Shown one piece after another: positions 1 to 64,000 of a DNA stretch of 64,000 nucleotides. The first letter of the stretch is position 1; every line of letters begins with the position of its first letter. Both the position numbers and the translations under genes were made by a program. Below the pieces are notes generated by a model. The model did no database searches. It was not told the origin of the DNA and saw nothing but the letters and a program-made list of their open reading frames with translations. The DNA comes from Bacteroidota bacterium (lineage in GTDB: Bacteria > Bacteroidota > Bacteroidia > UKL13-3): the NCBI GenBank assembly GCA_947507965.1, contig CANNQU010000001.1, positions 1 to 64,000 of the forward strand, in the 5' to 3' direction.

Positions 1-98
1 CATGTCATCAAAAAAAGAAAAAAAGATGACCAGATTATTAAAACCCCATAGATAGTAAAATGCTGTGAGTCAAAGGCTTCCAAAGGTTCTTTCAACAC

Positions 99-140
99 AG
101 GATTAAATCGCACCTCCGAGACGGAGCTGCGTTTAATCCT
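99..140. repeat. imperfect palindrome, REP-like or hairpin
   Basis: The arms AGGATTAAA (99-107) and TTTAATCCT (132-140) pair exactly. An inner stem (110-118 with 122-130, one mismatch) closes on a 3-nt loop. No T-tract follows on either strand, so an intrinsic terminator is unlikely. A dispersed REP-like palindrome or the 3' structure of the neighbouring transcript are both possible. No second copy was seen in this window. Confidence 0.55.
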
Positions 141-145
141 TATAT

Positions 146-160
146 GTTAACGCCAGTGGG
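146..160. repeat. left arm of inverted repeat flanking the toxin-antitoxin pair
   Basis: GTTAACGCCAGTGGG here is the inverted complement, with one mismatch, of CCCATTGGCGTTAAC at 671-685. The two arms enclose the toxin-antitoxin genes (162-625) closely on both sides, suggesting cassette or element boundaries. No transposase or integrase is visible. Confidence 0.6.
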
Positions 161-161
161 G

Positions 162-431
162 TTATGGGAATTGGTTGTAAATGTCTTTTCTATGAGCAAT
201 CACAATTAATCGAATTGTGCTTTCAGATATTCGCTCGATTCCAATTCTATAATCACCAAGTCGATATCTGTAATAAACTTTAAAACCAGTAAGCTTTTTT
301 ATGTTCGCAAGTTCGTTTAGTGAATCTATTGTTTCAAGCGTTGAAATAATTTTTTCTATTTTTGGGAAAAGTGATTTATCGCTTAGTTTCTCTAAGGATT
401 TTTCAAATGACTTGTCAAACTCAACAATCAT
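162..431 (-). CDS. RelE/ParE-superfamily toxin
   Basis: This 89-residue protein has the size and layout of RelE/ParE-fold mRNA-interferase-type toxins: a helical N-terminus (FDKSFEKSLEKL) and a C-terminal beta core with YYRYRLGDYRIG followed by IAHRKDIY, where such toxins keep their basic and aromatic residues. RelE toxins cleave mRNA on the ribosome; ParE members poison gyrase, and the sequence alone does not separate the two. Its ATG overlaps the end of the upstream antitoxin gene by 4 bp (ATGA), typical of coupled toxin-antitoxin translation. Family call strong, target inferred. Confidence 0.85.
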   Translation of the reverse strand: MIVEFDKSFEKSLEKLSDKSLFPKIEKIISTLETIDSLNELANIKKLTGFKVYYRYRLGDYRIGIERISESTIRLIVIAHRKDIYNQFP

Positions 432-625
432 TTTGATTTCAATTTCTTCAAAATTGTAGACTTTGAAACTGTTTTGCCGGTTTTTGCCTTATCCATCAAG
501 GTTCCTAGCATTAAATCTTCATATTGATCATCTTTCATATCAACAACATTTCCACCTAACTTTTTTGCTAGTTCAGATAAAAGCTTATTGCTATGTTTGT
601 CTGCGTGGATTAAAATAGTACTCAT
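428..625 (-). CDS. antitoxin partner of the RelE-type toxin
   Basis: This small 65-residue protein is encoded directly upstream of the toxin and overlaps it by 4 bp. The N-terminus (MSTILIHADKHSNKLLSELAKKLGG) could form a short DNA-binding strand-helix, and the acidic middle plus lysine-rich C-terminus fits a toxin-neutralising tail. I do not recognise a named antitoxin superfamily; the role is inferred from size, order and overlap with a credible toxin. Antitoxin-first order allows autoregulation by the complex, which is usual for type II modules. Confidence 0.75.
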   Translation of the reverse strand: MSTILIHADKHSNKLLSELAKKLGGNVVDMKDDQYEDLMLGTLMDKAKTGKTVSKSTILKKLKSK

Positions 626-670
626 GATGTAAAAATAAAGAAAATTTTCGAATCACGGAAAATGGTTGTT

Positions 671-685
671 CCCATTGGCGTTAAC
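671..685. repeat. right arm of inverted repeat flanking the toxin-antitoxin pair
   Basis: CCCATTGGCGTTAAC is the inverted partner (14 of 15 positions) of 146-160. It lies 45 bp upstream of the antitoxin start. The rest of 686-900 shows no gene, and no convincing terminator for the giant gene that ends at 901. Confidence 0.6.
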
Positions 686-900
686 TTACTTATAGAGGAC
701 GGTTTTTAACTATGGGTTTCCTCCTAGCAACACCTCGTTACGAATATAGAAGGAAGTTTTTATTTCTTGCGGTTTTCTTTTAGCTAGCATTAATCTAGAC
801 CCGGATTCTTAATATATACTGATTGATGAGGGTGAATTATCCTACTGCCTGTGAACGAAGTGGTGTGCGTAAGCAAAATCCATGTAGCGCCCTACCCCTC

Positions 901-3900
901 CTAACGCAGCAACATCACCGTTCCCTTGGCATGAAAAGATTGTTCACTTGCAAATTTGCCTTCCAATACCCAAACATAGGTATCCATCTGGCACGCTTTG
1001 GCGTTATACGTTCCATCCCACCCTACTTCAGGATCGGTGGTTAAAAATACCAATTCACCCCACCGGTCGTAAATACTAAATTTATAGCCTTTGGCGGTAA
1101 TGCCGTAACCCTCCGGTTTAAACACGTCATTTACTTTATTATTATCGGGTGTAAAGGCATTTGGAACATGCAATTGTCCTCCCGCAATTACGTTGATATA
1201 ATCGATGTATTGGGCCGAGTCGGAACAGCCTTTGTCGGTAAATGCGATGAGCTTCACGGTATAAAGCCCTGCGCGTGTAAAGTTAATAATAGGGTTCTTT
1301 GCCGTATCCGTTATTGTAATTCCGGCAAGTTTATTGGTAATAATCCAACGATAGGTAACCGCATGGATTGAATAATTCTTAAATGCAACATCTCCTTTGG
1401 GGAGATAGCTTACCAGCGGCCCTCCCGCGAAACTTGCGATAGGATTTTCATATACTTCAATGAAATCCGTCATCACCGTATCATCGATACCACTGATGCC
1501 GTAAGCTTTAAGCCGTACCGTGTATCTACCAGCATTCTGATAGGCATGAATAGGATTGGTTTGGAGCGACGAATTACCATCGCCAAATTCCCAGAAATAA
1601 CTAAGAGCATTGGTGCTTGTATTGGTAAAGGTTACGACAAGTGGCACGCATCCCGAGTTAACATCAACGGTAAACTTCGATACGGGCAGGTAGGGCGTAA
1701 TACGCACCCATTGAAAAGCCGAATCAGAGCAGAAACCATTCGTGACGATAAGAAGTACCTTATACGTTCCCGTGTCAAGGTATGAATGCGAATCATCTTT
1801 GTTGGTGGAGGTGGCACCATCACCGAAATTCCAGAGATAGGTTACCGCTACCGTAAAGGTACTGGTATTGGTAAAATTAACTTTTGAAGCAGGTAGTGCC
1901 TGCTGTATTGGACTTGCCGTAAAACTGGCTTGGGGCACTTCAATTGCATTAATAAGATTCACCTTTTTAATGGTATCGATGCAGCCATTGAAGCCAATGG
2001 CCACTAGCATGACCGTAAATTTCCCCGCAGCAGTATAGGTATGCGTCGGGTTTTTAATAGAGCTTGCAAAACCGTCGCCGAAATACCAGATGAGGCTGGA
2101 AGCATTCTCTGATGAATCGGTGAAATTAACCGTTAACGGCACACAACCTGAGAGTGGAGCGGCTTTGAGTTTTGCATGAACTAAAACGGGCACGATTACC
2201 ACTTTGGAAATCGTATCCTTACAGCCATAAAATGAGGTAACAATGAGCGTGGCCGTATATATTGAATCGGTAAATCGAGCCGGAACAAAATCGTGAATCG
2301 GATTTCTTGCGGTGTCGGTGGTTCCATCGCTAAACTTCCATAAATACGTAAACCCGTTGATTGAAAAATCGGTGAATTTAAATCGCGAATTACCGCAGAG
2401 CACCGGCTGTGAAAAATTGAAATTGGCTTTCGGCTTCGCATAAACGGTTATTGGATATCGCGTGGTGTCGGCACAGCCAAAGGCATTATAGGCAAGCATC
2501 ATCATCGAATATACCACAGTAACATTTAGGTTATTGGTGTAAGTATGGGTTACGCTTTTCGTGGTATCAGTATAGCCATCGCCAAAATACCATTCGTATC
2601 GTACGGCGCCGGTGGTCATATTGCTAAATTGAACATTTAATGGAGTGCATCCTGAGGCGTTGCTTACATTAACAATCCCATTCGGGTATGACTTCACTCG
2701 TATCGTTCTTCTCATCGTGTCAGTACAACCCCACTGGCTTGTACTGACCAGCGTTATCGTATAGGTAGTGTCGGTGAAAAAATAATGCACCGGATTTATT
2801 TGCGTAGAGAACGTACCATCACCAAAATTCCAAAGGAAAGAAGTGGCCGCGATGCTCATGTTTAAAAGTTGCACTCGCAGTGGGCTGCACCCCGAGTCGG
2901 GTGCCATAGCGAAGTCGGCCAGTGGCTTAGGCTTCACTTCAATAATTTTGGTCACCGTATCACCCACGCAACCGTTTGCCGAAATAGATACCATCTTAGG
3001 ATAATAGTAAACCGGTGCATACGTGGTGTTGAGATAATAATGTGTTGCATTCTTTGTCGTATCGGTGGTGCCATCACCAAAATCCCAATAATACTTTTTA
3101 CCGTTGATACTATTATTTACAAACTGAACAGGAAAATTATAACACCCGTTGGACGGGATAACAGAAAACGAATCAATGGGTTTAGGATGCACCAGCAATT
3201 GCTGTATCGAAGTATCGATACATCCATGCTCACTAGTTGCAACGAGCTTAATGCGGTAACTCGTGTCTTGTAATCGCGAACTCACAAACGCTATCGTTTC
3301 ATTTCTGTTGAGAGACGTTCTACCATTGCCGAAATCCCAATAAAATGTCATATTGTTAATACTACCGGTATCATTAGGATAAGAGGTATTGGTGAACGTA
3401 ATTACCGCCGAACTGCAGGTGGTGGTATCGCTCATTATAAAACGCGATTTAGGTTTAGGATATACCCTAATTTGCTTGGTTATCGTATCGGCACACCCGT
3501 AATTGGTAGTTGCTATTAACCTTACCTGGTAGGTGGTATCCTTGGTAATCGATGCCGCAAATACGACCGCGGTATCCTTATTAAAAGAAGTAACACCATT
3601 TCCAAAATTCCATTTAAACGACATCACGCTGATGGGTTGCCCGTTTCCATTGATGGACGTGTTAGTAAAGAAAACTTTAAACGGCCCACAGCTGTCCGCA
3701 CGACTTACGGTGAAATTGGCTTTCGCTTTGGGATGCACAGTTACCGTTTTTATGATGGTATCGGTGCAATTATGGTTGCTATAGACAATAAGTTTCACGT
3801 TGTAAAAGGTATCATTCGTATTACCTGCAATAAAAGTAACTACATTATTCGTAAGAGTGGAGACTATCCCATTTCCAAAATCCCATTTAAAAGTCATGGC

Positions 3901-6900
3901 ACTTAAGGGTAATCCATTCCCATTGATAGAGGTGTTGGTAAACGAAACGGTAAATGGGCCACAACTATCCAAACGACTTAAACTAAAATTAGCTACCGGT
4001 TTCGGATAAATGGTTATTGGCTTGATAATGGTGTCCTTGCAACTTAGAGCCGAAGTTACAATTAACCGAACATTAAAAATGGTGTCGTTCAGCGTGTTAT
4101 TTACAAAGGAATGTATCGGATTAATTGCTGTGGATGTTGCCCCATCGCCAAAGCTCCATGCCGAACTTACAGCCCCCTGGGTGTTATTTAAAAGTTGTAT
4201 TGATGCAGGCGTGCATCCGGTTAAGTTATTCGCCGTAAAATCGGCTATGGGTCTAGCCCTCACCGTTATTTGTTTTATGGTGGTATCACCATAGCAACCA
4301 TAGATACTTCTGGAAACCATTTTTACCGTATAGGTTGTGTCCAACAAATATCGGCCGGTGAAGATATGAACCGGACTTATCACCGTATCGGTTGCACCAT
4401 CCCCAAAAAACCAATAATATTTGCTTCCATTATAGGTTAGATTATTAAACGTTACCTGAAACGGACTACAACCCGATGTTGTGGAACTAAATGAATCGAT
4501 TGGATTTGGATATACCCTATATCGGCTGCGTATCGTATCCGGACACCCGTGTGAGCTATAGGCAATGAGCATAATGGTATATACGGTATCATTCCGTTTG
4601 GCAGCAGTATATGTTGTTGTTGGATGACGCAACGTACTGGTAAGTCCGTTTCCAAAATTCCAAAAGAACGTCATACCATTAATCGATCCGGTATCGCGAG
4701 GGAAGGAGGTATTGGTGAAAGCAACGGTTGCCGGCCCGCATCGGGCCGTATCTGGCTTTGTAAATTGTGCTTTCGGCATGGCATACACCGTAACCTGCTT
4801 GAACATGGTATCAGGGCATCCATAATTACTAAAAGAAATCAATCGAATATTATAAACGGTATCACGCAGTGGAGAAGCATTGAAAACCACGGCCGTGTCT
4901 TTTGCCGTAGCGGTGATGCCATTGCCAAAATTCCAGCGGAAGGTCATCACACTAATCCCAAGGCTATTTCCAGGGGTTGAAGAGTTGGTAAACTGCACAC
5001 GTAATGGACCGCAGCTATCGGCAAGCGACATACTGAAATTAGCTTTACAATTCGGGTGTACCACCAAGGTCTTGCTTATCGTATCCACACAATTATGCTT
5101 GGTATAAGCATACAGTTTCACTCTGTACGTGGTGTCCTTGGTGAGTGAAGCTAAAAACTGAACGGTGGTATCTCGCGCATTGGATACGATTCCATTGCCA
5201 AAATTCCATTGGAAGTGCATGGTGTAAATACTCTCCGTGTCGCCAGGAGAGGAAAGGTTCGTGAATCGCACCCGAAAGGGACCGCAGCTATCGGTTCTAC
5301 TTAAACTAAAATTAGCCAAAGGTTTCGGCCTAACATGAACGGGCATGATGAGCGTATCGTCGCAACCTTTGATATTATATGAAATAAGCCGAACATTATA
5401 TACCGAATCTTTCGTTGAATTATTAAAGAAGGTATGGGTAGGGTTTCGGTTGGTATCAATGGAGCTCGTATCATTGAAATACCATTTATAGGTTACAGAG
5501 CCCGAAGAGGTATTGACGAAATGCACCGTAAAAGGATTACAGCTATCCAAACTAAAAGCAGAGAAATTGGCGATAGGATCAATGAAGGTGCGTACCGATA
5601 AATTATACGTATCCTGCAAACAAAGATTGGTGTTTGCCGCAATCAAACGGATTTGCAGTAGTTTATTATCCATTTTCACCAAGGTATCGGGTAATACCGA
5701 ATTGGTTGACATGAGAATACCATTCACATACCATTGATACGTATTGCTATTGGTTGATTGATTTATAAAATGAAAACTGTAGGGAGCACATACCGCTGTA
5801 TCATTAACAGCAAATAATGCTTTAGGCTTGGGCTTTACCAAAACCGTAAGACTGGTTGAATCCATACAACCATGAATGGTATAGGCAAGAAGCTTCACGG
5901 TAAAGGTACCAAACGTAAGATATGAATGTTGTTGTGTGGCATTGCCAATGACCGTTGTATTTGCCGTTCCATCACCCCATTTCCAGATAAAGGAAGTGGC
6001 CCGTGTACTGGTATTGGTAAACACAAAAGGCTGAAACATACACTTGCTATTGGTATCAATCGTAAAGGAAGGATTAGGGAGTGTGTCAATGATAATATGT
6101 GCTGTATCGTAAGCCAAACAACCTCTGTTGGTGGTAGCCCGTAAAATTACCGTATAACTACCTGCTGCACCATAGGAGTAGGTTGTATTTTTGGTAAACA
6201 CATCGAAGCTTCCATTTCCTGTATAATCCCATGCCCATTGGGTTACCAGATCACCACCTAAAACATAAGAAGAATCAATCAGTGAAGTTATCTGTCCAAA
6301 ACAATTGGCGGATACTTTAATTTTTGCTTTCGGATTATAGCGCACCCTTACCGAATCGATATATGTCGTTGGGCATCCAAAATTATTAAATGCGGTGAGC
6401 TTTACGGCATACGTTCCGGGCGAGGCGAACGTGTGTATGGTGTCTTTTGAATTAGAGAAACTGCCGTCGCCGAAATCCCATAAATACCCGGTTATAATGG
6501 ATAGGCTAACCACACTATTGCCGAAAAATGAAATGGAACGGCCATTGCAATTATTGGGAAATGGGGTATAGGAATACGATACCGACGGCCGTTCTTTGAC
6601 AAAAACATTTTTTGTAACATTATAGGAGCATCCGCCTTGTGTAAATGCCGTTAGTGTTATTTTTTTCCAACCCGAAGTGGTGAATCTATAACTGAAATAC
6701 CTAGTAGACGAAGACCCTAACACGATATTGGTAATGGAGTCCTTATAGGAAAAAGAGACGAACGCATCATTAATTATCGCACCTATAAACTTGGTTGAGT
6801 CGGCGTTAAAATGCGTACTGTCGCCAAAGCACACGGTATCCGTACGATAATCAGCGAGCCCTACACTATGCACAATTATTACGGCCTGGTCAGAGTCGGT

Positions 6901-8580
6901 ACCACAAGTATCCGTAATTTTGAGCTTTACCGTATAGCTACCCGTATTATAGGTTTTTGCCGCAGGGTTAGCCAAAATAGATGAGGTTCCATCGCCAAAA
7001 TCCCAGAGATAATGAGCATACGGTGAGACCTTGGTGGACTGATTAAAAGCAGTTATTGTAAACGGTTCACAGCCATTTCCCAAGGGCATAATTTTCGCCT
7101 CGGGGGTTTCATAAACTTCAATGATAACCCATGCGGAAACGGTATCACAAGGGTTCGTTACCACACATCTCACCACATAAATTCCGGCACGATAAAACGT
7201 ATGAGTAACCGTTCTTGCGGTATCATATCGCGATTGTCCGTTGGAGGTGTCCGCTAAATCCCATTGTCGGCGACGAAGCAGTAAATTGGTCGTTACCGTA
7301 TCCGTAAATGTCACCGTTAATGGCTTACATCCCAATTTACTGGAAAATGTAATACCGGCGGTGGGGTTTGTTACGGCATATACATTCAGAAAAAAAGTAT
7401 CGGCTTTGCACGGATTACTGTCAATTAAAAAAACACGATACTTCCCAGGCTGGCTATAGGTATGCGTTTGGTTTGTTTTTTGAAGGATCCATCCGGTATT
7501 GGTTCCATCGCCAAAATCCCAATAGTAGAGTCGTGTACCTGGAACACAATTAAGATTGGAATTGTTTTGAAACACAAATGCATTTCCTACCTTAGGCAAA
7601 CAGGTAACCGTATCGGCTACCCCTATCTGTGCCAAGTCTTTATCATACAAAAACACCGACGACCAAGAAGCAATCGAGTTCCCACAATTATTCTTGGAGG
7701 TTAAAGTAACCGTTTTAACGCACGTACCTTGAAACGTTGCACTTTTATAAATATGATAAATGGTATCATTGAAGGTAGAGGCCCCTAAGGTATCGGCCGT
7801 GCCATCGCCCCAGTCCCAAATAAAACGAGTGCTTCCTGAAGTATTATATGAGTTGTTTACAAACCGAACTGCAAAGGGCAAACAGCCGCTATTGGTACCT
7901 ACCGGCGGACCAATAATACCGGCCGACGGGATACGTTCGTTATTCACAATTCCATTAATCGTATCGGTGCATCCTCCGGAGGTGGAAATAATTTTAATAT
8001 TGTAGCTACCTAAAGTGGAATAGGAATGATTGAAGAAAATATTCGGAGAAAATACCGTCCCCGTTGAATCAGGGGTGCCATCGCCCCAAATAATTCGGTA
8101 GCCATAAAGCGTATCTTCAACACTGAGCTGCAAGAGATACACTAAGTTAGAGCCCAACTGCGTGATGCAATTAAACCATTGAGGGGAATACGTCAACGTG
8201 AAATTTCCATCAAAAATTCGAGGCTTGTTCGTTGTCACCAATACCGACTGCGTTGTGGAATCTCTGCAGGTAGTATCGTTGGGCGATTTTGCCACCAGAC
8301 TGATGAAATAAGTTCCAGGAATATTGAAAAATCTAGACTTTGTGACCAATCCTATGGAGGAGTCGGTTAAGACGCCATTGATATACCAATAATATTTAGA
8401 GATGGCGCTATCAACCCCGGTGGAAATGTTGGACAAGGAAACGCCACGAGGTATACCACAGCTATGCGATTGAGTTATAGAAAAATTCGCGGTAACATTC
8501 GGGCAGGCTGCTTCAAGGGTGCTAAACCGAAATAAAAACAAGACAACAAATAATACGTAAAACTTATAAGATTTATGCAT
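901..8580 (-). CDS. giant PKD-repeat surface protein with T9SS type B sorting domain
   Basis: The 2559-residue product starts with a signal peptide (residues about 1-24, cleavage near LEA-A). It continues as roughly 28 PKD-like beta-sandwich repeats of about 85-95 residues, most carrying the WxFGDG or WxFGNG signature. The last ~90 residues form a gliding-motility/CHU_C-type T9SS type B domain (VPNAFTPDNNKVNDVF, then YDRWGELVF and GWDGTYN). Such proteins are exported by T9SS and act as adhesins or stalks at the cell surface; no enzymatic domain is visible. Residues about 1085-1525 and 1525-1963 are a tandem duplication of a five-domain block. It is transcribed alone from a box 29 nt upstream. 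Confidence 0.93.
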   Translation of the reverse strand: MHKSYKFYVLFVVLFLFRFSTLEAACPNVTANFSITQSHSCGIPRGVSLSNISTGVDSAISKYYWYINGVLTDSSIGLVTKSRFFNIPGTYFISLVAKSPNDTTCRDSTTQSVLVTTNKPRIFDGNFTLTYSPQWFNCITQLGSNLVYLLQLSVEDTLYGYRIIWGDGTPDSTGTVFSPNIFFNHSYSTLGSYNIKIISTSGGCTDTINGIVNNERIPSAGIIGPPVGTNSGCLPFAVRFVNNSYNTSGSTRFIWDWGDGTADTLGASTFNDTIYHIYKSATFQGTCVKTVTLTSKNNCGNSIASWSSVFLYDKDLAQIGVADTVTCLPKVGNAFVFQNNSNLNCVPGTRLYYWDFGDGTNTGWILQKTNQTHTYSQPGKYRVFLIDSNPCKADTFFLNVYAVTNPTAGITFSSKLGCKPLTVTFTDTVTTNLLLRRRQWDLADTSNGQSRYDTARTVTHTFYRAGIYVVRCVVTNPCDTVSAWVIIEVYETPEAKIMPLGNGCEPFTITAFNQSTKVSPYAHYLWDFGDGTSSILANPAAKTYNTGSYTVKLKITDTCGTDSDQAVIIVHSVGLADYRTDTVCFGDSTHFNADSTKFIGAIINDAFVSFSYKDSITNIVLGSSSTRYFSYRFTTSGWKKITLTAFTQGGCSYNVTKNVFVKERPSVSYSYTPFPNNCNGRSISFFGNSVVSLSIITGYLWDFGDGSFSNSKDTIHTFASPGTYAVKLTAFNNFGCPTTYIDSVRVRYNPKAKIKVSANCFGQITSLIDSSYVLGGDLVTQWAWDYTGNGSFDVFTKNTTYSYGAAGSYTVILRATTNRGCLAYDTAHIIIDTLPNPSFTIDTNSKCMFQPFVFTNTSTRATSFIWKWGDGTANTTVIGNATQQHSYLTFGTFTVKLLAYTIHGCMDSTSLTVLVKPKPKALFAVNDTAVCAPYSFHFINQSTNSNTYQWYVNGILMSTNSVLPDTLVKMDNKLLQIRLIAANTNLCLQDTYNLSVRTFIDPIANFSAFSLDSCNPFTVHFVNTSSGSVTYKWYFNDTSSIDTNRNPTHTFFNNSTKDSVYNVRLISYNIKGCDDTLIMPVHVRPKPLANFSLSRTDSCGPFRVRFTNLSSPGDTESIYTMHFQWNFGNGIVSNARDTTVQFLASLTKDTTYRVKLYAYTKHNCVDTISKTLVVHPNCKANFSMSLADSCGPLRVQFTNSSTPGNSLGISVMTFRWNFGNGITATAKDTAVVFNASPLRDTVYNIRLISFSNYGCPDTMFKQVTVYAMPKAQFTKPDTARCGPATVAFTNTSFPRDTGSINGMTFFWNFGNGLTSTLRHPTTTYTAAKRNDTVYTIMLIAYSSHGCPDTIRSRYRVYPNPIDSFSSTTSGCSPFQVTFNNLTYNGSKYYWFFGDGATDTVISPVHIFTGRYLLDTTYTVKMVSRSIYGCYGDTTIKQITVRARPIADFTANNLTGCTPASIQLLNNTQGAVSSAWSFGDGATSTAINPIHSFVNNTLNDTIFNVRLIVTSALSCKDTIIKPITIYPKPVANFSLSRLDSCGPFTVSFTNTSINGNGLPLSAMTFKWDFGNGIVSTLTNNVVTFIAGNTNDTFYNVKLIVYSNHNCTDTIIKTVTVHPKAKANFTVSRADSCGPFKVFFTNTSINGNGQPISVMSFKWNFGNGVTSFNKDTAVVFAASITKDTTYQVRLIATTNYGCADTITKQIRVYPKPKSRFIMSDTTTCSSAVITFTNTSYPNDTGSINNMTFYWDFGNGRTSLNRNETIAFVSSRLQDTSYRIKLVATSEHGCIDTSIQQLLVHPKPIDSFSVIPSNGCYNFPVQFVNNSINGKKYYWDFGDGTTDTTKNATHYYLNTTYAPVYYYPKMVSISANGCVGDTVTKIIEVKPKPLADFAMAPDSGCSPLRVQLLNMSIAATSFLWNFGDGTFSTQINPVHYFFTDTTYTITLVSTSQWGCTDTMRRTIRVKSYPNGIVNVSNASGCTPLNVQFSNMTTGAVRYEWYFGDGYTDTTKSVTHTYTNNLNVTVVYSMMMLAYNAFGCADTTRYPITVYAKPKANFNFSQPVLCGNSRFKFTDFSINGFTYLWKFSDGTTDTARNPIHDFVPARFTDSIYTATLIVTSFYGCKDTISKVVIVPVLVHAKLKAAPLSGCVPLTVNFTDSSENASSLIWYFGDGFASSIKNPTHTYTAAGKFTVMLVAIGFNGCIDTIKKVNLINAIEVPQASFTASPIQQALPASKVNFTNTSTFTVAVTYLWNFGDGATSTNKDDSHSYLDTGTYKVLLIVTNGFCSDSAFQWVRITPYLPVSKFTVDVNSGCVPLVVTFTNTSTNALSYFWEFGDGNSSLQTNPIHAYQNAGRYTVRLKAYGISGIDDTVMTDFIEVYENPIASFAGGPLVSYLPKGDVAFKNYSIHAVTYRWIITNKLAGITITDTAKNPIINFTRAGLYTVKLIAFTDKGCSDSAQYIDYINVIAGGQLHVPNAFTPDNNKVNDVFKPEGYGITAKGYKFSIYDRWGELVFLTTDPEVGWDGTYNAKACQMDTYVWVLEGKFASEQSFHAKGTVMLLR

Positions 8581-8609
8581 TGTTACAACGAAATGGATGG
8601 AATTGACTA

Positions 8610-8617
8610 CAAAAGTA
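8610..8617 (-). promoter_or_regulatory. -7 promoter box, giant PKD gene
   Basis: TACTTTTG on the minus strand matches the Bacteroidota TAnnTTTG element and lies 29 nt upstream of the ATG at 8580. Confidence 0.55.
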
Positions 8618-8661
8618 TAACAAAAAAATAGGATAATTGCGACAAATCCTATATCTAACAG

Positions 8662-9306
8662 CTATTTTTTTATAGCACAATAGATACCATCACGCACGGG
8701 CAGGAGTAATTTCTCGATTCTTTGATCATTGAATATGAAGGTATTGAAGTTTTGGATGGCAATCGTATCTTTGTCATTATCAGCTATAGTAGAGGCCGTT
8801 ACCTTACCACTCCAGAGTACATTATCGGTGAGGATAACACCTCCTGAACGCACACGGTCAATTACCATACCGTAGTAATTTAGATAGTTCCCTTTATCAG
8901 CGTCAATAAACACCAAATCCCACAAACGGTTTAACGTGGGTATTATTTCTAAGGCATTTCCGGTATGTTTTAAAATATGATCGGCGTAGGCCGACTTCTT
9001 AAAATATCTTTTGGCTATTTCATTTAATTCTTCATTATTGTCGATGGTATGCAATTCGCCTTCAGCAACCATTCCTTCGGCCAGGCATAATGCCGAGTAG
9101 CCGGTATAGGTTCCGATCTCTAAGATATACTTTGGCCGAAGCAATTTGCTTATGAAACTCAACACGCGCCCTTGCATTTTTCCGCTGAGCATTCGAGGCA
9201 TTAGTACATTCATGTTTGTTTCCCTATCGAGCTCCTGTAACAGTAATGGTTCCGTCTCGGTATGCATTTCAGCATAACGTTCTATTTCCGGTGGAAGAAA
9301 ATTCAT
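8662..9306 (-). CDS. class I SAM-dependent O-methyltransferase
   Basis: The 214-residue protein has the AdoMet-binding motif ILEIGTYTGYSALCLAEG (motif I), an acidic residue after the next strand (HTIDNNEE), and FIDADKGNYLNYY, the metal/catechol-binding segment of the cation-dependent COMT/CCoAOMT-like family (Pfam Methyltransf_3). It likely methylates a small hydroxylated substrate in the cytoplasm; the substrate cannot be read from sequence. Its start overlaps the GNAT gene by 4 bp (ATGA), so the two are translationally coupled. Length is normal for the family. Confidence 0.9.
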   Translation of the reverse strand: MNFLPPEIERYAEMHTETEPLLLQELDRETNMNVLMPRMLSGKMQGRVLSFISKLLRPKYILEIGTYTGYSALCLAEGMVAEGELHTIDNNEELNEIAKRYFKKSAYADHILKHTGNALEIIPTLNRLWDLVFIDADKGNYLNYYGMVIDRVRSGGVILTDNVLWSGKVTASTIADNDKDTIAIQNFNTFIFNDQRIEKLLLPVRDGIYCAIKK

Positions 9307-9731
9307 GATGGCCTCACATATTCCATTTTATAATGTGGGATATTGGCTTCGTAGAAGAGGGCACCAAGCTTTGTAAAGCCAAATTTTTCATAAAGAGGCA
9401 TCGCATGAACCTGTGAATGGAGGTATATTGTTTTATAGGGTTGGAGGAGCAGCTCATCTAAAATGCTTTCCACCAAAGCAGAAGCAACACCTTGCTTTCT
9501 AAATTGTTGTAGCACAGCAAAACGCTCTAACTTTACACCATTCTCCGTTAAACGCCATCGGGCAGTACCTGCCGATTCGCCATTTACTGTCGCCAGATAG
9601 TGGATGCTCACCTCATCATGCTCGTATTCTTCCTCCTCAGGACATTGTTGTTCTATCACAAAAACTTGTTTACGTATGGCAAATGCTTCTTCCAAATCCA
9701 CCATATTATTAATTTTGTTTACCAGTATCAT
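9303..9731 (-). CDS. GNAT family N-acetyltransferase (ElaA/YjcF-like)
   Basis: The conserved acetyl-CoA-binding stretch is LERFAVLQQFRKQGVASALV (R/Q-x-x-G-x-A type), preceded by AGTARWRL and followed by the C-terminal beta strands of the fold (LHSQVHAMPLYEKFGF). I start it at the ATG at 9731 rather than 9773, because a TAGCTTTG promoter box at 9753-9760 would otherwise lie inside the coding sequence, and the GNAT fold begins just after MILVNKINN. That gives 142 residues. It is first gene of a two-gene operon with the O-methyltransferase. The acetylated substrate is unknown. Confidence 0.87.
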   Translation of the reverse strand: MILVNKINNMVDLEEAFAIRKQVFVIEQQCPEEEEYEHDEVSIHYLATVNGESAGTARWRLTENGVKLERFAVLQQFRKQGVASALVESILDELLLQPYKTIYLHSQVHAMPLYEKFGFTKLGALFYEANIPHYKMEYVRPS

Positions 9732-9752
9732 TTCCTGCTTTTTGAGTTGAGA

Positions 9753-9760
9753 CAAAGCTA
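9753..9760 (-). promoter_or_regulatory. -7 promoter box, GNAT/O-methyltransferase operon
   Basis: TAGCTTTG on the minus strand lies 21 nt before the chosen GNAT start at 9731 and supports that start over 9773. Confidence 0.5.
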
Positions 9761-9773
9761 TATGGATAACCAT

Positions 9774-10210
9774 TCGAATAAAAAGACATATTTTCTACAT
9801 AATCCGTGGTTAATTCAAAAAGTGTATAGTATTGTTGGTGGCCTACCCGATAGGGTAACCAAAGCAAAGATGACGCTCGGATCGAATCCTTTGCCGTTTG
9901 AATTTAAGATGTCAAAGATACAAGTTGAAAGCAATTCACAACGGCAACATATCACCGATCCTTCCCTCGACTGGATGACAATACAATACCTATTATTAGG
10001 GATAATGTATGCCTAAGGCTGAAATATTTTTAGTAAATACAACCTATCATCAGACGAAGGAAGGATCTCAAAAACCAACACGAAAAAACACCACTCATCA
10101 GCAACCACCAACACCCTCATGAACAGACGGAAAACCGGAGCATCGAGCCCAATAGCTGGTATCATATACACAATTGTTAAATAAATAGTACTAATGCTTT
10201 ATCTTTTTTT
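9774..10210. other. 437-bp stretch without a supported gene
   Basis: I see no coding sequence, hairpin or repeat here. A plus-strand reading frame runs in from the antisense of the GNAT gene and ends at 10016, but it has no family resemblance and is treated as chance. The region serves as the upstream space of pckA. Confidence 0.5.
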
Positions 10211-10218
10211 TATTTTTG
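10211..10218 (+). promoter_or_regulatory. -7 promoter box, pckA
   Basis: TATTTTTG matches TAnnTTTG and ends 27 nt before the pckA ATG. No clear -33 element is seen. Confidence 0.55.
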
Positions 10219-10245
10219 CGGTTATAATCTAATCAAATACAACCA

Positions 10246-11844
10246 ATGGCTACTTCACAAATCATTGAAAAAATTATTAGCGCTGCTGCTCAGGTGCACC
10301 AAAACCTTACCCCTGCCCAATTAGTAGAACATATTATAGCACGCGGAGAAGGCGACCTTACCGACACGGGTGCCATCGCAGGCGATACCGGTGAATTTAC
10401 AGGACGCTCCCCAAAAGATAAATTCACGGTGAAAGACAGTATCACCGAAAACACCGTAAACTGGGGAGATATAAATATTCCGTTGAGCGCTGAGAAATTT
10501 GACGCCTTGTTTAATAAGATGCTCGCCTTTGTTGAAGGAAAAGAACTTTTTGCCCGTGATGCCAAAGCCTGTGCCGATCCTAACTATAACATCAATATAA
10601 AAGTAATCACCGAACGCCCATTTCACAATCTTTTTGCAAATAATCTATTCATCCGTCCTTCGGCTGAAGAAAGCAAAAACATGGTTCATGATTGGGTAAT
10701 TTTTAATCTTCCGTCCTTTATGGCACAAGGTGCCGCCGATGGAATTCGGCAGCATAACTTCGCCGCCATCGATTTCACTAAAAAAATGATCCTGATTGGT
10801 GGTACCGGCTATACCGGAGAAATAAAAAAGGGAATCTTTACCGTATTGAATTATATCCTTCCTCAAGATAAAAATGTATTAAGCATGCATTGTAGCGCTA
10901 ACATAGGGGCTGCTGGCGATACCGCCATATTTTTTGGATTAAGCGGTACCGGCAAAACAACCTTAAGCGCCGACCCCAATCGTCCACTCATTGGTGATGA
11001 TGAGCATGGTTGGGCTCACGATAATACCATCTTTAATTTTGAAGGTGGATGTTATGCGAAATGCATTGATTTAACAGAAGAAAAAGAACCGGAGATTTTT
11101 CATGCTATCAAGGCCGGAGCATTAGTTGAAAACATTGAATTTTTTCCAGGAACAAACAAAGTGGACTATGCCAACATTTCAAAAACCGAAAATACCCGCT
11201 GTGCTTATCCACTCGAAAATTTAAAGAATTTTGTAAGCCCATCGGTAGGAAAAAACCCTAAAAATATCTTCTTTTTAACGGCCGATGCTTTTGGGGTATT
11301 ACCTCCTATCAGTAAACTTACGGTGGAGCAGGCAATGTACTATTTCATCAGTGGATATACCGCTAAAGTGGCTGGCACAGAAGCGGGTGTTACCGAGCCA
11401 CAAGCTACCTTTAGCGCCTGTTTTGGCAGAGCATTCTTACCTTTACATCCTGGAAAATATGCAAAGCTATTAGGTGAAAACTTAAAAAACAATCCTGATA
11501 TTAACGTCTATTTAATTAACACCGGTTGGAGTGGTGGTGCCTATGGTACAGGCTCTCGAATGAAATTAAGTTTCACTCGTGCCATGATCACAGCAGCTTT
11601 AAACGGACAACTAAACGAGGTAGGTTATGATACACATCCTATCTTTGGCATTCAAATGCCCCAGAGCTGCCCTAACGTGCCCACCGAAATATTAAACCCT
11701 CGCAATACCTGGGCCGACAAAGCCCAGTATGATGTGAAGGCCAACGATTTAGCAAAGCGCTTTATCGACAATTTTGCGAAGTATGCCGATGGGGTAACTT
11801 CCGATATTTTAGCCGCAGCGCCGAAGGTGGTGGTGGCTCAATAG
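10246..11844 (+). CDS. pckA: phosphoenolpyruvate carboxykinase (ATP)
   Basis: PEP carboxykinase interconverts oxaloacetate + ATP with PEP + CO2 + ADP and is the entry step of gluconeogenesis. The 532-residue length is standard for the ATP-dependent class. Visible signatures include GRSPKDKF, the kinase-1a P-loop GLSGTGKTTLS (about residues 233-243), the metal/nucleotide segment LIGDDEHGW, FEGGCYAKC, and NTGWSGGAYGTGSRM near the C-terminus. It is monocistronic with its own promoter box and ends in a strong bidirectional terminator. With pfkA at 55.7 kb the window carries both a gluconeogenic and a glycolytic control enzyme. Confidence 0.98.
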   Translation: MATSQIIEKIISAAAQVHQNLTPAQLVEHIIARGEGDLTDTGAIAGDTGEFTGRSPKDKFTVKDSITENTVNWGDINIPLSAEKFDALFNKMLAFVEGKELFARDAKACADPNYNINIKVITERPFHNLFANNLFIRPSAEESKNMVHDWVIFNLPSFMAQGAADGIRQHNFAAIDFTKKMILIGGTGYTGEIKKGIFTVLNYILPQDKNVLSMHCSANIGAAGDTAIFFGLSGTGKTTLSADPNRPLIGDDEHGWAHDNTIFNFEGGCYAKCIDLTEEKEPEIFHAIKAGALVENIEFFPGTNKVDYANISKTENTRCAYPLENLKNFVSPSVGKNPKNIFFLTADAFGVLPPISKLTVEQAMYYFISGYTAKVAGTEAGVTEPQATFSACFGRAFLPLHPGKYAKLLGENLKNNPDINVYLINTGWSGGAYGTGSRMKLSFTRAMITAALNGQLNEVGYDTHPIFGIQMPQSCPNVPTEILNPRNTWADKAQYDVKANDLAKRFIDNFAKYADGVTSDILAAAPKVVVAQ

Positions 11845-11862
11845 TTGAAACACTTTTTTAAT

Positions 11863-11895
11863 AAAAAATGCGCAATGATTCGTTGCGCATTTTTT
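11863..11895. terminator. bidirectional intrinsic terminator
   Basis: A perfect 13-bp inverted repeat, AAAAAATGCGCAA (11863-11875) and TTGCGCATTTTTT (11883-11895), flanks a 7-nt loop. The A-rich and T-rich flanks suit both strands. It sits between the convergent pckA and PspC genes. Confidence 0.9.
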
Positions 11896-11928
11896 ATTAA
11901 ACCCAGGCGTTTTTTCGACCTTACGTTA

Positions 11929-14178
11929 TTAGTCCATCCTTTCCACACGACTTGCTCCACTGTTTTTGGAAACAATTTCTTTTACCGCGCCTTGATATTT
12001 AAATGTAGAAGCCCCACTTGCTTCTACATTTAATTTATCGGTACAATTTACTTCAGCAAAACTAGCCCCCGACAAGTCAACGGTAACATCACCTATGGCA
12101 ACACCCAGTGCATGCAGTTTTGAGGCACCACTTATGCTCGCATTGCATATGAACACTTTACCATCGAGATGTAAACGTGAAGCACCACCCATATCTATCG
12201 CGAGACGGCGAACTTCAAAATTCGTATTACAAGAAGACGCGCCACTCAATTCAATTTTTAGCTCCTCTTCATTAAACCCATCAACAAACACATCGGCACT
12301 TCCGGATGCTTGCAATTCAGAGAGTGCAGGCATTACTACAATAACTTCCAAACTTTTGGTATGGCCTAAAATAAAATTCCAGCTTCGGTTATCTGATATA
12401 CTTACTTCATCACCATCAAAATCAATGTCTAAATCATCCAAATTATTGGTTCCGCGGGCTTTAATAACAAAGTTGTTGCCTCGAACGATCTTAAGATTGA
12501 TGGACGACGATACATCAACTTTCTTAAATTCATGTCCGTTCAACGAAATATTCAAAGGATAAGATGACGTGTTTACACCCTCGGATCCATACGTTTTTGT
12601 GCAATCATCACATTCAATTCCATTTTCTGTTACACGATACGTATTCCCGGCATGAGCATAAACATCACCGTTTTTGGAAGCGATGGAGATATTGGCATAA
12701 ATTCCTTCTTCAATGGTAAATTTTGAGCCAATGGGTAAACTAATCGAATATAATAACTCCTGATTGCGATATACTTGATTATTTAACAATGAAAAGGAAG
12801 ATGATAAATTAATCACACTATCATTCACCGATGACAATGCTAAAATATTTGAGGCGTTTAATTTTGCCATCTCCTTATTTTGCCCTCTGGAGCTTCGCGT
12901 TTCAATTACGCTACCACTTGCGCCATCACTAGCCTTAATGAGTATCTTCACCTCATTAATTTTAAGAGAATCCTCTAAAAAATAATCCAAATGAAACCCT
13001 TCATATGAATTAACATAAAAATCGGGCGCGATGTTGCGTAAATAAAAATGATGGCGCGTACTGTCGAGCACCATTACATTCTCCACTTTCTGACCCGATG
13101 AAAAATACCTGGTAACTTTAGAGACAACCGATACCAACAACACAAAAGCAATAATATTAATGATGATGGTAGCCGTTTTAAATACCAATCCAGCTTTCGG
13201 AGATAGCTTATTTCTCGACACCAGTTGAGCAAACATGAGGAGCATAAACCCTGCGGCAAGCGAACCAAAGAAAACACTTGCTTGAGCCAGAAGCTTATCG
13301 TTGCGATTCTCAAAGAAATGAAACAGATTGCCACCGTGAAAGTAAGTAGAATCATGGTATAGAATATTCCCGGTGAGAGCAGAAAAAGCAATAAGAAGTG
13401 CAATAACGCCCAAGAACACAAAAAAGAATTTCGCTAGTCTTCGAGCCAATTGAAGGACTCCCATGATAATCATCCGAATAAAATCGGCTAACTTGCGAGC
13501 AAGGCTGGTAGCCTTCTTCTGAAAGTCTTTGCTCTCCAATGTTTCCTTTACTTTATTAAACTCGGTTTGTACCGATTTCTGAATATTATCAATATTAATT
13601 TGTTCTTTCCTCATCTGTAATTTCTCTGCTGTAGTTTTTGCTTCGGGTATTATAGCCCATAAAATAATATATACCAGCACTGGCGACATACCAAAAAAGA
13701 GAGCCTTCAAAACGGTGATCGAAACAAGTACAAAAAATATCCGAATCCAAAGTGGATCTATTTTAAAGTAATGCCCCAAACCACTGCAAACACCACCCAC
13801 AATTCTTGCGTCCGGATCACGAAATACGCGGCTTCTCTCGTCCCCTGCGGAATGATTGCTTTTTGTACTTGCGTCATTATTATAAACTTTTTTTTCGTCC
13901 TCATGGGTCTCCTCCTCTGTAGCAAAATCCTTTGGCGCCCCCATGGAAGCCGTCACGGCATTCACATCATCCATGCTAATAGCGGCCTTTAAAGGGGTAA
14001 TTTTGGAGCGCAATAGTTCGGCAATTCGATTTTCAATGTCCGTCACAATTTCTGCTCCTTCCTGTGTATTACTGAAATACTTTTTCAATTCATTTAAATA
14101 CGAATTGAGCTTTTCGTAGGCCTGTTCCTCCACCTGGAAAATACTACCTCCGATGTTTATACTGATTACTTTGTTCAT
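11929..14178 (-). CDS. PspC domain membrane protein with DUF2807 C-terminus
   Basis: The 749-residue protein begins with a cytoplasmic helical region (1-90, with IENRIAELL). A PspC domain follows at about 116-180 (DPDARIVGGVCSGLGHYFKI and a hydrophobic helix), then further membrane segments at about 235-365, and an extracytoplasmic beta-rich DUF2807 region at about 550-745 with repeating ELSGASS/DLSGAS motifs (GIN-type adhesin-head family). PspC domains belong to envelope-stress systems; the DUF2807 moiety probably faces the periplasm. It follows the PadR gene by 36 bp, so it is probably both co-transcribed with and controlled by PadR, the usual pairing in this phylum. The exact signal sensed is unknown. 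Confidence 0.9.
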   Translation of the reverse strand: MNKVISINIGGSIFQVEEQAYEKLNSYLNELKKYFSNTQEGAEIVTDIENRIAELLRSKITPLKAAISMDDVNAVTASMGAPKDFATEEETHEDEKKVYNNDASTKSNHSAGDERSRVFRDPDARIVGGVCSGLGHYFKIDPLWIRIFFVLVSITVLKALFFGMSPVLVYIILWAIIPEAKTTAEKLQMRKEQINIDNIQKSVQTEFNKVKETLESKDFQKKATSLARKLADFIRMIIMGVLQLARRLAKFFFVFLGVIALLIAFSALTGNILYHDSTYFHGGNLFHFFENRNDKLLAQASVFFGSLAAGFMLLMFAQLVSRNKLSPKAGLVFKTATIIINIIAFVLLVSVVSKVTRYFSSGQKVENVMVLDSTRHHFYLRNIAPDFYVNSYEGFHLDYFLEDSLKINEVKILIKASDGASGSVIETRSSRGQNKEMAKLNASNILALSSVNDSVINLSSSFSLLNNQVYRNQELLYSISLPIGSKFTIEEGIYANISIASKNGDVYAHAGNTYRVTENGIECDDCTKTYGSEGVNTSSYPLNISLNGHEFKKVDVSSSINLKIVRGNNFVIKARGTNNLDDLDIDFDGDEVSISDNRSWNFILGHTKSLEVIVVMPALSELQASGSADVFVDGFNEEELKIELSGASSCNTNFEVRRLAIDMGGASRLHLDGKVFICNASISGASKLHALGVAIGDVTVDLSGASFAEVNCTDKLNVEASGASTFKYQGAVKEIVSKNSGASRVERMD

Positions 14179-14214
14179 GATTAATGGTGTGTTTTTTAGT
14201 GAATTGATTTTAAC

Positions 14215-14541
14215 TTAACGATGGGTTGCCTTTTGTACACTCGATAAAAGTTCATCCCAAGTGGCATCGAGTGCTTTTAGGAAGGTGCGGCCGTCTTTGG
14301 TAAGCGTATAGTATTTACGCGGTGGGCCCATGGTGCTTTCTTGCCAGGAATAATCGAGCAATCCATCATTTTTTAATCGGGTGAGTAAAGGGTACAACGT
14401 GCCTTCCACCACAATTAATTTGGCCTGTTTTAAAACATCCAAAATATCCGATGCATAAATTTCTTCTCGGGAGATGATGGAAAGTATGCAGTATTCCAAA
14501 ATTCCTTTTCGCATTTGCGCTTTTGAGTTTTCTATATCCAT
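14215..14541 (-). CDS. PadR family transcriptional regulator
   Basis: The 108-residue winged-helix protein shows the PadR core: RKGILEYCILSIIS, YASDILDVLKQA, then EGTLYPLLTRLKNDGLLDYSW (recognition helix) and GPPRKYYTLTKDG (wing). It has only the short C-terminal helix of the small PadR subfamily. PadR proteins are usually repressors released by a ligand or stress. It is the first gene of an operon with the PspC membrane protein. An 11-bp motif (14549-14559) lies at its expected transcription start and recurs inverted at 14645-14655, suggesting autoregulation. Confidence 0.94.
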   Translation of the reverse strand: MDIENSKAQMRKGILEYCILSIISREEIYASDILDVLKQAKLIVVEGTLYPLLTRLKNDGLLDYSWQESTMGPPRKYYTLTKDGRTFLKALDATWDELLSSVQKATHR

Positions 14542-14548
14542 AACATGC

Positions 14549-14559
14549 TACTATGTATT
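14549..14559 (-). promoter_or_regulatory. candidate PadR operator, proximal copy
   Basis: On the minus strand this reads AATACATAGTA. It lies 8 bp upstream of the padR ATG, just downstream of a weak -7 box (TACCTTG, 14561-14567), so a bound repressor would cover the transcription start. Confidence 0.5.
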
Positions 14560-14644
14560 ACAAGGTAAATAATTAATATATCAAATTGCTATTTTCACTG
14601 CTTTTATTAGGATACAAAGATACTATAAAATTACAATACTATGC

Positions 14645-14655
14645 AATACATAGTA
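14645..14655 (+). promoter_or_regulatory. candidate PadR operator, distal copy
   Basis: AATACATAGTA on the plus strand is identical to the proximal motif in opposite orientation, about 97 bp away. It extends into the perfect palindrome ATAGTACTAT. It lies about 130 bp before the glycosyltransferase start, so it might also influence that divergent operon. Confidence 0.4.
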
Positions 14656-14771
14656 CTATAATAATTTATAACTGCTTGAAAATTAGCCCAATAAAATTAT
14701 TGCCATTTCGTTTAAACCTTCCTTTTGCCATACTATTGTATTCGTTTTCTTTCGAACCTACCATCGACCAC

Positions 14772-14779
14772 TATATTTG
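14772..14779 (+). promoter_or_regulatory. -7 promoter box, glycosyltransferase operon
   Basis: TATATTTG ends 5 nt before the ATG at 14785, which implies an almost leaderless transcript and supports that start over the one at 14725. Confidence 0.6.
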
Positions 14780-14784
14780 CAGCT

Positions 14785-15924
14785 ATGCATATTGTCATCG
14801 CTACCGCCTTCGACCCCATTCCATCTGATGGAATTTCGGTGGGGCGATATTATCATCTATCCATGGCTTTGAAAGCGCATGGTCATGAAGTACATTTTCT
14901 TACCTCACGCTTTTCACATGCCTCAAAAACTTTTCGAAGTGAAAAAGAGGAGGAAACAGAGGGAATAAAATACACGAAAGTTAAGTCGCCTGGGTACACT
15001 AAAAACATTAGCCTTGCAAGACTATTAGACCATTTTTTATTGGCCTTACAAGCAAAAAAAACAATCGCTCAAATTCATGCTAAAAAATCAATCGACCTTG
15101 TCTTATGCGCTTCTCCTCCACTTCATTGGTGCAATTACATCTTAAAGTTTTGCAGAAAAAACAAAATCAAATCCGTATTAGACATTCAAGATAATTGGCC
15201 CAAGGCATTCGAATATTTAAGTCCCATAGCCTACCAATTATCCTGTAATGCACTGCCTCTTCAACTGGTTCGAATACATAACATAACCATGGCAAATGCT
15301 GTTACTTCGGTGGCAGCAGGCTATTTGCCCGACACTCCAAATAAAACAAAGGCCGTATTTTATCTAGGCGCTCCCGTACAAGAAATGCAACAAAACCTAT
15401 CGGGAATTGCCGGCAAGGGCTCCGATAAACTTCGCTTGGTTTATATGGGTAATATCTCTTCGCATCAGCCCCTTTTGGAGTTTTTAAATACCAATCAACA
15501 CGAAAACCTGCAAGTAACATACATTGGAACCTGTGAAGATGAGCGAATTAAACAACACCCATTAATTCAATATAAAGGAAGCTTATACCACGAAAACCTC
15601 TACCAAACTTTGGCCAATAACGATTTTGGATTATTTATTAACGACCGGTACAAAGAAATCAAACTGCCGAACAAATTGTTTTATTATTGGGCTTGTGGGC
15701 TGCCGGTCTTGGGACTTGATATCGAAGGTGAATCTGCAACGCTTATCCAGGAAATGGATGGCCTCATTTTAAATAATAGACACCTAAAGATTCCTCTTCT
15801 TCAAGTTCATTTATCAGCCATCAATAAAGAAAGAATTAAAATACTTGCTTCAAAAAAATATGATGAAAAAATAATTTACCCTGCTTTTGTAACCTTTCTG
15901 GAACAACTTGTAAAGCAAAATTAA
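14785..15924 (+). CDS. GT4-like glycosyltransferase
   Basis: The protein opens with MHIVIATAFDPIPSDG and GRYYHLSMALKAHGHEVHFL, the N-terminal Rossmann half of GT-B glycosyltransferases. It has LRLVYMGNIS at the start of the C-terminal half and the acceptor/donor region PNKLFYYWACGLPVLGLD, matching the EX7E-like zone of GT4. It transfers a sugar from an activated donor during surface glycan synthesis; substrate unknown. A longer frame from 14725 exists, but the promoter box at 14772 argues for 14785 (379 residues). One base separates it from the next glycosyltransferase, so they form an operon. Confidence 0.85.
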   Translation: MHIVIATAFDPIPSDGISVGRYYHLSMALKAHGHEVHFLTSRFSHASKTFRSEKEEETEGIKYTKVKSPGYTKNISLARLLDHFLLALQAKKTIAQIHAKKSIDLVLCASPPLHWCNYILKFCRKNKIKSVLDIQDNWPKAFEYLSPIAYQLSCNALPLQLVRIHNITMANAVTSVAAGYLPDTPNKTKAVFYLGAPVQEMQQNLSGIAGKGSDKLRLVYMGNISSHQPLLEFLNTNQHENLQVTYIGTCEDERIKQHPLIQYKGSLYHENLYQTLANNDFGLFINDRYKEIKLPNKLFYYWACGLPVLGLDIEGESATLIQEMDGLILNNRHLKIPLLQVHLSAINKERIKILASKKYDEKIIYPAFVTFLEQLVKQN

Positions 15925-15925
15925 T

Positions 15926-16909
15926 ATGCCACGCGCCACCGTTCTAATGACCGTTTACAATGCTGCACCATACCTGCAGGAATGCATCAATAGTGTGCTG
16001 ACACAAGACTTTAACGATTTCGACTTTTGGATTATTAATGATGGCAGTACCGACGAAACCAACTCCATTATCAGTAGCCAGACGGATAGCAGAATCAAAC
16101 GATTCGTCAATGAAAAAAACCTAGGCATTGCGCCCTCCTTAAATTTATATCTGGGTTTGATAACATCAGAATACATCATTCGGATGGATGCCGATGATAT
16201 CTGCCTCCCTCATCGTTTTGAAAAGCAGATTTCATTCATGGATTCAAATCCCAATATTGGGATGAGTGGTGGTGCCCTCCAATATTTCGGAAAAAAAAAT
16301 AATATCTGGCACCCGGCTACAACACACCCCAACATCGCGGCACGCCTGCTTTTTAACTGCGCTATTCCCAACCCAACGCTCATCATTCGCACGCAGAGCC
16401 TTAAAAAGCATCATTTGACTTATAGCACGGCTTTCCCTGCCCCTCCTATGGAAGATTATGCTCTACTTATTGATAGCCTCAATTTATTTGAATTGGGTAA
16501 CTTAACAGAGGTACTGGTAAAACATCGGGAACATGAACAAAATCAAAGCAATCAATATCTGAATCAGAAACAAAAAGCCATGATTGCTATTTATAAAAGG
16601 CTTTTTAAGCATCTAAACATAAATACATCAGATGAGCAATTACTTCTTCATTTTCGACTTACCTATAATTTCCCTGATTTTAAAAATCACTCCATTTCTA
16701 ATTTTTTAGATTGGAGTGATTTTCTACGGCAAAACATTGGCGATACAAACGAGTTGAAAAAGGTTTTGAAACATTACCTGATAAAGCTATTAAAGCACCT
16801 AAAATTTAAGCCCATCAGTGCATTGAAATTAGTAGTTTATTTATTTCGAATGGGACTTTTTATCTCTTCACGGTCTTTTTTAGGTAAACTTTTAACCACT
16901 AAGTCATAG
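15926..16909 (+). CDS. GT2 family glycosyltransferase
   Basis: This 327-residue GT-A enzyme has TVLMTVYNAAPYLQECINSV, the nucleotide-binding INDGSTDET and the DXD-type metal site YIIRMDADDICLPHRFEKQ. The later APPMEDYALL is the usual ED motif of GT2. It likely extends a cell-surface polysaccharide together with the preceding gene, from which it is separated by one base. The last 73 bp overlap, tail to tail, the MmcQ-like gene on the other strand; both reading frames look intact. Confidence 0.9.
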   Translation: MPRATVLMTVYNAAPYLQECINSVLTQDFNDFDFWIINDGSTDETNSIISSQTDSRIKRFVNEKNLGIAPSLNLYLGLITSEYIIRMDADDICLPHRFEKQISFMDSNPNIGMSGGALQYFGKKNNIWHPATTHPNIAARLLFNCAIPNPTLIIRTQSLKKHHLTYSTAFPAPPMEDYALLIDSLNLFELGNLTEVLVKHREHEQNQSNQYLNQKQKAMIAIYKRLFKHLNINTSDEQLLLHFRLTYNFPDFKNHSISNFLDWSDFLRQNIGDTNELKKVLKHYLIKLLKHLKFKPISALKLVVYLFRMGLFISSRSFLGKLLTTKS

Positions 16910-17202
16910 CTGTGATCGATCCATTCTTTCGTTTGTTTCCAACTAATACTTCCATCAAAAACGATGGTGTTCCAGTGTTTCTTATTCATGTGATAACCCG
17001 GTATTACGGCATCAAACTGTTCACGTAGCTCCACCGCCCGATCCGGATCACATTTCAAATTCACACTTTTAAAATTAGAGATGCCGCAGAGGGCAAAAAT
17101 CTTACCCTTCACTTTAAAAACCAACGTCTCTCTATCAAAAGGAAACTCCTCGGTGACAAAAGACTTGCTTAAACAATATTCACGATAGATTTCGATGTCC
17201 AT
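16837..17202 (-). CDS. MmcQ/YjbR family protein
   Basis: The 121-residue protein matches the MmcQ/YjbR (CyaY-like fold) family: an N-terminal YCLSKSFVTEEFPF, FKVKGKIFALCGIS, VNLKCDPDRAVELREQF, and the hallmark PGYHMNKKHWNTIVFDG followed by WIDHSYDLVVKSLPKK. These are described as DNA-binding proteins of unknown role. It is a single gene. Its 3' end runs 73 bp into the convergent GT2 gene; the length is normal for the family, so the overlap seems genuine rather than an extended frame. Confidence 0.92.
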   Translation of the reverse strand: MDIEIYREYCLSKSFVTEEFPFDRETLVFKVKGKIFALCGISNFKSVNLKCDPDRAVELREQFDAVIPGYHMNKKHWNTIVFDGSISWKQTKEWIDHSYDLVVKSLPKKDREEIKSPIRNK

Positions 17203-17320
17203 GAGAGATGTGGGTTTAGGGTATTTTTCAAAATAAGTGATTTTTAGATTTACTTTTAAAACATTCTTTGAATAAAATTTACAATAAAATTAAAATCCAC
17301 TCGTTAAATCAATTCAAAGC

Positions 17321-18205
17321 ATGAAAAGTAAAATCGCCTTCGCCATCGTAATTTTAATCGCCATTCTACCGGTACTATATGCATTTAAAACCAAACCGGA
17401 AGTAGAGGAATTAACGTTGAAGCAAGCCCTTGAAAAGGGTTACATAAAATGCGTTTTTGAAAACAACAAGGGCTATACTCATTATAGCAAATGCTTGGTA
17501 GCAAAAATAAATAACACATCGGCGAAATTACTTACCATAAAAATCGACAATGGAACTCAGGTAAATCCCGAGGATAGTGCCTATCAAAATTTGATTGTCA
17601 CAGAAAATATTTTTGTGACCATTAATCCGCATGAAAGTAAAACAGTACCTATCTATGCCATGTGCACAGAACCTCACGACCGAGCCCCTGGAGAAAACCG
17701 GGTTACCTATAAACTATCAAAAGATGCCAACGGAGTAATGAAATCAGTAACCGATATGATTACCCAGAACAACTATCATAACAGTGAAGGGCAGCAAGCC
17801 GTATGGTGTGTTGCCGAAAACTCAGCATTAGATGCTATTTCGGGGTATGATACGATAGCGGTTAAAAAGTTCCAACAACTAATATCAAAACTCACTGGAA
17901 AGAAAATCCCTCCGCCCCCATCTGCCGACGACTATAAGCGAAACTACTATACTCCAACTTACACCAAGAAGGTTACGCTGGGAGGCGAATTTGAATTTAG
18001 TTTTGCCAAGCCGAGAAATATATTGGTTGGCATGTTTGATAAAAATAATGTATTGGTGCGTGAGTTATACAAAAAAGACGGAGAAGCCCCAGGCGCTCAT
18101 AAGCAAAAATATGAATTTGATGCCTCCGTTTATACCGACAGTTATTATTATATTCGATTGGTTGCCGATGGACAGGTGCGTTTAGAAACAAAAATTACGC
18201 TTTAG
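17321..18205 (+). CDS. membrane-anchored or secreted protein of unknown function
   Basis: I do not recognise this family. The 294-residue protein has an N-terminal hydrophobic segment (about residues 4-22, IAFAIVILIAILPVLYAF) that may be a signal peptide or anchor. Next comes a beta-rich region with CLVAKINNTSAKLLTIKID and VTINPHESKTVPIYAMC, then GQQAVWCVAENSALDAISGYD, a proline stretch (KKIPPPPS), and a C-terminal beta domain of about 80 residues. Four cysteines lie in the first 165 residues. It probably functions outside the cytoplasmic membrane. It stands alone between MmcQ and ccmB. Confidence 0.6.
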   Translation: MKSKIAFAIVILIAILPVLYAFKTKPEVEELTLKQALEKGYIKCVFENNKGYTHYSKCLVAKINNTSAKLLTIKIDNGTQVNPEDSAYQNLIVTENIFVTINPHESKTVPIYAMCTEPHDRAPGENRVTYKLSKDANGVMKSVTDMITQNNYHNSEGQQAVWCVAENSALDAISGYDTIAVKKFQQLISKLTGKKIPPPPSADDYKRNYYTPTYTKKVTLGGEFEFSFAKPRNILVGMFDKNNVLVRELYKKDGEAPGAHKQKYEFDASVYTDSYYYIRLVADGQVRLETKITL

Positions 18206-18232
18206 TCTCAACCACTTACATCCGCCTTCTTT

Positions 18233-18889
18233 TTATTCTTTCCATAGCAGGGGAAAAAGAATAATTGCAAGTACGATAAGCATCACACACAAGGCTAAAA
18301 GCACCAAAACATTGGGCAAAATCACCACCGCATCCAAGCCGTCGACGGCACCCTTGCTCAACTTAATAAGAACCATGATGCAAGGAAATATGATCGGTAT
18401 GCTCAACACAGGCATCAATAATGCCCCGCTATTGGTTTTGGATGCTAATGCCGAGAGTAACGTGAATGAAGCTCCCATACTTACACTTCCTAAAGCAAGG
18501 GCAACCAAAAAATAACTTTTTTGAGCCACTGGATTTCCAAGAAACAAGCTATAGGTGGCATAACATAACAAACTCACAAAAAACATAAACAATATATTAT
18601 ATAGTATTTTTGACACAATTACCGCCACGGGTGATGCCATCGTATAGTAATATAACTGCCTTCCTCGAGCCTCTTGCATAAAACTCTTACTTACCGTAAT
18701 AATAGCAGCAAACAAAAGAATAACCCAAAATAAGGCATTCCACGTTTGTGGTGACACTTCCTTAAATGCCAAGAAAGCGGTAAATACGGTAATTAAGGTA
18801 TACACTACAATACCATTAAAGGCATAACGATTACGCCATTCCAAGGTAAACTCCTTTACCAATAGGTGTTTTATTACTGTCAACGTCAT
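18233..18889 (-). CDS. ccmB: heme exporter CcmB (ABC transporter permease)
   Basis: CcmB is the membrane subunit of the CcmABC system for cytochrome c maturation. The 218-residue protein has six predicted membrane helices and the family N-terminus LLVKEFTLEWRNRYAFNGI, followed by SFMQEARGRQLYYYTMASP. I start it at the ATG at 18889 (MTLTVIKHLL); the longer frame from 18910 would contain a TATTTTTG promoter box at 18897-18904. No ccmA, ccmC or other maturation gene is adjacent, so the rest of the system must lie elsewhere. Confidence 0.92.
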   Translation of the reverse strand: MTLTVIKHLLVKEFTLEWRNRYAFNGIVVYTLITVFTAFLAFKEVSPQTWNALFWVILLFAAIITVSKSFMQEARGRQLYYYTMASPVAVIVSKILYNILFMFFVSLLCYATYSLFLGNPVAQKSYFLVALALGSVSMGASFTLLSALASKTNSGALLMPVLSIPIIFPCIMVLIKLSKGAVDGLDAVVILPNVLVLLALCVMLIVLAIILFPLLWKE

Positions 18890-18896
18890 TACATGG

Positions 18897-18904
18897 CAAA
18901 AATA
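18897..18904 (-). promoter_or_regulatory. -7 promoter box, ccmB
   Basis: TATTTTTG on the minus strand ends 7 nt before the ATG at 18889, giving a very short leader and fixing the start. Confidence 0.55.
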
Positions 18905-19064
18905 AACCATTACTACTAAAAATCACGCATTATATAATTTGAATACTTTTTTTATTTATGTTTGTAGAGATACCGTTCAAAATTGTTTGCTTGATTTCTT
19001 TTAGTGACGTAATGACCATGAAGAACCGATGAAGAAAAATATTTGAATAATATCCAAAAAGATT

Positions 19065-19072
19065 TACTTTTG
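19065..19072 (+). promoter_or_regulatory. -7 promoter box, universal stress gene
   Basis: TACTTTTG ends 33 nt before the ATG at 19106. Confidence 0.5.
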
Positions 19073-19105
19073 AAAAAATCAAACAAACACTAACCGACCA
19101 CGTAT

Positions 19106-19960
19106 ATGAAAGATTTAACGCAAACCCTTACAATTTTAGTTCCTTATGACTTTACACCTGTAGCGGATAATGCTTTGTTACATGCCAACAAATTAGCTAA
19201 GGCACTGAACAAGCCGGTTACGATTACCCATGTTGTAAAAACGGATAAGGATAAAGTGATAGCACAGGATAAACTCGACGTCGTTGCCGAAAAAAATCAT
19301 ATCGCCAGCGGGATTGAAACCAAAACAATAATTGTTGCTGGCAATTATCTTGAAAAAATAGGTGAAATTGCAGAAATTGTTAAGGCCACTTTGGTGGTGA
19401 TGGGTACGCATGGAGTAAAAGGCATTCAGAAGTTAATTGGCAGTTATGCCTTAAAGGTTATTACCAATAGCAATGTTCCTTACGTAGTGGTACAAGCGCC
19501 ACCTTCAAAACAGGATGGATACAAAAATATCGTACTTCCAATGGATTTCTCCAAAGAATCCAAACAAAAGTTAGATTGGGCCGTTTATATCGCCGAATTA
19601 TTTAACTCTAAATTCCATCTGATGTCCGATTATGAAGGCGATGAGTTTACCGCTAAAGCTTTAAAAAACAACATTTCTTATGCAAAAAGCTATCTCGCAA
19701 ACAATAATTTGGAATACGACTTTCACGAACTTTCAAAAAACAACCAGGGCTTTTCAAAAGAAACCGTTACGTTGTCAAAGAATGTAAATGCCGATTTAAT
19801 TGTGGTGATGACCACCATGGATAAAGGCATTAGTGAGTATGTTTTAGGAGCCCCAGAGCAGGCCATTATTGCCAACGATGCCGAAATCCCGGTGATGTGT
19901 ATTAATCCTATGGATATCATGCGTAGTAAAGATGGCTTATCGATTGCTAATTTTGCTTAA
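19106..19960 (+). CDS. tandem universal stress protein
   Basis: Two UspA domains lie in one 284-residue chain. The first is ILVPYDFTPVADNALLHA ... TLVVMGTHGVKG with a G-2x-G-9x-G-like GSYALKVI segment; the second starts at about residue 140 with NIVLPMDFSKESKQKLDWA and ends with ADLIVVMTTM and VLGAPEQAIIANDAEIPV. The first domain keeps the ATP-binding-type motif better than the second. It acts in the cytoplasm in stress or starvation survival. A 30-bp gap separates it from the HD-domain gene, probably co-transcribed. Confidence 0.92.
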   Translation: MKDLTQTLTILVPYDFTPVADNALLHANKLAKALNKPVTITHVVKTDKDKVIAQDKLDVVAEKNHIASGIETKTIIVAGNYLEKIGEIAEIVKATLVVMGTHGVKGIQKLIGSYALKVITNSNVPYVVVQAPPSKQDGYKNIVLPMDFSKESKQKLDWAVYIAELFNSKFHLMSDYEGDEFTAKALKNNISYAKSYLANNNLEYDFHELSKNNQGFSKETVTLSKNVNADLIVVMTTMDKGISEYVLGAPEQAIIANDAEIPVMCINPMDIMRSKDGLSIANFA

Positions 19961-19990
19961 CAACTTTAAAATAAAAACCTGACTACAATT

Positions 19991-20578
19991 ATGAATGTTA
20001 TTGCTGCCCAAAAATTCATTCTTAAAAAGATGGAGAACGAACTTCCAGGCCATCTCTTTTATCATGGCTTACATCATACCCGAAATGTATATAACACCTC
20101 GGTAATGATTGCCAAAGAGGAAGGTATAGAATCGGAAAACGACCTGGATTTATTAAAGACCGCTTCCCTCTATCACGACTCCGGCTTTACGATCGATTAT
20201 CAACACCACGAAGAATCGGGATGCGAACTGGCACGAAAAACACTGCCTGGCTTTGATTTTTCACTTGAAAATATCGAAATTATCTGTGGTATGATTATGG
20301 CCACAAAAATCCCACAAAGCCCAAAAACTATTTTAGAGGAGATATTGTGTGATGCCGACCTCGATTATCTGGGACGAGATGACTTCTATGAAATTGGAGA
20401 CACTTTATTCTCTGAGTTGAAGTTTTTTCACCAAGTGAAAGATGAACAACAATGGAACAAAATACAGGTTGGTTTTTTAAATGCACATCAATATTATACC
20501 AACTTCGGAAAAACACGTAGAGAAGCCCAGAAACAAATTTATTTAAGAGAGCTGATAAAAGTAATTGAAACTTATTAA
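19991..20578 (+). CDS. HD domain phosphohydrolase
   Basis: The 195-residue protein shows the metal-binding HD-superfamily motifs: H...HTRNVY, the HD doublet in ASLYHDSGFTIDYQHHEESG, and CDADLDYLGRDDF as the third motif. HD proteins hydrolyse phosphate esters of nucleotides. The substrate here is unknown; a signalling nucleotide is plausible given the co-transcribed universal stress protein but is not shown by the sequence. It ends 66 bp from the convergent yicC gene. Confidence 0.88.
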   Translation: MNVIAAQKFILKKMENELPGHLFYHGLHHTRNVYNTSVMIAKEEGIESENDLDLLKTASLYHDSGFTIDYQHHEESGCELARKTLPGFDFSLENIEIICGMIMATKIPQSPKTILEEILCDADLDYLGRDDFYEIGDTLFSELKFFHQVKDEQQWNKIQVGFLNAHQYYTNFGKTRREAQKQIYLRELIKVIETY

Positions 20579-20644
20579 GAAATAAATTAACGCTAACTAC
20601 GTTTGGTTTTTATGCCTCAGAAAGCAGGCACTACGTAACCATTA

Positions 20645-21517
20645 TTAGAGTACATTTAAACACTGTTCCTTAATTTTCTCCAGTTCATCCTTCATTAACA
20701 CAACCAGTTGCTGTATTTTCGCGTCATTGGCCTTGCTTCCCATCGTATTAATTTCACGGCCCATTTCCTGAGAAACGAAATTTAGTTTTCTCCCACAATT
20801 TTCTTCCATCATTACCTCCGAGAAATAATTACAATGATTGCGAAGTCGTACTTTTTCTTCCGCAATGTCCAACCGTTCGATATAATAAATTAGTTCTTGC
20901 TCAAAACGGTTTTCATCCACTTTAATCCGGGTCTTTAAGTCTGTAAGATCTTTTGTTAATCGTTCGCGAATGCTTTCCATACGTCGCCCTTCAAGGGTTT
21001 CAATTTCATCCACCAAAGCAGAAATGTTTTTTACACTCTGCGAAAATACGTTCTCTAACGAAGCACCTTCCTGGCTTCTAAATGCGATGAAATGTTGCAA
21101 CGCCTCAGAAACACTTTGAAGTACACAATTAAAATCACCCTCATTGATCTCTTCATTGATCGACTTCATTACCTCTGGCAAGAGCAATACATTTTGCATT
21201 AAGTTTTCGTTGGGCAATGCCATGATATTGGCAATCTGCGACAACTCCTTCAAATAAGACAAAGCCAATTCCTTATTGATTTTCCGTGCACTCAATGCAA
21301 CATCTTTGTATTCAATATTAATATTAACATTAACGCTGCCTCGCACCACCTTCTTGGTTATTTCATTGCGTAATAGAAACTCTTTATTATAAAGCTCCCG
21401 AGGCATACGAAGGTTGATGTCGAGCGCTTTCCCATTTACTGAGCGGATATCGGTTTTAATGGTAAAACGCTCAAATTCTGTAATGGCTTGTCCGTAGCCT
21501 GTCATCGATAAAATCAT
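20645..21517 (-). CDS. yicC: YicC family endoribonuclease
   Basis: This 290-residue protein has the YicC N-terminus (ILSMTGYGQA and IRSVNGKALDINLRMPRE) and the C-terminal DUF1732 region ending KSGSK-like with MGSKANDAKIQQLVVLMKDELEKIKEQ. A long helical middle section carries the acidic HY/E residues of the family. YicC proteins are RNases linked to stationary-phase mRNA/sRNA turnover. In many genomes gmk follows it; here it does not. A TATCTTTG box ends 5 nt before the ATG, so the mRNA is nearly leaderless. Confidence 0.95.
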   Translation of the reverse strand: MILSMTGYGQAITEFERFTIKTDIRSVNGKALDINLRMPRELYNKEFLLRNEITKKVVRGSVNVNINIEYKDVALSARKINKELALSYLKELSQIANIMALPNENLMQNVLLLPEVMKSINEEINEGDFNCVLQSVSEALQHFIAFRSQEGASLENVFSQSVKNISALVDEIETLEGRRMESIRERLTKDLTDLKTRIKVDENRFEQELIYYIERLDIAEEKVRLRNHCNYFSEVMMEENCGRKLNFVSQEMGREINTMGSKANDAKIQQLVVLMKDELEKIKEQCLNVL

Positions 21518-21522
21518 AGGTG

Positions 21523-21530
21523 CAAAGATA
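21523..21530 (-). promoter_or_regulatory. -7 promoter box, yicC
   Basis: TATCTTTG on the minus strand ends 5 nt before the yicC start codon. TTG lies about 22 nt upstream of the box and could be a -33 element. Confidence 0.6.
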
Positions 21531-21629
21531 ACGAGGATTAATGGAGAAGTGGCAACTCAAAATTGGATGAAAATTTATAGAAAGAAATAGCTACGTATTT
21601 CGTTTCAATAGCAATTGCATTTTATTGAC

Positions 21630-21637
21630 TAAATTTG
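21630..21637 (+). promoter_or_regulatory. -7 promoter box, RluD-type gene
   Basis: TAAATTTG overlaps the TTG codon at 21635, so that upstream in-frame TTG is unlikely to be a start. The ATG at 21671 lies 33 nt beyond the box. Confidence 0.55.
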
Positions 21638-21670
21638 CATGCAGTTAAAATAAAGGAACTCGAACATCGA

Positions 21671-22747
21671 ATGGCACGAAATAACAATGAAGAAGTAGAG
21701 GAAATGGATGAAAACACCCCTTCGCCGGATGCCTATGAGATACACAAAATTATAGTAGATAAAGGGCAAGAGAGTATTCGTATCGACAAATTTTTAACCA
21801 GCAAACTCTCCAATATTAGTCGTACCCGAATATACCATGCAGCAAAAATGGGCATGGTAAAAGTAAATGAACTGGCTGTTGAGGTAAATTACAAGGTGAA
21901 ACCTTGCGATGTCATTACCGTATTTTATTCACGTCCTCCCATAAATACAGAACTTATTCCCGAAGATATTCCACTCCAAATTGAATACGAAGATGATGAT
22001 GTGCTTCTTGTAAACAAAGCAGCCGGTATGACGGTACATCCCGGTGTGGCTACCCATAATGGCACCTTAGTCAATGCGCTGGCATTCCGTTACGCCAACC
22101 TCCCCAATATTGCAAACGGTGAAGGCCGGCCCGGACTCGTACATCGTATCGATAAATACACTACCGGATTGCTTGTCGTCGCAAAAAATGAAAAAGCGAT
22201 GGCCTCCTTACAAAAGCAATTTTTCTACCATACGATTCAACGGAAATATTGGGCATTAGTTTGGGGCGACTTTACCGAAAACGAAGGAACCATCAATGCG
22301 AATATTGGACGAAACCCCTCGGATCCGGTTACCATGATTGCGATGGAGGATGAAACCTTTGGGAAAACAGCCATCACACATTATAAAGTTATCGAACGGT
22401 TCCACTATGTAACACTTATTGAGTGCCAGCTTGAAACAGGACGTACGCATCAAATTCGTGCGCATCTGCGATATGCCGGCCACCCCTTATTTAATGATGA
22501 AACCTACGGAGGTTCATCTGTATTAAAAGGAACTACTTTTAGTAAATATAAGCAATTTGTAGATAATTGTTTTGCTATCTGCTCACGCCAGGCACTACAT
22601 GCCAAATCGCTTGGATTTAAACACCCCGGCACGGGAGAAGATGTTTACTTCGAAAGTGAATTGCCCCAAGACATGAAAATGGTTATTGAAAAATGGCGCA
22701 AGTATGTGAATGCCACAGTGGATGGAGAACTTTTAGGAAATAATTGA
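21671..22747 (+). CDS. RluA/RluD family pseudouridine synthase
   Basis: The enzyme isomerises uridine to pseudouridine in rRNA. After an acidic N-terminal tail it has an S4 RNA-binding domain (IRIDKFLTSKLSNISRTRI, about residues 38-100), then the catalytic domain with the active-site motif GLVHRIDKYTTGLLVVAKN and QLETGRTHQIRAHL. The arrangement with the S4 domain and HRID resembles RluD (helix 69 of 23S rRNA), but I leave the exact target open. I start at ATG 21671 (MARNNNEEVEE). DUF2480 follows after 17 bp, suggesting an operon. Confidence 0.93.
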   Translation: MARNNNEEVEEMDENTPSPDAYEIHKIIVDKGQESIRIDKFLTSKLSNISRTRIYHAAKMGMVKVNELAVEVNYKVKPCDVITVFYSRPPINTELIPEDIPLQIEYEDDDVLLVNKAAGMTVHPGVATHNGTLVNALAFRYANLPNIANGEGRPGLVHRIDKYTTGLLVVAKNEKAMASLQKQFFYHTIQRKYWALVWGDFTENEGTINANIGRNPSDPVTMIAMEDETFGKTAITHYKVIERFHYVTLIECQLETGRTHQIRAHLRYAGHPLFNDETYGGSSVLKGTTFSKYKQFVDNCFAICSRQALHAKSLGFKHPGTGEDVYFESELPQDMKMVIEKWRKYVNATVDGELLGNN

Positions 22748-22764
22748 TTAATTAGTTCAATGTA

Positions 22765-23271
22765 ATGGAAGATTTAATAATTAATAAAGTAACACAGAGC
22801 AGTCTAATTTCTTTCCATCTGGAAGATTTATACGACAAGCATGAGCGCTCCACATTTGATATGCTGCAATGCCTTTTCCAAGGTTTGATTTTGCGGGAGA
22901 AAGATTTTCGTACTTTTATTGCTGAGCACGACTGGGAACAGTACCGTGATAAAAACGTTTCCATTATTTGTAGTGTCGATGCTATTGTACCTACCTGGGC
23001 CTTTATGCTTTTGGCAAATAAACTACAGCCCGTGGCAAATTTCGTTTACTTCGGCTCCTTGGCTGAAATGGATAATGCGATGATTCTTATCGCCTTAAAT
23101 AAAATTAACCCCGCCGACTATATCGACCAACGGGTAGTGATCAAAGGTTGTGGAGAAATTGCAATTCCTACAGCAGCGTATGTTGAAATTACCCGCATCC
23201 TAACGCCATATGTTAAAAGCATCATGTATGGCGAGCCATGTAGTACCGTACCCATCTATAAAAAGAAATAG
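22765..23271 (+). CDS. DUF2480 family protein
   Basis: The 168-residue cytoplasmic protein matches the Bacteroidota-restricted DUF2480 family, recognised by FHLEDLYDKHERSTFDMLQC, DAIVPTWAFMLLANKL and the C-terminal VVIKGCGEIAIPTAAYVEI. The function is unknown; conserved Cys in KGCGE and acidic residues could suggest a metal or catalytic site, but that is conjecture. It lies 17 bp after the RluD-type gene and 26 bp before the DUF3089 gene, so all three may share a transcript. Confidence 0.88.
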   Translation: MEDLIINKVTQSSLISFHLEDLYDKHERSTFDMLQCLFQGLILREKDFRTFIAEHDWEQYRDKNVSIICSVDAIVPTWAFMLLANKLQPVANFVYFGSLAEMDNAMILIALNKINPADYIDQRVVIKGCGEIAIPTAAYVEITRILTPYVKSIMYGEPCSTVPIYKKK

Positions 23272-23297
23272 CGTTTCCATTTTATACCTTTCAACCA

Positions 23298-24335
23298 ATG
23301 AAAATTTTTAGAGGTTTGCTACTGAGCTTTATTTTATCTATTGCATGGAGTTCAATTGCCCAGTCGTACCTCATTAAAACGCATTTCGACGGCACAAATA
23401 ACCCACCTGTTCCTAATTATGCCAAACCGACCTCTTGGGCAGCATTACCAGATAAAAAAGATTATGCCGACAAGGCCCCGTCTAAACTAACAGACAACCA
23501 GACCGATGCCCAAGCGGATGTTTTTTTTATCTACCCTACTACTTATACCGATAAGCCTACCGATAGCTACCTATGGAACGCCGATATTAGCAATCAAAAA
23601 CTAAACAGGAAAACCGAAGAATCGAGCATTCTATACCAGGCATCCCTGTTTAATGGTTCATGTAAAATTTACGCTCCATACTACCGACAAGCACACTATA
23701 GCGTATTTCTAACCCCATCCCTTGAGGATAAAAAACAAGCCCTCGAGTTAGCCTACGAAGATGTGAAAGCCGCTTTTGAATACTATTTAGAACACTATAA
23801 CAAAAACCGCCCCATCGTTATTGCGTCTCATAGCCAGGGCACCGTTCATGCCGTACGCCTGCTTCAAGAATTTTTTATGAACAAATCGTTACAGCAAAAA
23901 TTAGTCGTCGCTTATCTAGTTGGAATGCCAGTCCCTACCGACTCTCTACCAACCATTATGCCTTGCAAAGATTCGGCACAAACGAATTGTTTTACTTGTT
24001 GGAATACCTTCAGAAGAGACTATATACCCACCTATTATGCCTATGGCTTAAATCATGCGGTGTGCACCAATCCGTTGAGCTGGAAATTGGATGAAGGCTA
24101 TGTTCCCGTATCGAAAAACAAAGGAGCGGTTATTCCTCCATCCTATACCAAGGTGCGTCCACAACTATGTGACGCCCAGGTTCATCAGGGTTTATTATGG
24201 ATAACCAAACCGAAATTTCCTGGGAGTAATACCATTCGTACGTCTATCTATCATGCCGGCGATTTTAGCTTGTTTTATATGGATGTACGAGAAAATGTGG
24301 CATTAAGAATAAATTTATTTTTAATGAAGCAATAA
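23298..24335 (+). CDS. secreted DUF3089 family alpha/beta-hydrolase-like protein
   Basis: The 345-residue protein has a signal peptide (residues about 1-21, ending SIAQS). The DUF3089 core includes ADVFFIYPTTYTD, IYAPYYRQAHY and PIVIASHSQGTVHAVRLL, where SHSQG is the nucleophile elbow of a serine hydrolase, and it ends with YHAGDFSLFYMDVRENVALR. The family is thought to contain lipase/esterase-like enzymes; substrate unknown. Export implies action in the periplasm or outside. It is third in a probable operon with the pseudouridine synthase and DUF2480. Confidence 0.9.
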   Translation: MKIFRGLLLSFILSIAWSSIAQSYLIKTHFDGTNNPPVPNYAKPTSWAALPDKKDYADKAPSKLTDNQTDAQADVFFIYPTTYTDKPTDSYLWNADISNQKLNRKTEESSILYQASLFNGSCKIYAPYYRQAHYSVFLTPSLEDKKQALELAYEDVKAAFEYYLEHYNKNRPIVIASHSQGTVHAVRLLQEFFMNKSLQQKLVVAYLVGMPVPTDSLPTIMPCKDSAQTNCFTCWNTFRRDYIPTYYAYGLNHAVCTNPLSWKLDEGYVPVSKNKGAVIPPSYTKVRPQLCDAQVHQGLLWITKPKFPGSNTIRTSIYHAGDFSLFYMDVRENVALRINLFLMKQ

Positions 24336-24354
24336 ACCCATTTTAAAATTAACC

Positions 24355-24362
24355 TACTTTTG
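24355..24362 (+). promoter_or_regulatory. -7 promoter box, thiolase
   Basis: TACTTTTG ends 57 nt before the thiolase ATG at 24420, giving a leader of roughly 55 nt. Confidence 0.45.
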
Positions 24363-24419
24363 TAAAATTTATTACCCGTTTAACGAACTCCTATTTTAAT
24401 TCTTACATCTTACAACCCT

Positions 24420-25616
24420 ATGAATACCGTTTATATAGTTGATATTTTACGCACCCCCGTTGGAAAATTTAACGGTACTTTAAGTACTATTCGCCCCGAT
24501 GATTTGGCCGCGATAACGATAAAAAGAATATTAGAGAGAAACCCATCCATCGATGTTAACGACATTGAAGATGTGGTATTCGGTGCTGCCAACCAAGCAG
24601 GGGAAGATAATCGTAATGTAGCACGAATGGCCGTATTACTAGCGGGGCTGCCGCATACCATTGGAGGGGTAACAGTAAATCGATTATGTGCATCGGGATT
24701 ACAAAGTGTGATGGATGCCTCACGTGCCATCGGTTGTGGTGATGGTAATATTTATCTTGCCGGTGGGGTAGAAAGTATGACACGTGCCCCATTTGTTATG
24801 GCAAAAAACGAACATGCTTTTGGTCGCATTGCCGATGTACATGATACCACTATCGGCTGGCGATTTACCAATGCAAAAATGATTCAATTAGGCCACACCC
24901 TTACCATGGGAGAAACCGCAGAACAAGTGGCACACCGATGGAATGTTAGCCGCATCGAGCAAGATGAGTTTGCTGCCTCTTCACAAGAAAAATATTTTGC
25001 AGCCGAAGCACAAAACAAATTCAAGAGTGAACGAATAGCCGTTGAAATTCCTTCGAAAAAAGAATCTACCCTTTTCGATGTTGATGAACAACCGCGTGCT
25101 TCCAGTGTGGACATTTTATCTAAATTAAAACCAGCTTTTGTAGCCGATGGAAGCGTAACAGCGGGTAACAGCAGCGGCATTAATGATGGAGCTGCATGCA
25201 TGATTTTATGTAACGAGGAAACAGTAAAAAAATACCATTTGAAACCCATGGCTAAAATTAAGAGCATGGCTATTGCCGGCGTAGAGCCAAAGTACATGGG
25301 CATAGGCCCGGTATATGCTACAAAAAAAGCATTGCAGCGGGCAGGATTAAAAATATCCGATTTAGATTTAATAGAGTTGAATGAGGCGTTTGCTTCTCAA
25401 AGTATTGCCTGCATCAAAGAATTAGGACTGGATGCAAAGAAGGTAAATGTAAATGGAGGCTCCATCGCCATTGGGCATCCTTTAGGAGCCAGTGGCTCGC
25501 GTATCAGTGCTACCCTATTGCATGAGATGAAAAAACGAGGAAGCAAGTACGGCTTAGCAACGATGTGCATTGGCGTAGGGCAGGGTGCTGCGATTATTTT
25601 TGAAGGAATGAATTAA
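24420..25616 (+). CDS. acetyl-CoA acyltransferase (thiolase)
   Basis: This 398-residue thiolase carries the acyl-enzyme cysteine in VNRLCASGLQSVMDASRAI, the family signature NVNGGSIAIGHPLGASGSR and the C-terminal active-site cysteine in GLATMCIGVGQGAA. DILRTPVGKFNGTLS and ERNPSIDVNDIEDVVFGAANQAGEDNRNVARMA resemble degradative thiolases of the PcaF/FadA type. It probably cleaves 3-oxoacyl-CoA in fatty acid or aromatic degradation. No partner beta-oxidation gene is next to it, so the exact pathway is not set by context. Confidence 0.95.
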   Translation: MNTVYIVDILRTPVGKFNGTLSTIRPDDLAAITIKRILERNPSIDVNDIEDVVFGAANQAGEDNRNVARMAVLLAGLPHTIGGVTVNRLCASGLQSVMDASRAIGCGDGNIYLAGGVESMTRAPFVMAKNEHAFGRIADVHDTTIGWRFTNAKMIQLGHTLTMGETAEQVAHRWNVSRIEQDEFAASSQEKYFAAEAQNKFKSERIAVEIPSKKESTLFDVDEQPRASSVDILSKLKPAFVADGSVTAGNSSGINDGAACMILCNEETVKKYHLKPMAKIKSMAIAGVEPKYMGIGPVYATKKALQRAGLKISDLDLIELNEAFASQSIACIKELGLDAKKVNVNGGSIAIGHPLGASGSRISATLLHEMKKRGSKYGLATMCIGVGQGAAIIFEGMN

Positions 25617-25678
25617 CCCCGATTCAACAATTTCATAAAATACCCAAATTTGAAATTTTGCTGCTGAACATTTTATTG

Positions 25679-25686
25679 TAAATTTG
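25679..25686 (+). promoter_or_regulatory. -7 promoter box, comF
   Basis: TAAATTTG ends 38 nt before the comF ATG at 25725. Confidence 0.5.
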
Positions 25687-25724
25687 TAACAATAAAACGA
25701 ACCAACGTTTTAATAAAAACTTTT

Positions 25725-26408
25725 ATGTTCAAAGACTTATACCAAACGGTATTTCCAAAGATATGCTATGGATGTTCGTCCGACTTAGCTAAAACGGAAA
25801 CATGGCTGTGTACATCGTGTAAAACCAATCTTCCATTAACGCACTTTCATAAATATAATTCTAATCCGGTAACACAAATTTTTAATGGACGAGTTCCCTT
25901 GGTTCATGCTTCTTCTTTTTTCTATTTTGTAAAAGAAAGTGCCGTACAGCATTTATTGCACGCCCTAAAATACAATAATACGCCTAAATTGGGTACGGCC
26001 ATCGGGGAGTGGTATGCCGAAGAACTAATACGTGATAGGGCTTTCGAATCTATTGATGCTATCGTACCGATACCATTACATTATAGCAAACAACAAAAAC
26101 GAGGATATAACCAAAGTGCCATGTTTGCCATTGGGCTAACCCATCTATTAAAAAAGCCATTGGATATCACTTCCGTCATTAGAAATACAGCAACGGAAAC
26201 ACAAACACAAAAAAGTAGAATGGAGCGCTGGGAAAATGTAAGCGACGTTTTTGAAATTAATTCGGCAGAAAAATTAACCAACAAACATATTCTTTTGGTT
26301 GATGACGTTATTACCACTGGTGCTACGCTTGAAGCCTGTGCCAATAAAATCCTAAACCTTGCTGGCACCAGTATAAGCATTGCCACCATAGCCTTTGCGA
26401 AAATATGA
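25725..26408 (+). CDS. comF: ComF family phosphoribosyltransferase-like protein
   Basis: The 227-residue protein has the ComF layout: an N-terminal zinc-ribbon (ICYGCSSDL ... LCTSCKTNL, two CxxC), the linker YGxxxxxALKYNNTPKLG-like HLLHALKYNNTP, and a C-terminal PRTase-I domain with IDAIVPIPLHYSKQQKRGYNQ and the PRPP loop ILLVDDVITTGATLEAC. ComF proteins are needed for DNA uptake during natural transformation in some bacteria, where they interact with DprA and recombination proteins. No other competence gene is in the window. Cytoplasmic. Confidence 0.94.
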   Translation: MFKDLYQTVFPKICYGCSSDLAKTETWLCTSCKTNLPLTHFHKYNSNPVTQIFNGRVPLVHASSFFYFVKESAVQHLLHALKYNNTPKLGTAIGEWYAEELIRDRAFESIDAIVPIPLHYSKQQKRGYNQSAMFAIGLTHLLKKPLDITSVIRNTATETQTQKSRMERWENVSDVFEINSAEKLTNKHILLVDDVITTGATLEACANKILNLAGTSISIATIAFAKI

Positions 26409-26445
26409 CCACGTCGTATGGCATACTTCACACGAAAGTGGAAAT

Positions 26446-26477
26446 AAGCAATGCTATCAACGGGTAGCTCATTGCTT
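26446..26477. terminator. hairpin after comF, possible terminator
   Basis: AAGCAAT (26446-26452) pairs with ATTGCTT (26471-26477), and GCTA (26453-26456) with TAGC (26465-26468), with a 2-nt bulge and an 8-nt loop. A T-run does not follow on the plus strand, so termination is uncertain. Confidence 0.4.
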
Positions 26478-26549
26478 CAAAAACAATAAATTTGTCTTAC
26501 TTTGTAGCTTCTTCCTTAAAAGTTAAACTTCCTTCAATAAAGTATAATC

Positions 26550-26924
26550 ATGCGAGATTTTAAAAAATATTACATCCTTCGGGCAACCCCTATCGAAGTT
26601 TACATGGCTCTTACCAATTCTTTCACCATAACCTTGTGGACCAATGAAGAAGCGGTGATGAGCACCGAACCCGGCAGCGAATTTTCGATGTTTGGCGGCA
26701 GTATTACGGGTAAAAATATGGAGTTTATTGAAAACAAAAAAGTAGTTCAACAATGGTATTTTGGGGAGGAAGAAACACCTTCTATCGTTACCTTAAAACT
26801 CCACGAACATAAAGAAGGTACTTCAGTAGAACTAAACCACACCAATATCCCCGATGAAGCCTATCGTGAAATTACAGAAGGCTGGGATGAAATCTATTTT
26901 GGTAATTTAGAAGAGTATTTCTAA
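26550..26924 (+). CDS. SRPBCC/START-like protein (AHSA1-like)
   Basis: The 124-residue protein has the helix-grip pattern of the AHSA1/SRPBCC group: RATPIEVYMALTNSFTITLW, a central FSMFGGSITGKNMEFIENKK, QQWYFGEE and the C-terminal helix TEGWDEIYFGNLEEYF. Such small domains bind hydrophobic ligands or help protein partners; here the ligand is unknown. It begins after a 25-residue helical start typical of the family. It is a single gene between comF and the persulfide-dioxygenase fusion. Confidence 0.85.
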   Translation: MRDFKKYYILRATPIEVYMALTNSFTITLWTNEEAVMSTEPGSEFSMFGGSITGKNMEFIENKKVVQQWYFGEEETPSIVTLKLHEHKEGTSVELNHTNIPDEAYREITEGWDEIYFGNLEEYF

Positions 26925-26989
26925 GCCTAAAAATGCGAACAGGCAAAACAATAGCGTGAAGACCTCTTTCTAAATTTCCAATTAAAATG

Positions 26990-26997
26990 TACCTTCG
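26990..26997 (+). promoter_or_regulatory. -7 promoter box (TTCG variant), sulfur oxygenase fusion
   Basis: TACCTTCG, a TAnnTTCG variant seen repeatedly in this window, ends 32 nt before the ATG at 27030. Confidence 0.4.
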
Positions 26998-27029
26998 CGA
27001 TTCCTTTTAAATATCCTATAATTAAAAAA

Positions 27030-28406
27030 ATGTATATCGAACAAATATATACGGGTTGTCTTGCTCAGGCATCCTATTATATAGAAAGCAATGGCATAGC
27101 AGCCGTCATCGACCCCATTCGCGACTACCCGTCGTATCTTAGGATAGCTGAAGAGCGTAAAGCAACAATTAAGTATGTTTTTGAAACGCATTTTCATGCC
27201 GATTTTGTGAGTGGACATTTCGACCTTGCTAAAGCAGCGAATACACCCATCGTATTTGGCCCCGAAACAGAGCCAACAGAGGGTGTATATATCGCAAAAG
27301 ACAATGAACTCTTTACACTTGGTGACATCTGTTTGGTGGCATTACATACCCCTGGTCATACCCCCGAGAGTACCTGCTATCTGCTTCGTGATGAAAAAGG
27401 AAAAGACCATTCTGTATTCACAGGTGATACGCTATTTATTGGTGATGTTGGCCGTCCCGACCTCTTGGATGGAAAATTCTCAAGCGAGGAAATGAGTACT
27501 CGTCTATACCACTCCTTGAACACCAAAATTAAAACCTTAGCCGATGATGTCATTGTTTACCCTGCCCATGGTGCCGGAAGCAGTTGTGGCAAAAAACTAG
27601 GGTCTGAACGCCTGAGTACCATTGGTATTCAAAAGGAAATGAATTATGCATTACAGGAAATGAGTCTTGAGGACTTTATTAAAGAAGTGACGGATGGCAT
27701 GAATACTCCTCCAGGGTATTTTGCCGAGAATGTAAAACTCAATAAGTCGGGTTATACTTCCTTTGACACGGTGCTGCAACAAGGCCTTAAAGCCTTATCA
27801 GTGGAAGCTTTTGAGAAAGAAATAATAAACGGTGCGACACTAATTGACAGCCGAAAACCAGATGATTTTGAACTCGGATTTGTTCCAAAAGCAATGAATA
27901 TCGGCTTGAGTGGGCAATATGCCATCTGGGCTGCAACATTAATAGATTTAAAAAAACCGATCCTTTTAGTTTGTGAAACGGGTACAGAACACGAATCGAT
28001 TATACGGTTAACACGTACCGGTTTTGATACGATTATTGGATATCTTGATGGAGGTTTCGAAGCATGGAAAAAGGCGGGCAAGCCTTATGACATGGTGGTA
28101 AGTATTGAGCCGGAGGAACTTTTAATAGACGCAAAATTTGATCAAGACATTCAAATTATTGATGTGCGTAAACCCAATGAATGGGAAAGCGGACATTTAC
28201 CTCAGGCACAGCATTTTTCTTTAGAAAACTTAAAGGCATCACTACCTCATATCGACCCAGAGAAGCCCTATTATATCCATTGCGCCGGTGGATATCGGAG
28301 TATGATTGCGGCGAGTATTTTTAAGCAACATGGCTTTCATAATATAAGAAATGTTTATGGTGGATATACAAAAATTAAGGAAACTCAAAAAGAGATAACG
28401 GAATAA
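27030..28406 (+). CDS. persulfide dioxygenase-rhodanese fusion (CstB-like)
   Basis: The 458-residue protein joins an ETHE1-type metallo-beta-lactamase domain (residues about 1-245; ETHFHADFVSGHFDLA, LHTPGHTPEST, VFTGDTLFIGDVGRPDL, YPAHGAGSSCG) to two rhodanese domains. The first rhodanese (about 265-355) has cysteine in LLVCETGTEHES. The second (about 370-455) has the loop IHCAGGYRSMIA with the active cysteine. CstB-type fusions oxidise low-molecular-weight persulfides to thiosulfate in sulfide detoxification. The fusion predicts that role here; no sulfide-sensing regulator is adjacent. Confidence 0.93.
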   Translation: MYIEQIYTGCLAQASYYIESNGIAAVIDPIRDYPSYLRIAEERKATIKYVFETHFHADFVSGHFDLAKAANTPIVFGPETEPTEGVYIAKDNELFTLGDICLVALHTPGHTPESTCYLLRDEKGKDHSVFTGDTLFIGDVGRPDLLDGKFSSEEMSTRLYHSLNTKIKTLADDVIVYPAHGAGSSCGKKLGSERLSTIGIQKEMNYALQEMSLEDFIKEVTDGMNTPPGYFAENVKLNKSGYTSFDTVLQQGLKALSVEAFEKEIINGATLIDSRKPDDFELGFVPKAMNIGLSGQYAIWAATLIDLKKPILLVCETGTEHESIIRLTRTGFDTIIGYLDGGFEAWKKAGKPYDMVVSIEPEELLIDAKFDQDIQIIDVRKPNEWESGHLPQAQHFSLENLKASLPHIDPEKPYYIHCAGGYRSMIAASIFKQHGFHNIRNVYGGYTKIKETQKEITE

Positions 28407-28442
28407 ATTTCACCATATTCCTGCTCAAATTCTAGTTCAATT

Positions 28443-29426
28443 TTGATTTCTATAGGCACCATACAACTCCCCGACTTCCCTCTACTTCTCGCACCCATGG
28501 AGGATGTGAGCGACCCACCATTTCGTATTTTATGCAAAGAGATGGGAGCCGATTTGATGTACACCGAATTTATTAGCAGCGATGGCTTGATAAGAGATAT
28601 TGATGGCTGTCTTAAAAAATTAGACATCTTCGATTACGAAAGACCCATAGGAATTCAAATTTTTGGTGGCGATGAGGATAGTATGAGTAAAGCCGCTGAA
28701 ATCGCGGCTACGGCAAAGCCTGATTTAATAGATATCAATTATGGATGTCCGGTAAAAAAAATTGCCTGCAAAGGAGCTGGTGCTGGCATTCTTCGCGACC
28801 TGCCACGAATGATAAAAATCACCTCGGAAGTGGTGAAATCGACTTCTTTACCGGTAACTGTTAAAACTCGATTAGGGTGGGATGAACAAACGAAAAATGT
28901 TGTTGAAGTAGCCGAACGGTTGCAAGATGTAGGTATTCAAGCCATCACCATACATGGTCGAACACGAAGTCAAATGTATAAAGGCCACGCAGATTGGACA
29001 CTCATTGCAAAAATAAAAGAGAATCCGCGTATGCATATTCCTGTTTTTGGAAATGGTGATATCGACAGCCCGGAGAAGGCGATCGAATATAAAAATAAAT
29101 ATGGCGTGGATGGCATCATGATTGGTCGTGCGAGTATTGGGAACCCCTGGTTTTTTCGAGAAGTAAAGCACTTTGTAAAAACAGGTGAAACACATCCACC
29201 CCCTACCTTTGAAGAACGTATTGAAATCTGTAAACGTCATGTTGCCTTTTCAGTAAAATGGAAAGGAGAAGTTCTTGGACTGCTCGAAATGCGCCAGCAC
29301 TATACCAATTATTTTCGCGGCATTGATGGTATTAAGCAATATCGTAATCGTTTGGTAAAAACTATTATCCTGGAAGAGATAAATATATTACTTGATGAAA
29401 TGAATCAGCATTTCGGAGGAATTTGA
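28443..29426 (+). CDS. tRNA-dihydrouridine synthase
   Basis: The FMN-dependent enzyme reduces uridine in tRNA to dihydrouridine. It shows LLLAPMEDVSDPPFR, YTEFISSDGL, the catalytic-cysteine motif NYGCPVKKIACKGAGAG, TVKTRLGWDE, ITIHGRTRSQMYKG and VFGNGDI...DGIMIGRASIGNPWFF (phosphate-binding). Length (327) fits DusB/Dus proteins. The only available start that includes the first beta strand is TTG at 28443; the first in-frame ATG (28497) would remove it, and an upstream stop at 28404 prevents a longer form. Confidence 0.95.
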   Translation: MISIGTIQLPDFPLLLAPMEDVSDPPFRILCKEMGADLMYTEFISSDGLIRDIDGCLKKLDIFDYERPIGIQIFGGDEDSMSKAAEIAATAKPDLIDINYGCPVKKIACKGAGAGILRDLPRMIKITSEVVKSTSLPVTVKTRLGWDEQTKNVVEVAERLQDVGIQAITIHGRTRSQMYKGHADWTLIAKIKENPRMHIPVFGNGDIDSPEKAIEYKNKYGVDGIMIGRASIGNPWFFREVKHFVKTGETHPPPTFEERIEICKRHVAFSVKWKGEVLGLLEMRQHYTNYFRGIDGIKQYRNRLVKTIILEEINILLDEMNQHFGGI

Positions 29427-29538
29427 GTGTACTATTCCTCACGATTCAATACCACGTCACGTACTTGAGATTTTGAAGGAGTGGACAACCGTTTCCAATA
29501 AAATGTTTTATTATTGCCTACCATTGGGTAGTTAATTT

Positions 29539-30804
29539 ATGCTTTATCTTTTTATCGGGCTTCTACAACACGTTACATTTCGTATTTATTTTAAGCATAT
29601 TCATGTAACCAATTTAAAATATATACCGTATAATAAACCGGTCGTTATTGCCTGTAATCATCCTGGAGCTTTTATGGATCCATGCTTAATAGGGAGTATG
29701 TTACATAAACCAATCTATTACACCGCTCGAGGCGACTTATTTAAAAACCCGGTGGCCAGCTGGTTTCTTACCGCGCTGCATATAAAACCCGTGTTTCGGT
29801 TGGAAGAAGGATTTGAAAACTTATCGAAGAATTTCAAGACGATAGAAATGTTATCGGCTATACTTAAAAAAAACGGAATCGTTTTAATATTCAGTGAAGG
29901 GATGAGTTCATTGGACAGACGCTTGCACCCTCTAAGAAAAGGCACTGCAAAAATTTTTATGCAAATTGCCCTTGAAAATGATTTAGACATTCAACTTTAT
30001 GCTTCGGGCATGACCTATACACACAAGAAGAATTTTCGAAAGTCGGTTATTTGTTCCATTTCAAAACCTCTCTTTTTAAAAGACTATCTTTCCGACTTTA
30101 CGGCGCATCAACAACACGCCTATCGCACTTTTTCGAAAGAATTGGCACATCGAATAGCAGAGAATTTTGTCGTCGTAAACCACCCAGAATGTGATGAATT
30201 AGTAGATCAGCAAATCAACTACTATTGCAATTCGGAAAAATTACCTCCCCTTCCTATTGTAATTCATAATGGCAAAAAGTTAGCCCTATTACAAAACGTA
30301 AGTAACCGAATAAATAATTTATTCAAACAAGATACTCCTAAATTCGAGCAGCTTCAAAAGAATACCAACACCTACGAGCGGGCTTTGGTTGAAAATCAAA
30401 TTTCAGATTATGGATTAGCAAACAAACCGTTAACTAGTTCTCAGATTTTACGATTAATCGCAGCACTACCGTTTTCTATTCCTGGTTTCTATTTCTGGGG
30501 GCTGCCGTACCTTATTGCTAAAAAAATAGCAGATACCAAAGTAACCCGTATCGATTTCTACGATTCTGTGTTAATGACTTCATTGGCCTTCATATTTGCA
30601 ATCCATGTTATTCTTAACCAAATCTTACTTTCTGTATTTATTGGGTGGTGGAGTTTTTTAATTTGGTTGATAGCCCCCGTGTTAGGCGAATTTGCTTTCT
30701 GGACTTATGATGCTATAATACATCACCAGCAGGTACTCAAAGCCCAAAAATGCCCGACAAAAGGCGCCATATTCAATTTAAGACAAAAAGTGCATGATTT
30801 TTAG
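29539..30804 (+). CDS. PlsC-like acyltransferase
   Basis: The 421-residue membrane protein has the glycerophosphate acyltransferase block I (ACNHPGAFMDPCLIGSML, H and D of the H-x(5)-D type), block III-like EGMSSLDRRLHPLRKGTAKI, and a C-terminal third with three or four hydrophobic helices (from about residue 330). It would transfer acyl chains onto a glycerol- or lyso-phosphate substrate in phospholipid synthesis. The C-terminal membrane extension makes it longer than E. coli PlsC (about 245), like the large Bacteroidota members of the family. Substrate unknown. Confidence 0.88.
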   Translation: MLYLFIGLLQHVTFRIYFKHIHVTNLKYIPYNKPVVIACNHPGAFMDPCLIGSMLHKPIYYTARGDLFKNPVASWFLTALHIKPVFRLEEGFENLSKNFKTIEMLSAILKKNGIVLIFSEGMSSLDRRLHPLRKGTAKIFMQIALENDLDIQLYASGMTYTHKKNFRKSVICSISKPLFLKDYLSDFTAHQQHAYRTFSKELAHRIAENFVVVNHPECDELVDQQINYYCNSEKLPPLPIVIHNGKKLALLQNVSNRINNLFKQDTPKFEQLQKNTNTYERALVENQISDYGLANKPLTSSQILRLIAALPFSIPGFYFWGLPYLIAKKIADTKVTRIDFYDSVLMTSLAFIFAIHVILNQILLSVFIGWWSFLIWLIAPVLGEFAFWTYDAIIHHQQVLKAQKCPTKGAIFNLRQKVHDF

Positions 30805-30882
30805 ACCCACTACTCCCTTCCGAATGTAGGGATGTAACCTTTTGTTTCCCTAAATCGTAACAGGATTTACAATAAATTTAAC

Positions 30883-30890
30883 TATATTCG
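30883..30890 (+). promoter_or_regulatory. -7 promoter box (TTCG variant), bamD
   Basis: TATATTCG ends 9 nt before the bamD ATG at 30900, implying a leader of a few nucleotides. Confidence 0.5.
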
Positions 30891-30899
30891 CCAACTTTT

Positions 30900-31706
30900 A
30901 TGAAGAATAGAATTACTGTACTTTTTGCGCTGTCTTTACTTCTACTCTTGGGCTCGTGTAGTGAGTATCCGAAAATACTTAAAAACAACGATCTGAAAAT
31001 AAAGTTAGAATGGGCAGAAAAGCTCTATAAAAAAGGCGACTTTACCCGGGCGCAGCCCTTGTATGAACAATTGGCAGTGAATTACCGTGGTACCTCATTG
31101 TCAGAAAACATGCAATATTATAATGCCTATTGCTTCTACGGAATGAAGGATTATGACATGGCAACGTATCTTTTTAAACGATTTTGCAATGACTTCAGTA
31201 TCAGTAAGTTTACGGAAGAATGCAATTATATGTTTTGCTATACCGAATATTTGAGCAGCCTGCCTACCTATTTGGATCAATCGGACACGAAAAAGTGTAT
31301 GGAAGACATTACGTCTTTTATTGGCTCTTACCCCGACAGTAAGTATATCGCAAGCTGTAATCAACTGGCCGATAAGCTAAGAGAGAAGCTAGAATTAAAA
31401 GCATTTAATTCCGCTTATTTGTTTTATAAAACGGAAGAATATAAAGCGGCAGCAATATCTTTTACGAATCTATTAAAAGATTACCCGGAAAGTGGCCATA
31501 AGGAAGAGTCGGAATTTTATATCGTAAAAAGCCATTATCTCTATGCTAAAAACAGCTTAGATATAAAAAAAATAGAGCGTTTTACACAGATGATTAAATC
31601 ATATGAAGAGTATCGGTCAGACTTTACCACTTCGTACGCAAAAGAAGCAGGTAAAATGAATGAAGATGCAGCAAAACAAATTGAAATGATAAACAGCGGA
31701 AAGTAA
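30900..31706 (+). CDS. bamD: outer membrane assembly lipoprotein BamD
   Basis: BamD is the essential lipoprotein of the beta-barrel assembly machine. The 268-residue protein has a lipoprotein signal (LLLLLGSCSEYPK, lipobox Cys at about residue 20) followed by TPR-like helices: EWAEKLYKKGDFTRAQPLYEQ, YYNAYCFYGMKDYDMATYLF and YKAAAISFTNLLKDYPESGHKEE. Next come rpoZ and coaBC, a gene order conserved in Bacteroidota. The mature protein sits on the periplasmic face of the outer membrane, where the many TonB/T9SS outer-membrane proteins need it. Confidence 0.95.
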   Translation: MKNRITVLFALSLLLLLGSCSEYPKILKNNDLKIKLEWAEKLYKKGDFTRAQPLYEQLAVNYRGTSLSENMQYYNAYCFYGMKDYDMATYLFKRFCNDFSISKFTEECNYMFCYTEYLSSLPTYLDQSDTKKCMEDITSFIGSYPDSKYIASCNQLADKLREKLELKAFNSAYLFYKTEEYKAAAISFTNLLKDYPESGHKEESEFYIVKSHYLYAKNSLDIKKIERFTQMIKSYEEYRSDFTTSYAKEAGKMNEDAAKQIEMINSGK

Positions 31707-31748
31707 TACACGAAGAGAAAAAATTTAATTTTATATCCATCATAGAAA

Positions 31749-32057
31749 ATGACACCAAGCAAAACCATATCAACAATAACGCGCGACATGCGTCGGTTGG
31801 AAGAACCAACCGGAAACATTTATGAGTCCATCTCTATTATTTCAAAACGAGCAAGTCACCTATCAGAGAAACTGAAAGAAGAAATGACCGATGAATTATC
31901 GCATTTCGAGCATAATGACGGGCTTGAGGAAATAAGTGAAAATAGGGAACAAATTGAAATGGCTATTAAATATGAACGCATGACAAAGCCACATGTTATT
32001 GCAACGGAAGAATTTTTAAACGGAAAGATTTTCTTCAAGAACCCAACAAAAAAATAA
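31749..32057 (+). CDS. rpoZ: RNA polymerase omega subunit family
   Basis: A 102-residue protein of the Bacteroidota omega family: EPTGNIYESISIISKRASHLSEKLKEEM corresponds to the omega N-terminal helix (NIYEAVxxxxxRA), and MTKPHVIATEEFLNGKIFF to the C-terminal part (KPxxxAlxE). Omega wraps the C-terminus of beta-prime and aids polymerase assembly. It is 42 bp after bamD and 117 bp before coaBC, a context seen for omega genes in this phylum. A strong terminator follows directly. Confidence 0.88.
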   Translation: MTPSKTISTITRDMRRLEEPTGNIYESISIISKRASHLSEKLKEEMTDELSHFEHNDGLEEISENREQIEMAIKYERMTKPHVIATEEFLNGKIFFKNPTKK

Positions 32058-32081
32058 AAAACAATTCAGTTTTTAATTTAC

Positions 32082-32122
32082 AAGCCACGAATTACCTTTG
32101 TTATGTAGTTTCGTGGCTTTTT
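32082..32122 (+). terminator. intrinsic terminator after rpoZ, with a promoter-like box in its loop
   Basis: AAGCCACGAA (32082-32091) pairs exactly with TTCGTGGCTT (32110-32119), followed by T residues to 32122. The loop contains TACCTTTG (32093-32100), a full -7 match, which may start the coaBC transcript. Confidence 0.82.
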
Positions 32123-32174
32123 ATATGAAGCCGTTTTTTTATCGCCATGCATTCATCCATATCAACGCTAAATT

Positions 32175-33374
32175 ATGCTTAACGGAAAGAAAATACTTTT
32201 AGGAATTACGGGAAGCATTGCGGCCTACAAAACAGCAACGCTAATACGCTTGTTGGTAAAACAAGGTGCACAAGTTAAAGTGGTGATGACGGAGAGTGCT
32301 ACACAGTTTATTACCCCTCTCACCTTGTCGGTGCTCAGTAAAAACCCGGTTCATTACTCCTATAAAAACGAAGATGGCACATGGAATAGCCATGTGGAGC
32401 TTGGATTATGGGGCGACGTCTTTCTTATCGCTCCACTTAGTGCCAATACCTTGGCGAAGATGGCTCATGGCCTTTGCGATAACTTTCTTATGGCCGCTTA
32501 TCTCTCAGCGAAATGCCCTATAGTAATCGCCCCAGCCATGGATAGAGACATGTTCCTGCACCCTTCTACACAAAACAATCTTGACATTTTATCAGGGTAT
32601 TCCACGCACCTTATTATGCCCAACACCGGGGAATTAGCCAGTGGGTTAGAAGGCAAAGGCAGAATGGCGGAGCCCGATGAAATTGTTTTATTTTTAGAGG
32701 CTTTTTTTTTGACCAATAAAAGCAAGTTGAAAAACAAAACCATTTTAATTACTGCTGGACCTACGCAAGAAGCCATTGACCCGGTGCGCTTTATAAGCAA
32801 TTACTCATCTGGCAAAATGGGTTATGCCCTTGCGGAAGCAGCAGCCAATAGAGGTGCAACGGTCATTTTAGTGTCAGGAAGCACTTCATTAACAACTCAC
32901 CATACCAATATCAACACCATTCACGTTATCTCTGCAAATGAAATGGCAGATGCCTGCTTTAATCACTTTGCAGATGCCGATATAACGATTTTAACTGCTG
33001 CCGTTGCTGATTATGCACCCCTAGAGGTATCGCCGAACAAAATAAAAAAGCATGATGAACAACTCACCATCACGTTGAAAAAAAATATTGATATTGCAAG
33101 CGAATTAGGGAAGAGAAAAAAAAACAACCAACTGCTCGTGGGTTTTGCTTTGGAAACAGAGAACGAAATAGAAAATGCCATTGGCAAAATTCAAAAAAAG
33201 AATTTAGACCTCGTTATTTTAAATTCATTAAACGATAAAGGAGCCGGCTTTGCTACCGATACCAATAAAATTACTGCGATTCTACCTAATGGAGAGCAAA
33301 AACAATTCGAATTAAAAAGCAAAGTGGCAGTAGCACAAGATATTTTAAACGAGATAGAACCATTATTACCATGA
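32175..33374 (+). CDS. coaBC: bifunctional phosphopantothenoylcysteine decarboxylase/synthetase
   Basis: CoaBC makes 4'-phosphopantetheine for coenzyme A in two steps. The 399-residue protein has the FMN-dependent CoaC part (residues about 1-185, KILLGITGSIAAYKTATLIR, NTLAKMAHGLCDNFLM, and PAMDRDMFLHPS) and the CoaB part (about 188-395, ILITAGPTQEAIDPVRFISN, ILTAAVADYAP, VGFALETENEI). Both active regions look intact. The last 4 bp overlap porD, so the two genes are probably translated together. Cytoplasmic. Confidence 0.97.
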   Translation: MLNGKKILLGITGSIAAYKTATLIRLLVKQGAQVKVVMTESATQFITPLTLSVLSKNPVHYSYKNEDGTWNSHVELGLWGDVFLIAPLSANTLAKMAHGLCDNFLMAAYLSAKCPIVIAPAMDRDMFLHPSTQNNLDILSGYSTHLIMPNTGELASGLEGKGRMAEPDEIVLFLEAFFLTNKSKLKNKTILITAGPTQEAIDPVRFISNYSSGKMGYALAEAAANRGATVILVSGSTSLTTHHTNINTIHVISANEMADACFNHFADADITILTAAVADYAPLEVSPNKIKKHDEQLTITLKKNIDIASELGKRKKNNQLLVGFALETENEIENAIGKIQKKNLDLVILNSLNDKGAGFATDTNKITAILPNGEQKQFELKSKVAVAQDILNEIEPLLP

Positions 33375-34270
33375 TAAAAAAAACGATTTTACTATTTTTG
33401 ATATTTGGATACTGGACGTTGAAATCACAAGATTTTAATTGCCGCGTTCAGGTGGTTGATCCAAATAACGATGCGGCCTACAAACAATTATTTGGAGCTC
33501 TGCAAACCTCGATTCTCGAATTTTATAATAATCGTAAATGGAGCACTGATAATATCCTTCAAAATGAAAAAATTGAACTTAACATCACGATTAATATCGA
33601 CCAAAAACTGAGTATAGACCAGTTTCAGGGCACTATCGCCATTCAAGCGGTACGTCCGGTGTTTGGTACCAATTACACCACTCCTGTTTTAAACTTTATC
33701 GATAAGGAATTTACCTTTCGATACTCGGAACTTCAAACCATGGATTTCAACGAAAATCAATACAATAATCTCACTTCTTTTTTAGGGTTCTATGCCTATA
33801 TGGTACTGGGCTTGGAATATGATTCCTTCGGAGAAAACGGAGGAGCGACTTACTTCAGCAAAGCACAAACGATCGTAAATATAGCGCAAAGCGCTTCAGA
33901 AACCGGGTGGAAACAGGTAATGGGAACAAGAAGCCGCAACCGGTATTCAATGATTTCAGACTTTACCGATCCACGTTTTAAGGTAATACATCAAAGTATT
34001 TATAAATACCATCGGCAAGGCCTGGATGCTATGAGCAAAGATGTAAATGCAGGACGGACGGTAATTACTGAAGTGATAACCACGCTCTATACTTTAGCTA
34101 AACAAAATCCCAATACCTTAGCCATCAAAATTTTCTTTGACTCAAAAGCAAATGAAATAGTGGAAATTTATAAAAAAGCTGACCAAAGCGAAAAAACAAA
34201 AATGGTGGAAATGTTGAAGTTAATCGACATTACGAATGCGATGAAATACGATACCATATTTAACAAATAA
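33371..34270 (+). CDS. porD: DUF4835/PorD-like type IX secretion protein
   Basis: The 299-residue protein has an N-terminal hydrophobic signal (KTILLFLIFGYWTLKSQ) and the DUF4835 family sequence: FNCRVQVVDPNN, FGALQTSILEFYNNRKWS, ILNFIDKEFTFRYSELQTMDF, FYAYMVLGLEYDSF and SMISDFTDPRFKVIHQSIYKYHRQGLD. This family is annotated as PorD, a protein required for T9SS function in Porphyromonas; I recall that link rather than derive it from sequence. It follows coaBC with a 4-bp overlap, as in many Bacteroidota. It belongs with the six T9SS cargo genes in this window. Confidence 0.88.
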   Translation: MIKKTILLFLIFGYWTLKSQDFNCRVQVVDPNNDAAYKQLFGALQTSILEFYNNRKWSTDNILQNEKIELNITINIDQKLSIDQFQGTIAIQAVRPVFGTNYTTPVLNFIDKEFTFRYSELQTMDFNENQYNNLTSFLGFYAYMVLGLEYDSFGENGGATYFSKAQTIVNIAQSASETGWKQVMGTRSRNRYSMISDFTDPRFKVIHQSIYKYHRQGLDAMSKDVNAGRTVITEVITTLYTLAKQNPNTLAIKIFFDSKANEIVEIYKKADQSEKTKMVEMLKLIDITNAMKYDTIFNK

Positions 34271-34275
34271 ACCAG

Positions 34276-35238
34276 GTGCAAATACTGCACACCCTTACCG
34301 TTGCTCCAGGTTCAATACCACAACGAATCGATGTTTACCTTTCAACTAAACTGCGTAAATTTTCGAGAAATAAAATACAAAATCTAATTCACAAGAAAGC
34401 GGTTCTGGTGAACCATAAAAATATTGAATCGGATTACAAAATTCAATCGAATGATGTGATAGAAGTATTTTCGCCTTATACTGAATTTATAGATAATGTC
34501 ACTCCGGAGAATCTTCCGCTATCGGTTGTTTATGAAGACGATGCACTAATTGTGGTAAACAAAGCGGTTGGAATGCCTATTCACAAAGGTTTAGGAAATT
34601 ACAAGGGAACCCTTTTAAACGCACTTTCATATTATTTTTTACACACTTCAAATAAAGAAATTAAGGTAGAGGCGGGTACGATTCATCGATTGGATCGTGG
34701 CACTTCGGGGTTACTTGTTTTCGCTAAAAACAAAGAAGCTAAACTATATTTAGAAAATCAATTAAAGAATAATTTAATCCATCGTACCTATTTCGCACTC
34801 GTTTGGGGTATCGTAAAAAAGGAAGAGGGTACGATAGATATTCCGCTTGGAAGGAATTCGAACAACCCCATGATCATCCAAGCATTCCCATTACGAGATG
34901 AGGGAAAACAAGCCATAACGCACTTCAAAGTGCTTCAACGATTTAAGTTTACAACCTTGGTGCAATGTACCATACAAACTGGGCGCACGCATCAGATACG
35001 TATTCATCTTCAATCTATAGGACATGCTATTTTAGGGGATAAACGGTATCCCAGTAATTTTACATTTAAGGAAGTTCGAGATATCTTAGACGAGGGAGAA
35101 ATTATACATCAGCTGCTACATGCCCGGTATTTGGCGTTTGAGCACCCCGTAACAAAAGCGAATTGCCTTTTTGAAGCACCCGTAAACAGTGACTTTGAAA
35201 CCGTATTAAGGAAGTTATCGGAACGAAACCTGTATTAA
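34276..35238 (+). CDS. RluA family pseudouridine synthase, second copy
   Basis: This second pseudouridine synthase has an S4 domain (RIDVYLSTKLRKFSRNKIQNL) and a catalytic domain with AGTIHRLDRGTSGLLVFAKN and QTGRTHQIRIHL. The 320-residue length is normal. It differs from the enzyme at 21671 throughout, so it is a paralogue rather than a recent duplicate. The only start preserving the N-terminus is GTG at 34276, 5 nt after porD, so it likely belongs to the coaBC-porD transcript. The RNA target is unknown. Confidence 0.92.
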   Translation: MQILHTLTVAPGSIPQRIDVYLSTKLRKFSRNKIQNLIHKKAVLVNHKNIESDYKIQSNDVIEVFSPYTEFIDNVTPENLPLSVVYEDDALIVVNKAVGMPIHKGLGNYKGTLLNALSYYFLHTSNKEIKVEAGTIHRLDRGTSGLLVFAKNKEAKLYLENQLKNNLIHRTYFALVWGIVKKEEGTIDIPLGRNSNNPMIIQAFPLRDEGKQAITHFKVLQRFKFTTLVQCTIQTGRTHQIRIHLQSIGHAILGDKRYPSNFTFKEVRDILDEGEIIHQLLHARYLAFEHPVTKANCLFEAPVNSDFETVLRKLSERNLY

Positions 35239-35264
35239 AATTCCTTTCAACCTTTTCGCCTATT

Positions 35265-36212
35265 CTAAAACAAGGAATCGATAATTTCCAAAGCCATTTT
35301 TGCCGTTTTATTCTCTATGTCAAGTAGAGGGTTTACCTCTGTGAGTTCGAAGCAGCACAACCTTTCGTCTTTCAACAAAAGCTGTAAAAGCTTCTTCGCT
35401 TCTAGCTCACTTAAACCACTGTCAACGGGTGTTCCTGTGCCCGGCACTAAACTTTTGTCCAAACTATCAATATCAAAGCTCACATACAGATAATCGCAAT
35501 GAGCTAAATGTTTCTTTGCTTCATCGGCAATTTCTTTAATACTCATACTTCGAAAATCAATCGCATCGATAACTTTAATACCGTCTCGCTCAATCAGTTC
35601 ATCCTCCTCAATTTCGGTGTCTCGCAAACCGATAAAAACAACATCCTCCGGTAAAATTTTTGGTTCAATTTCCTTACTCCCCAAATATTTCAATTTGTTC
35701 CAAAAATGTGCCTCCCGCTTACTTATCCGATACTCTTTTATGCCATCATAAGCCATACTCGCCGCTAGTGGCATGCCGTGCATATTACCACTTGGGGAGG
35801 TATATGGCGAATGTAAATCGGCATGAGCATCAACCCAAATTACGCCTATACGAGCCTCGTGATAATAATTTTTTATGCCGGCAATCGTGCCTATGGCATT
35901 ACTATGATCACCGGAAATTACCAAAGGAAATTTTTTGTCGCGAAGGCACTTCTCCGTTGCTTCCGCTACCAACTTGCACTGTAGATAAATTTTATCAATA
36001 TACTTCGCCTGCCGATGAGGTGACGGTTTGAGCAGCTCCGCATTAAAATCTTTTACAGCAACAATTTGTTTTTGCTTGTTTTTTTCAACACTGTAAAAAA
36101 AGGTATTATCTTTGGAAATATCGGCCATCTTAATGGCGTCTATTCCCAAACTCGCACCACGAAGCCGCCCACCGAGTTCGCTTCGTACTTCAAGAATTCT
36201 AATGGTTGTCAT
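35265..36212 (-). CDS. arginase/ureohydrolase family enzyme
   Basis: This 315-residue ureohydrolase keeps the dimanganese-binding motifs: SGDHSNAIGTIAG, WVDAHADLHSPYTSPSGNMHG and SFDIDSLDKSLVPGTGTPVDSG. The pattern DAHADLHSP plus SGNMHGMPLA fits arginase more than agmatinase or formimidoylglutamase, so it probably hydrolyses L-arginine to ornithine and urea; the substrate remains an inference. It is a single gene, divergent from 36459. A TATTTTCG box ends 6 nt before the ATG. Confidence 0.92.
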   Translation of the reverse strand: MTTIRILEVRSELGGRLRGASLGIDAIKMADISKDNTFFYSVEKNKQKQIVAVKDFNAELLKPSPHRQAKYIDKIYLQCKLVAEATEKCLRDKKFPLVISGDHSNAIGTIAGIKNYYHEARIGVIWVDAHADLHSPYTSPSGNMHGMPLAASMAYDGIKEYRISKREAHFWNKLKYLGSKEIEPKILPEDVVFIGLRDTEIEEDELIERDGIKVIDAIDFRSMSIKEIADEAKKHLAHCDYLYVSFDIDSLDKSLVPGTGTPVDSGLSELEAKKLLQLLLKDERLCCFELTEVNPLLDIENKTAKMALEIIDSLF

Positions 36213-36218
36213 ACCCTG

Positions 36219-36226
36219 CGAAAATA
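36219..36226 (-). promoter_or_regulatory. -7 promoter box (TTCG variant), arginase
   Basis: TATTTTCG on the minus strand ends 6 nt before the arginase start, implying a nearly leaderless mRNA. Confidence 0.5.
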
Positions 36227-36417
36227 GGTATTTTTATGTAAAACCTACCTTTTGGCAGATATTCCAACTTCTATGATTCCTTTGTAGGAACAGGAGAATA
36301 GTTAATTAATGCCCCAGTAAAGAGCCTCCATTGGGTTGATTTTAATTTATGCGACACCATCATCCCGGGTTTTCATGAACGTGGAAAAGTACCTATCTAA
36401 GCTTTTTTATTTATTTG

Positions 36418-36425
36418 TATATTTG
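36418..36425 (+). promoter_or_regulatory. -7 promoter box, T9SS protein gene
   Basis: TATATTTG ends 33 nt before the ATG at 36459. The rest of 36227-36417 shows no gene. Confidence 0.5.
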
Positions 36426-36458
36426 GCTTTTAATCTTTACTTGTTCTAATATTTAAAA

Positions 36459-37865
36459 ATGAAACGATATTTACTTTTTACCTTTCTTCTGATGAGCTTG
36501 GTGCTTTCTTCTCAGCAAGTTTCATTCAAGAGGAGCTATCTTAAGGGAGAGAGTGCTACCATCACTACCTTCACCGAATTAAGTTCGCTTGACATTGTTT
36601 TAACCTACAGCGTTATTAGCTATGATATAACGCATACAGGCCCTCATACCATTGAGCTTCATTTGATGAAAGTGGATAAAAATGGAAATGAGATTTGGGA
36701 TAAAACCATACGAAAGGACACCACAAGCTATACAGCGAATAGGTTTTGCACTCAAAACATAGATGAAAAAAAGGATGGAACCTTGGTGTTGGATCTAATT
36801 TATCCTTACGGCGAAAAATATATTCTAGTCTTCGATAAAAACGGAAATCCACTATCGGAAAGTTACCTGCATAATACTTTTGGAGATTACAATATACAAA
36901 ACCAGCTCCTTAAGCAACGAGGAAAAAATCTGGCATTGCAAGACGGCAGTATTCTGTCTATCGGAGCCTCGTTTACGACGGTAAAACCAAAAGCCACCTT
37001 GAGCATTATTGATGCGGCGAGTAAAATTCCGTTCGATTTTGTATATTATAGAGGCTATTTTAATGATGGATTTTATCTAAACTCCGAACATCTTTACACC
37101 GTGGGTGTCGAACAGTCCGACTCGAATGAAACCTTGGTTTTTAGTGACCTGAAAAATGATGGTATGGTAAATTTCCATATAAAAAAACCTCATAATAGAA
37201 ACGAGAAAATTGTAGCTGCCGATTTATTCTATGGAAGCACCAAGATTAGAGTGGCAGAGAGCATCTCCAAAAAAGATACCGAATTTTATGTCCATGTTTA
37301 TGATTATGACCATCAAGGCATGCTACTTTCTTCCACTACCTATAATCTAAACTGTGCTGCTACCACCATTAATTTGGACAACCTCGAAATTGACTGGGCA
37401 CTTAGTAATCGATGTAAATCAGAACAAAGCCAAACGATTGAAAAGATGAATGCAAATGCTGAATTGGCTTTTAGCTTTTCCGACAGCTTCGACAGTGTTA
37501 CCTCCCTTAGAAAAATACATGATGGCAATTATCTTTTTTGTTTCACTAAAGCAGGTGCAATAAATTTATGGAAACTCAATGCTAAAGGTAATATGCAAAG
37601 TGGCACTGCTGCAGAAGGTTTTTTTGCGCCCAACCCGGCAAAAGATTGGGTAACCTTTATTGGAACAAAAGAAACGTTCAACCAGAGTGCTAAGGTAAAG
37701 TTATATGACCTAACAGGAAACCTTTTACGTACCTATTCTTTTGGCGCATTAGAGCCTATAACACTCCATATGGGCGGTTTACGCGAAGCAATATACATCT
37801 ACACGATACTCACTTCTGATGGCGTTGAATTAAAAGGAAAGTTGGTGGTTAATCAAAAATACTAA
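36459..37865 (+). CDS. secreted protein with T9SS type A sorting domain
   Basis: The 468-residue protein has a signal peptide (YLLFTFLLMSLVLSSQQ), a beta-rich body that may form a propeller-like or repeat structure (recurring VDKNGNEIWD, FDKNGNPLS, KLNAKGN motifs), and a C-terminal T9SS type A domain: FAPNPAKDWVTF, VKLYDLTGNLLRTY and REAIYIYTILTSDG...KGKLVVNQKY. T9SS attaches or releases it at the cell surface. No enzyme motif was recognised. Confidence 0.85.
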   Translation: MKRYLLFTFLLMSLVLSSQQVSFKRSYLKGESATITTFTELSSLDIVLTYSVISYDITHTGPHTIELHLMKVDKNGNEIWDKTIRKDTTSYTANRFCTQNIDEKKDGTLVLDLIYPYGEKYILVFDKNGNPLSESYLHNTFGDYNIQNQLLKQRGKNLALQDGSILSIGASFTTVKPKATLSIIDAASKIPFDFVYYRGYFNDGFYLNSEHLYTVGVEQSDSNETLVFSDLKNDGMVNFHIKKPHNRNEKIVAADLFYGSTKIRVAESISKKDTEFYVHVYDYDHQGMLLSSTTYNLNCAATTINLDNLEIDWALSNRCKSEQSQTIEKMNANAELAFSFSDSFDSVTSLRKIHDGNYLFCFTKAGAINLWKLNAKGNMQSGTAAEGFFAPNPAKDWVTFIGTKETFNQSAKVKLYDLTGNLLRTYSFGALEPITLHMGGLREAIYIYTILTSDGVELKGKLVVNQKY

Positions 37866-37978
37866 TCTGACATAGAACTGCCTTTATTTTAGGGCTTAAA
37901 TCGATTTTAAAAACTAGATGTTGATTTTCGACTTCTAAATTATAGGCGTTTTTGACACCGATACGATTGGTTCTAAAT

Positions 37979-37986
37979 TAAATTTG
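37979..37986 (+). promoter_or_regulatory. -7 promoter box, TapB-like gene
   Basis: TAAATTTG ends 26 nt before the ATG at 38013. Confidence 0.5.
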
Positions 37987-38012
37987 CAGCATCAACTAAC
38001 TGATTCAAATAA

Positions 38013-38720
38013 ATGAAATATCTTCTTTTTTCTCTCGCACTAATCATTGGAGGCAATGTCTATTGTCAAACATGTAACGATGGCTACTATCCGTTTAACG
38101 CGGGTGCCTCTTGGCAACTTTCCAGCTACACAGCCAGCAATAAGCTTACCGACAAATCTACCAGTACCATAAACACCGTAACGAAAAGCACAAATGGCTT
38201 TAAAGCCAATGTTACCGGCACCGGAGAAGATGCGAAAGGAAAAGAAACGTTCCATTCCAATTACGATATTGAATGCGCAAACAATGTTTTTAAAGTGGAT
38301 ATGAAAAATATGTTTAATCCCGATCAAATGAATGCTTATAAAGAGAGTAAAGACATGAGCATCGAATTCGATGGTGATAATTTAGAAACACCAAAGAATT
38401 TAAAAGTTGGCGACTCGCTTAAAACAAGTTCCATGACGATGACGGTTAAAAACAATGGTGATGTTATGGTAACCATGGTCATGGTAATTTATGACCGCTA
38501 TGTTCAAGGCAAAGAAGACCTAACGGTACCTGCCGGAACCTACTCTTGTTATAAAATCTCTTATAAAACCCGTGTTACAAGCAGCTATGCCGGAATACCT
38601 ATGAAGAATACTTTTGAAACAACACAGTGGCTCGCAAAAGGTATAGGCATGGTGAAAATGGAAAGTTACAACAAAGGGAAATTGTCGAGCTATACACTCC
38701 TAACAAAATTCAGCAACTAA
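38013..38720 (+). CDS. TapB/DUF3108-like secreted protein
   Basis: The 235-residue protein starts with a signal peptide (KYLLFSLALIIGGNVYC). Its body is all-beta: GYYPFNAGASWQLSSY, ESKDMSIEFDGDNLETPKNLKVGDSL, and the family-like C-terminus VPAGTYSCYKISYKTRV, TQWLAKGIGMVKMESY. This resembles the TapB/DUF3108 lipocalin-like family of Bacteroidota (a single 15-stranded fold with the GxxxYPxxxG start and W.a.G.G.v end), whose function is not known. It is convergent with the metal-lipoprotein gene and stands alone on its strand. Confidence 0.75.
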   Translation: MKYLLFSLALIIGGNVYCQTCNDGYYPFNAGASWQLSSYTASNKLTDKSTSTINTVTKSTNGFKANVTGTGEDAKGKETFHSNYDIECANNVFKVDMKNMFNPDQMNAYKESKDMSIEFDGDNLETPKNLKVGDSLKTSSMTMTVKNNGDVMVTMVMVIYDRYVQGKEDLTVPAGTYSCYKISYKTRVTSSYAGIPMKNTFETTQWLAKGIGMVKMESYNKGKLSSYTLLTKFSN

Positions 38721-38727
38721 CACGCTT

Positions 38728-38940
38728 TCACTTTACCTTTTTTAAAGCCATACTGCATTCCGTACACTTACTCCCTTTGGTGTTGCTTACTACGTTGGGG
38801 TGCATCGGACATTGGTACACTTCCTGATGCGTACTGTCGATAACAGGCGTGTTTGTTGTGTCTGGCTTTACCGGGGCAGTACCACAGGATATCACCAAAG
38901 AAAAGACACTAATTAAAATTGAAATTTGTATGCGATTCAT
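38728..38940 (-). CDS. heavy-metal-binding-domain lipoprotein
   Basis: A 70-residue lipoprotein: the signal ends in the lipobox LVISCG (Cys at about residue 19), followed by a proline/threonine linker and a heavy-metal-binding domain of the YxCPMHPxV type (YQCPMHPNVVS, then SKCTECSMALKKVK). The Cys/His/Met set suits soft metals such as copper. It starts 11 bp after the TonB receptor, so it is the last gene of that operon. It probably chelates metal in the periplasm or at the outer membrane. Confidence 0.87.
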   Translation of the reverse strand: MNRIQISILISVFSLVISCGTAPVKPDTTNTPVIDSTHQEVYQCPMHPNVVSNTKGSKCTECSMALKKVK

Positions 38941-38951
38941 CTGAAAAAATA

Positions 38952-41525
38952 TTAATCTGTTTTAAATCTTAGTCCTATATAAATGGTTCGGCCATTCACA
39001 GGGCCCCATATCATTGAACCATCAAAATATGGACTGAATGGTTGAGAAGCAGAGATAATTAAATTATTTTGAGTGTAGTTGGTCATGTTTTCAACACCAA
39101 GATAAACATCCCATTTGTGATTGAAAATTTTCGATACTTGCCCGTTCATCTGCATATATGACGGGGAGTAATTTTGAACTTGATATTCAACAGGATTACT
39201 ACTCGAATTAGGTAACCTTTTTCTGCCTATCCACTGCATCGTAAAATCAAATTTCCAATGGCTTTTAGCTTCGTACCCAAAATTAATAAATGCCCTATGT
39301 TTTGCCATCAATGGCTTATCTAAAACCACCCCACTATAATTTGTTTGAACATCAAGCCAACGATAAGCCAGACGCATGTTTAAGTTCCTAATCAGCTCAT
39401 AATTCACTTCGGCCTGAATGCTGTTGGAAAATGAGTTTCCATGTAGATTATAAAACAGAACTTGCTGTGGATTAGCATCTACGTCAACCACCACCTGACT
39501 GCTAAACTTGGTTTGATACGCATCGATTGAAATAGAACCCGCTTGGCTATTTATTTTAAATTGATGAATCAAATTAAATCCGTAATTCCAAGCTTTTTCA
39601 GGGTTTAATCCATAGCCAAAGGTTGAAGTCGGTGTCAATATATGATACTGTCTTGAACTCACGAATACACCTATATTCTCAGCAAAAACATTCGCCACAC
39701 GAAAGCCCGACCCTGCCGAAAACCTAACATTCGTTGTAGGGGATATATCATACTTTAAATGCAATCGTGGAGTGGTTTTAAACCCATAGAAACTATGATA
39801 ATCCAAACGCAGCCCAATAATTGCTGTAAAGTTTATTACGGGCGTATATGTATATTCAAAAAAAGCACCCGGAACCATTTCCTGACGCTTGAAATTTAAG
39901 CTATCAAACGTTTCATTATAATCCTCTTTTACAAAACTTAACCCCGTCCGATATTTGTGTATGGTAGTTATGATCTTCGACTGAAATATTAGATTGGCAT
40001 AAATCGACTTTTGGTCAGCATCGTATTTATTTAATCCATAATATGCATTATTGGTATAGCTATTGGCCGAAAAAATAATTCCAATGCTTTTAAATGGCTT
40101 TTCGGGAAAAACATAACCTAACTTTCCTGAAAACGCATACTGTTCTAAATTGATACCAACACCATACTTATTCCGAGTGAGCTTATCTTTTAGCGGATCA
40201 AAGCCTACTTCTCCTGCCTCTCGTTTGTCGCTCAGTGCTTTGATGGAGAACTGTGCAATAACGCCTTTATCATTCACGTATTTCCAACGGTTCAAAAAAT
40301 TATAATGCCTTCCCAATGGATTATCTAAGAATCCATCCTTATTCTCATCGCTTTTTAAAATCATACCATTTACATTGGTTAACAAGGCGGTGCTCCAATA
40401 ATGATTGATTTGTTTTGAAAGATTAATACTCGTTTCCAGCCGGCCCATATTGTTGGCATAGCTATTTAAAAAAATACGATCCATTTTATCGGGTTTCTTC
40501 TCTTCAATATTTATTTGACCGGCGATACTCTCATATCCATTGGCCACCGACCCTGTTCCTTTGGTAACTTGAATTGCATCGATCCATGGCCCCGGTATAA
40601 AGGTGAGACCATAACTTCCGGGTAGCCCTTTTATCTCTGGTATGTTCTCCGTTGTTATTTGGGTGTAAATACCCGATAGGCCGAGCAGTTGAATTTGCTT
40701 AATACCTGTAACCGCATCCGAATAACTCACATCAACGGAAGGACTCGTTTCAAAACTTTCAGAAAGATTACAACAAGCCGCCTTCGTGAGTTCTTCGGAG
40801 CCAATATTCAGGGTGTTTAACGTATTTAGTGACGATACATAGCTGGATTGGACATTCGCATCTACTTCAACTTCTGATAAAGTAATAGACGACGACTTTT
40901 GAAGAACGATCTTGACGCTATGGTACGTTGACACGGTAATGGTATCGGCTGGGTAGCCTAAATAACTAACAACTAAAGTGGCTGGAATTACACTAAAAAG
41001 CTGGAAAAAACCGATACTGTCGGCATAAACTGCATTGTTCGTATTTATAACTCGCACCAATGCACCATAAACAGGAGTTTGTTTACCCTTCCCATCTGCC
41101 TCGAAAATGAATCCTTTTATTGGCTTATTTTTTTCCTTTTCTTCCTCCATTTTTATTGGCGTTTCTTCCTTCCTCATACCGGGCTTCTCATACCTCTCGT
41201 AATGACAGCAGGCTGGAAGCTTTAAATAGGTTCGTTCATCCGATTGGAAACTTTTGGTATCGTGTCCTACCGAGGCAAGTTTCTGTTCGATTTTCAATCT
41301 CGAAAGTTTTACGCTATCGTAACGAACGATTAATATTTTTGTTTCAATGTCCCAATTGGCCGTATAGGTACCATATTTAGACAATGCATTTTCAATCCTG
41401 CTTTTGCATTGTTCACAGGCTCCATAAACGATGATGGTATCGGTCTTGAGATTTCGCTTCTGAGCTAAGCCCTCCTTGCCAACAGCAAAAAATAGGCATA
41501 CTATAAAATATTTTATAAAATTCAT
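38952..41525 (-). CDS. TonB-dependent receptor with fused N-terminal HMA domain
   Basis: The 857-residue protein has a signal peptide (to about residue 22). Next comes a heavy-metal-associated (HMA/CopZ-like) domain at about 28-95 with the CxxC metal site at Cys37/Cys40 (GACEQCKSRIENAL) and a Cys106-Cys107-His108 cluster. A carboxypeptidase-like regulatory domain follows at about 133-215 (IKGFIFEADGKGKQT). The plug (about 240-345) carries the typical KAACCNLSESFETSPSVDVS and the rest is the outer-membrane beta-barrel, ending in aromatic GRTIYIGLRFKTD. TonB receptors import ligands; this one is likely for a metal complex, copper being my best guess. It shares an operon with a HYC_CC_PP protein and a metal lipoprotein. 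Confidence 0.93.
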   Translation of the reverse strand: MNFIKYFIVCLFFAVGKEGLAQKRNLKTDTIIVYGACEQCKSRIENALSKYGTYTANWDIETKILIVRYDSVKLSRLKIEQKLASVGHDTKSFQSDERTYLKLPACCHYERYEKPGMRKEETPIKMEEEKEKNKPIKGFIFEADGKGKQTPVYGALVRVINTNNAVYADSIGFFQLFSVIPATLVVSYLGYPADTITVSTYHSVKIVLQKSSSITLSEVEVDANVQSSYVSSLNTLNTLNIGSEELTKAACCNLSESFETSPSVDVSYSDAVTGIKQIQLLGLSGIYTQITTENIPEIKGLPGSYGLTFIPGPWIDAIQVTKGTGSVANGYESIAGQINIEEKKPDKMDRIFLNSYANNMGRLETSINLSKQINHYWSTALLTNVNGMILKSDENKDGFLDNPLGRHYNFLNRWKYVNDKGVIAQFSIKALSDKREAGEVGFDPLKDKLTRNKYGVGINLEQYAFSGKLGYVFPEKPFKSIGIIFSANSYTNNAYYGLNKYDADQKSIYANLIFQSKIITTIHKYRTGLSFVKEDYNETFDSLNFKRQEMVPGAFFEYTYTPVINFTAIIGLRLDYHSFYGFKTTPRLHLKYDISPTTNVRFSAGSGFRVANVFAENIGVFVSSRQYHILTPTSTFGYGLNPEKAWNYGFNLIHQFKINSQAGSISIDAYQTKFSSQVVVDVDANPQQVLFYNLHGNSFSNSIQAEVNYELIRNLNMRLAYRWLDVQTNYSGVVLDKPLMAKHRAFINFGYEAKSHWKFDFTMQWIGRKRLPNSSSNPVEYQVQNYSPSYMQMNGQVSKIFNHKWDVYLGVENMTNYTQNNLIISASQPFSPYFDGSMIWGPVNGRTIYIGLRFKTD

Positions 41526-41612
41526 ATATTCAATTCTAATTTAATTTGGACTACTCCTTTTTAAATGACATTAATTTTTACTTCGACTCATAGCATAAAC
41601 TACCGCCTCTGT

Positions 41613-41653
41613 AATATCGGGGCGAATAGCCTAATGGCTACTTTTGCGATATT
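41613..41653 (-). promoter_or_regulatory. compound hairpin in the TonB receptor leader
   Basis: AATATCG (41613-41619) pairs with CGATATT (41647-41653), and TAGCC (41627-41631) with GGCTA (41636-41640), which closes on a 4-nt loop. It lies 88 bp upstream of the receptor start, within the intergenic space of the operon. The symmetry looks more like an RNA structure or DNA operator than a terminator (no T-run). Confidence 0.45.
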
Positions 41654-41709
41654 AGAAAACACGCAAAAATCAATCGCATGGCGATGCAATCGTATCGAAA
41701 AACTTGATG

Positions 41710-42102
41710 TCAAATCCGAATGGAACGATGAAGAAGATATAATGTGGGGGAGGCTTCTGGGGGAGGATCTGTTCTAAATCCTTGAATTGCAGCAAGCCCT
41801 GTTTTAGCATTAAAAGAGCCACCTGACCAATGCGGCAGAACGCAGCACGTTATTAAATTATGCACTACTACAGGCCGGCCATTGGTTTTATCGTGAACGT
41901 CAGCCTTTATATTTAAGCTGTCCGTCTTACAACATTTAGAGTCGACAGATTCTTCCTCCTCTATGCATTCACATTCTGTATTAAGATCAACACCAAAGAT
42001 TTTATACGACACGATATCATTACACGTATGGATTAACATACTGAACCCAACCACTGAAAATAAGTGAGATGAAATTAAAAGTAAAACAAGTCCCTTTTTC
42101 AT
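41710..42102 (-). CDS. HYC_CC_PP family protein
   Basis: The 130-residue protein has a signal peptide (MKKGLVLLLISSHLFS), the HxC start (LIHTC), a central SKCCKTD cysteine pair and a C-terminal DPPPEASPTLYLLHR. These match the HYC_CC_PP family found with metal TonB receptors in Bacteroidota. I start it at MKKGLV (42102); the frame extends to 42147. The Cys/His content suggests periplasmic metal binding. It is first in the operon with the HMA-TonB receptor and the small metal-binding lipoprotein. Confidence 0.8.
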   Translation of the reverse strand: MKKGLVLLLISSHLFSVVGFSMLIHTCNDIVSYKIFGVDLNTECECIEEEESVDSKCCKTDSLNIKADVHDKTNGRPVVVHNLITCCVLPHWSGGSFNAKTGLAAIQGFRTDPPPEASPTLYLLHRSIRI

Positions 42103-42219
42103 TACAGAATGAGCTTGCAAGTTACGAATAACTTTCCGAATATACAATTTGATGCAATTAAGTTAAGTACTTCATAAGGTTTCGGGTTTCAGGTATTTTT
42201 TAATTCACTCTTCGTGCTT

Positions 42220-42226
42220 TACTTTG
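42220..42226 (+). promoter_or_regulatory. candidate -7 box, small secreted protein
   Basis: TACTTTG has the TA and TTTG halves one base closer than usual. It lies 60 nt before the ATG at 42287. TAnTTTG also occurs at 26498-26504. Confidence 0.3.
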
Positions 42227-42286
42227 CAGTAAATACATTTCAATTATTAAGTTCTTCCATTTAACCCTCTAAAAAATTCACAAAAC

Positions 42287-42694
42287 ATGAAACGCACGTT
42301 CTTACTCCTTACTACACTATGCTTTATGGCATTTTCATACACTGCCAAAGCACAGCCCAAAAAAATACAAAAAATAATGGTGGCCAAACATGTCGATGCC
42401 GCTAAAAAAACTAAAAATCCAAGCATAAAGAACGAGGCACCGGCTACCGATGCAGAAGTAGCTAGGCCAAGTGCCACCCGAGGCAGTTGTACCGTAAGCT
42501 TTAGCAATAGTACCGGATATTATGTAAAAGTATATATTGATGGAAACTACAAAGGTACTTTAGCTCCCTATGAAAGTGGCAATGTAACGGTGTACTCGGG
42601 CTATACCACAATTTACTGTATAACTACTGGTGGCACCTATGACTGGGGTGCCCAAGGCGATTGCAGTGGTTCATATGTATTCGATATACGCTAA
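42287..42694 (+). CDS. small secreted protein of unknown function
   Basis: I do not recognise a family. The 135-residue protein has a signal peptide (RTFLLLTTLCFMAFSYTAKAQ), a lysine-rich spacer (about 22-62), and a compact C-terminal domain of about 70 residues: GSCTVSFSNSTGYYVKVYID, YKGTLAPYESGNVTVYSGY and TIYCITTGGTYDWGAQGDC. It holds three cysteines and looks beta-sandwich-like, similar in style to small surface-binding domains. It lies 78 bp before the metacaspase gene, which has an equally similar signal peptide; a functional pairing is inferred only from position. Confidence 0.7.
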   Translation: MKRTFLLLTTLCFMAFSYTAKAQPKKIQKIMVAKHVDAAKKTKNPSIKNEAPATDAEVARPSATRGSCTVSFSNSTGYYVKVYIDGNYKGTLAPYESGNVTVYSGYTTIYCITTGGTYDWGAQGDCSGSYVFDIR

Positions 42695-42772
42695 GTAGTT
42701 CAGGGTATTTTAAGTATTCTTTGTTTACTATTAAAGTTTTTCAAACATTAACTTTAAATTTCACCAACGATC

Positions 42773-45016
42773 ATGAAACGAATTTCAATTATCTTCTGTA
42801 CTCTCTTTTTACTTTTTGGCTTTACTGCCCATGCCGTAACCAAACGTGCACTATTTATGGCCATCGACACCTATAAACCCGATGGTGTAGAAAATACCGG
42901 TTCGCGCACCTGGACCAATTTAGAGGGCTGTGTTAATGATGCCGAACAGGTAAAAGCATTGGTAGCTGCAAAATATGGGTTTACCGATAACAAATACATC
43001 ACTTTTATAAAAAATCAGGAATGCACTCGTGCACGAATTCTTGCTGAACTAAATAAACTAATCGACCAATCTCAAAGCGGAGATATCGTCTTTATTTATT
43101 ACGCCGGGCATGGATCACAAGTTTATAATAGCTTAAGTGATGAAGCGGATAAAATGGATGAAACCATGGTACCCGCCGATATTTGGAAAGGGGCGAAAGA
43201 TATTCGGGATAAAGAATTAGCGGCTTTATTTAACAAACTGGTTGAAAAAGGTGTAACCCTGACCGTTGTTTACGATAGCTGCCATAGTGGCTCGGTAGGC
43301 AGAGGCGCAATGACAAATAAACCGGCCAAAGAACGTAAAATTGAAAATGATATGGAAGACGCCAAAGATGCCACACGCATTGACGTTGCACCAGAAGATA
43401 AAGGTGCCTTAATATTTAGCGCAGCTCAGGACGTAGAATGTGCAAGTGAACAAAGAGATGAATTTGATATCCCCCACGGTGCTTTTACCATCGCGTTTTG
43501 CAAGGCCTTACAAACCTTGCCTGCTACCGCTAGCGCAACTGAAATATTTACCAGTGTGCGCGCTATCATGAAATACAATGGGAAAACACAAGAACCTGTA
43601 TTGGCAGGCAACGATGCCCGTAAAGCAAATACATTATTTGGTATTGACCGTGGTTTGTTACCTAAAATGACCTTGATTGCCGTTACAACTCCTGAAAGTT
43701 CTTCGGTTGTAACACTGCAAGGAGGTACCGCAATTGGTTTATCGGTAAACTGTGTATTAACCAATACCGACAAAACAGTTGAATTGACCGTAACAGAAGT
43801 TAATAGTATGACTAAAAGTACGGCTAAAGTAACAAAAGGCGACGTTAAAAACATTAAACCAGGCGACTTATATAATGTTACGCAATGGGTGGTTGCCGAA
43901 AATGCCCTAACCGTTTATATTCCGAATTGCAATTTATCTTATGCTCAGGTTAAAACTGCCGGAGAGGAATTCTTTAAATTAAAAACGGATTCTAAAATTG
44001 AATGGGTTATCGATCCATCCAAGGTAAGTGCTACGCATACTATTTTCTATAACGATGGCGTTTGGTATGTGGGTACGCCTGATAATAAAATACATGCCAT
44101 TGGGGCCAACCCTAAAATGAGTGATGCGAAAAAATTCATCTCTGGCGACGGCATAAAATTATATGTAAGCCTTCCACCTTATGCCGGTTTAAGAGCTGAA
44201 ATTGAAAAACAATATAAAGACAATACTTCTGTAAAGATTGTTTCTACACCAGCCAATGCAAATTATTGCTTTACCGGTAGGGTATATGAAAATGAAGTGC
44301 AATACGCCTTTATCATGCCGGGCATCAACGCAAGCGATAGCGCCTATTTAAGCACCATGCCCATTCGCACCGATTTCATTCAGATGAATGGGAATAACGA
44401 TGCACGTTCCATCGATACTTTAGCCGATTATACCTTTAGGTTGGCAAAGATAAAAATTTGGTTAGCCTTAAACGGCCCAGCTGACGGAGTTAGTAATTTT
44501 CCTTTTTACCTGGCACTGAAAAATTCGAAAACAAATGAAATTGTTACTGCCGGAAATGTTGTAGATGGAGAAACCTATGGATTGGTATTGGTTGCCGATA
44601 AAGCTAATATTTACAATTGGGATGGAACTAAACGTTATGTTTATGTGTTCTCGGTAAATGCCGATGGAAGCACAAAATTATTTTATGGCGGCAAAGGAGT
44701 TGAAAATAAAATGCCCCGATTAAACGAAAATAATGAAGTGCCTGATTATATTCCATTGGGCCGGCAGCCATTGTTTAAAGTAACCGCTCCTTATGGTGTT
44801 GACACCTATATTATATTAACTACGGATGAACCCATTACAAGTCCCGAATTATTGGAAGGCCAAGGGGTAAGGAGCAGCGATATGACGGCAGCAAGAGGCG
44901 AAAAAACATGGACAGATATGTTTCAGAATGCCGGTTCGGGTGCTCGTGGTGCAGGTGATATCGCGCCAACCAACTGGAGTGTCGTTAGGGTGAGTGTACG
45001 AAGCGTTTCTAAATAA
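42773..45016 (+). CDS. secreted caspase-like (metacaspase, C14) protein
   Basis: The 747-residue protein has a signal peptide (about residues 1-21) and a caspase-fold peptidase domain at about 24-295. The catalytic His113 lies in IYYAGHGSQVYN and the catalytic Cys170 in VVYDSCHSGSVGRG; the N-terminal strand is KRALFMAIDTY. Metacaspases cleave after Arg/Lys. The C-terminal half is a beta-rich region with no named catalytic domain, ending in a DUF4384-like segment (FKVTAPYGVDTYIILTTDEPI). It lacks a recognisable T9SS tail. It follows the small secreted protein after 78 bp. Extracytoplasmic protease is the best reading. Confidence 0.9.
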   Translation: MKRISIIFCTLFLLFGFTAHAVTKRALFMAIDTYKPDGVENTGSRTWTNLEGCVNDAEQVKALVAAKYGFTDNKYITFIKNQECTRARILAELNKLIDQSQSGDIVFIYYAGHGSQVYNSLSDEADKMDETMVPADIWKGAKDIRDKELAALFNKLVEKGVTLTVVYDSCHSGSVGRGAMTNKPAKERKIENDMEDAKDATRIDVAPEDKGALIFSAAQDVECASEQRDEFDIPHGAFTIAFCKALQTLPATASATEIFTSVRAIMKYNGKTQEPVLAGNDARKANTLFGIDRGLLPKMTLIAVTTPESSSVVTLQGGTAIGLSVNCVLTNTDKTVELTVTEVNSMTKSTAKVTKGDVKNIKPGDLYNVTQWVVAENALTVYIPNCNLSYAQVKTAGEEFFKLKTDSKIEWVIDPSKVSATHTIFYNDGVWYVGTPDNKIHAIGANPKMSDAKKFISGDGIKLYVSLPPYAGLRAEIEKQYKDNTSVKIVSTPANANYCFTGRVYENEVQYAFIMPGINASDSAYLSTMPIRTDFIQMNGNNDARSIDTLADYTFRLAKIKIWLALNGPADGVSNFPFYLALKNSKTNEIVTAGNVVDGETYGLVLVADKANIYNWDGTKRYVYVFSVNADGSTKLFYGGKGVENKMPRLNENNEVPDYIPLGRQPLFKVTAPYGVDTYIILTTDEPITSPELLEGQGVRSSDMTAARGEKTWTDMFQNAGSGARGAGDIAPTNWSVVRVSVRSVSK

Positions 45017-45034
45017 CCTATGAAAACAAAATTT

Positions 45035-45066
45035 AAAGAGGCTGCCTTTTTAAGGTGGCCTCTTTT
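45035..45066 (+). terminator. intrinsic terminator after the metacaspase
   Basis: AAAGAGGC (45035-45042) pairs with GCCTCTTT (45058-45065), with a second stem CCTT/AAGG inside across a 2-nt internal loop, followed by T residues. Confidence 0.85.
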
Positions 45067-45115
45067 GCTTATCAAAAGAGAATTTATTAATGCAGCATAT
45101 TTCGTTTGTGTTCCA

Positions 45116-45123
45116 TAGCTTTG
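45116..45123 (+). promoter_or_regulatory. -7 promoter box, folP
   Basis: TAGCTTTG ends only 4 nt before the folP ATG at 45128, implying a leaderless or nearly leaderless mRNA. Confidence 0.6.
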
Positions 45124-45127
45124 CCCG

Positions 45128-45949
45128 ATGTTTATAAATTGCAACGGAAAATTATTGAGTTTGGAAAAACCAATAGTAATGGGAATAATAAACCTTACCC
45201 CCGATTCGTTCTATGAAAATAGCCGTAAACTAACCGAAAAAAAATTACTTGGCACCTGTGAAAAAATGCTTTATGAAGGAGCTGAAATAATCGATATCGG
45301 TGGTTACTCGTCGCGGCCTGGCGCCCCCTTGGTAAACGAAGAGGAAGAAGCCAGAAGAACCTTGAAGTCCATTGCTTTACTTCATAACCATTTCAAAGAA
45401 ATCATTCTCTCTATTGATACCACACGAAATAATATTGCAAGGCAAGCCATTGAAAATGGAGCTGCCATAATTAACGATATCTCAGCCGGGGAAGACGATT
45501 TCCAAATGCTAACGACGGCGGCTTCCCTACAAGTGCCCTTGATCATGATGCATAAAAAAGGCACGCCACAAACCATGCAACAGCTTACTAATTACGAAGA
45601 TGTGACCGAAGAGGTGCTCGAGTATTTTGCCGCAAAACTTATATCCCCACCGTCTTTAAACATACACGATATAATTATTGATGTTGGTTTTGGTTTCGCT
45701 AAGAATACGACACAAAACTATCAATTATTAAGTGCACTAGATCGGTTTAAAATATTTCAAAAACCAATTATGGTCGGATTATCACGCAAAAAAATGATAC
45801 AAAATGTAATTCAATCCGACGCTGGAAATGCCCTAAATGGAACCTCAGCAGCCCATACTATTTCCCTTTTAAAAGGAGCCAATATACTTCGTGTTCATGA
45901 TGTAAAGGAGGCCATCGAATGTATAAAAATAGTAGGTATGCTAAATTAA
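45128..45949 (+). CDS. folP: dihydropteroate synthase
   Basis: FolP condenses 6-hydroxymethyl-7,8-dihydropterin diphosphate with p-aminobenzoate in folate biosynthesis. The 273-residue protein has the signatures PIVMGIINLTPDSFYENS and IIDIGGYSSRPGAPLV, then ILSIDTTRNNIARQAIENGA, INDISAGEDD, LIMMHKKGTPQTMQ, DVGFGFAKNTTQNYQLL and VGLSRKKMIQN. Length and motifs are complete. No other folate gene flanks it. It starts at 45128, since the -7 box ends 4 nt before it. Confidence 0.97.
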   Translation: MFINCNGKLLSLEKPIVMGIINLTPDSFYENSRKLTEKKLLGTCEKMLYEGAEIIDIGGYSSRPGAPLVNEEEEARRTLKSIALLHNHFKEIILSIDTTRNNIARQAIENGAAIINDISAGEDDFQMLTTAASLQVPLIMMHKKGTPQTMQQLTNYEDVTEEVLEYFAAKLISPPSLNIHDIIIDVGFGFAKNTTQNYQLLSALDRFKIFQKPIMVGLSRKKMIQNVIQSDAGNALNGTSAAHTISLLKGANILRVHDVKEAIECIKIVGMLN

Positions 45950-45975
45950 ATCTTTAAAAGCAACCATTATTGTTC

Positions 45976-45983
45976 TATCTTCG
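45976..45983 (+). promoter_or_regulatory. -7 promoter box (TTCG variant), T9SS protein at 46020
   Basis: TATCTTCG ends 36 nt before the ATG at 46020. Confidence 0.4.
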
Positions 45984-46019
45984 TCTAACAAAAAAACATA
46001 CTAATTAAAACCCTAAATT

Positions 46020-47393
46020 ATGCGTAAGCTATACTCTATTTTCATCCTGCTTTTTTGCTGTAACGCCCTACCGGCACAACTTCTTAATCCGAATTTCGAA
46101 TCGTGGACGAGCTCCTCTATTGATAAGATTGACACCTGGACACCTCAAGGTAAAATAACCAAAGCGCCATCGGCACAACTCGGTTCTTTTGCTGCAAAAA
46201 TTGAGACTAGTCTTCAGAACTTCACGCCTACGGCTGGTGTTTTAGCACTTACCACAGCGTTTACTGATGGTTATCCATACACTCAAAAAATAGATACCAT
46301 AAAAGTTTGGGTGAAATATAATATTGCCAATGCCGATACTGGCTTTTTTCATATTGAACAACTTAATGATACAAATCTGGTTCGTGCAGGGTCGTATTTT
46401 ATCACCACAGGAACAGCTACAACCTGGACCGAAATTGCTATTCCGATGGAAATCGTCGACACCACATTCAACCCCTTATCTATTTTTATTTATGTGAGTA
46501 ACACCCTCGATTACGATCCGCAAATGGCTAGCTACTTATCCATTGATAATATTCGCTGTTATTATAAGGGGATACTACAAACCAATTTGCCCAATAATAG
46601 TTTTGAAACTTGGACCACCGATACCAAGAACGATTTAACCAATTGGACCAGCAGTAACGAGTTGTTTGCACAGTTCGGCCTTGATAGCATTAATTGCGAA
46701 CAAAGCACTATAGCACAAAATGGTATTTATGCTGTTAAATTACATACACTCGATCTTTTTGGGCAATTTATTCCAGGAGGCATCGTTTCAGGTGCTAATC
46801 GATTGGATGCTGCGAATGACCCTTCCATTTTTCCAACTTTTTCTGTAAACAAGCGCTATGCTTCCCTCAGTGGTTATTTGAAATTCACAAAAAAGGGAAC
46901 AGATCAAGGCGAAGCTTCGATTTATCTGTTTAAGAATGGTACCTTGGTAGGCGAGGGCCATTATTACCAAGCTACGAGCGTAACTAATTACACGTCATTT
47001 GAAGCCAAAATCGTTTATGATGGCTCCTTTACCGGCGTACCCGATAGTGCAACAGCCATTTTCATCACCTCCAGAGACCCACAAAACGCAACCGGTGCGT
47101 GCTTGTTATGGATTGACAATATTCAACTTAACGTATTTGCATTGGGTGTAAAAACAGCTCCGGCTTTCACCGAGACCGTATATCCGAATCCATTTACCAA
47201 TCAAGTAAATATTCAAATAAAATCAGAAAATGCTACCGCTATTATTTTTTCAATGGACGGGAAACAAATGTTTTCACAGAAAATGAATTTAGGAAACAAC
47301 ATCATAAACACGACTACCCTTCCAAACGCAATGTACCTATTACGGGTAATGGATGGGGAAACCATTTCGACACAAAAGATAATGAAGCACTAG
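46020..47393 (+). CDS. secreted T9SS type A protein with jelly-roll-like domains
   Basis: The 457-residue protein has a signal peptide (YSIFILLFCCNALPAQ) and two similar modules, each starting with (L/N)xNFESW or NSFETW (LLNPNFESWTSSSIDKIDTW, then LPNNSFETWTTDTKNDLTNW), a layout seen in carbohydrate-binding jelly rolls. It ends with a T9SS type A domain (TVYPNPFTNQVNIQI, NAMYLLRVMDGETISTQKIM). It is therefore probably a cell-surface or released glycan-binding protein; no catalytic residue was identified. It ends 6 bp from the convergent thioredoxin-like gene. Confidence 0.85.
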   Translation: MRKLYSIFILLFCCNALPAQLLNPNFESWTSSSIDKIDTWTPQGKITKAPSAQLGSFAAKIETSLQNFTPTAGVLALTTAFTDGYPYTQKIDTIKVWVKYNIANADTGFFHIEQLNDTNLVRAGSYFITTGTATTWTEIAIPMEIVDTTFNPLSIFIYVSNTLDYDPQMASYLSIDNIRCYYKGILQTNLPNNSFETWTTDTKNDLTNWTSSNELFAQFGLDSINCEQSTIAQNGIYAVKLHTLDLFGQFIPGGIVSGANRLDAANDPSIFPTFSVNKRYASLSGYLKFTKKGTDQGEASIYLFKNGTLVGEGHYYQATSVTNYTSFEAKIVYDGSFTGVPDSATAIFITSRDPQNATGACLLWIDNIQLNVFALGVKTAPAFTETVYPNPFTNQVNIQIKSENATAIIFSMDGKQMFSQKMNLGNNIINTTTLPNAMYLLRVMDGETISTQKIMKH

Positions 47394-47399
47394 TAACTA

Positions 47400-47873
47400 C
47401 TACTTCTTCTTGGCTAACTTCTCATCCAATATTTTACTAAATTGCGCCGCATCACTATATCCAACACTCATTTCAATAAGATTGGTTTTGCCGTTTGGAA
47501 TAATGAAAATTACGGTTGGATAGCCCGAGAGGGTATTGTTTGATAAGAGCGCTAGTAGCTGCTGTCCATTATACTGCTTGCCTTGATAGGTATAGGTTTC
47601 GTTTAACTCCGGGTTTAATTTAATAGGGATAAAATTAGCATAGATTTTTCGTTGTACCCCATCATCACTATAGGTCTTTTTGTCCATCACTTTACACCAT
47701 CCACACCAATCGGTATAACAATCGATTAAGGCAATTTTCTTTTTCTTTTGGGCCAATTCAAAGCCGTTACTCCAGCTCACCCATTTTAAATCCTCTATTG
47801 GCTTCACAACCGGTTTAAATGAGGTGCCGCTAAAATAAAAGGCCAACACCACGAATATTTTTAATAACTTCAT
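47400..47873 (-). CDS. exported thioredoxin-like protein
   Basis: The 157-residue protein has a signal peptide (LKIFVVLAFYFSGTSF) and a thioredoxin fold with the active site WCGWCKVMDKKTYSD (CxxC) and the cis-proline region SGYPTVIFI. Thioredoxin_7/DsbD-gamma-like proteins of this kind handle disulfide reduction in the periplasm. The wide spacing before WCGWC and KKKIALIDCYTDWCGWC are typical of this subgroup. A TATATTTG box ends 5 nt before the start. It is a single gene. Confidence 0.9.
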   Translation of the reverse strand: MKLLKIFVVLAFYFSGTSFKPVVKPIEDLKWVSWSNGFELAQKKKKIALIDCYTDWCGWCKVMDKKTYSDDGVQRKIYANFIPIKLNPELNETYTYQGKQYNGQQLLALLSNNTLSGYPTVIFIIPNGKTNLIEMSVGYSDAAQFSKILDEKLAKKK

Positions 47874-47878
47874 AACTA

Positions 47879-47886
47879 CAAATATA
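47879..47886 (-). promoter_or_regulatory. -7 promoter box, thioredoxin-like gene
   Basis: TATATTTG on the minus strand ends 5 nt before the ATG at 47873. Confidence 0.6.
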
Positions 47887-47943
47887 ACAATCCTAAATTA
47901 TTTTGTGAAACCATTAACGAAGATTAGGAAAACCACAAATTTC

Positions 47944-48876
47944 TCAAATACTAACTTTCAAATACGCATTGATAGAGGCCAAATCAATCACTGGCCAACC
48001 ATCATCGATACTTAAAATCGGAGTAAATTTCGCGCCCCATTCAATCTCTGTTACAATATAGCTATAGGTTGAATGAATGGTTTGAAAATATCGATCGTCG
48101 TATGCTTTAAATACAAAGAGTAACTCCACTTCAGAAGCCTTAAACTGTTTTTCCGTCATTTCATAGAAGGGGCTTTTTTCATCAAAAGCGTGCACCACCG
48201 TCCAACTTGTAGGGAAAAATAAAAGTGTGTTGCGCTCTAAGTTCAAGGTATAAAACGACCGGATTCGCTCTCCCTTAACTTCTTCAAACAAAGAAACAGA
48301 TAATGACACTTCTACATCTAATAATTGACTCTTTTGTAAATTGGCGATACGAAACATGATAGCCTTGCTTCCTTTGTAAGGAGCAACTACCGCATTCTCA
48401 CTAAATAACAAGCGTGTCTCCGGCATAGAAAAACGGCCATACAATAAACCGGTGATCAAAGCAAAGCTCATCAACCCCACTAAAGCTTCCAGAGATGAAA
48501 TAATATTTGCCGACATCCCTATCGGACTGATGCGGCCATAACCTACCGTTGTAAACGTTTGCGTACTGAAGAAAAAAGAATCCAGAAACTGACGACTAAA
48601 ACTACGCATATCCACACCTTGAAGATTCTCTGCACCTAACCACATATAACCAAATGCAAATATTAAATTCACAAACGTAAACCAGGTTACGATGAGCAAA
48701 ACAAACTTCGCCCAAGAGATGCTTATGAGAAAATGATAGAAATTAAACGATGATTTAAAGGGGAGCCCTTTACGTTTAACGTTGAAAGAGCCATCTTTGT
48801 TAAGCATTCTTACCCGTTGGTTTTGCACATTGCCAAAGCCAAAATCTTTTGCTATTCTGTTGTTATTGAGCGCCAT
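47944..48876 (-). CDS. inward-rectifier-type potassium channel (KirBac-like)
   Basis: The 310-residue protein has two membrane helices with the pore between: the first at about 57-80 (FVLLIVTWFTFVNLIFAFGYMW), the selectivity filter TTVGYGRISPIG at about 118, and the inner helix (SLEALVGLMSFALITGLLYGRF). The C-terminal ~170 residues form the immunoglobulin-like cytoplasmic Kir domain (MFRIANLQKSQLLDVEVSLS). It is a cytoplasmic-membrane K+ channel gated through that domain, by lipids or other ligands. It follows tatD-like 48891 by 14 bp, so they are likely co-transcribed. Confidence 0.95.
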   Translation of the reverse strand: MALNNNRIAKDFGFGNVQNQRVRMLNKDGSFNVKRKGLPFKSSFNFYHFLISISWAKFVLLIVTWFTFVNLIFAFGYMWLGAENLQGVDMRSFSRQFLDSFFFSTQTFTTVGYGRISPIGMSANIISSLEALVGLMSFALITGLLYGRFSMPETRLLFSENAVVAPYKGSKAIMFRIANLQKSQLLDVEVSLSVSLFEEVKGERIRSFYTLNLERNTLLFFPTSWTVVHAFDEKSPFYEMTEKQFKASEVELLFVFKAYDDRYFQTIHSTYSYIVTEIEWGAKFTPILSIDDGWPVIDLASINAYLKVSI

Positions 48877-48890
48877 AAAATTGAGTCTAT

Positions 48891-49676
48891 CTATTGTTTC
48901 TGTGTGAAGGCCTTGATCTTAAAAATTCGTTCAGCATTCGCTGAAGTAATTTCTGCTACCGTTTTCAAGGGAAGCATTTTTATCTCAGCGAGCCTCTGCG
49001 CAATTTCGAGTATGTAGGCGCTTTCATTACGTTTTCCTCGATACGGGACGGGTGCTAAATAGGGAGCGTCGGTTTCTAATACAAAATGTTTTATATCGAT
49101 CTGTTTTAGGATCTCCTGAAGTCCTGAATTTTTAAATGTAACGACACCACCTATTCCTATAGCAAATCCCATATCGATAACTTTTTTAGCTTGTTCCAGT
49201 GTTCCACCCCAACAATGAAAAACGCCACCAGTAAATACATTATTTTGTTCTATCACGTGAATACATTCCAAGGTAGCACTTCGGCTATGAATACTTACCG
49301 GTAGTTGCAATTCCTTGGCCAGCATCATTTGATAAGTAAACCCTGCCCGCTGCTCATTAAAATTAGTTTTATCCCAATGTAAATCAATTCCTATTTCTCC
49401 AACAGCAATATATGAATTATAGCGTAGATGTTGTTCTATCAACTGCATCGTATTTTGCCATTCGGCCCCAATATGACATGGATGCAAGCCCATCATTGGG
49501 AAAATATTTTGAGGGTGTGCTTTACACAATGCCAGCATATCATCGACACTGCTGAGGTCGATATTGGGCAAGAGCATCGTTGTGATGCCTTTGTTTATTG
49601 CCCTCTGAACCATATACGTTCGGTCTTCGCTAAACTGCTCGGCGTAAAGATGGGTATGAGTGTCGGTGAAATTCAT
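48891..49676 (-). CDS. TatD family metal-dependent hydrolase
   Basis: The 261-residue TIM-barrel nuclease has the complete metal-site series: FTDTHTHLYAEQF, MMGLHPCHIGAEW, YIAVGEIGIDLHWD, LPVSIHSRSA, GVFHCWGGT and FVLETDAPYLAPVPYRGKRNES. TatD enzymes are Mg/Mn-dependent DNases (3'-5' exonuclease). Start at 49676 fits the family N-terminus. The potassium-channel gene follows after 14 bp. The link between the two functions is not obvious. Confidence 0.95.
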   Translation of the reverse strand: MNFTDTHTHLYAEQFSEDRTYMVQRAINKGITTMLLPNIDLSSVDDMLALCKAHPQNIFPMMGLHPCHIGAEWQNTMQLIEQHLRYNSYIAVGEIGIDLHWDKTNFNEQRAGFTYQMMLAKELQLPVSIHSRSATLECIHVIEQNNVFTGGVFHCWGGTLEQAKKVIDMGFAIGIGGVVTFKNSGLQEILKQIDIKHFVLETDAPYLAPVPYRGKRNESAYILEIAQRLAEIKMLPLKTVAEITSANAERIFKIKAFTQKQ

Positions 49677-49732
49677 ATTTCCGGTGGCTCTTCGATCTCT
49701 CCTGGATAAAAAGAAAAAAGAAGCAATTTAAT

Positions 49733-50629
49733 TTAGGTGTTTTTTATTAATAAAATTTTCCAGGCCTCGGCAACCTGACCGCTATCGAGTAGTTGCTTTG
49801 CTTTGATATGAAGTTGAATTTCCAAATTTTCCGGATCGGTTTCTAACCGATAAAGCAGGTTTCGTATTTCACTATTGTTATGCATCAATTCTATCTCCTC
49901 TGGGGTTGGAAGTTTTTGAACATTGCCTAGCTGCCCTAAATTATTTCCTGAAAGAATCTGTGAGTTGCGAATACGTTCAGGTAATGCATCAATGCCCATG
50001 CCTTTGTTCCTATTCGGTTTCTCCACGTCGAAAAGAGCATTACCACTGGCACGCACATAGCTATCGGCTCCCAGACGACCCACCAAATCTATTTTGTTTT
50101 GATCGATTCCCCCTTTCGCATTTAAAATCGTTTCTTTAATATGCATCATCACAATCTCACAGATGACTAAATTGCCTGCCCCGCCCTCGATACCTGTTTC
50201 TATTACTTGCTTCACAACACATTCTATTTGTACCGGACTCTCCTTTACTCTGAAAGGTTTTATTTTCAATGAAGATTCCTTCGTAAATCCAGCTTTCAAA
50301 AATTCATCTACCCCTTCCTCATAGTCGCAGCTAGCAAGACTTACCTGCTGTACCATATCGTACGACACCACATTAATACAAACTTCCATGGTGGCATATA
50401 CATTCTCCAGGGTATGTTTAATGGTATTGTCACGAACCCTTCGGGCCGGCGAAAATATCAATGTCGGTGGGTTGCTTCCAATGGCATTGAAAAAACTAAA
50501 CGGACTAAGATTAGGTTTCCCATCTTTGCTTATGGTACTGGCAAAACAAATAGGTCGCGGAGCAATGCTTGCCAACATAAAGGCATGAAAAGCGGAGGTC
50601 GGTATTTGATTCGGCTCAATGGAAAGCAT
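49733..50629 (-). CDS. flavin reductase-like FMN-binding protein
   Basis: The 298-residue protein has an FMN-binding split-barrel domain in the first ~200 residues: LASIAPRPICFASTISKDGK, NLSPFSFFNAIGSNPPTLIF and CEIVMMHIKETIL. A C-terminal helical tail of about 80 residues (from NSQILSGNNLGQLGN) is longer than in typical flavin reductases. It probably reduces FMN or binds it as an oxidoreductase. Divergent from the DUF4956 operon, with 138 bp between starts; a TAAATTCG box ends 3 nt before the ATG. Confidence 0.88.
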   Translation of the reverse strand: MLSIEPNQIPTSAFHAFMLASIAPRPICFASTISKDGKPNLSPFSFFNAIGSNPPTLIFSPARRVRDNTIKHTLENVYATMEVCINVVSYDMVQQVSLASCDYEEGVDEFLKAGFTKESSLKIKPFRVKESPVQIECVVKQVIETGIEGGAGNLVICEIVMMHIKETILNAKGGIDQNKIDLVGRLGADSYVRASGNALFDVEKPNRNKGMGIDALPERIRNSQILSGNNLGQLGNVQKLPTPEEIELMHNNSEIRNLLYRLETDPENLEIQLHIKAKQLLDSGQVAEAWKILLIKNT

Positions 50630-50632
50630 ATG

Positions 50633-50640
50633 CGAATTTA
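50633..50640 (-). promoter_or_regulatory. -7 promoter box (TTCG variant), flavin reductase
   Basis: TAAATTCG on the minus strand ends 3 nt before the ATG at 50629. Confidence 0.45.
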
Positions 50641-50720
50641 TGAAAAAGTATGGATGAGTTTCAACCGTTTTGTTTTAAAATACAAACATCTTACTTTAAA
50701 CATTTCTATATTGTTATGAT

Positions 50721-50758
50721 GTTAATTGCAAATTACGTTAAAGTTACGTTAATTGCAA
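50721..50758 (+). promoter_or_regulatory. direct-repeat array upstream of the DUF4956 operon
   Basis: GTTAATTGCAA occurs at 50721-50731 and 50748-50758 (27-bp period). TTACGTTAA occurs at 50733-50741 and 50744-50752 (11-bp period, about one helical turn). The array ends 9 bp before the ATG at 50768, so it overlaps the expected promoter and could bind a regulator. No clear TAnnTTTG box is present. Confidence 0.55.
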
Positions 50759-50767
50759 TTCATAATT

Positions 50768-51463
50768 ATGGAAGATTTTTTATCCTTGTACTCTAAAATA
50801 GAGAACCCTACGTTGGAAATGGTGTTCTTTACTTTTCTCCTTTCCTTTTTGCTTGGTGTTGTAATTGCGGTAGTCTATACCAAGACCACGCCAAATACCA
50901 TAAAGACGCCGAATTTTGTTCAAGCCTTAATTTTAAGCTCCATCATTGCAGCCACCGTAATTCAAGCTACAAACAATAGCATCGCTTCTGGGTTAGGAAT
51001 CCTGGGTGCGCTCACCATCCTTAATTTCCGTACTAATTTTCGCGACCCCCGCGATATTATTTTCATGTTTGCCGCCATAAGCACCGGCATCGCCTGCGGT
51101 TCCTATGTGTTTCTTATTGCTATCATTGGAATTTCGGGTTTTGGAATAGTGGCTATTATTTTAAGCTTTACACCATTTTACTTAGGCAATCATTTAATAT
51201 GGGAACTACGGTTACGATTTGATAAACAACCAGAAAAAGAAAAATTTGTTGAAGATACATTAGCAGAATTTTGTAGAAAGTTTATCAACGAAAGCATTCG
51301 TAACGATGTAACGAAAGATAATATGCCTTTTTTAGAATACGAATACGTAATCATCCTTAAAAACGAAGGAGATACCAAAAAACTAATCGCTGCCCTAGAG
51401 CTTGGTGGGGTCATTATTCGAAAATACAGCAAGCAAAATACAGAGTTTACCTCCAACGACTAA
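50768..51463 (+). CDS. DUF4956 membrane protein
   Basis: The 231-residue protein has three or four membrane helices (about 15-37, 51-68, 75-92, 105-145) containing the DUF4956 signature GLGILGALTILNFRTNFRDPRDIIFMF, then a soluble C-terminal domain of about 85 residues. DUF4956 proteins often neighbour polyphosphate-type (VTC) and CotH genes, but their activity is not established. The ATG at 50768 (MEDFLSLYSKI) is used; a longer TTG start at 50753 is inside the repeat array. It overlaps the adaptor gene by one base and heads a three-gene export-like operon. Confidence 0.9.
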   Translation: MEDFLSLYSKIENPTLEMVFFTFLLSFLLGVVIAVVYTKTTPNTIKTPNFVQALILSSIIAATVIQATNNSIASGLGILGALTILNFRTNFRDPRDIIFMFAAISTGIACGSYVFLIAIIGISGFGIVAIILSFTPFYLGNHLIWELRLRFDKQPEKEKFVEDTLAEFCRKFINESIRNDVTKDNMPFLEYEYVIILKNEGDTKKLIAALELGGVIIRKYSKQNTEFTSND

Positions 51464-52455
51464 TGAAAAGAATTAATTTACTTTATATATTCTGGATATT
51501 GGCCTTTATTTTCTGCCTTTGGATTATGAATAACCTCAGAACCCAAGGCAATAGGACCATCTTTGGAATCGCTTTTACTGAAAGCCATTCGATTAACGTC
51601 GAATACGCTACTACCGTTACTCAGAGAATGGTTCAGCCGGGAGATCGAGTAAAAAAAGGAGACACGTTACTGGTGTTACGTCGCGATGAAATCAACAAAA
51701 ATATTACCGATAGGTTGGCTTCCATGAACTTGTTGGAGGTAGAAAGAATATCCAAAAATCAAATCCTGGATAAAGAAATAGAATTATTTAAAGCAAGTCA
51801 AACCACACGTAGCATTGAGGTTAACTCACAAATAAAAATTATTGAAAAAGAAATTGAGATTCAAAAAAATCTTTTAAAATCTATTGGAGAGAATAGCGTG
51901 GATCAGTCGAGTAATGTCAAACAGTTAGAACTTGCGGCGTTGGTTGAATCGTTGAAACAGTTGAACCTTCATACCATCGAACAGTTAAGCTCCTATGAAA
52001 CCCAACGGCAGAGCAATGATAAAAATCAGGAAGCAAAAAAAACACAGTTTAAAAATGAAATGGATTATTACCAAGAGGAGCAATATAAAATGATTGTCTG
52101 CTCACCTTGTGATGGCATCGTAGAAAATGTTTTTGTTCTTCCCAATGATATCGCCCCTCAATACAAAGAACTTCTTAGAATAAACAGTAATAATCCAAAT
52201 CGAGTGACCGGCTTTATCCATGAAAGCATAGTAGCGCCGTTTAAACTAGGAGATACGGTGATTCTTGTTTCTGCTGCACGTTTGGATGTTACTTCAAAGG
52301 GAGTGATTTTAGGCAATGGAAACAATCTAGTAGAACTCCCGTTACGACTGCGCAAGTTTGTAGAAATTCGTGCTTGGGGGCGTGAAGTTTATATAAAATT
52401 GGATGCTGCCAATAATTTCTATATTGGTGAGAAAATATTGATTCGATTTAATTAA
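51463..52455 (+). CDS. membrane fusion (HlyD-like periplasmic adaptor) protein
   Basis: The 330-residue protein has one N-terminal membrane anchor (LLYIFWILAFIFCLWIM), a split lipoyl domain (VQPGDRVKKGDTLLVLRRD, later VCSPCDGIVENVFVLPNDIA) and a long coiled-coil hairpin between them (about 72-200, rich in K/E/I). The C-terminal part has beta-barrel-like features (GDTVILVSAARLDVTSKGVI). Adaptors link an inner-membrane pump to a TolC channel. It overlaps the DUF4956 gene by one base and precedes the TolC-like gene by 11 bp. No ATPase or RND pump is encoded nearby. Confidence 0.88.
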   Translation: MKRINLLYIFWILAFIFCLWIMNNLRTQGNRTIFGIAFTESHSINVEYATTVTQRMVQPGDRVKKGDTLLVLRRDEINKNITDRLASMNLLEVERISKNQILDKEIELFKASQTTRSIEVNSQIKIIEKEIEIQKNLLKSIGENSVDQSSNVKQLELAALVESLKQLNLHTIEQLSSYETQRQSNDKNQEAKKTQFKNEMDYYQEEQYKMIVCSPCDGIVENVFVLPNDIAPQYKELLRINSNNPNRVTGFIHESIVAPFKLGDTVILVSAARLDVTSKGVILGNGNNLVELPLRLRKFVEIRAWGREVYIKLDAANNFYIGEKILIRFN

Positions 52456-52466
52456 TTGCTTTACTC

Positions 52467-53756
52467 ATGATGCCTAAGTTTTTAATTTCATCAACGTTTC
52501 TATTCATATTCTACATCTCTAGTGCTGTGGCACAAACCGTGAGTATAGAAAGCATTTTAGCTACCTACTTACAGGATGAAAAAGTGATTTCAGCAGGTGC
52601 AATGGCAAATTTTTCCGATGCCCTAAATTACAAACTTCCTGCTGTGAAAAAATTAGAATTCAGGCTAGGTATTAATGGAAACAACAGCCCTGATACTTTA
52701 GATGGTAGCTTGCGTAATGAGGACTATTACTCGGTAAACCTCACCACGAATAAGTGGAAGGAGATGAAACTCCAAAAGAAACTAAAGCCCATCCAAACCA
52801 ATCTCTATCACAAAGAGCAAGAGATGCTCATCACACAAGCCTTACTGGATCGTTATTTGGTGATTGTTAACCTCTATTACAGCCTTGAGTCATTAAAAAA
52901 CAGAAAGGAATTACAAGACCTACTCCTAAAAAAGAATGACCTCCTAAAACAATTACTTAATGATGGAGTCACAATAAAAATAACCGATGCACTTGAAATC
53001 GATAAAGATTTAGTGCAGCTGTTTGTTATACTTCAGGAAGAGGAGCGTGATATCGATACCTATTACGCCCGACTCCGTCAGTATTTTAGTTCTTCCGATA
53101 CTTTTCAGGTTAATTTTTCGGATTTAATAACCATGAAAAAAGTTATTGCCAACACCTCAACATTAAAATACGACAGCATAACGTCACATCCTTCATTAGT
53201 ATATAGAGAAGCACAATATCAGTTTGCTCAGGCCAATTACAATCTAGAACATATTCAAAATACAAACATCTTAAATTCCTTTCAACTAGGTTATAACCGC
53301 CCCGTTTATAACAATGAAATACTAAAGAAATTCAAGCCGGAGAACACGTTAACTTTTCGTGTGGGAATATCTGTGCCTTTAACTGGAAACAATAACTTAA
53401 ACAGAAACAATGCCAATCTTGAGCAATACAATGCAATGCTTAACTGGCAGAATGCGCAGGCAATTCAAACCAAATACATCATTTTACAAGACGCTAAACT
53501 TAATCTCACGATAAAACAATACCAGGCATTCGAAGAGATTTATAAGAACAGTATCGTTGCTAAATTACTCGAGAACGAAAAAATTATGGCACAAAGTACT
53601 GCACTTGAGATCCTTGACTTGAAAATTGCCAAAAAGAAATTGGAACTAAATTTAAATAGCAGTGCAAGTAATGTGATGCGAAATTACCTTCTGCTTATAG
53701 AGAGTAAGGGAATACTTAACTTTGATTTAAGGCATCAATATTTGCTGGAGAAGTAA
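52467..53756 (+). CDS. TolC-like outer membrane efflux protein
   Basis: The 429-residue protein has a signal peptide (LISSTFLFIFYISSAVAQT) and two related halves rich in long helices (about 85-190 and 310-425: NRKELQDLLLKKNDLLKQLL, IAKKKLELNLNSSASNVMRNYL), the alpha-barrel pattern of TolC family proteins, separated by beta-strand segments (FRLGINGNN, LTFRVGISVPLTG). It forms a channel through the outer membrane. It is shorter than classical TolC. Third gene of the DUF4956-adaptor operon and convergent with the amylase gene. Confidence 0.85.
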   Translation: MMPKFLISSTFLFIFYISSAVAQTVSIESILATYLQDEKVISAGAMANFSDALNYKLPAVKKLEFRLGINGNNSPDTLDGSLRNEDYYSVNLTTNKWKEMKLQKKLKPIQTNLYHKEQEMLITQALLDRYLVIVNLYYSLESLKNRKELQDLLLKKNDLLKQLLNDGVTIKITDALEIDKDLVQLFVILQEEERDIDTYYARLRQYFSSSDTFQVNFSDLITMKKVIANTSTLKYDSITSHPSLVYREAQYQFAQANYNLEHIQNTNILNSFQLGYNRPVYNNEILKKFKPENTLTFRVGISVPLTGNNNLNRNNANLEQYNAMLNWQNAQAIQTKYIILQDAKLNLTIKQYQAFEEIYKNSIVAKLLENEKIMAQSTALEILDLKIAKKKLELNLNSSASNVMRNYLLLIESKGILNFDLRHQYLLEK

Positions 53757-53770
53757 TCGATAAGCCAAAT

Positions 53771-55651
53771 CTACTCCTTACCTCTCATACCCAGCACAAG
53801 AGCCGCAACACTTTTCGGCTTTAAAATCAGCTCTTCCTTATCGAAATACGCTATCGTTCCTGTTACGATATCAATACCACTGCGAACGTTCTTGCTTTTT
53901 ATTTGTTCGTAATACCGATTGAGGTCAAGTTTTATTTCTTTATTCGTAGGATTCATTACCACCATTACCGATTGATTCGAATCGTATCTGAAATACACAT
54001 ATTCGCCTTCAAAAGGGGCGTACTGCATGAGTTTTCCGGTTGTTAAGGCACTCGATGTTTTTCTAAAATTCGCCAACGTGCTGAGATAGTTAAAGGCCTC
54101 ATTCTCATGTACGCTCCTGCCTTCTTTAACAAACTTGTTGATCTGATCTTTTGGAAAACCCCCAGGAAAATCCTGACGTACTTCGATAGCACTGAGCGAT
54201 GCAAAATTATGCGATAAATATTCGGTACCGGTATACATACTTGGAATACCCCTTGAGGTAAGTAAAAAGGTAATACCTATTTTCCATTTGCTATCGTCTT
54301 CCTTTATTACACTATAGAAACGACTTAGATCATGATTATCCAAAAACAAAACGTTTCGATTGGGGTCTTTGTAAACAAAATCGTTTGCCAACATTCGGTA
54401 CCAACGGGCGCTGCCACTCTCCCATCCGAAATCGGTGTTCAATGCATCCTGAGTAGCATAATATAATTGAAAATCAGTAACCCCCGGCAACATCGATTGA
54501 AAAGGGAGATTAACATAATTGTTTTGAACAAAATAACTTTGATTGGCAATGCCCTGAACCCAGGTTTCTCCATAGATCCCGAGTTGCGGAAACTCTAATA
54601 ATACCGCCTTTATCAGATTGTTTTCAAACTCCAGGTCAGGGTAAACCCAAGTATCAATTCTCAACCCATCGATACCGGCATATTCAATCCACCATAGTGT
54701 ATTCTGGATAAGATAAGTAGCTAGAAAAACATTTCGCTGATTTAAATCAGGCATGTGTTTATCGAACCATCCATGGCTTAATACATTTCGGTCGCTATCG
54801 CTGGCATGTGGGTCAAACAGGGCCATATCCTTATAAGTGCTTCGTGTAAATTTGTCGAATTGATGTACCCAATCTTTGCTAGGCATATCCTTATAAAACC
54901 AATGTTCGTTTCCAATATGGTTATAAACCACATCCTGCACTACTTTGAGGCCTTTGCTATGAGCAGCAGCAACATAATTCACAAAGAGCTCATTGCTTCC
55001 ATGCCTTGGATCAATTTTGTAATAATCGGTTATCGCATACCCATGATAACTTTCAAAGGGTTGATTGTTTTCGGTTACCGGAGTCATCCATACCGCTGTT
55101 ACCCCCATGCTTTGAATATAGTCGAGGTGGTTCAAAACCCCTTGGATGTCGCCACCATGCCGGGCTTTAAGACTTCTCCTGTCGATGGTTTCATCCGTGG
55201 TACCCACCACCACGTCATTGCTTGTATCCCCATTACTAAAACGATCGGGCATTAACAAATAAATGAAATCTTTGCTCGTAACGCCCTGAATGCGAGTGAT
55301 ACCATCTTGCTTGCTTCTTGGTTTTAGTTCGTAAGGATAGCTACTTGACAAATTATTTCCTGTACTTGTAAAAATAATTTTGAACTTCCCCGGTAAAGTA
55401 CTTTCGGAAATTTTCAGGTCAATAAATAGATAGTTCGCGTTTTCTACTTTGTTTATTTTTAAGATGGTAACTCCGGCATAATGAATGGTCGGCGTAAAAT
55501 TCGAAATGCCATTTGAATAAACGCATAATTGCAAGGTGGAATTCTTCATGCCCGTCCACCAAAAAGCCGGATCAATACGCATTTCAGCCGCTTTAGCTGA
55601 AAACACCGTTACTAACCATACAAGTGTAAAAATAATTTTAGCGTGCTTCAT
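53771..55651 (-). CDS. secreted alpha-amylase family (GH13) enzyme
   Basis: The 626-residue enzyme has a signal peptide (about residues 1-21), an N-terminal beta domain like that of neopullulanases/cyclomaltodextrinases (about 22-115) and the GH13 barrel. Conserved regions: DVVYNHIGNE (region I, about 240), GLRIDTWVYPD (region II, nucleophile Asp, about 325), GETWVQG (region III, acid/base Glu) and VLFLDNHDLSRF (region IV). A C-terminal beta domain closes the chain. It hydrolyses alpha-1,4-glucans in the periplasm or at the surface, SusA-like. No SusC/SusD pair is in the window. Divergent from pfkA. Confidence 0.95.
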   Translation of the reverse strand: MKHAKIIFTLVWLVTVFSAKAAEMRIDPAFWWTGMKNSTLQLCVYSNGISNFTPTIHYAGVTILKINKVENANYLFIDLKISESTLPGKFKIIFTSTGNNLSSSYPYELKPRSKQDGITRIQGVTSKDFIYLLMPDRFSNGDTSNDVVVGTTDETIDRRSLKARHGGDIQGVLNHLDYIQSMGVTAVWMTPVTENNQPFESYHGYAITDYYKIDPRHGSNELFVNYVAAAHSKGLKVVQDVVYNHIGNEHWFYKDMPSKDWVHQFDKFTRSTYKDMALFDPHASDSDRNVLSHGWFDKHMPDLNQRNVFLATYLIQNTLWWIEYAGIDGLRIDTWVYPDLEFENNLIKAVLLEFPQLGIYGETWVQGIANQSYFVQNNYVNLPFQSMLPGVTDFQLYYATQDALNTDFGWESGSARWYRMLANDFVYKDPNRNVLFLDNHDLSRFYSVIKEDDSKWKIGITFLLTSRGIPSMYTGTEYLSHNFASLSAIEVRQDFPGGFPKDQINKFVKEGRSVHENEAFNYLSTLANFRKTSSALTTGKLMQYAPFEGEYVYFRYDSNQSVMVVMNPTNKEIKLDLNRYYEQIKSKNVRSGIDIVTGTIAYFDKEELILKPKSVAALVLGMRGKE

Positions 55652-55676
55652 TTAATATTTTATCTACATTAAGTAA

Positions 55677-55684
55677 CAAAAATA
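55677..55684 (-). promoter_or_regulatory. -7 promoter box, alpha-amylase
   Basis: TATTTTTG on the minus strand ends 25 nt before the amylase ATG at 55651. It is about 27 bp from the pfkA-side promoter candidate TAATTTG (55711-55717). Confidence 0.5.
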
Positions 55685-55726
55685 ATAGTTTAATTATGAA
55701 CGTATTGATTTAATTTGCCGTTCGAT

Positions 55727-56713
55727 ATGACAGCAACAAAAATAAAAAAAATTGGAGTGATGACCTCTGGTGGCGATGCTCCCGGAATGAATGCCTGTAT
55801 TCGAGCAGTGGTGCGCACCGCTGCTTATTATAAAATGGAGTGTTATGGTATATTGCATGGCTATCAAGGCATGATAGACAATAAAATATTTAAGCTCGAA
55901 TCGAAAGATGTGGCGAATATCATTCAGCGTGGTGGAACGATTTTGAAAACCAGTAGAAGTGAGATGTTTATGACGGTGGAAGGCAGAAAAACGGCCTATG
56001 ACAACCTAAGCAAATTCGGTATTGAAGGCCTTGTTTTAATTGGTGGGGATGGTACCTTTCGAGGTGCTCAGGTTTTTTATGATGAGCACAAAATTCCAAG
56101 TATCGGAATTCCAGGAACGATAGATAAAGATTTAGCCGGAACTGATTTCACCATTGGATACGATACCGCCATCAATACAGTGATACAAGCCATAGATAAA
56201 ATTCGGGATACGGCAGATGCACACGACCGGATGTTCTTCGTGGAAGTGATGGGTAGAGATGCCGGTTTTATTGCCTTATCGAGTGGGATTAGTGTCGGTG
56301 CAGAGGCCGTTCTAATACCAGAGACACATACCTACATCGACCAACTCATAGCGAAAATTGAAAGTGGATATAACCGCCAAAAACTATGTCATATTATTGT
56401 CGTTGCCGAGGGTGATGACGAAGGTGGTGCTATGGCTGTTGCCGAAAAAGTGAAAGCGAAATTCAATCATATTGAAACTAGGATATCGGTGCTAGGCCAC
56501 ATGCAGCGAGGAGGTTCGCCTACATGCAATGATCGCCTGCTTGCCAGCCGGCTTGGCTACGCAAGTGTGGTAGCCCTGATGGAAGGGAAATTAAATTACA
56601 TGGTAGGTGTAATAAACGACAAAATTGAATATACCCCGTTAACGTTAGCAAATAAGCAAGAACCGCAAATTAACGATGAGCTATTGCGTTTAGTAGAGGT
56701 ATTGTCAACCTAA
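55727..56713 (+). CDS. pfkA: 6-phosphofructokinase
   Basis: This enzyme phosphorylates fructose 6-phosphate at the committed step of glycolysis. The 328-residue protein shows the nucleotide-binding GVMTSGGDAPGMNACIRA, VLIGGDGTFRGAQVF, catalytic PGTIDKDLAGTDFTIGYDTA, VEVMGRDAGFIAL and VLGHMQRGGSPTCNDR. The GGDGTF pattern (Gly after GD) is typical of ATP-dependent PfkA. I start at ATG 55727 (MTATKIKKIG), as the upstream TTG lies in the promoter-like TAATTTG. It is divergent from the alpha-amylase gene, so the two may respond to the same carbohydrate signal. Confidence 0.96.
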   Translation: MTATKIKKIGVMTSGGDAPGMNACIRAVVRTAAYYKMECYGILHGYQGMIDNKIFKLESKDVANIIQRGGTILKTSRSEMFMTVEGRKTAYDNLSKFGIEGLVLIGGDGTFRGAQVFYDEHKIPSIGIPGTIDKDLAGTDFTIGYDTAINTVIQAIDKIRDTADAHDRMFFVEVMGRDAGFIALSSGISVGAEAVLIPETHTYIDQLIAKIESGYNRQKLCHIIVVAEGDDEGGAMAVAEKVKAKFNHIETRISVLGHMQRGGSPTCNDRLLASRLGYASVVALMEGKLNYMVGVINDKIEYTPLTLANKQEPQINDELLRLVEVLST

Positions 56714-56741
56714 TGCCTTCGATATTCCATCGTAATATTAT

Positions 56742-57884
56742 TTATTTTACCGCATCGCCACTTACAATACTGGTAAATTTATTTTTCCATTTTAATAATG
56801 GAGACTCGAAAAATATATACGACAAATAGCTAATTCCAATAGAAAGGCTAAATACGACCAAATATAATAATCCATTTTCAAAAAGTGAATTCTTGAAGCT
56901 ATAATAGGTGGTAATAAATTTCAAAACCACAACGACAGCAATAAAATGGTAGACGTATAAGCCGTAAGAAATTTTACCTAAAAATTTTAAAATCTTGAAT
57001 TCTAAAGTTATTAAGGATTGCCTATTACCCGCTAAATTCGTAATGATGATGGCAAAGAGAAAGGCATAAACAAGATGATTGAGTGTATCAAAATAGGTGA
57101 TACCCAAAAACAATGAAAGGATGCACCAGAGTAATACGATGGCCTGAACCCAGGGGTTGAAGATCACCTTCAAATACGTATCTTTTTTGAAGAATAAAAC
57201 CCATGCACCAAGGGCGCCCATCGCCATACAATCAATACGAAATAGGTTAAGAAACTGCAAAACGAAATAGTATATTTTCACCGTACCTTGTAACTCACCC
57301 ACCGCCACCTGATGCGACAATACCACCCTGACAATGCCTAATGCCACCATGCTTCCTAGCAAAAATGGAATCCATATACTTCTAAATTTTTTTACCAGCC
57401 AAGGCCATAATAAATAAAATTGCTCCTCCGTTCCTACACTCCATAAATTACTGCCTAATGGTATTTTTCCCACACAAGCATGCGATACATTGGCAAGCAT
57501 AAACACATTCAAAACAAATTTAATCCAGTAATGTTTCTGCAACTGTACCATACCTTCCGGATAGAGGTACTGTGAAAAAAAAAAGAATGAAATAATAAGA
57601 ATGAGATAGTATAATGGCCAGATGCGAAGTATACGGCGGATATAAAAATTTTTGATATTGATGGTCTGTGTTTCCTTCTGTTCTGCAAAAAGTAAATAGG
57701 TTATTAAAAATCCACTTAAAACAAAAAACAAGGTAACACCCAGACTTCCAAAATCGCCCGGAAGTGCATAATCACTAAGCCCTTTCTCACTCTTCACCAT
57801 TTCTATATGGTGCACTATGACCATCGAAGCAGCAATGGCACGAACACCATTGAGAGAAGGGAAATAAAGGGTAAGCTTTTTCAT
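56742..57884 (-). CDS. acyltransferase 3 (OafA/YrhL) family membrane protein
   Basis: The 380-residue integral membrane protein (about ten helices) starts with LTLYFPSLNGVRAIAASMVIV-like sequence, the conserved R and H of the family (NGVRAIAA, VIVHHIEMV), and continues LGVTLFFVLSGFLITYLL and FYIRRILRIWPLYYL. Such enzymes O-acylate surface glycans or lipids from the cytoplasmic membrane. I start at ATG 57884 (MKKLTLYFPS); the earlier TTG at 57896 lies in the TATTTTTG promoter box. It is convergent with pfkA. Confidence 0.93.
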   Translation of the reverse strand: MKKLTLYFPSLNGVRAIAASMVIVHHIEMVKSEKGLSDYALPGDFGSLGVTLFFVLSGFLITYLLFAEQKETQTINIKNFYIRRILRIWPLYYLILIISFFFFSQYLYPEGMVQLQKHYWIKFVLNVFMLANVSHACVGKIPLGSNLWSVGTEEQFYLLWPWLVKKFRSIWIPFLLGSMVALGIVRVVLSHQVAVGELQGTVKIYYFVLQFLNLFRIDCMAMGALGAWVLFFKKDTYLKVIFNPWVQAIVLLWCILSLFLGITYFDTLNHLVYAFLFAIIITNLAGNRQSLITLEFKILKFLGKISYGLYVYHFIAVVVVLKFITTYYSFKNSLFENGLLYLVVFSLSIGISYLSYIFFESPLLKWKNKFTSIVSGDAVK

Positions 57885-57893
57885 GTGCTTTGG

Positions 57894-57901
57894 CAAAAAT
57901 A
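57894..57901 (-). promoter_or_regulatory. -7 promoter box, acyltransferase 3 gene
   Basis: TATTTTTG on the minus strand ends 9 nt before the ATG at 57884 and supports that start. Confidence 0.55.
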
Positions 57902-57954
57902 ACTTTATTTTACATTTCTTTTTTTAACTTGCACTCCATATATCCAACCGATAC

Positions 57955-58572
57955 TTGAAAAAATTTATTTTTTCGGCTCTGCTCCTGTCTTTCTTTATGT
58001 CAGCTAAATCGCAAAATTGGGATATTAATCTATTGCGTAAGATCAACAAAAACCAGTCAACGGCAGCCACCACCTTTTTCAAAATTACAAGTAATAGTGC
58101 GTATGTCATTCCATTGGCATATCCTATGTTAAGCTTTGCCGTAGGTAAAATCAAAAAAGATAATCCATTGGTAAGAGAAAGTTTTTATTCGGCTGTTTCA
58201 TTAGGTACGGTAAGCCTTTTAAGTTATTCGATCAAAATCATAACGAAGCGGCCACGCCCATACATCGCATATCCCAGTCAACTTGTTTTTGATAAACCGT
58301 CGAAAACCTATTCCTTTCCATCGGGTCATACCACGGTAGCCTTTTGCAGTGCCACTAGTATGGCACTCTACTACCATAAGTGGTATGTTACCTTACCGGC
58401 CTACGCCTGGGCCTGCACCGTAGCCTACTCACGAATGTACCTTGGAAAACATTATCCAAGTGATGTAATCGGTGGCATTGTGTTGGGAGTAGGAATCCCC
58501 CTCTTGTTTCATTTTTGGAAGCCGGCAAACCAATGGATTGATACAACAGGGAAAGGACTTCTTCACTATTAA
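57955..58572 (+). CDS. PAP2 family phosphatase
   Basis: The 205-residue protein has all three phosphatase motifs of the PAP2 superfamily: KIITKRPRPYIAYPSQ (K-x(6)-RP), YSFPSGHTTVAF (PSGH) and SRMYLGKHYPSDVIGG (SR-x(5)-H-x(3)-D). It begins with a signal peptide (KKFIFSALLLSFFMSAKSQ) that is only encoded from the TTG at 57955; no in-frame ATG precedes it (stop at 57925). It has membrane helices around the active site. It probably dephosphorylates lipid phosphates such as undecaprenyl pyrophosphate. Divergent from the acyltransferase. Confidence 0.92.
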   Translation: MKKFIFSALLLSFFMSAKSQNWDINLLRKINKNQSTAATTFFKITSNSAYVIPLAYPMLSFAVGKIKKDNPLVRESFYSAVSLGTVSLLSYSIKIITKRPRPYIAYPSQLVFDKPSKTYSFPSGHTTVAFCSATSMALYYHKWYVTLPAYAWACTVAYSRMYLGKHYPSDVIGGIVLGVGIPLLFHFWKPANQWIDTTGKGLLHY

Positions 58573-58608
58573 CCAAATTACTTTTCGGCAACTGCAATAC
58601 ATATTCAG

Positions 58609-58616
58609 TACTTTTG
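58609..58616 (+). promoter_or_regulatory. -7 promoter box, CotH gene
   Basis: TACTTTTG ends 4 nt before the ATG at 58621, implying a leaderless transcript. Confidence 0.6.
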
Positions 58617-58620
58617 CATT

Positions 58621-60930
58621 ATGGGTTTCCGCTTACTCTTTAGCTTCCTTTTTGTACCTCTTTTTGCTTGCACACAAAACGCCAATCCTCCTCGTGGACG
58701 AGTTTATAACGATTCAACCATCATTTCATTATTTATTACCATCGACGCCGACTCCCTTGCCGCGCTCTACAAAGTAGGTAATGAGTGCAACAACCACGAA
58801 TATCCGGTGTCGATGGTATGGAGTGATGGACTTTTGCCAAATGACACCTTACTCAATGTTGGCTTCCGCTTAAAAGGAAACACATCACGTTTGGCGAAAA
58901 AGAAATCGTTTAAGCTTTCATTCAACACCTTTAAGCCGGGCCGAAATTTTTATGATGTAGAAAAAATTAATTTAAATGGAGAGCATAACGATCCAAGTAT
59001 ACTACGCGAAAAATTGTTTTGGGACGCCATGTACAAAGCGAATTCGCCTGCCCTGCGATGTAATTATGTCAAACTTTTTGTTAATGGCAACTATTTTGGA
59101 CTTTATATAAACATAGAAGATTTAGACGAAATTTTCACCCAGTCGCGCTTTGGCAATAACGATGGCAATCTTTACAAATGCTACTATGGTGCCGATTTGA
59201 ATTATAAAGGAGTCAATGGCAATCTCTATAAATTCTCCGGGTCATTTTGTGGGAAAACGCAACGAGTCTATGAATTGCAGAACAATATACCATCCGACAA
59301 TTATCAGCAACTGGCCGACTTTATTAGTGCGCTTAATAACTTACCGGCAGATACTTTTTTCGCTTCAAAAATAAAGCAGTACTTTAATGTGGAAGGATAT
59401 TTGAAAATATTGGCATTGGAGGTGGCCTCAGGCCATTGGGACAATTACGTATGGAATAGCAACAACTATTTCTTATATGAAAACGCTTATACCAAACAAT
59501 TCGAATATTTAAGCTATGATGCCGATAACACCTTTGGTATTGGCTGGAGCGCCGACGACTGGGGAACAAAAGACGTGCATCAATTTAATAGCGGGAAAAA
59601 CAGACCACTATATTCGAAAATTTTATCGGTACCTGAGTTTAAAAATAAATTCGATTATTACCTTCAGGAGATAACATCTACTATATATGATACTGCCTTT
59701 ATCTTTCCACGTATTGATTTCATTCACAACCAAATATGGACGGCTGCCGTGGCCGACACCTTTCGTACACTAGATTATGGCTTTACCGTAGGTCAATTTC
59801 ATAATTCATTTGTGCAAACGATTGGAGTTACCCATGTAAAATATGGCTTAAAACCCTTCTTCACCGCACGTAATAAAAGCATAGAACAGCAAATTTTGAA
59901 CAACAATATTATTCCTGTACTGATACGTGAGAAACACATTCCTGAATTTGCCTCAACCAGCAATATCTTGAAATTTGCCATTACATCCTATGATGACGAA
60001 ACGCCATTAACCGTGAAAATTCATTTTAGTTACGACTTAAATTCAGGGTTTATTGCTGCTACCCTTTTTGATGATGGCCTACATGATGATGGTGCTGCTA
60101 GTGATGGAATATGGGGAATTCAATTGCCGGCACATCCTATGGTGGACACGTTACTGTTTTATTATTCTGCCTCCTCTGCCTCGAACCAAGTAACTCGATA
60201 CCCATCGATTGGCAATTTAATATTGCCAATTGGGGTGAAAAGCAACTTAAAATTAAGAATCAACGAATTGATGGCAAAGAACACTTCCATAATAATGGAT
60301 GAGCTTAATGAATATGACGATTGGCTTGAAATATACAACGAGGGAAATTTTGGCATCACCTTGAACTCGGTTTACTTAAGTAATAGCATGACTATGCCTA
60401 CCAAGTTTCAACTTCCTAATGAAATTATTCTACCCAAGTCTTTTAAGCTCTTTTGGTGCGACAACCAAACGATACAAGGTGCTTATCATACGAATTTCAA
60501 ATTAAGTGCGAATAATGAATGGATTGGACTTTTTGAAAACAATGGATTATTAATCGATAGCGTTCGTTATACTTCGTTAGGTAATGACGTATCGCTTGGA
60601 AGAACAAGCGATGGCATCGGCCCTTTTGCACTTTTAAACAACAGAACACCTGGATATAGCAACAATGGCTTTAGTTATGGAATAATTTCACCGGAGGAGG
60701 CCAAAACATACACGGTGTATCCCAATCCTGCAAAAAAAGCGATAAGAATTCAGGCATCGTTCAATACCACGAAGGAGAATTTTAGAATCTATAATTTATT
60801 GGGTACGCAAATTATGGAAGGTGAAATAACCGAGAAAGAAACCATTGTCCCTTTATTCTTAATCCCGGAAGGTGTGTATATTCTTCAATGTGGTGCTACG
60901 TTCTTTACAAAAATAGGTATCGTGAAATAA
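58621..60930 (+). CDS. CotH-like secreted kinase with LTD domain and T9SS type A tail
   Basis: The 769-residue protein has a signal sequence ending near FACTQN (possible lipobox). A CotH domain follows at about 30-400: VGFRLKGNTSRLAKKKSFKL, HNDPSILREKLFWDAMYK, VNGNYFGLYINIEDLDE and FEYLSYDADNTFGIGW, which match the ATP-grip regions of atypical CotH kinases. Further on come a lamin-tail domain (about 535-680, RINELMAKNTS, DWLEIYNEG) and a T9SS type A domain (TVYPNPAKKAIRIQA, IPEGVYILQCG). It is a candidate surface-located kinase or ligand-binding protein. Confidence 0.93.
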   Translation: MGFRLLFSFLFVPLFACTQNANPPRGRVYNDSTIISLFITIDADSLAALYKVGNECNNHEYPVSMVWSDGLLPNDTLLNVGFRLKGNTSRLAKKKSFKLSFNTFKPGRNFYDVEKINLNGEHNDPSILREKLFWDAMYKANSPALRCNYVKLFVNGNYFGLYINIEDLDEIFTQSRFGNNDGNLYKCYYGADLNYKGVNGNLYKFSGSFCGKTQRVYELQNNIPSDNYQQLADFISALNNLPADTFFASKIKQYFNVEGYLKILALEVASGHWDNYVWNSNNYFLYENAYTKQFEYLSYDADNTFGIGWSADDWGTKDVHQFNSGKNRPLYSKILSVPEFKNKFDYYLQEITSTIYDTAFIFPRIDFIHNQIWTAAVADTFRTLDYGFTVGQFHNSFVQTIGVTHVKYGLKPFFTARNKSIEQQILNNNIIPVLIREKHIPEFASTSNILKFAITSYDDETPLTVKIHFSYDLNSGFIAATLFDDGLHDDGAASDGIWGIQLPAHPMVDTLLFYYSASSASNQVTRYPSIGNLILPIGVKSNLKLRINELMAKNTSIIMDELNEYDDWLEIYNEGNFGITLNSVYLSNSMTMPTKFQLPNEIILPKSFKLFWCDNQTIQGAYHTNFKLSANNEWIGLFENNGLLIDSVRYTSLGNDVSLGRTSDGIGPFALLNNRTPGYSNNGFSYGIISPEEAKTYTVYPNPAKKAIRIQASFNTTKENFRIYNLLGTQIMEGEITEKETIVPLFLIPEGVYILQCGATFFTKIGIVK

Positions 60931-61044
60931 AGCCAAGAATCGAAGTAGCAATAAAAAAATCATTGCAACACCGTCTTTTTATGCTTGCCAACCATCTCTT
61001 ATTAGAGCAATTTGCTTTTCCATTCCGAAGGTAAGATCAAAGAC
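60931..61044. other. intergenic, no clear feature
   Basis: Between the CotH gene and the small minus-strand frame at 61045 I see no gene or hairpin. The whole 60931-61271 gap also holds the small frame and the terminator listed separately. Confidence 0.5.
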
Positions 61045-61197
61045 TTAGTCTAGAATATTCTTATGCTTCGACTTGCGAGTGTACTTTGTTATGTCTCTAA
61101 CTGTTTTCTCACTCATCGGTATATTCTTAAAAATAATTCTAGAAATTAGTTTTGCTAATTTCAAATTATTAACCTTCACTTTTATTTTATTCTTCAT
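61045..61197 (-). CDS. small basic hypothetical protein, doubtful
   Basis: A 50-residue lysine-rich frame (MKNKIKVKVNNLKLAKLI, then KNIPMSEKTVRDITKYT) starts 14 nt downstream of the PKD gene's terminator. No family or promoter box was recognised. It might be a real small gene or a chance frame; codon content is AT-rich like the intergenic DNA. Confidence 0.25.
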   Translation of the reverse strand: MKNKIKVKVNNLKLAKLISRIIFKNIPMSEKTVRDITKYTRKSKHKNILD

Positions 61198-61210
61198 CTG
61201 GTGAAACGAT

Positions 61211-61247
61211 TGAAATAAAAAGCCCGGCAGCATAAAACTGACGGGCT
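61211..61247 (-). terminator. intrinsic terminator of the Cys-rich PKD gene
   Basis: On the minus strand AGCCCGTCAG (61247-61238) pairs with CTGCCGGGCT (61230-61221) with one mismatch and a 7-nt loop, followed by a T-rich run (61221-61211). It lies 24 bp beyond the stop at 61272. Confidence 0.88.
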
Positions 61248-61271
61248 CTTTACGTAATAATCTATAACCTT

Positions 61272-63821
61272 TTAATTCTTCATAAACCGAACACTTTGTA
61301 TTCCGTTTTCATTGATCACATTTACAAAATAAACGCCTGCTGCTAAGCGCGATACATCGGCCTTGTAATAGGATGTAACATTTTCGAATTGCATCAATAT
61401 CGCACCCGATATATCGGTAATTTTTATCGTTGCATTCGTGGCAGGAAGTATAATATTTAAATAACTATTGGTTGGATTAGGATAAGCCGTAATTCCTGCT
61501 TTCACGTTCATTTGCAATCCTTTTGATGGCGTAAAATCAGTGTTTTCTTGATTCATGTTTTCTGCATCTCCAAGGTTATCATCCGATAAAGGAACCTCAA
61601 AATTATGACTTCCGAACCATCTGCAATTCACTACTACTTGCTTGCACACCGTGGTGGTACAATGCTTCACACTATCAAATACGGTTAAACAAACAGTGAA
61701 TGTTCGTTTACTGAAGAAGGCATGGTATGGACTTTTTGATGATGAGAAGCTCGAATCGCCAAACGACCACCAATAGGATGTACCACCTACCGTAGTATTT
61801 ATGAATCTGAACATATTACAGAAATTATAATAATAGAAACTTGGTGTAGGGCAGCAGGTTTGTGGAATAACAATGGTTTTACAGAAGGTATTGGTGCAAA
61901 TACTATCATTACATTTCGTAACTTTCAAACAAACAGTATACGTGCCGGGTTGAGCATAAATATGCTTCAATGGGTTTTTATCGGTACTGTAGGTGCCATC
62001 GCCCCACGACCATTTATACGTCATGCAACTATCGCCATAACTATAATTCAGAACCTCTACTTTTTTATCAGCACATTTAACAGTAGCTCCAAAGTATGCA
62101 TGTGAGTTACAACATGAAGGAGGGATTACTACCGTTTTACAGATATAATTTAAACAGGTCGTATCAGCGCATTTTCTAATAATTAAACATACATTATATG
62201 TTCCGGCATTGGCATAAATGTGTGGTGCAGGATGATTGTCATAACTATACGTTCCATCACCCCACGACCATTTAGAGGTGAAGCAACTATCTCCCGTAGA
62301 GGCATTACCGACTTCTAATTTTCTTAGATTACAATTTATAAAGGGATTAAAGTTTGCTTGCAAGTTACATGAGGTGCAATTAATGGTAATTGTTTTACAG
62401 ATTAAAGTATCCTTACATATCGTATTCGAACCAGGGGTAAATCTCTTTATCGTAAGACAAATGGTATAGGTGCCATTACTTGTAAAGGTATGATGTGGAT
62501 CTTTCGTTGTAGCAAAAGCAGATGAATCGCCAAAATTCCACGAATAACCATACACCCCGGTGGTGTCGCCTACTGCTGCAAGGAATGAACCAACCCTTGA
62601 TGGGCATGCAATGGAATACGTCCAGTTTCCAGTTAAGGTACAACCACCTGAAGTGTTGCAATTCACATTCACTGTTTTACATATTGTGGTGTCAAAACAA
62701 GGAACGGAGGTACTGATAATATATCTTTTAACTCTCAAACAAACGGTATAGGTTCCATTATTTGCATAGGTGTGAGTGCCACTCTTGAGTGTTCCAAGAG
62801 CCGAATTGTCTCCGTAGTTCCAAGAATATACATAATTCCCGGTGGTATCAGCCACCCCCGAAGTGAAACTAACCACCCGTGAAGGACAAGCAACACCAAA
62901 ACTCCAATTGGCATACGTAGAACATGTATTACAATTTATTGTGATTGTTTTACACGTATAGGTGTAACAAGAAGTATCGGTACATGATCTCACTTTCAAG
63001 CACACATTATAGGTTCCACTACCTGGAAAGATATGGCCCATAGTACTGTTTTTGTTTGTTTGAATAGACGACGTATTATCTCCCCAAAACCAATCATAGA
63101 TACCACAAGAATTCGAATCCTGAATAGCAAAAATCAGCTCCTTGCAATTCACGCTGCTCGTAGTATTGGTAAAGTTAGGCGTATGCACCCCACCTACCGT
63201 TACCGTTTTACATATTGTGGTGTCTTTACATACCACACCGTTATCATACTTTTTAACATTAAAACATACGGTATAACTACCATTATTAGGGTAAACATGG
63301 CTAGTGGAAAGGTGATTCAATGTATCATAATGTTGATCCCCAAAACTCCAGGTGTATTTATACAATCCAACACTATCGGTGTTCGAACCGGCAAATGATA
63401 CCGTCCGAGTAGCGCAATTGTAGGACCAGTTCCAACCAAGAGTTCCCAAAGCACAACCAGTGCCACAGTTCACGGTCACTGTTTTACAGATGGTATCACT
63501 ACAAATTCCACCATTTACCTGCTTAAACATAATCAAACAAATGGTATAGGTACCATTGGCCGTAAAGGTATAATTGGCGTTTCTGGTAGATGCAAAAGTA
63601 GCGCTACCATATTTCCAGATATAAGATACTCCAGAATCATTTGAATTGGTTACAAATGAAGTATTCGTAAAATAAATCGATTTGCAATTATTCGGACTAA
63701 CTTGAGTAATAAAGTCCGCATGAAAATTGCAGGTGGCATTTGCATGGTTTACAAAGAGCAACATGAAAATTGCCATTAGGGCCATTGAAATGTTTTTGCT
63801 GAATTGGTAGAATGATTTCAT
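61272..63821 (-). CDS. Cys-rich PKD-repeat protein with T9SS type A tail
   Basis: The 849-residue protein has a long signal peptide (about residues 1-29) and eight PKD-like repeats with aromatic-rich cores (YTWSFGDQHYD, YDWFWGDNTS, YSWNYGDNSA, YSWNFGDSSA, SKWSWGDGTY, YKWSWGDGTY, YWWSFGDSS). Each repeat closes on a cysteine-containing segment such as CKTVTVNC, so paired Cys may form disulfides. It ends with T9SS type A (TAYPNPTNSYLNIIL, AGVYFVNVINENGIQSVRF). Likely a surface adhesin or scaffold. A strong terminator follows. Confidence 0.92.
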   Translation of the reverse strand: MKSFYQFSKNISMALMAIFMLLFVNHANATCNFHADFITQVSPNNCKSIYFTNTSFVTNSNDSGVSYIWKYGSATFASTRNANYTFTANGTYTICLIMFKQVNGGICSDTICKTVTVNCGTGCALGTLGWNWSYNCATRTVSFAGSNTDSVGLYKYTWSFGDQHYDTLNHLSTSHVYPNNGSYTVCFNVKKYDNGVVCKDTTICKTVTVGGVHTPNFTNTTSSVNCKELIFAIQDSNSCGIYDWFWGDNTSSIQTNKNSTMGHIFPGSGTYNVCLKVRSCTDTSCYTYTCKTITINCNTCSTYANWSFGVACPSRVVSFTSGVADTTGNYVYSWNYGDNSALGTLKSGTHTYANNGTYTVCLRVKRYIISTSVPCFDTTICKTVNVNCNTSGGCTLTGNWTYSIACPSRVGSFLAAVGDTTGVYGYSWNFGDSSAFATTKDPHHTFTSNGTYTICLTIKRFTPGSNTICKDTLICKTITINCTSCNLQANFNPFINCNLRKLEVGNASTGDSCFTSKWSWGDGTYSYDNHPAPHIYANAGTYNVCLIIRKCADTTCLNYICKTVVIPPSCCNSHAYFGATVKCADKKVEVLNYSYGDSCMTYKWSWGDGTYSTDKNPLKHIYAQPGTYTVCLKVTKCNDSICTNTFCKTIVIPQTCCPTPSFYYYNFCNMFRFINTTVGGTSYWWSFGDSSFSSSKSPYHAFFSKRTFTVCLTVFDSVKHCTTTVCKQVVVNCRWFGSHNFEVPLSDDNLGDAENMNQENTDFTPSKGLQMNVKAGITAYPNPTNSYLNIILPATNATIKITDISGAILMQFENVTSYYKADVSRLAAGVYFVNVINENGIQSVRFMKN

Positions 63822-63873
63822 AATAGAAAAATTTAGAATATACTATATAGTCGACTCCCCTTTAAAAGGTTGC

Positions 63874-64000
63874 TTAGTTTATAATTATCTTTTGCGAAAA
63901 TAACCTATTTCCCTCCATCGTCATAATAAAATAGATTCCTGCCATTAACCCATTGACTTCAATGGTTTTAGAGTTAATGGTTCCCTCCAAAACAGTTGCA
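63874..64000 (-). CDS. T9SS type A sorting domain, C-terminal fragment (runs off the window)
   Basis: Only the last 42 codons are inside the window. They read INSKTIEVNGLMAGIYFIM and end GNRLFSQKIIIN before the stop at 63874, the typical end of a T9SS type A domain (L-x-x-G-x-Y, then K-x-x-x). The gene is upstream of, and on the same strand as, the Cys-rich PKD gene, 52 bp away. The body and function lie outside the window. Confidence 0.75.
   Translation of the reverse strand, partial: ATVLEGTINSKTIEVNGLMAGIYFIMTMEGNRLFSQKIIIN

Follow-up and report, generated by a model that had tools for sequence, protein, structure and literature searches.

The gene at 38952-41525 on the minus strand of the 64,000-nucleotide stretch of Bacteroidota DNA analysed here (the window) encodes an 857-amino-acid protein that is a genuine and well-conserved domain fusion of parts of known kinds: a heavy-metal-associated (HMA) domain, of a subtype that we name HMA-CC, precedes a TonB-dependent receptor. 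We suggest that the protein is probably a copper-uptake receptor with an N-terminally tethered periplasmic metallochaperone, which would take Cu(I) from the plug. The gene, its parts and its two immediate neighbours are:

38952-41525, minus strand: HMA-CC::TonB-dependent receptor fusion gene, 857 amino acids (open frame and Pfam)
41463-41525, minus strand: signal peptide, residues 1-21 (sequence; A21 and Q22 conserved)
41250-41450, minus strand: HMA fold, residues 26-92 (Pfam, family profile, AlphaFold2 model)
41406-41417, minus strand: metal motif C37-E-Q-C40 (conservation across HMA copies)
41205-41210, minus strand: C-terminal dicysteine C106-C107 of HMA-CC, in LPACCHYER (conservation)
41124-41183, minus strand: charged flexible linker, residues 115-134 (low pLDDT)
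40863-41087, minus strand: CarbopepD_reg_2, residues 147-221 (Pfam)
40518-40808, minus strand: TonB plug, residues 240-336 (Pfam)
40770-40775, minus strand: plug dicysteine C251-C252, in KAACCNLSESFE (conservation)
39087-40265, minus strand: TonB-dependent receptor beta-barrel, residues 421-813 (Pfam; PDB matches of the model)
41710-42102, minus strand: HYC_CC_PP-like small secreted cysteine protein, directly upstream (20.0 bits, cut-off 28)
38728-38940, minus strand: HMBD (PF19335) probable lipoprotein, directly downstream (Pfam, 42.9 bits, cut-off 23.6)

The fusion gene is a single open frame of 857 codons with an ATG start and no internal stop. Pfam places HMA (residues 37-87), CarbopepD_reg_2 (147-221), Plug (240-336) and TonB barrel (421-813) in that order, and the receptor assignment scores 24.5 bits for the plug (cut-off 23.9) and 87.1 bits for the barrel (cut-off 27). 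The mature protein has six cysteines, all of them paired (CxxC 37/40, CC 106/107 and CC 251/252), and G+C is 0.385 in the HMA part and 0.380 in the receptor part. The signal peptide ends in AQ (A21, Q22) in all 21 fused copies that have an N-terminus, so the HMA domain should face the periplasm after cleavage, where a first, sequence-only reading of this DNA had placed it. The linker is modelled with low confidence (pLDDT below 50 at mature residues 94-110 of the AlphaFold2 model); elsewhere a His-rich repeat serves as linker (G096; fused receptor L182:3394-6096, with an HEGHDHD repeat). A frameshift or chimeric contig was rejected, as the fused frame occurs in four of five genomes of the window's genus and in many other genomes.

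The N-terminal domain had been called HMA from its motifs, and the profile search proposed as a check gave a divided answer. The single sequence fell short of the Pfam HMA (PF00403) cut-off of 24.8 bits, a statistical threshold and not a biological feature (19.4 bits for the whole protein, 23.0 for the first 115 residues, 23.9 in the genome search), but homologous domains exceeded it (38.7 and 31.8 bits) and a family profile, A1, built from 55 related domains matched HMA proteins throughout the PDB: 32 distinct sequences at E 1.7e-22 to 6.6e-4, named as metal-transporting ATPases, copper chaperones and MerP, the best being Copper-transporting ATPase 2 (E 1.7e-22) and B. subtilis CopA (E 1.1e-19). 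The AlphaFold2 model of the domain from the family alignment (pLDDT 91.5) has the beta-alpha-beta-beta-alpha ferredoxin-like fold, its top Foldseek match is CopZ (6ff2, E 3.7e-5), and VIA-align pairs it with CopZ 2qif at Z 10.8 and rmsd 1.0 for 67 residues. The CxxC metal motif occupies the first loop as Cys37 and Cys40, just where the sequence-only reading had it, and is conserved. We conclude that the profile and the predicted fold overrule the sub-threshold Pfam score, and that on this basis the domain is HMA, as proposed; a chance CxxC match was rejected on fold, profile and conservation over 92 copies. The accompanying statement that HMA domains are normally cytoplasmic chaperones or parts of P-type ATPases was too narrow, as MerP is a periplasmic HMA protein. 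Signal-peptide-bearing CopZ-like HMA proteins are known too (PMC11213822).

We compared 92 HMA copies drawn from 96 receptor loci, a set in which some genomes are represented more than once. Cys37 is conserved in 91 copies and Cys40 in 90 (one copy being incomplete), and Cys106-Cys107, Tyr100 and Gly87 are each present in all 92. The CCH cluster noted earlier at 106-108 is thus present with its CC invariant, but His108 is not among the conserved columns. Judged by this conservation, the combination of HMA fold and C-terminal dicysteine is a distinct HMA subtype, HMA-CC.

Such a domain might instead sense metal and report its status to a partner in the inner membrane, FpvA-style. The signalling domain of transducers shares its N-terminal periplasmic position, but we regard a sensor as very improbable: the domain has an HMA fold in the model, it also exists as a free secreted protein, and no anti-sigma gene stood out when the surrounding ORFs were inspected. 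An STN-type signalling domain, whose fold differs from that of HMA, was rejected because the fold found is HMA.

The fusion is not confined to the window gene. Among the matches listed, receptor similarity in many relatives starts at about residue 131, and an adjoining short frame matches residues 5-115; this short HMA-CC frame beside the receptor indicates that the window gene joins an HMA-CC gene and a receptor gene. The comparison with separate-HMA loci that had been recommended agrees: such loci occur frequently, and the window gene corresponds to the same pair in fused form. The search for relatives covered 97 genomes, at least 93 of them with a match, and 98 loci were resolved for HMA-CC arrangement. 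All of the 29 best relatives (L004-L032) except L026, hence 28 loci, carry HMA-CC in the stretch examined, either fused or as its own gene on the receptor's strand. By arrangement, the 92 HMA-CC copies comprise 22 fused, 25 upstream and 45 downstream of the receptor. The 99 receptors placed in a tree include 20 with HMA-CC upstream, 42 downstream, 29 fused and 8 with none, a fused share that is inflated by the choice of loci and is not a frequency: loci were selected for their similarity to the window gene, and twelve fused ones (L182, L185-L195) were fetched for their long frames. The downstream arrangement is that of Flavobacteriaceae and some other tree rows. Five receptors of Ignavibacteria/Kapabacteria type have no HMA-CC in the stretch examined, and the plug CC is intact in the four that are readable.

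Fused genes are scattered across the phylum. Of 64 genomes from the window's family, four have the fused frame, all from the window's genus, one of these frames ending at a contig end; in the remaining family members with a match the two frames are separate. When 395 genomes were sampled evenly across the phylum, at least 137 gave an HMA-CC match (E 0.001), and besides the window at least 12 of the 395 genomes had HMA-CC in a frame of at least 780 amino acids. All 12 of these long frames hold HMA-CC and a receptor, and they fall into families f40 (two), f35 (two) and f21 (eight). HMA-CC is doubled in tandem in seven of the eight f21 receptors (L188-L192, L194, L195), and the tandem receptor L188 is without a CarbopepD_reg match in Pfam. 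Overall the fused forms occur in Chitinophagaceae-type bacteria, the window's genus included, and in three further families, and the named fused loci are mostly Chitinophagaceae MAGs. A plasmid search returned five records: one carries no annotation and the others are labelled TonB-dependent receptor or hypothetical protein. The literature searched, which lay mostly outside subscription journals, holds no description of an HMA-TonB fusion, of the HMA-CC subtype or of the plug CC.

The tree was built from plug and barrel columns only, leaving out L058 and L063 (apparently the same genomes as G003 and G001), L029 (the L182 gene), L002, L003 and rows shorter than 600 amino acids; a second tree of 64 rows, from which further near-copies were dropped, used a mixture model. 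The fused label needs three changes in both trees, two of them forced by starred branches. In AU tests a single fused clade was not rejected (p 0.23), nor was a group of the Chitinophagaceae-type and f35/f40 receptors alone (p 0.43). Our claim is accordingly that the fused form recurs in several clades, and it extends to no particular number of fusion events. The receptor of the window's genus branches within the fused clade of Chitinophagaceae type, and the AU test rejected a tree uniting it with ten receptors of its own family whose HMA-CC gene is separate (p 2.8e-8). This placement away from its own family fits horizontal transfer or an old duplication.

Joining the two genes may be near-neutral, with the proteins working as the separate genes do and the fusion fixing only their ratio and place, without a special hand-over at the plug. 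Separate genes are indeed usual (20 upstream and 42 downstream against 29 fused among the 99 tree rows, even with the fused share inflated), and seven fused loci keep a separate HMA-CC gene nearby (L035, L036, L038, L044, L049, L187, L193). We nevertheless think near-neutrality somewhat unlikely, as the fused frame persists in diverged members of several families, which retain every cysteine and have linkers, and one family has duplicated the HMA domain.

The receptor part has only two cysteines, C251 and C252. Each cysteine of this plug CC is kept in 91 of 92 letters, and [AS]ACC occurs in 97 of the 99 tree rows, including the Ignavibacteria receptors without HMA-CC in the stretch examined. 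The pair lies about 30 residues after LSEVEV, which by analogy we take to be Ton-box-like, and before NLSESF; the plug start in solved receptors lies towards the periplasm. None of 20 paralogous receptors from the relatives has a CC in residues 61-330, and none has an HMA-CC frame in the stretch. The solved receptor nearest by sequence, 9gbc, is without CC at this plug position, and the CxxxM of OprC is absent here, S255 and E256 standing at +4 from C251 and C252. Another plug cysteine motif, C-x-V-C (for example NCNVCNTGDIHINGMEGPYT), occurs in 15 of the 20 paralogous receptors (L202-L216) and is perhaps metal-related.

The gene neighbourhood is shared among relatives. Of 67 loci, 57 (the window among them) have a HYC_CC_PP-type ORF upstream on the receptor strand; the window copy scores 20.0 bits against the cut-off of 28 for HYC_CC_PP (NF047658), and the ORFs at this position in two relatives reach 70.0 and 52.3. 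The Flavobacteriaceae receptors are preceded by a membrane protein of HMA-MauE type (28 of 34 cluster members by inspection, two tested with Pfam), and at the fused locus L046 an HMA-MauE gene is directly downstream. Elsewhere in the window are a 747-amino-acid secreted protein with a caspase (Peptidase_C14) domain at 42773-45016 and a 2559-amino-acid protein with repeated PKD domains and a type IX secretion (CHU_C) end at 901-8580.

Away from the receptor, some CusB-type RND adaptors have an HMBD at the N-terminus and HMA-CC at the C-terminus (L183, L196, L199, L201), one such adaptor belonging to the window's genus (G002); CxxC and CC are kept in all four adaptors fetched, two of which were run against Pfam/NCBIfam. 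An HMA-CC gene precedes a CusA-type gene in G004 of the same genus, HMA-CC adjoins CusA/CzcA-type RND pumps in G004 and G064, and the G365 cluster also contains a copper-type P1B ATPase, which scores above its cut-off. HMA-CC in CusB-type adaptors and beside CusA-type pumps makes Cu(I)/Ag(I) the likeliest metal, and from this gene company we consider copper or silver to be the metal likely handled. It is unlikely in our estimation that the imported substrate is a different soft or divalent metal, or a metal chelate (Zn, Hg, Ag or a chalkophore): the fold and profile searches also matched MerP and the zinc ATPase ZiaA, HMA domains of MerP and zinc ATPases score near CopZ, and an HMA domain alone leaves the metal unfixed, but the recurrent company of HMA-CC (CusA/CzcA-type RND, CusB-type adaptor, copper-type P1B ATPase) is of copper type. 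The same membership of Cus-type efflux adaptors would suit copper protection, in which the domain would act as a periplasmic copper buffer close to the outer membrane and the receptor would serve detoxification or sensing more than nutrition; we hold this to be quite improbable, since TonB receptors with known substrates import them. HMA-CC also occurs N-terminal to DUF3347 in secreted proteins of 282-310 amino acids near copper genes (L184:1869-2750, L196:10452-11300, L200:2319-3251), an architecture shown by Pfam for L196.

We therefore return to a copper-uptake receptor with a tethered chaperone. Five observations point to it: the HMA fold is nearest to Cu(I) chaperones; HMA-CC is fused, or encoded on the same strand within the stretch examined, in all but one of the 29 best relatives; the plug CC is invariant here and absent from all 20 paralogs, whose fetched stretches likewise lack an HMA-CC gene; HMA-CC keeps company with CusB-type adaptors, CusA/CzcA-type pumps and a P1B ATPase; and TccA with PccA provides a precedent (PMC12617631). 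Against it, the MerP and ZiaA matches would also suit Hg or Zn, the five Ignavibacteria/Kapabacteria-type receptors are without HMA-CC in the stretch examined, CxxxM is absent at the plug CC, and most relatives are unfused. We infer copper as the metal, import as the direction, the hand-over and a benefit of tethering. Copper would enter through the barrel upon remodelling of the plug by TonB and then pass the dicysteine at the plug start; the HMA CxxC, with the conserved CC, would take the metal as Cu(I), and the domain might swing on its linker and deliver it to further periplasmic partners. Guessing from gene order, these partners may be the adjoining HYC_CC_PP-like and HMBD proteins and, in Flavobacteriaceae, also HMA-MauE. 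The plug-to-HMA transfer is a putative step through a poorly modelled plug (pLDDT about 35 in the full-length model, in which the docking of HMA on the plug is not readable). As for the origin of the gene, an HMA-CC gene became joined to the receptor gene lying after it, an order seen in relatives.

More tentatively, HMA-CC is possibly a plug-in copper-exit module of Bacteroidota, tethered both to an importing receptor, with the plug dicysteine as gate, and to an exporting CusB-type adaptor, and fused in several lineages, even in tandem. If so, both copper routes across the outer membrane share a single kind of chaperone. Gene fusion points at physical partners, and here it names HMA-CC, with the plug CC suggesting the exit site; a large group of Bacteroidota receptors is thereby marked as probable copper importers, and the plug-to-chaperone step becomes testable by point mutants in a cultivable member.

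Parts of this arrangement have counterparts in known systems. OprC and NosA, which rank within the top 50 PDB matches to the full-length model, are likewise TonB barrels of the outer membrane with a cysteine in the plug; the OprC copper site combines plug Cys143 and Met147 with the barrel wall (PMC8610252), and this CxxxM-HxM site is reached from outside, in contrast to the CC at the plug start and the fused HMA of the window protein. MerP/CopZ-type proteins, including the signal-peptide-bearing CopZ-like BaCopZP1-3 of Bizionia (Flavobacteriaceae), resemble the window domain in HMA fold, CxxC and signal peptide (PMC11213822), whereas the window domain has a C-terminal CC after the fold and is covalently joined to a receptor. 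CrtA proteins, TonB copper importers mostly of beta- and gamma-Proteobacteria with a PepSY_TM partner, match the role proposed here, but are without conserved Cys or Met (PMC12914433).

The acceptor of metal ions on the periplasmic side of TonB receptors is hardly known. SilB-type adaptors have a C-terminal CusF-like metallochaperone domain, and so share with the window protein a metallochaperone covalently joined to a transport component; they differ in that the chaperone fold is another one and the component is an efflux adaptor, not a receptor. The chaperones PccA and PcuC also have a fold different from HMA. TccA is a copper TonB receptor that works with the periplasmic chaperone PccA, and PcuB and PcuC deliver copper, as cited in the same source (PMC12617631). 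Both pairs combine a copper TonB receptor with a periplasmic chaperone, as separate proteins there and as a single fused protein in the window.

Follow-up and report, generated by a model that had tools for sequence, protein, structure and literature searches.

A DUF4956–HlyD–TolC operon in Bacteroidota and its association with VTC-type polyphosphate polymerases and CotH kinases

Introduction

An operon of a freshwater Bacteroidota bacterium (assembly GCA_947507965.1) places a known type of conduit, a periplasmic adaptor and a TolC-like outer-membrane channel, behind an inner-membrane protein of family DUF4956 that is no known pump. This raises the question of what such a set might export, and with which partners. 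The operon lies in a stretch of 64,000 nt (contig CANNQU010000001.1, positions 1 to 64,000; hereafter the window). The initial annotation, made from the sequence alone, saw no recognisable partner for the adaptor and channel other than DUF4956, and proposed that this protein may energise or gate a new tripartite export or polymer-secretion system.

Results

The three genes occupy nt 50768–53756 of the window, all on the forward strand (Table 1). The DUF4956 and adaptor ORFs share 1 bp, the adaptor ATG overlapping the DUF4956 stop, and 11 bp separate adaptor and channel; with all three families identified, the gene set described initially is confirmed. Its start had been placed at 50721, slightly upstream of the DUF4956 ATG; the mechanical ORF list begins this gene at a TTG at 50753. 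A promoter and terminator scan of the operon yielded nothing decisive, promoters being no more numerous than in shuffled sequences.

Table 1. Features of the operon and the nearby CotH gene in the window.
Feature	Coordinates	Strand	Remarks
DUF4956 inner-membrane protein	50768..51463	+	ATG start, 231 aa, PF16316 E 7.6e-12 (exceeds curated cut-off)
HlyD/EmrA-type periplasmic adaptor	51463..52455	+	330 aa, one N-terminal TM
TolC-fold outer-membrane channel	52467..53756	+	428-429 aa, start ATG 52467 or 52470
CotH kinase-like secreted protein	58621..60930	+	PF08757 2.3e-53, LTD, Por_Secre_tail (T9SS sorting tail)

The adaptor matches Pfam weakly (HlyD_D23, E 0.001) and two NCBIfam models below their cut-offs (RND_mfp 8.7e-11, EmrA 7e-7). 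Its family profile retrieved EmrA, MacA and HlyD structures from the PDB sequences (EmrA 7.4e-12), and these NCBIfam and EmrA/MacA matches place it in the HlyD family. Its subfamily carries a conserved C-terminal signature, RLRK..P....WGREV.I.IP..N.FL..EKV, and some adaptors terminate in a phytase/SdiA-like beta-propeller. The channel protein has a signal peptide-like N-terminus. Because it has no Pfam match itself, its identity required a fold test: all 43 PDB matches found by Foldseek at E<=0.001 with its AlphaFold model (pLDDT 88.5) were TolC/OprM/CusC-type channels (best: TolC, E 2e-14), and proteins encoded at this position in related loci match OEP (PF02321; E 7.7e-10 at locus L116). The fold and the OEP-positive relatives identify a TolC-type outer-membrane factor; a PDB sequence search with the TolC-like profile gave nothing useful. 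The window genome encodes other TolC-type channels, for ordinary pumps.

The DUF4956 model (pLDDT 81) has five long helices (14-40, 50-67, 72-89, 94-111 and 115-134), one more than initially described. The C-terminal cytosolic domain of that description stands, and is modelled as a beta-alpha-beta-beta-alpha-beta fold of ferredoxin/ACT-like type. On inspection of the sequence, positively charged loops follow helix 1 and helix 3 (FRT...DPRD), which fits an N-terminus outside and a C-terminus inside. The family shares the motif GLG..GA..I.FRT....R...F.FA...G..(C)G. The best PDB match was the C-domain of MgtC (2lqj, E 1.9e-3), with many ferredoxin-like folds scoring as well; VIA-align of the model returned generic ferredoxin-like folds covering the C-domain only, and a PDB sequence search with the DUF4956 profile gave nothing useful. 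The window protein had no match to the MgtC family PF02308, let alone one above gathering, and this was the second family in 28 of 58 DUF4956 relatives, at sub-threshold scores (best E 1.3e-4). Alignment by hhalign with four MgtC proteins brought the glycine motifs together (E 0.008, low probability). A 2025 paper independently describes the streptococcal homologue as an ACT domain joined to a transmembrane domain of MgtC type (PMC12345266). DUF4956 thus looks MgtC-like and is probably a remote homologue.

In a phylum-wide draw of Bacteroidota, DUF4956 was found in 68 of 247 genomes. A contig scan for relatives gave 338 stretches, the best 80 of which, from several phyla, were examined. An adaptor adjoins DUF4956 in 73/80 of these and a channel is present in 69/80; a VTC polymerase occurs at 21/80, some loci without the full set stopping at contig edges. 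The closest relatives among the 80 were four MAGs (82-91% identity) and then Saprospiraceae, followed by Desulfobacterota, Fibrobacterota/Chitinivibrionales, Calditrichaeota, Delongbacteria, Arcobacteraceae, Gammaproteobacteria and Planctomycetota. The set is more than a chance arrangement: most relatives keep the adaptor and channel, and comparison with the nearest relative gives dN/dS values of 0.03 (DUF4956) and 0.07 (adaptor). When the adaptor alignment was in turn searched against 148 Bacteroidota genomes, 20 subfamily members scored at least about 207 bits, and the next match reached only 92 bits. All 20, including 11 outside the query alignment, lie within ~1 kb of a DUF4956 gene on the same contig. 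Homologous adaptor loci lacking DUF4956, which would have spoken against the proposed pairing, did not appear in this search, and DUF4956 emerges as the consistent inner-membrane partner. The reported lack of a pump was also borne out for the gene neighbourhoods: no ABC, RND or MFS pump adjoins the window operon, and none recurs among 169 neighbour genes of the relatives (ABC in 2/103 in the VTC-less set).

The absence of any further partner, in contrast, is true only for the window's branch. Elsewhere a VTC polymerase belongs to the unit and CotH kinases are associated with it, a connection that the initial annotation missed. Outside Bacteroidota the unit is DUF4956-adaptor-TolC-VTC or a rotated order (21 loci), often with CotH. 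Cultured strains with the complete unit include Desulfonema magnum and Desulfoluna limicola. Other Bacteroidota branches show VTC-DUF4956-adaptor, adaptor (a second subfamily)-VTC-DUF4956, or VTC-DUF4956-DUF2490. One locus, L039, reads DUF4956-adaptor-OEP-VTC-CotH. In three further genera of the family to which the window belongs, an HlyD adaptor of another subfamily is followed by VTC and DUF4956 and then by a TolC-sized gene, in one operon, this last gene being OEP-positive in both genera scanned. Since these genera join a different adaptor subfamily with VTC, DUF4956 and TolC, the four parts have been assembled in two different ways.

No match to VTC (PF09359) at E<=10 was found in the window genome, which is 99.9% complete, and a polymerase hidden elsewhere in it is thereby ruled out. 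Of 12 further genomes with the VTC-less unit, eleven likewise had none at E<=0.1, and the twelfth retains a 34-position fragment (E 0.04) with an internal stop. Cultured strains that carry the VTC-less unit include Neolewinella persica DSM 23188, Lewinella cohaerens DSM 23179 and Pleomorphovibrio marinus. Some Saprospiraceae do have VTC, mostly, where the surroundings could be read, beside a different DUF4956 and in another gene set. One clade (support 99/98) unites the 30 VTC-less loci tested, with a single change of VTC state on the unrooted tree. Because all sister groups of this clade carry VTC, one loss in the window's Bacteroidota clade is the simplest reading of the tree; gene transfer is possible. 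In the VTC partners the basic and acidic residue pairs that a TTM tunnel should have are invariant (R15/E17/K19, R77/R81/R83, E96/K98, K107/R109, R162, R174 and E216/K218). DUF4956 keeps Q52, G75-L76-G77, A81, F87-R88, F99, G107, G111 and G121 invariant with and without VTC, whereas only in the presence of VTC are the Y46-equivalent, R148 and R178 fully or almost fully conserved, a comparison in which the VTC-bearing set is small and related; their relaxation is suggestive of the loss of a docking partner.

CotH is the most frequent Pfam family around VTC-bearing loci (16/66 neighbour genes) and is second only to the T9SS tail around VTC-less loci (14/103, LTD next), as counted with a domain-only profile and Pfam. 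Among the 247 Bacteroidota genomes it is present in 61/68 with DUF4956 and 35/179 without (OR 36, p 8e-25; by genus, 42/44 vs 30/78), a statistic that ignores phylogeny and partly reflects shared ancestry. It occurs in 17/17 genomes counted as VTC-less type. Within Bacteroidota, CotH has a T9SS tail at 18/19 adaptor-bearing loci and at 2/6 without an adaptor (Fisher p 0.005; the loci are few and not independent), which suggests that conduit and kinase reach the same side. DUF4956 occurs without CotH in seven genomes, and in five of these a convergent PPDK_N gene beside DUF4956 specifies an ATP-binding phosphotransferase with a signal-peptide-like start. At locus L170 a PhoU-domain (DUF47) gene directly follows the channel, and purple-acid-phosphatase-like genes lie close to two DUF4956 loci.

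The window genome has five CotH genes. The one in the window lies 4.9 kb downstream of the operon, with four genes between, and CotH occurs at a similar distance in one of four congeners. As a dedicated partner this copy was rejected: it is a paralog (24% identity), and the ortholog of the Saprospiraceae DUF4956-linked CotH is on another contig (43% identity; locus L231). The copy in the window may act as a functional partner from outside the operon. The genome also has PPK1, a possible source of polyphosphate (polyP) for the conduit.

Discussion

These results strengthen the proposal of a new tripartite system, perhaps polymer-secreting, with DUF4956 as its inner-membrane partner; the polymerase in sister loci supports the polymer part. 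The explanation preferred here, tentatively and short of calling it probable, is that the set forms a conduit across the envelope through which a donor rich in phosphate, polyP where VTC is present, reaches extracellular CotH kinases. Families, folds, gene order and linkage, like the lack of VTC and the CotH association, are results of the analysis; cargo, direction, energy source and the use of the cargo by CotH are inferred. The path would run from DUF4956 in the inner membrane through the HlyD-type adaptor across the periplasm to the TolC-like channel in the outer membrane, and the window conduit would be one branch of a wider machine whose further parts are a secreted CotH kinase and a cytosolic VTC-type polyP polymerase. 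With all parts present, VTC would make polyP at the cytosolic mouth of DUF4956, which would pass the chain outward, the docked TTM polymerase pushing it much as in eukaryotic VTC (PMC9911596). Adaptor and channel would then take it past the outer membrane to serve CotH kinases as phosphate donor or matrix polymer. In the window's clade the polymerase was apparently lost once and the conduit is retained under purifying selection, probably still moving a phosphate-rich anion (polyP from PPK1, or a nucleotide) for secreted CotH.

Such a conduit would explain why CotH follows DUF4956 even after the loss of VTC. It would also explain findings in Streptococcus intermedius, where mutants without the DUF4956 or the CotH gene have the same aggregation defect and, in the accessible text, none is reported for deletion of the polymerase gene (PMC12345266). 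The propellers on some adaptors and the phosphatase or PhoU-like genes beside some loci were counted in its favour. Counted against it are that in the window CotH does not adjoin the operon, that it is near only 12/48 VTC-less loci with a channel, and that Bacillus subtilis CotH takes ATP in vitro, phosphorylating coat proteins (PMC7821199). The in vivo source of that ATP was called an unanswered question (PMC7821199), and secreted CotH proteins with T9SS tails would face the same difficulty. We know of no case of polyP use by CotH and of no MgtC protein that is a polymer channel. Doubtful in our judgement is the fuller proposition of phosphoryl-donor secretion, in which the DUF4956-adaptor-TolC set, with or without VTC, exports polyP or a nucleotide with which CotH phosphorylates surface and matrix proteins, Gram-negatives using HlyD-TolC and Gram-positives doing without them.

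The only constant parts of the unit are DUF4956, adaptor and channel, and the conduit stayed under selection while VTC was lost, as would also suit a DUF4956 that itself acts as the pump, proton-driven or gating, of a small-molecule or peptide exporter, with a VTC-less branch that switched cargo altogether. We consider this unlikely: all sister branches have a polymerase with intact catalytic-type residues, the CotH association outlives VTC, and a 231-aa protein with five TM helices and no ATPase would be a small pump. A decidedly unlikely reading makes the unit a secretion or regulatory device for an exopolysaccharide or another matrix polymer, in which DUF4956 acts as an ACT-like, signal-binding gate and the phosphate link is regulatory. 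It draws on Gram-positive Pel clusters, in which CotH, polyP polymerase and DUF4956 are accessory genes (PMC7112168) and deletion of DUF4956 or CotH alters the amount of Pel (PMC12345266). At DUF4956-HlyD-TolC loci, however, there is no recurring polysaccharide synthase, and no glycosyltransferase family reaches more than 2/103 neighbours.

MgtC regulates ATP synthase and phosphate signalling, and the MgtC-like fold of DUF4956, together with the service of the genome's other TolC-type channels to ordinary pumps, would agree with an adaptor and channel that serve an unlinked ABC, RND or MFS transporter which DUF4956 only regulates. The pump would then have to be unlinked in every lineage, although 20/20 subfamily adaptors adjoin DUF4956 and no pump family recurs nearby, and this arrangement appears highly unlikely. 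The same likeness to MgtC, with the PhoU-domain and purple-acid-phosphatase-like genes noted above, favours phosphate or divalent-cation homeostasis, the unit venting excess phosphate or Mg-phosphate and CotH having no role; as CotH's place as leading neighbour and its T9SS tails are then left unexplained, we hold this the least probable of the alternatives.

The phosphate-donor conduit would bring three poorly understood families, VTC-type polymerase, DUF4956 and CotH, together in a single machine that spans the envelope and occurs in several phyla. If the set does export polyP or another phosphate donor, the question of the ATP source for CotH (PMC7821199) becomes directly testable, and the VTC-less branch offers a natural experiment on the cargo of the conduit once the polymerase is gone. 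The accessible portions of published DUF4956 descriptions mention no adaptor or TolC, and a literature search found no paper that links HlyD to a polyP polymerase, or TolC to the export of polyP out of the cell.

The set resembles several known systems. With tripartite exporters that use EmrA, MacA or HlyD adaptors and TolC it shares an adaptor and outer-membrane channel of the same families and folds, but the window operon has DUF4956 in the place of an adjacent ABC, MFS or RND pump. The MgtC/SapB family may be comparable in its approximately five TM helices and its C-terminal domain of ferredoxin/ACT-like type, and has a similar glycine motif (GxG...GA), whereas DUF4956 falls below the Pfam MgtC cut-off, has an FRT...R motif and is tied to an export apparatus. 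The Gram-positive Pel accessory genes bring the same three families together, with no adaptor or TolC described in the accessible text (PMC7112168; PMC12345266). In the 2025 paper the three genes were not found arranged in this way outside Pel loci (PMC12345266), while here the three families occur together in many Gram-negative loci with no recurring Pel synthase neighbour. In the eukaryotic VTC complex, polyP synthesis is coupled to translocation through the complex's own membrane channel (PMC9911596). The analogy would lie in a TTM/VTC polymerase joined to a small helical membrane protein, with cytosolic synthesis and the polymer arriving on the far side. No SPX domain was seen in the machine described here, and the window's branch is without the polymerase; the machine uses an MgtC-like DUF4956 protein as membrane partner and, for a second membrane, adds an adaptor and TolC.

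Genes accompanying DUF4956 loci

In five loci from other genomes (L084–L088), a short DUF4956 gene (185–186 aa) is convergent with a gene for a pyruvate-phosphate-dikinase ATP-binding domain protein with a signal-peptide-like start (L084:10272–12167; comparable genes in L085–L088). The secreted kinase CotH is missing from most of these genomes, as if one phosphotransferase had been substituted for the other.

Another gene layout (L204, L205, L209 and L210) combines a short VTC-type polymerase, a membrane-anchored protein of 820–980 aa, which carries a beta-helix in L204, and a divergent DUF4956. L209 and L210 additionally encode a CYTH-like (TTM) protein with a signal peptide (PF01928, 1.2e-6 for L209).

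Purple-acid-phosphatase-like proteins also occur close to DUF4956 loci (see table). PAP2 was found three times among the neighbour genes of the VTC-less relatives. At L044:8512–12697, where VTC is not present, DUF4956 is flanked by myo-inositol-1-phosphate synthase on one side and by a Porin_O_P/CotH pair on the other.

The DUF4956 of L056 adjoins an SdiA-regulated gene, whose cluster is also represented in L049 and L053. Adaptors whose C-terminal part weakly matches a beta-propeller are about 640–730 aa long (L132, L153 and L170). The L170 unit is gammaproteobacterial and has no VTC on its own contig; a PhoU-domain gene (DUF47, PF01865, 2.7e-62; L170:9964–10638) lies immediately 3' of its channel gene.

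Features in the window and at other DUF4956 loci
Location	Strand	Feature	Remarks
Window 42773–45016	+	Caspase-domain (Peptidase_C14) protein	747 aa; signal-peptide-like start
Window 47944–48876	-	Inward-rectifier-type potassium channel	IRK_C 5e-24
Window 57955–58572	+	PAP2 phosphatase	Directly upstream of CotH gene
L082:7412–8854		Purple-acid-phosphatase-like metallophosphatase	Close to DUF4956 locus
L126:4048–5268		Purple-acid-phosphatase-like metallophosphatase	Close to DUF4956 locus
L132:1524–3719		Long adaptor	C-terminal phytase-like/SdiA-regulated beta-propeller (weak match)
L153:6749–8755		Long adaptor	C-terminal phytase-like/SdiA-regulated beta-propeller (weak match)
L170:6681–8612		Long adaptor	C-terminal phytase-like/SdiA-regulated beta-propeller (weak match)
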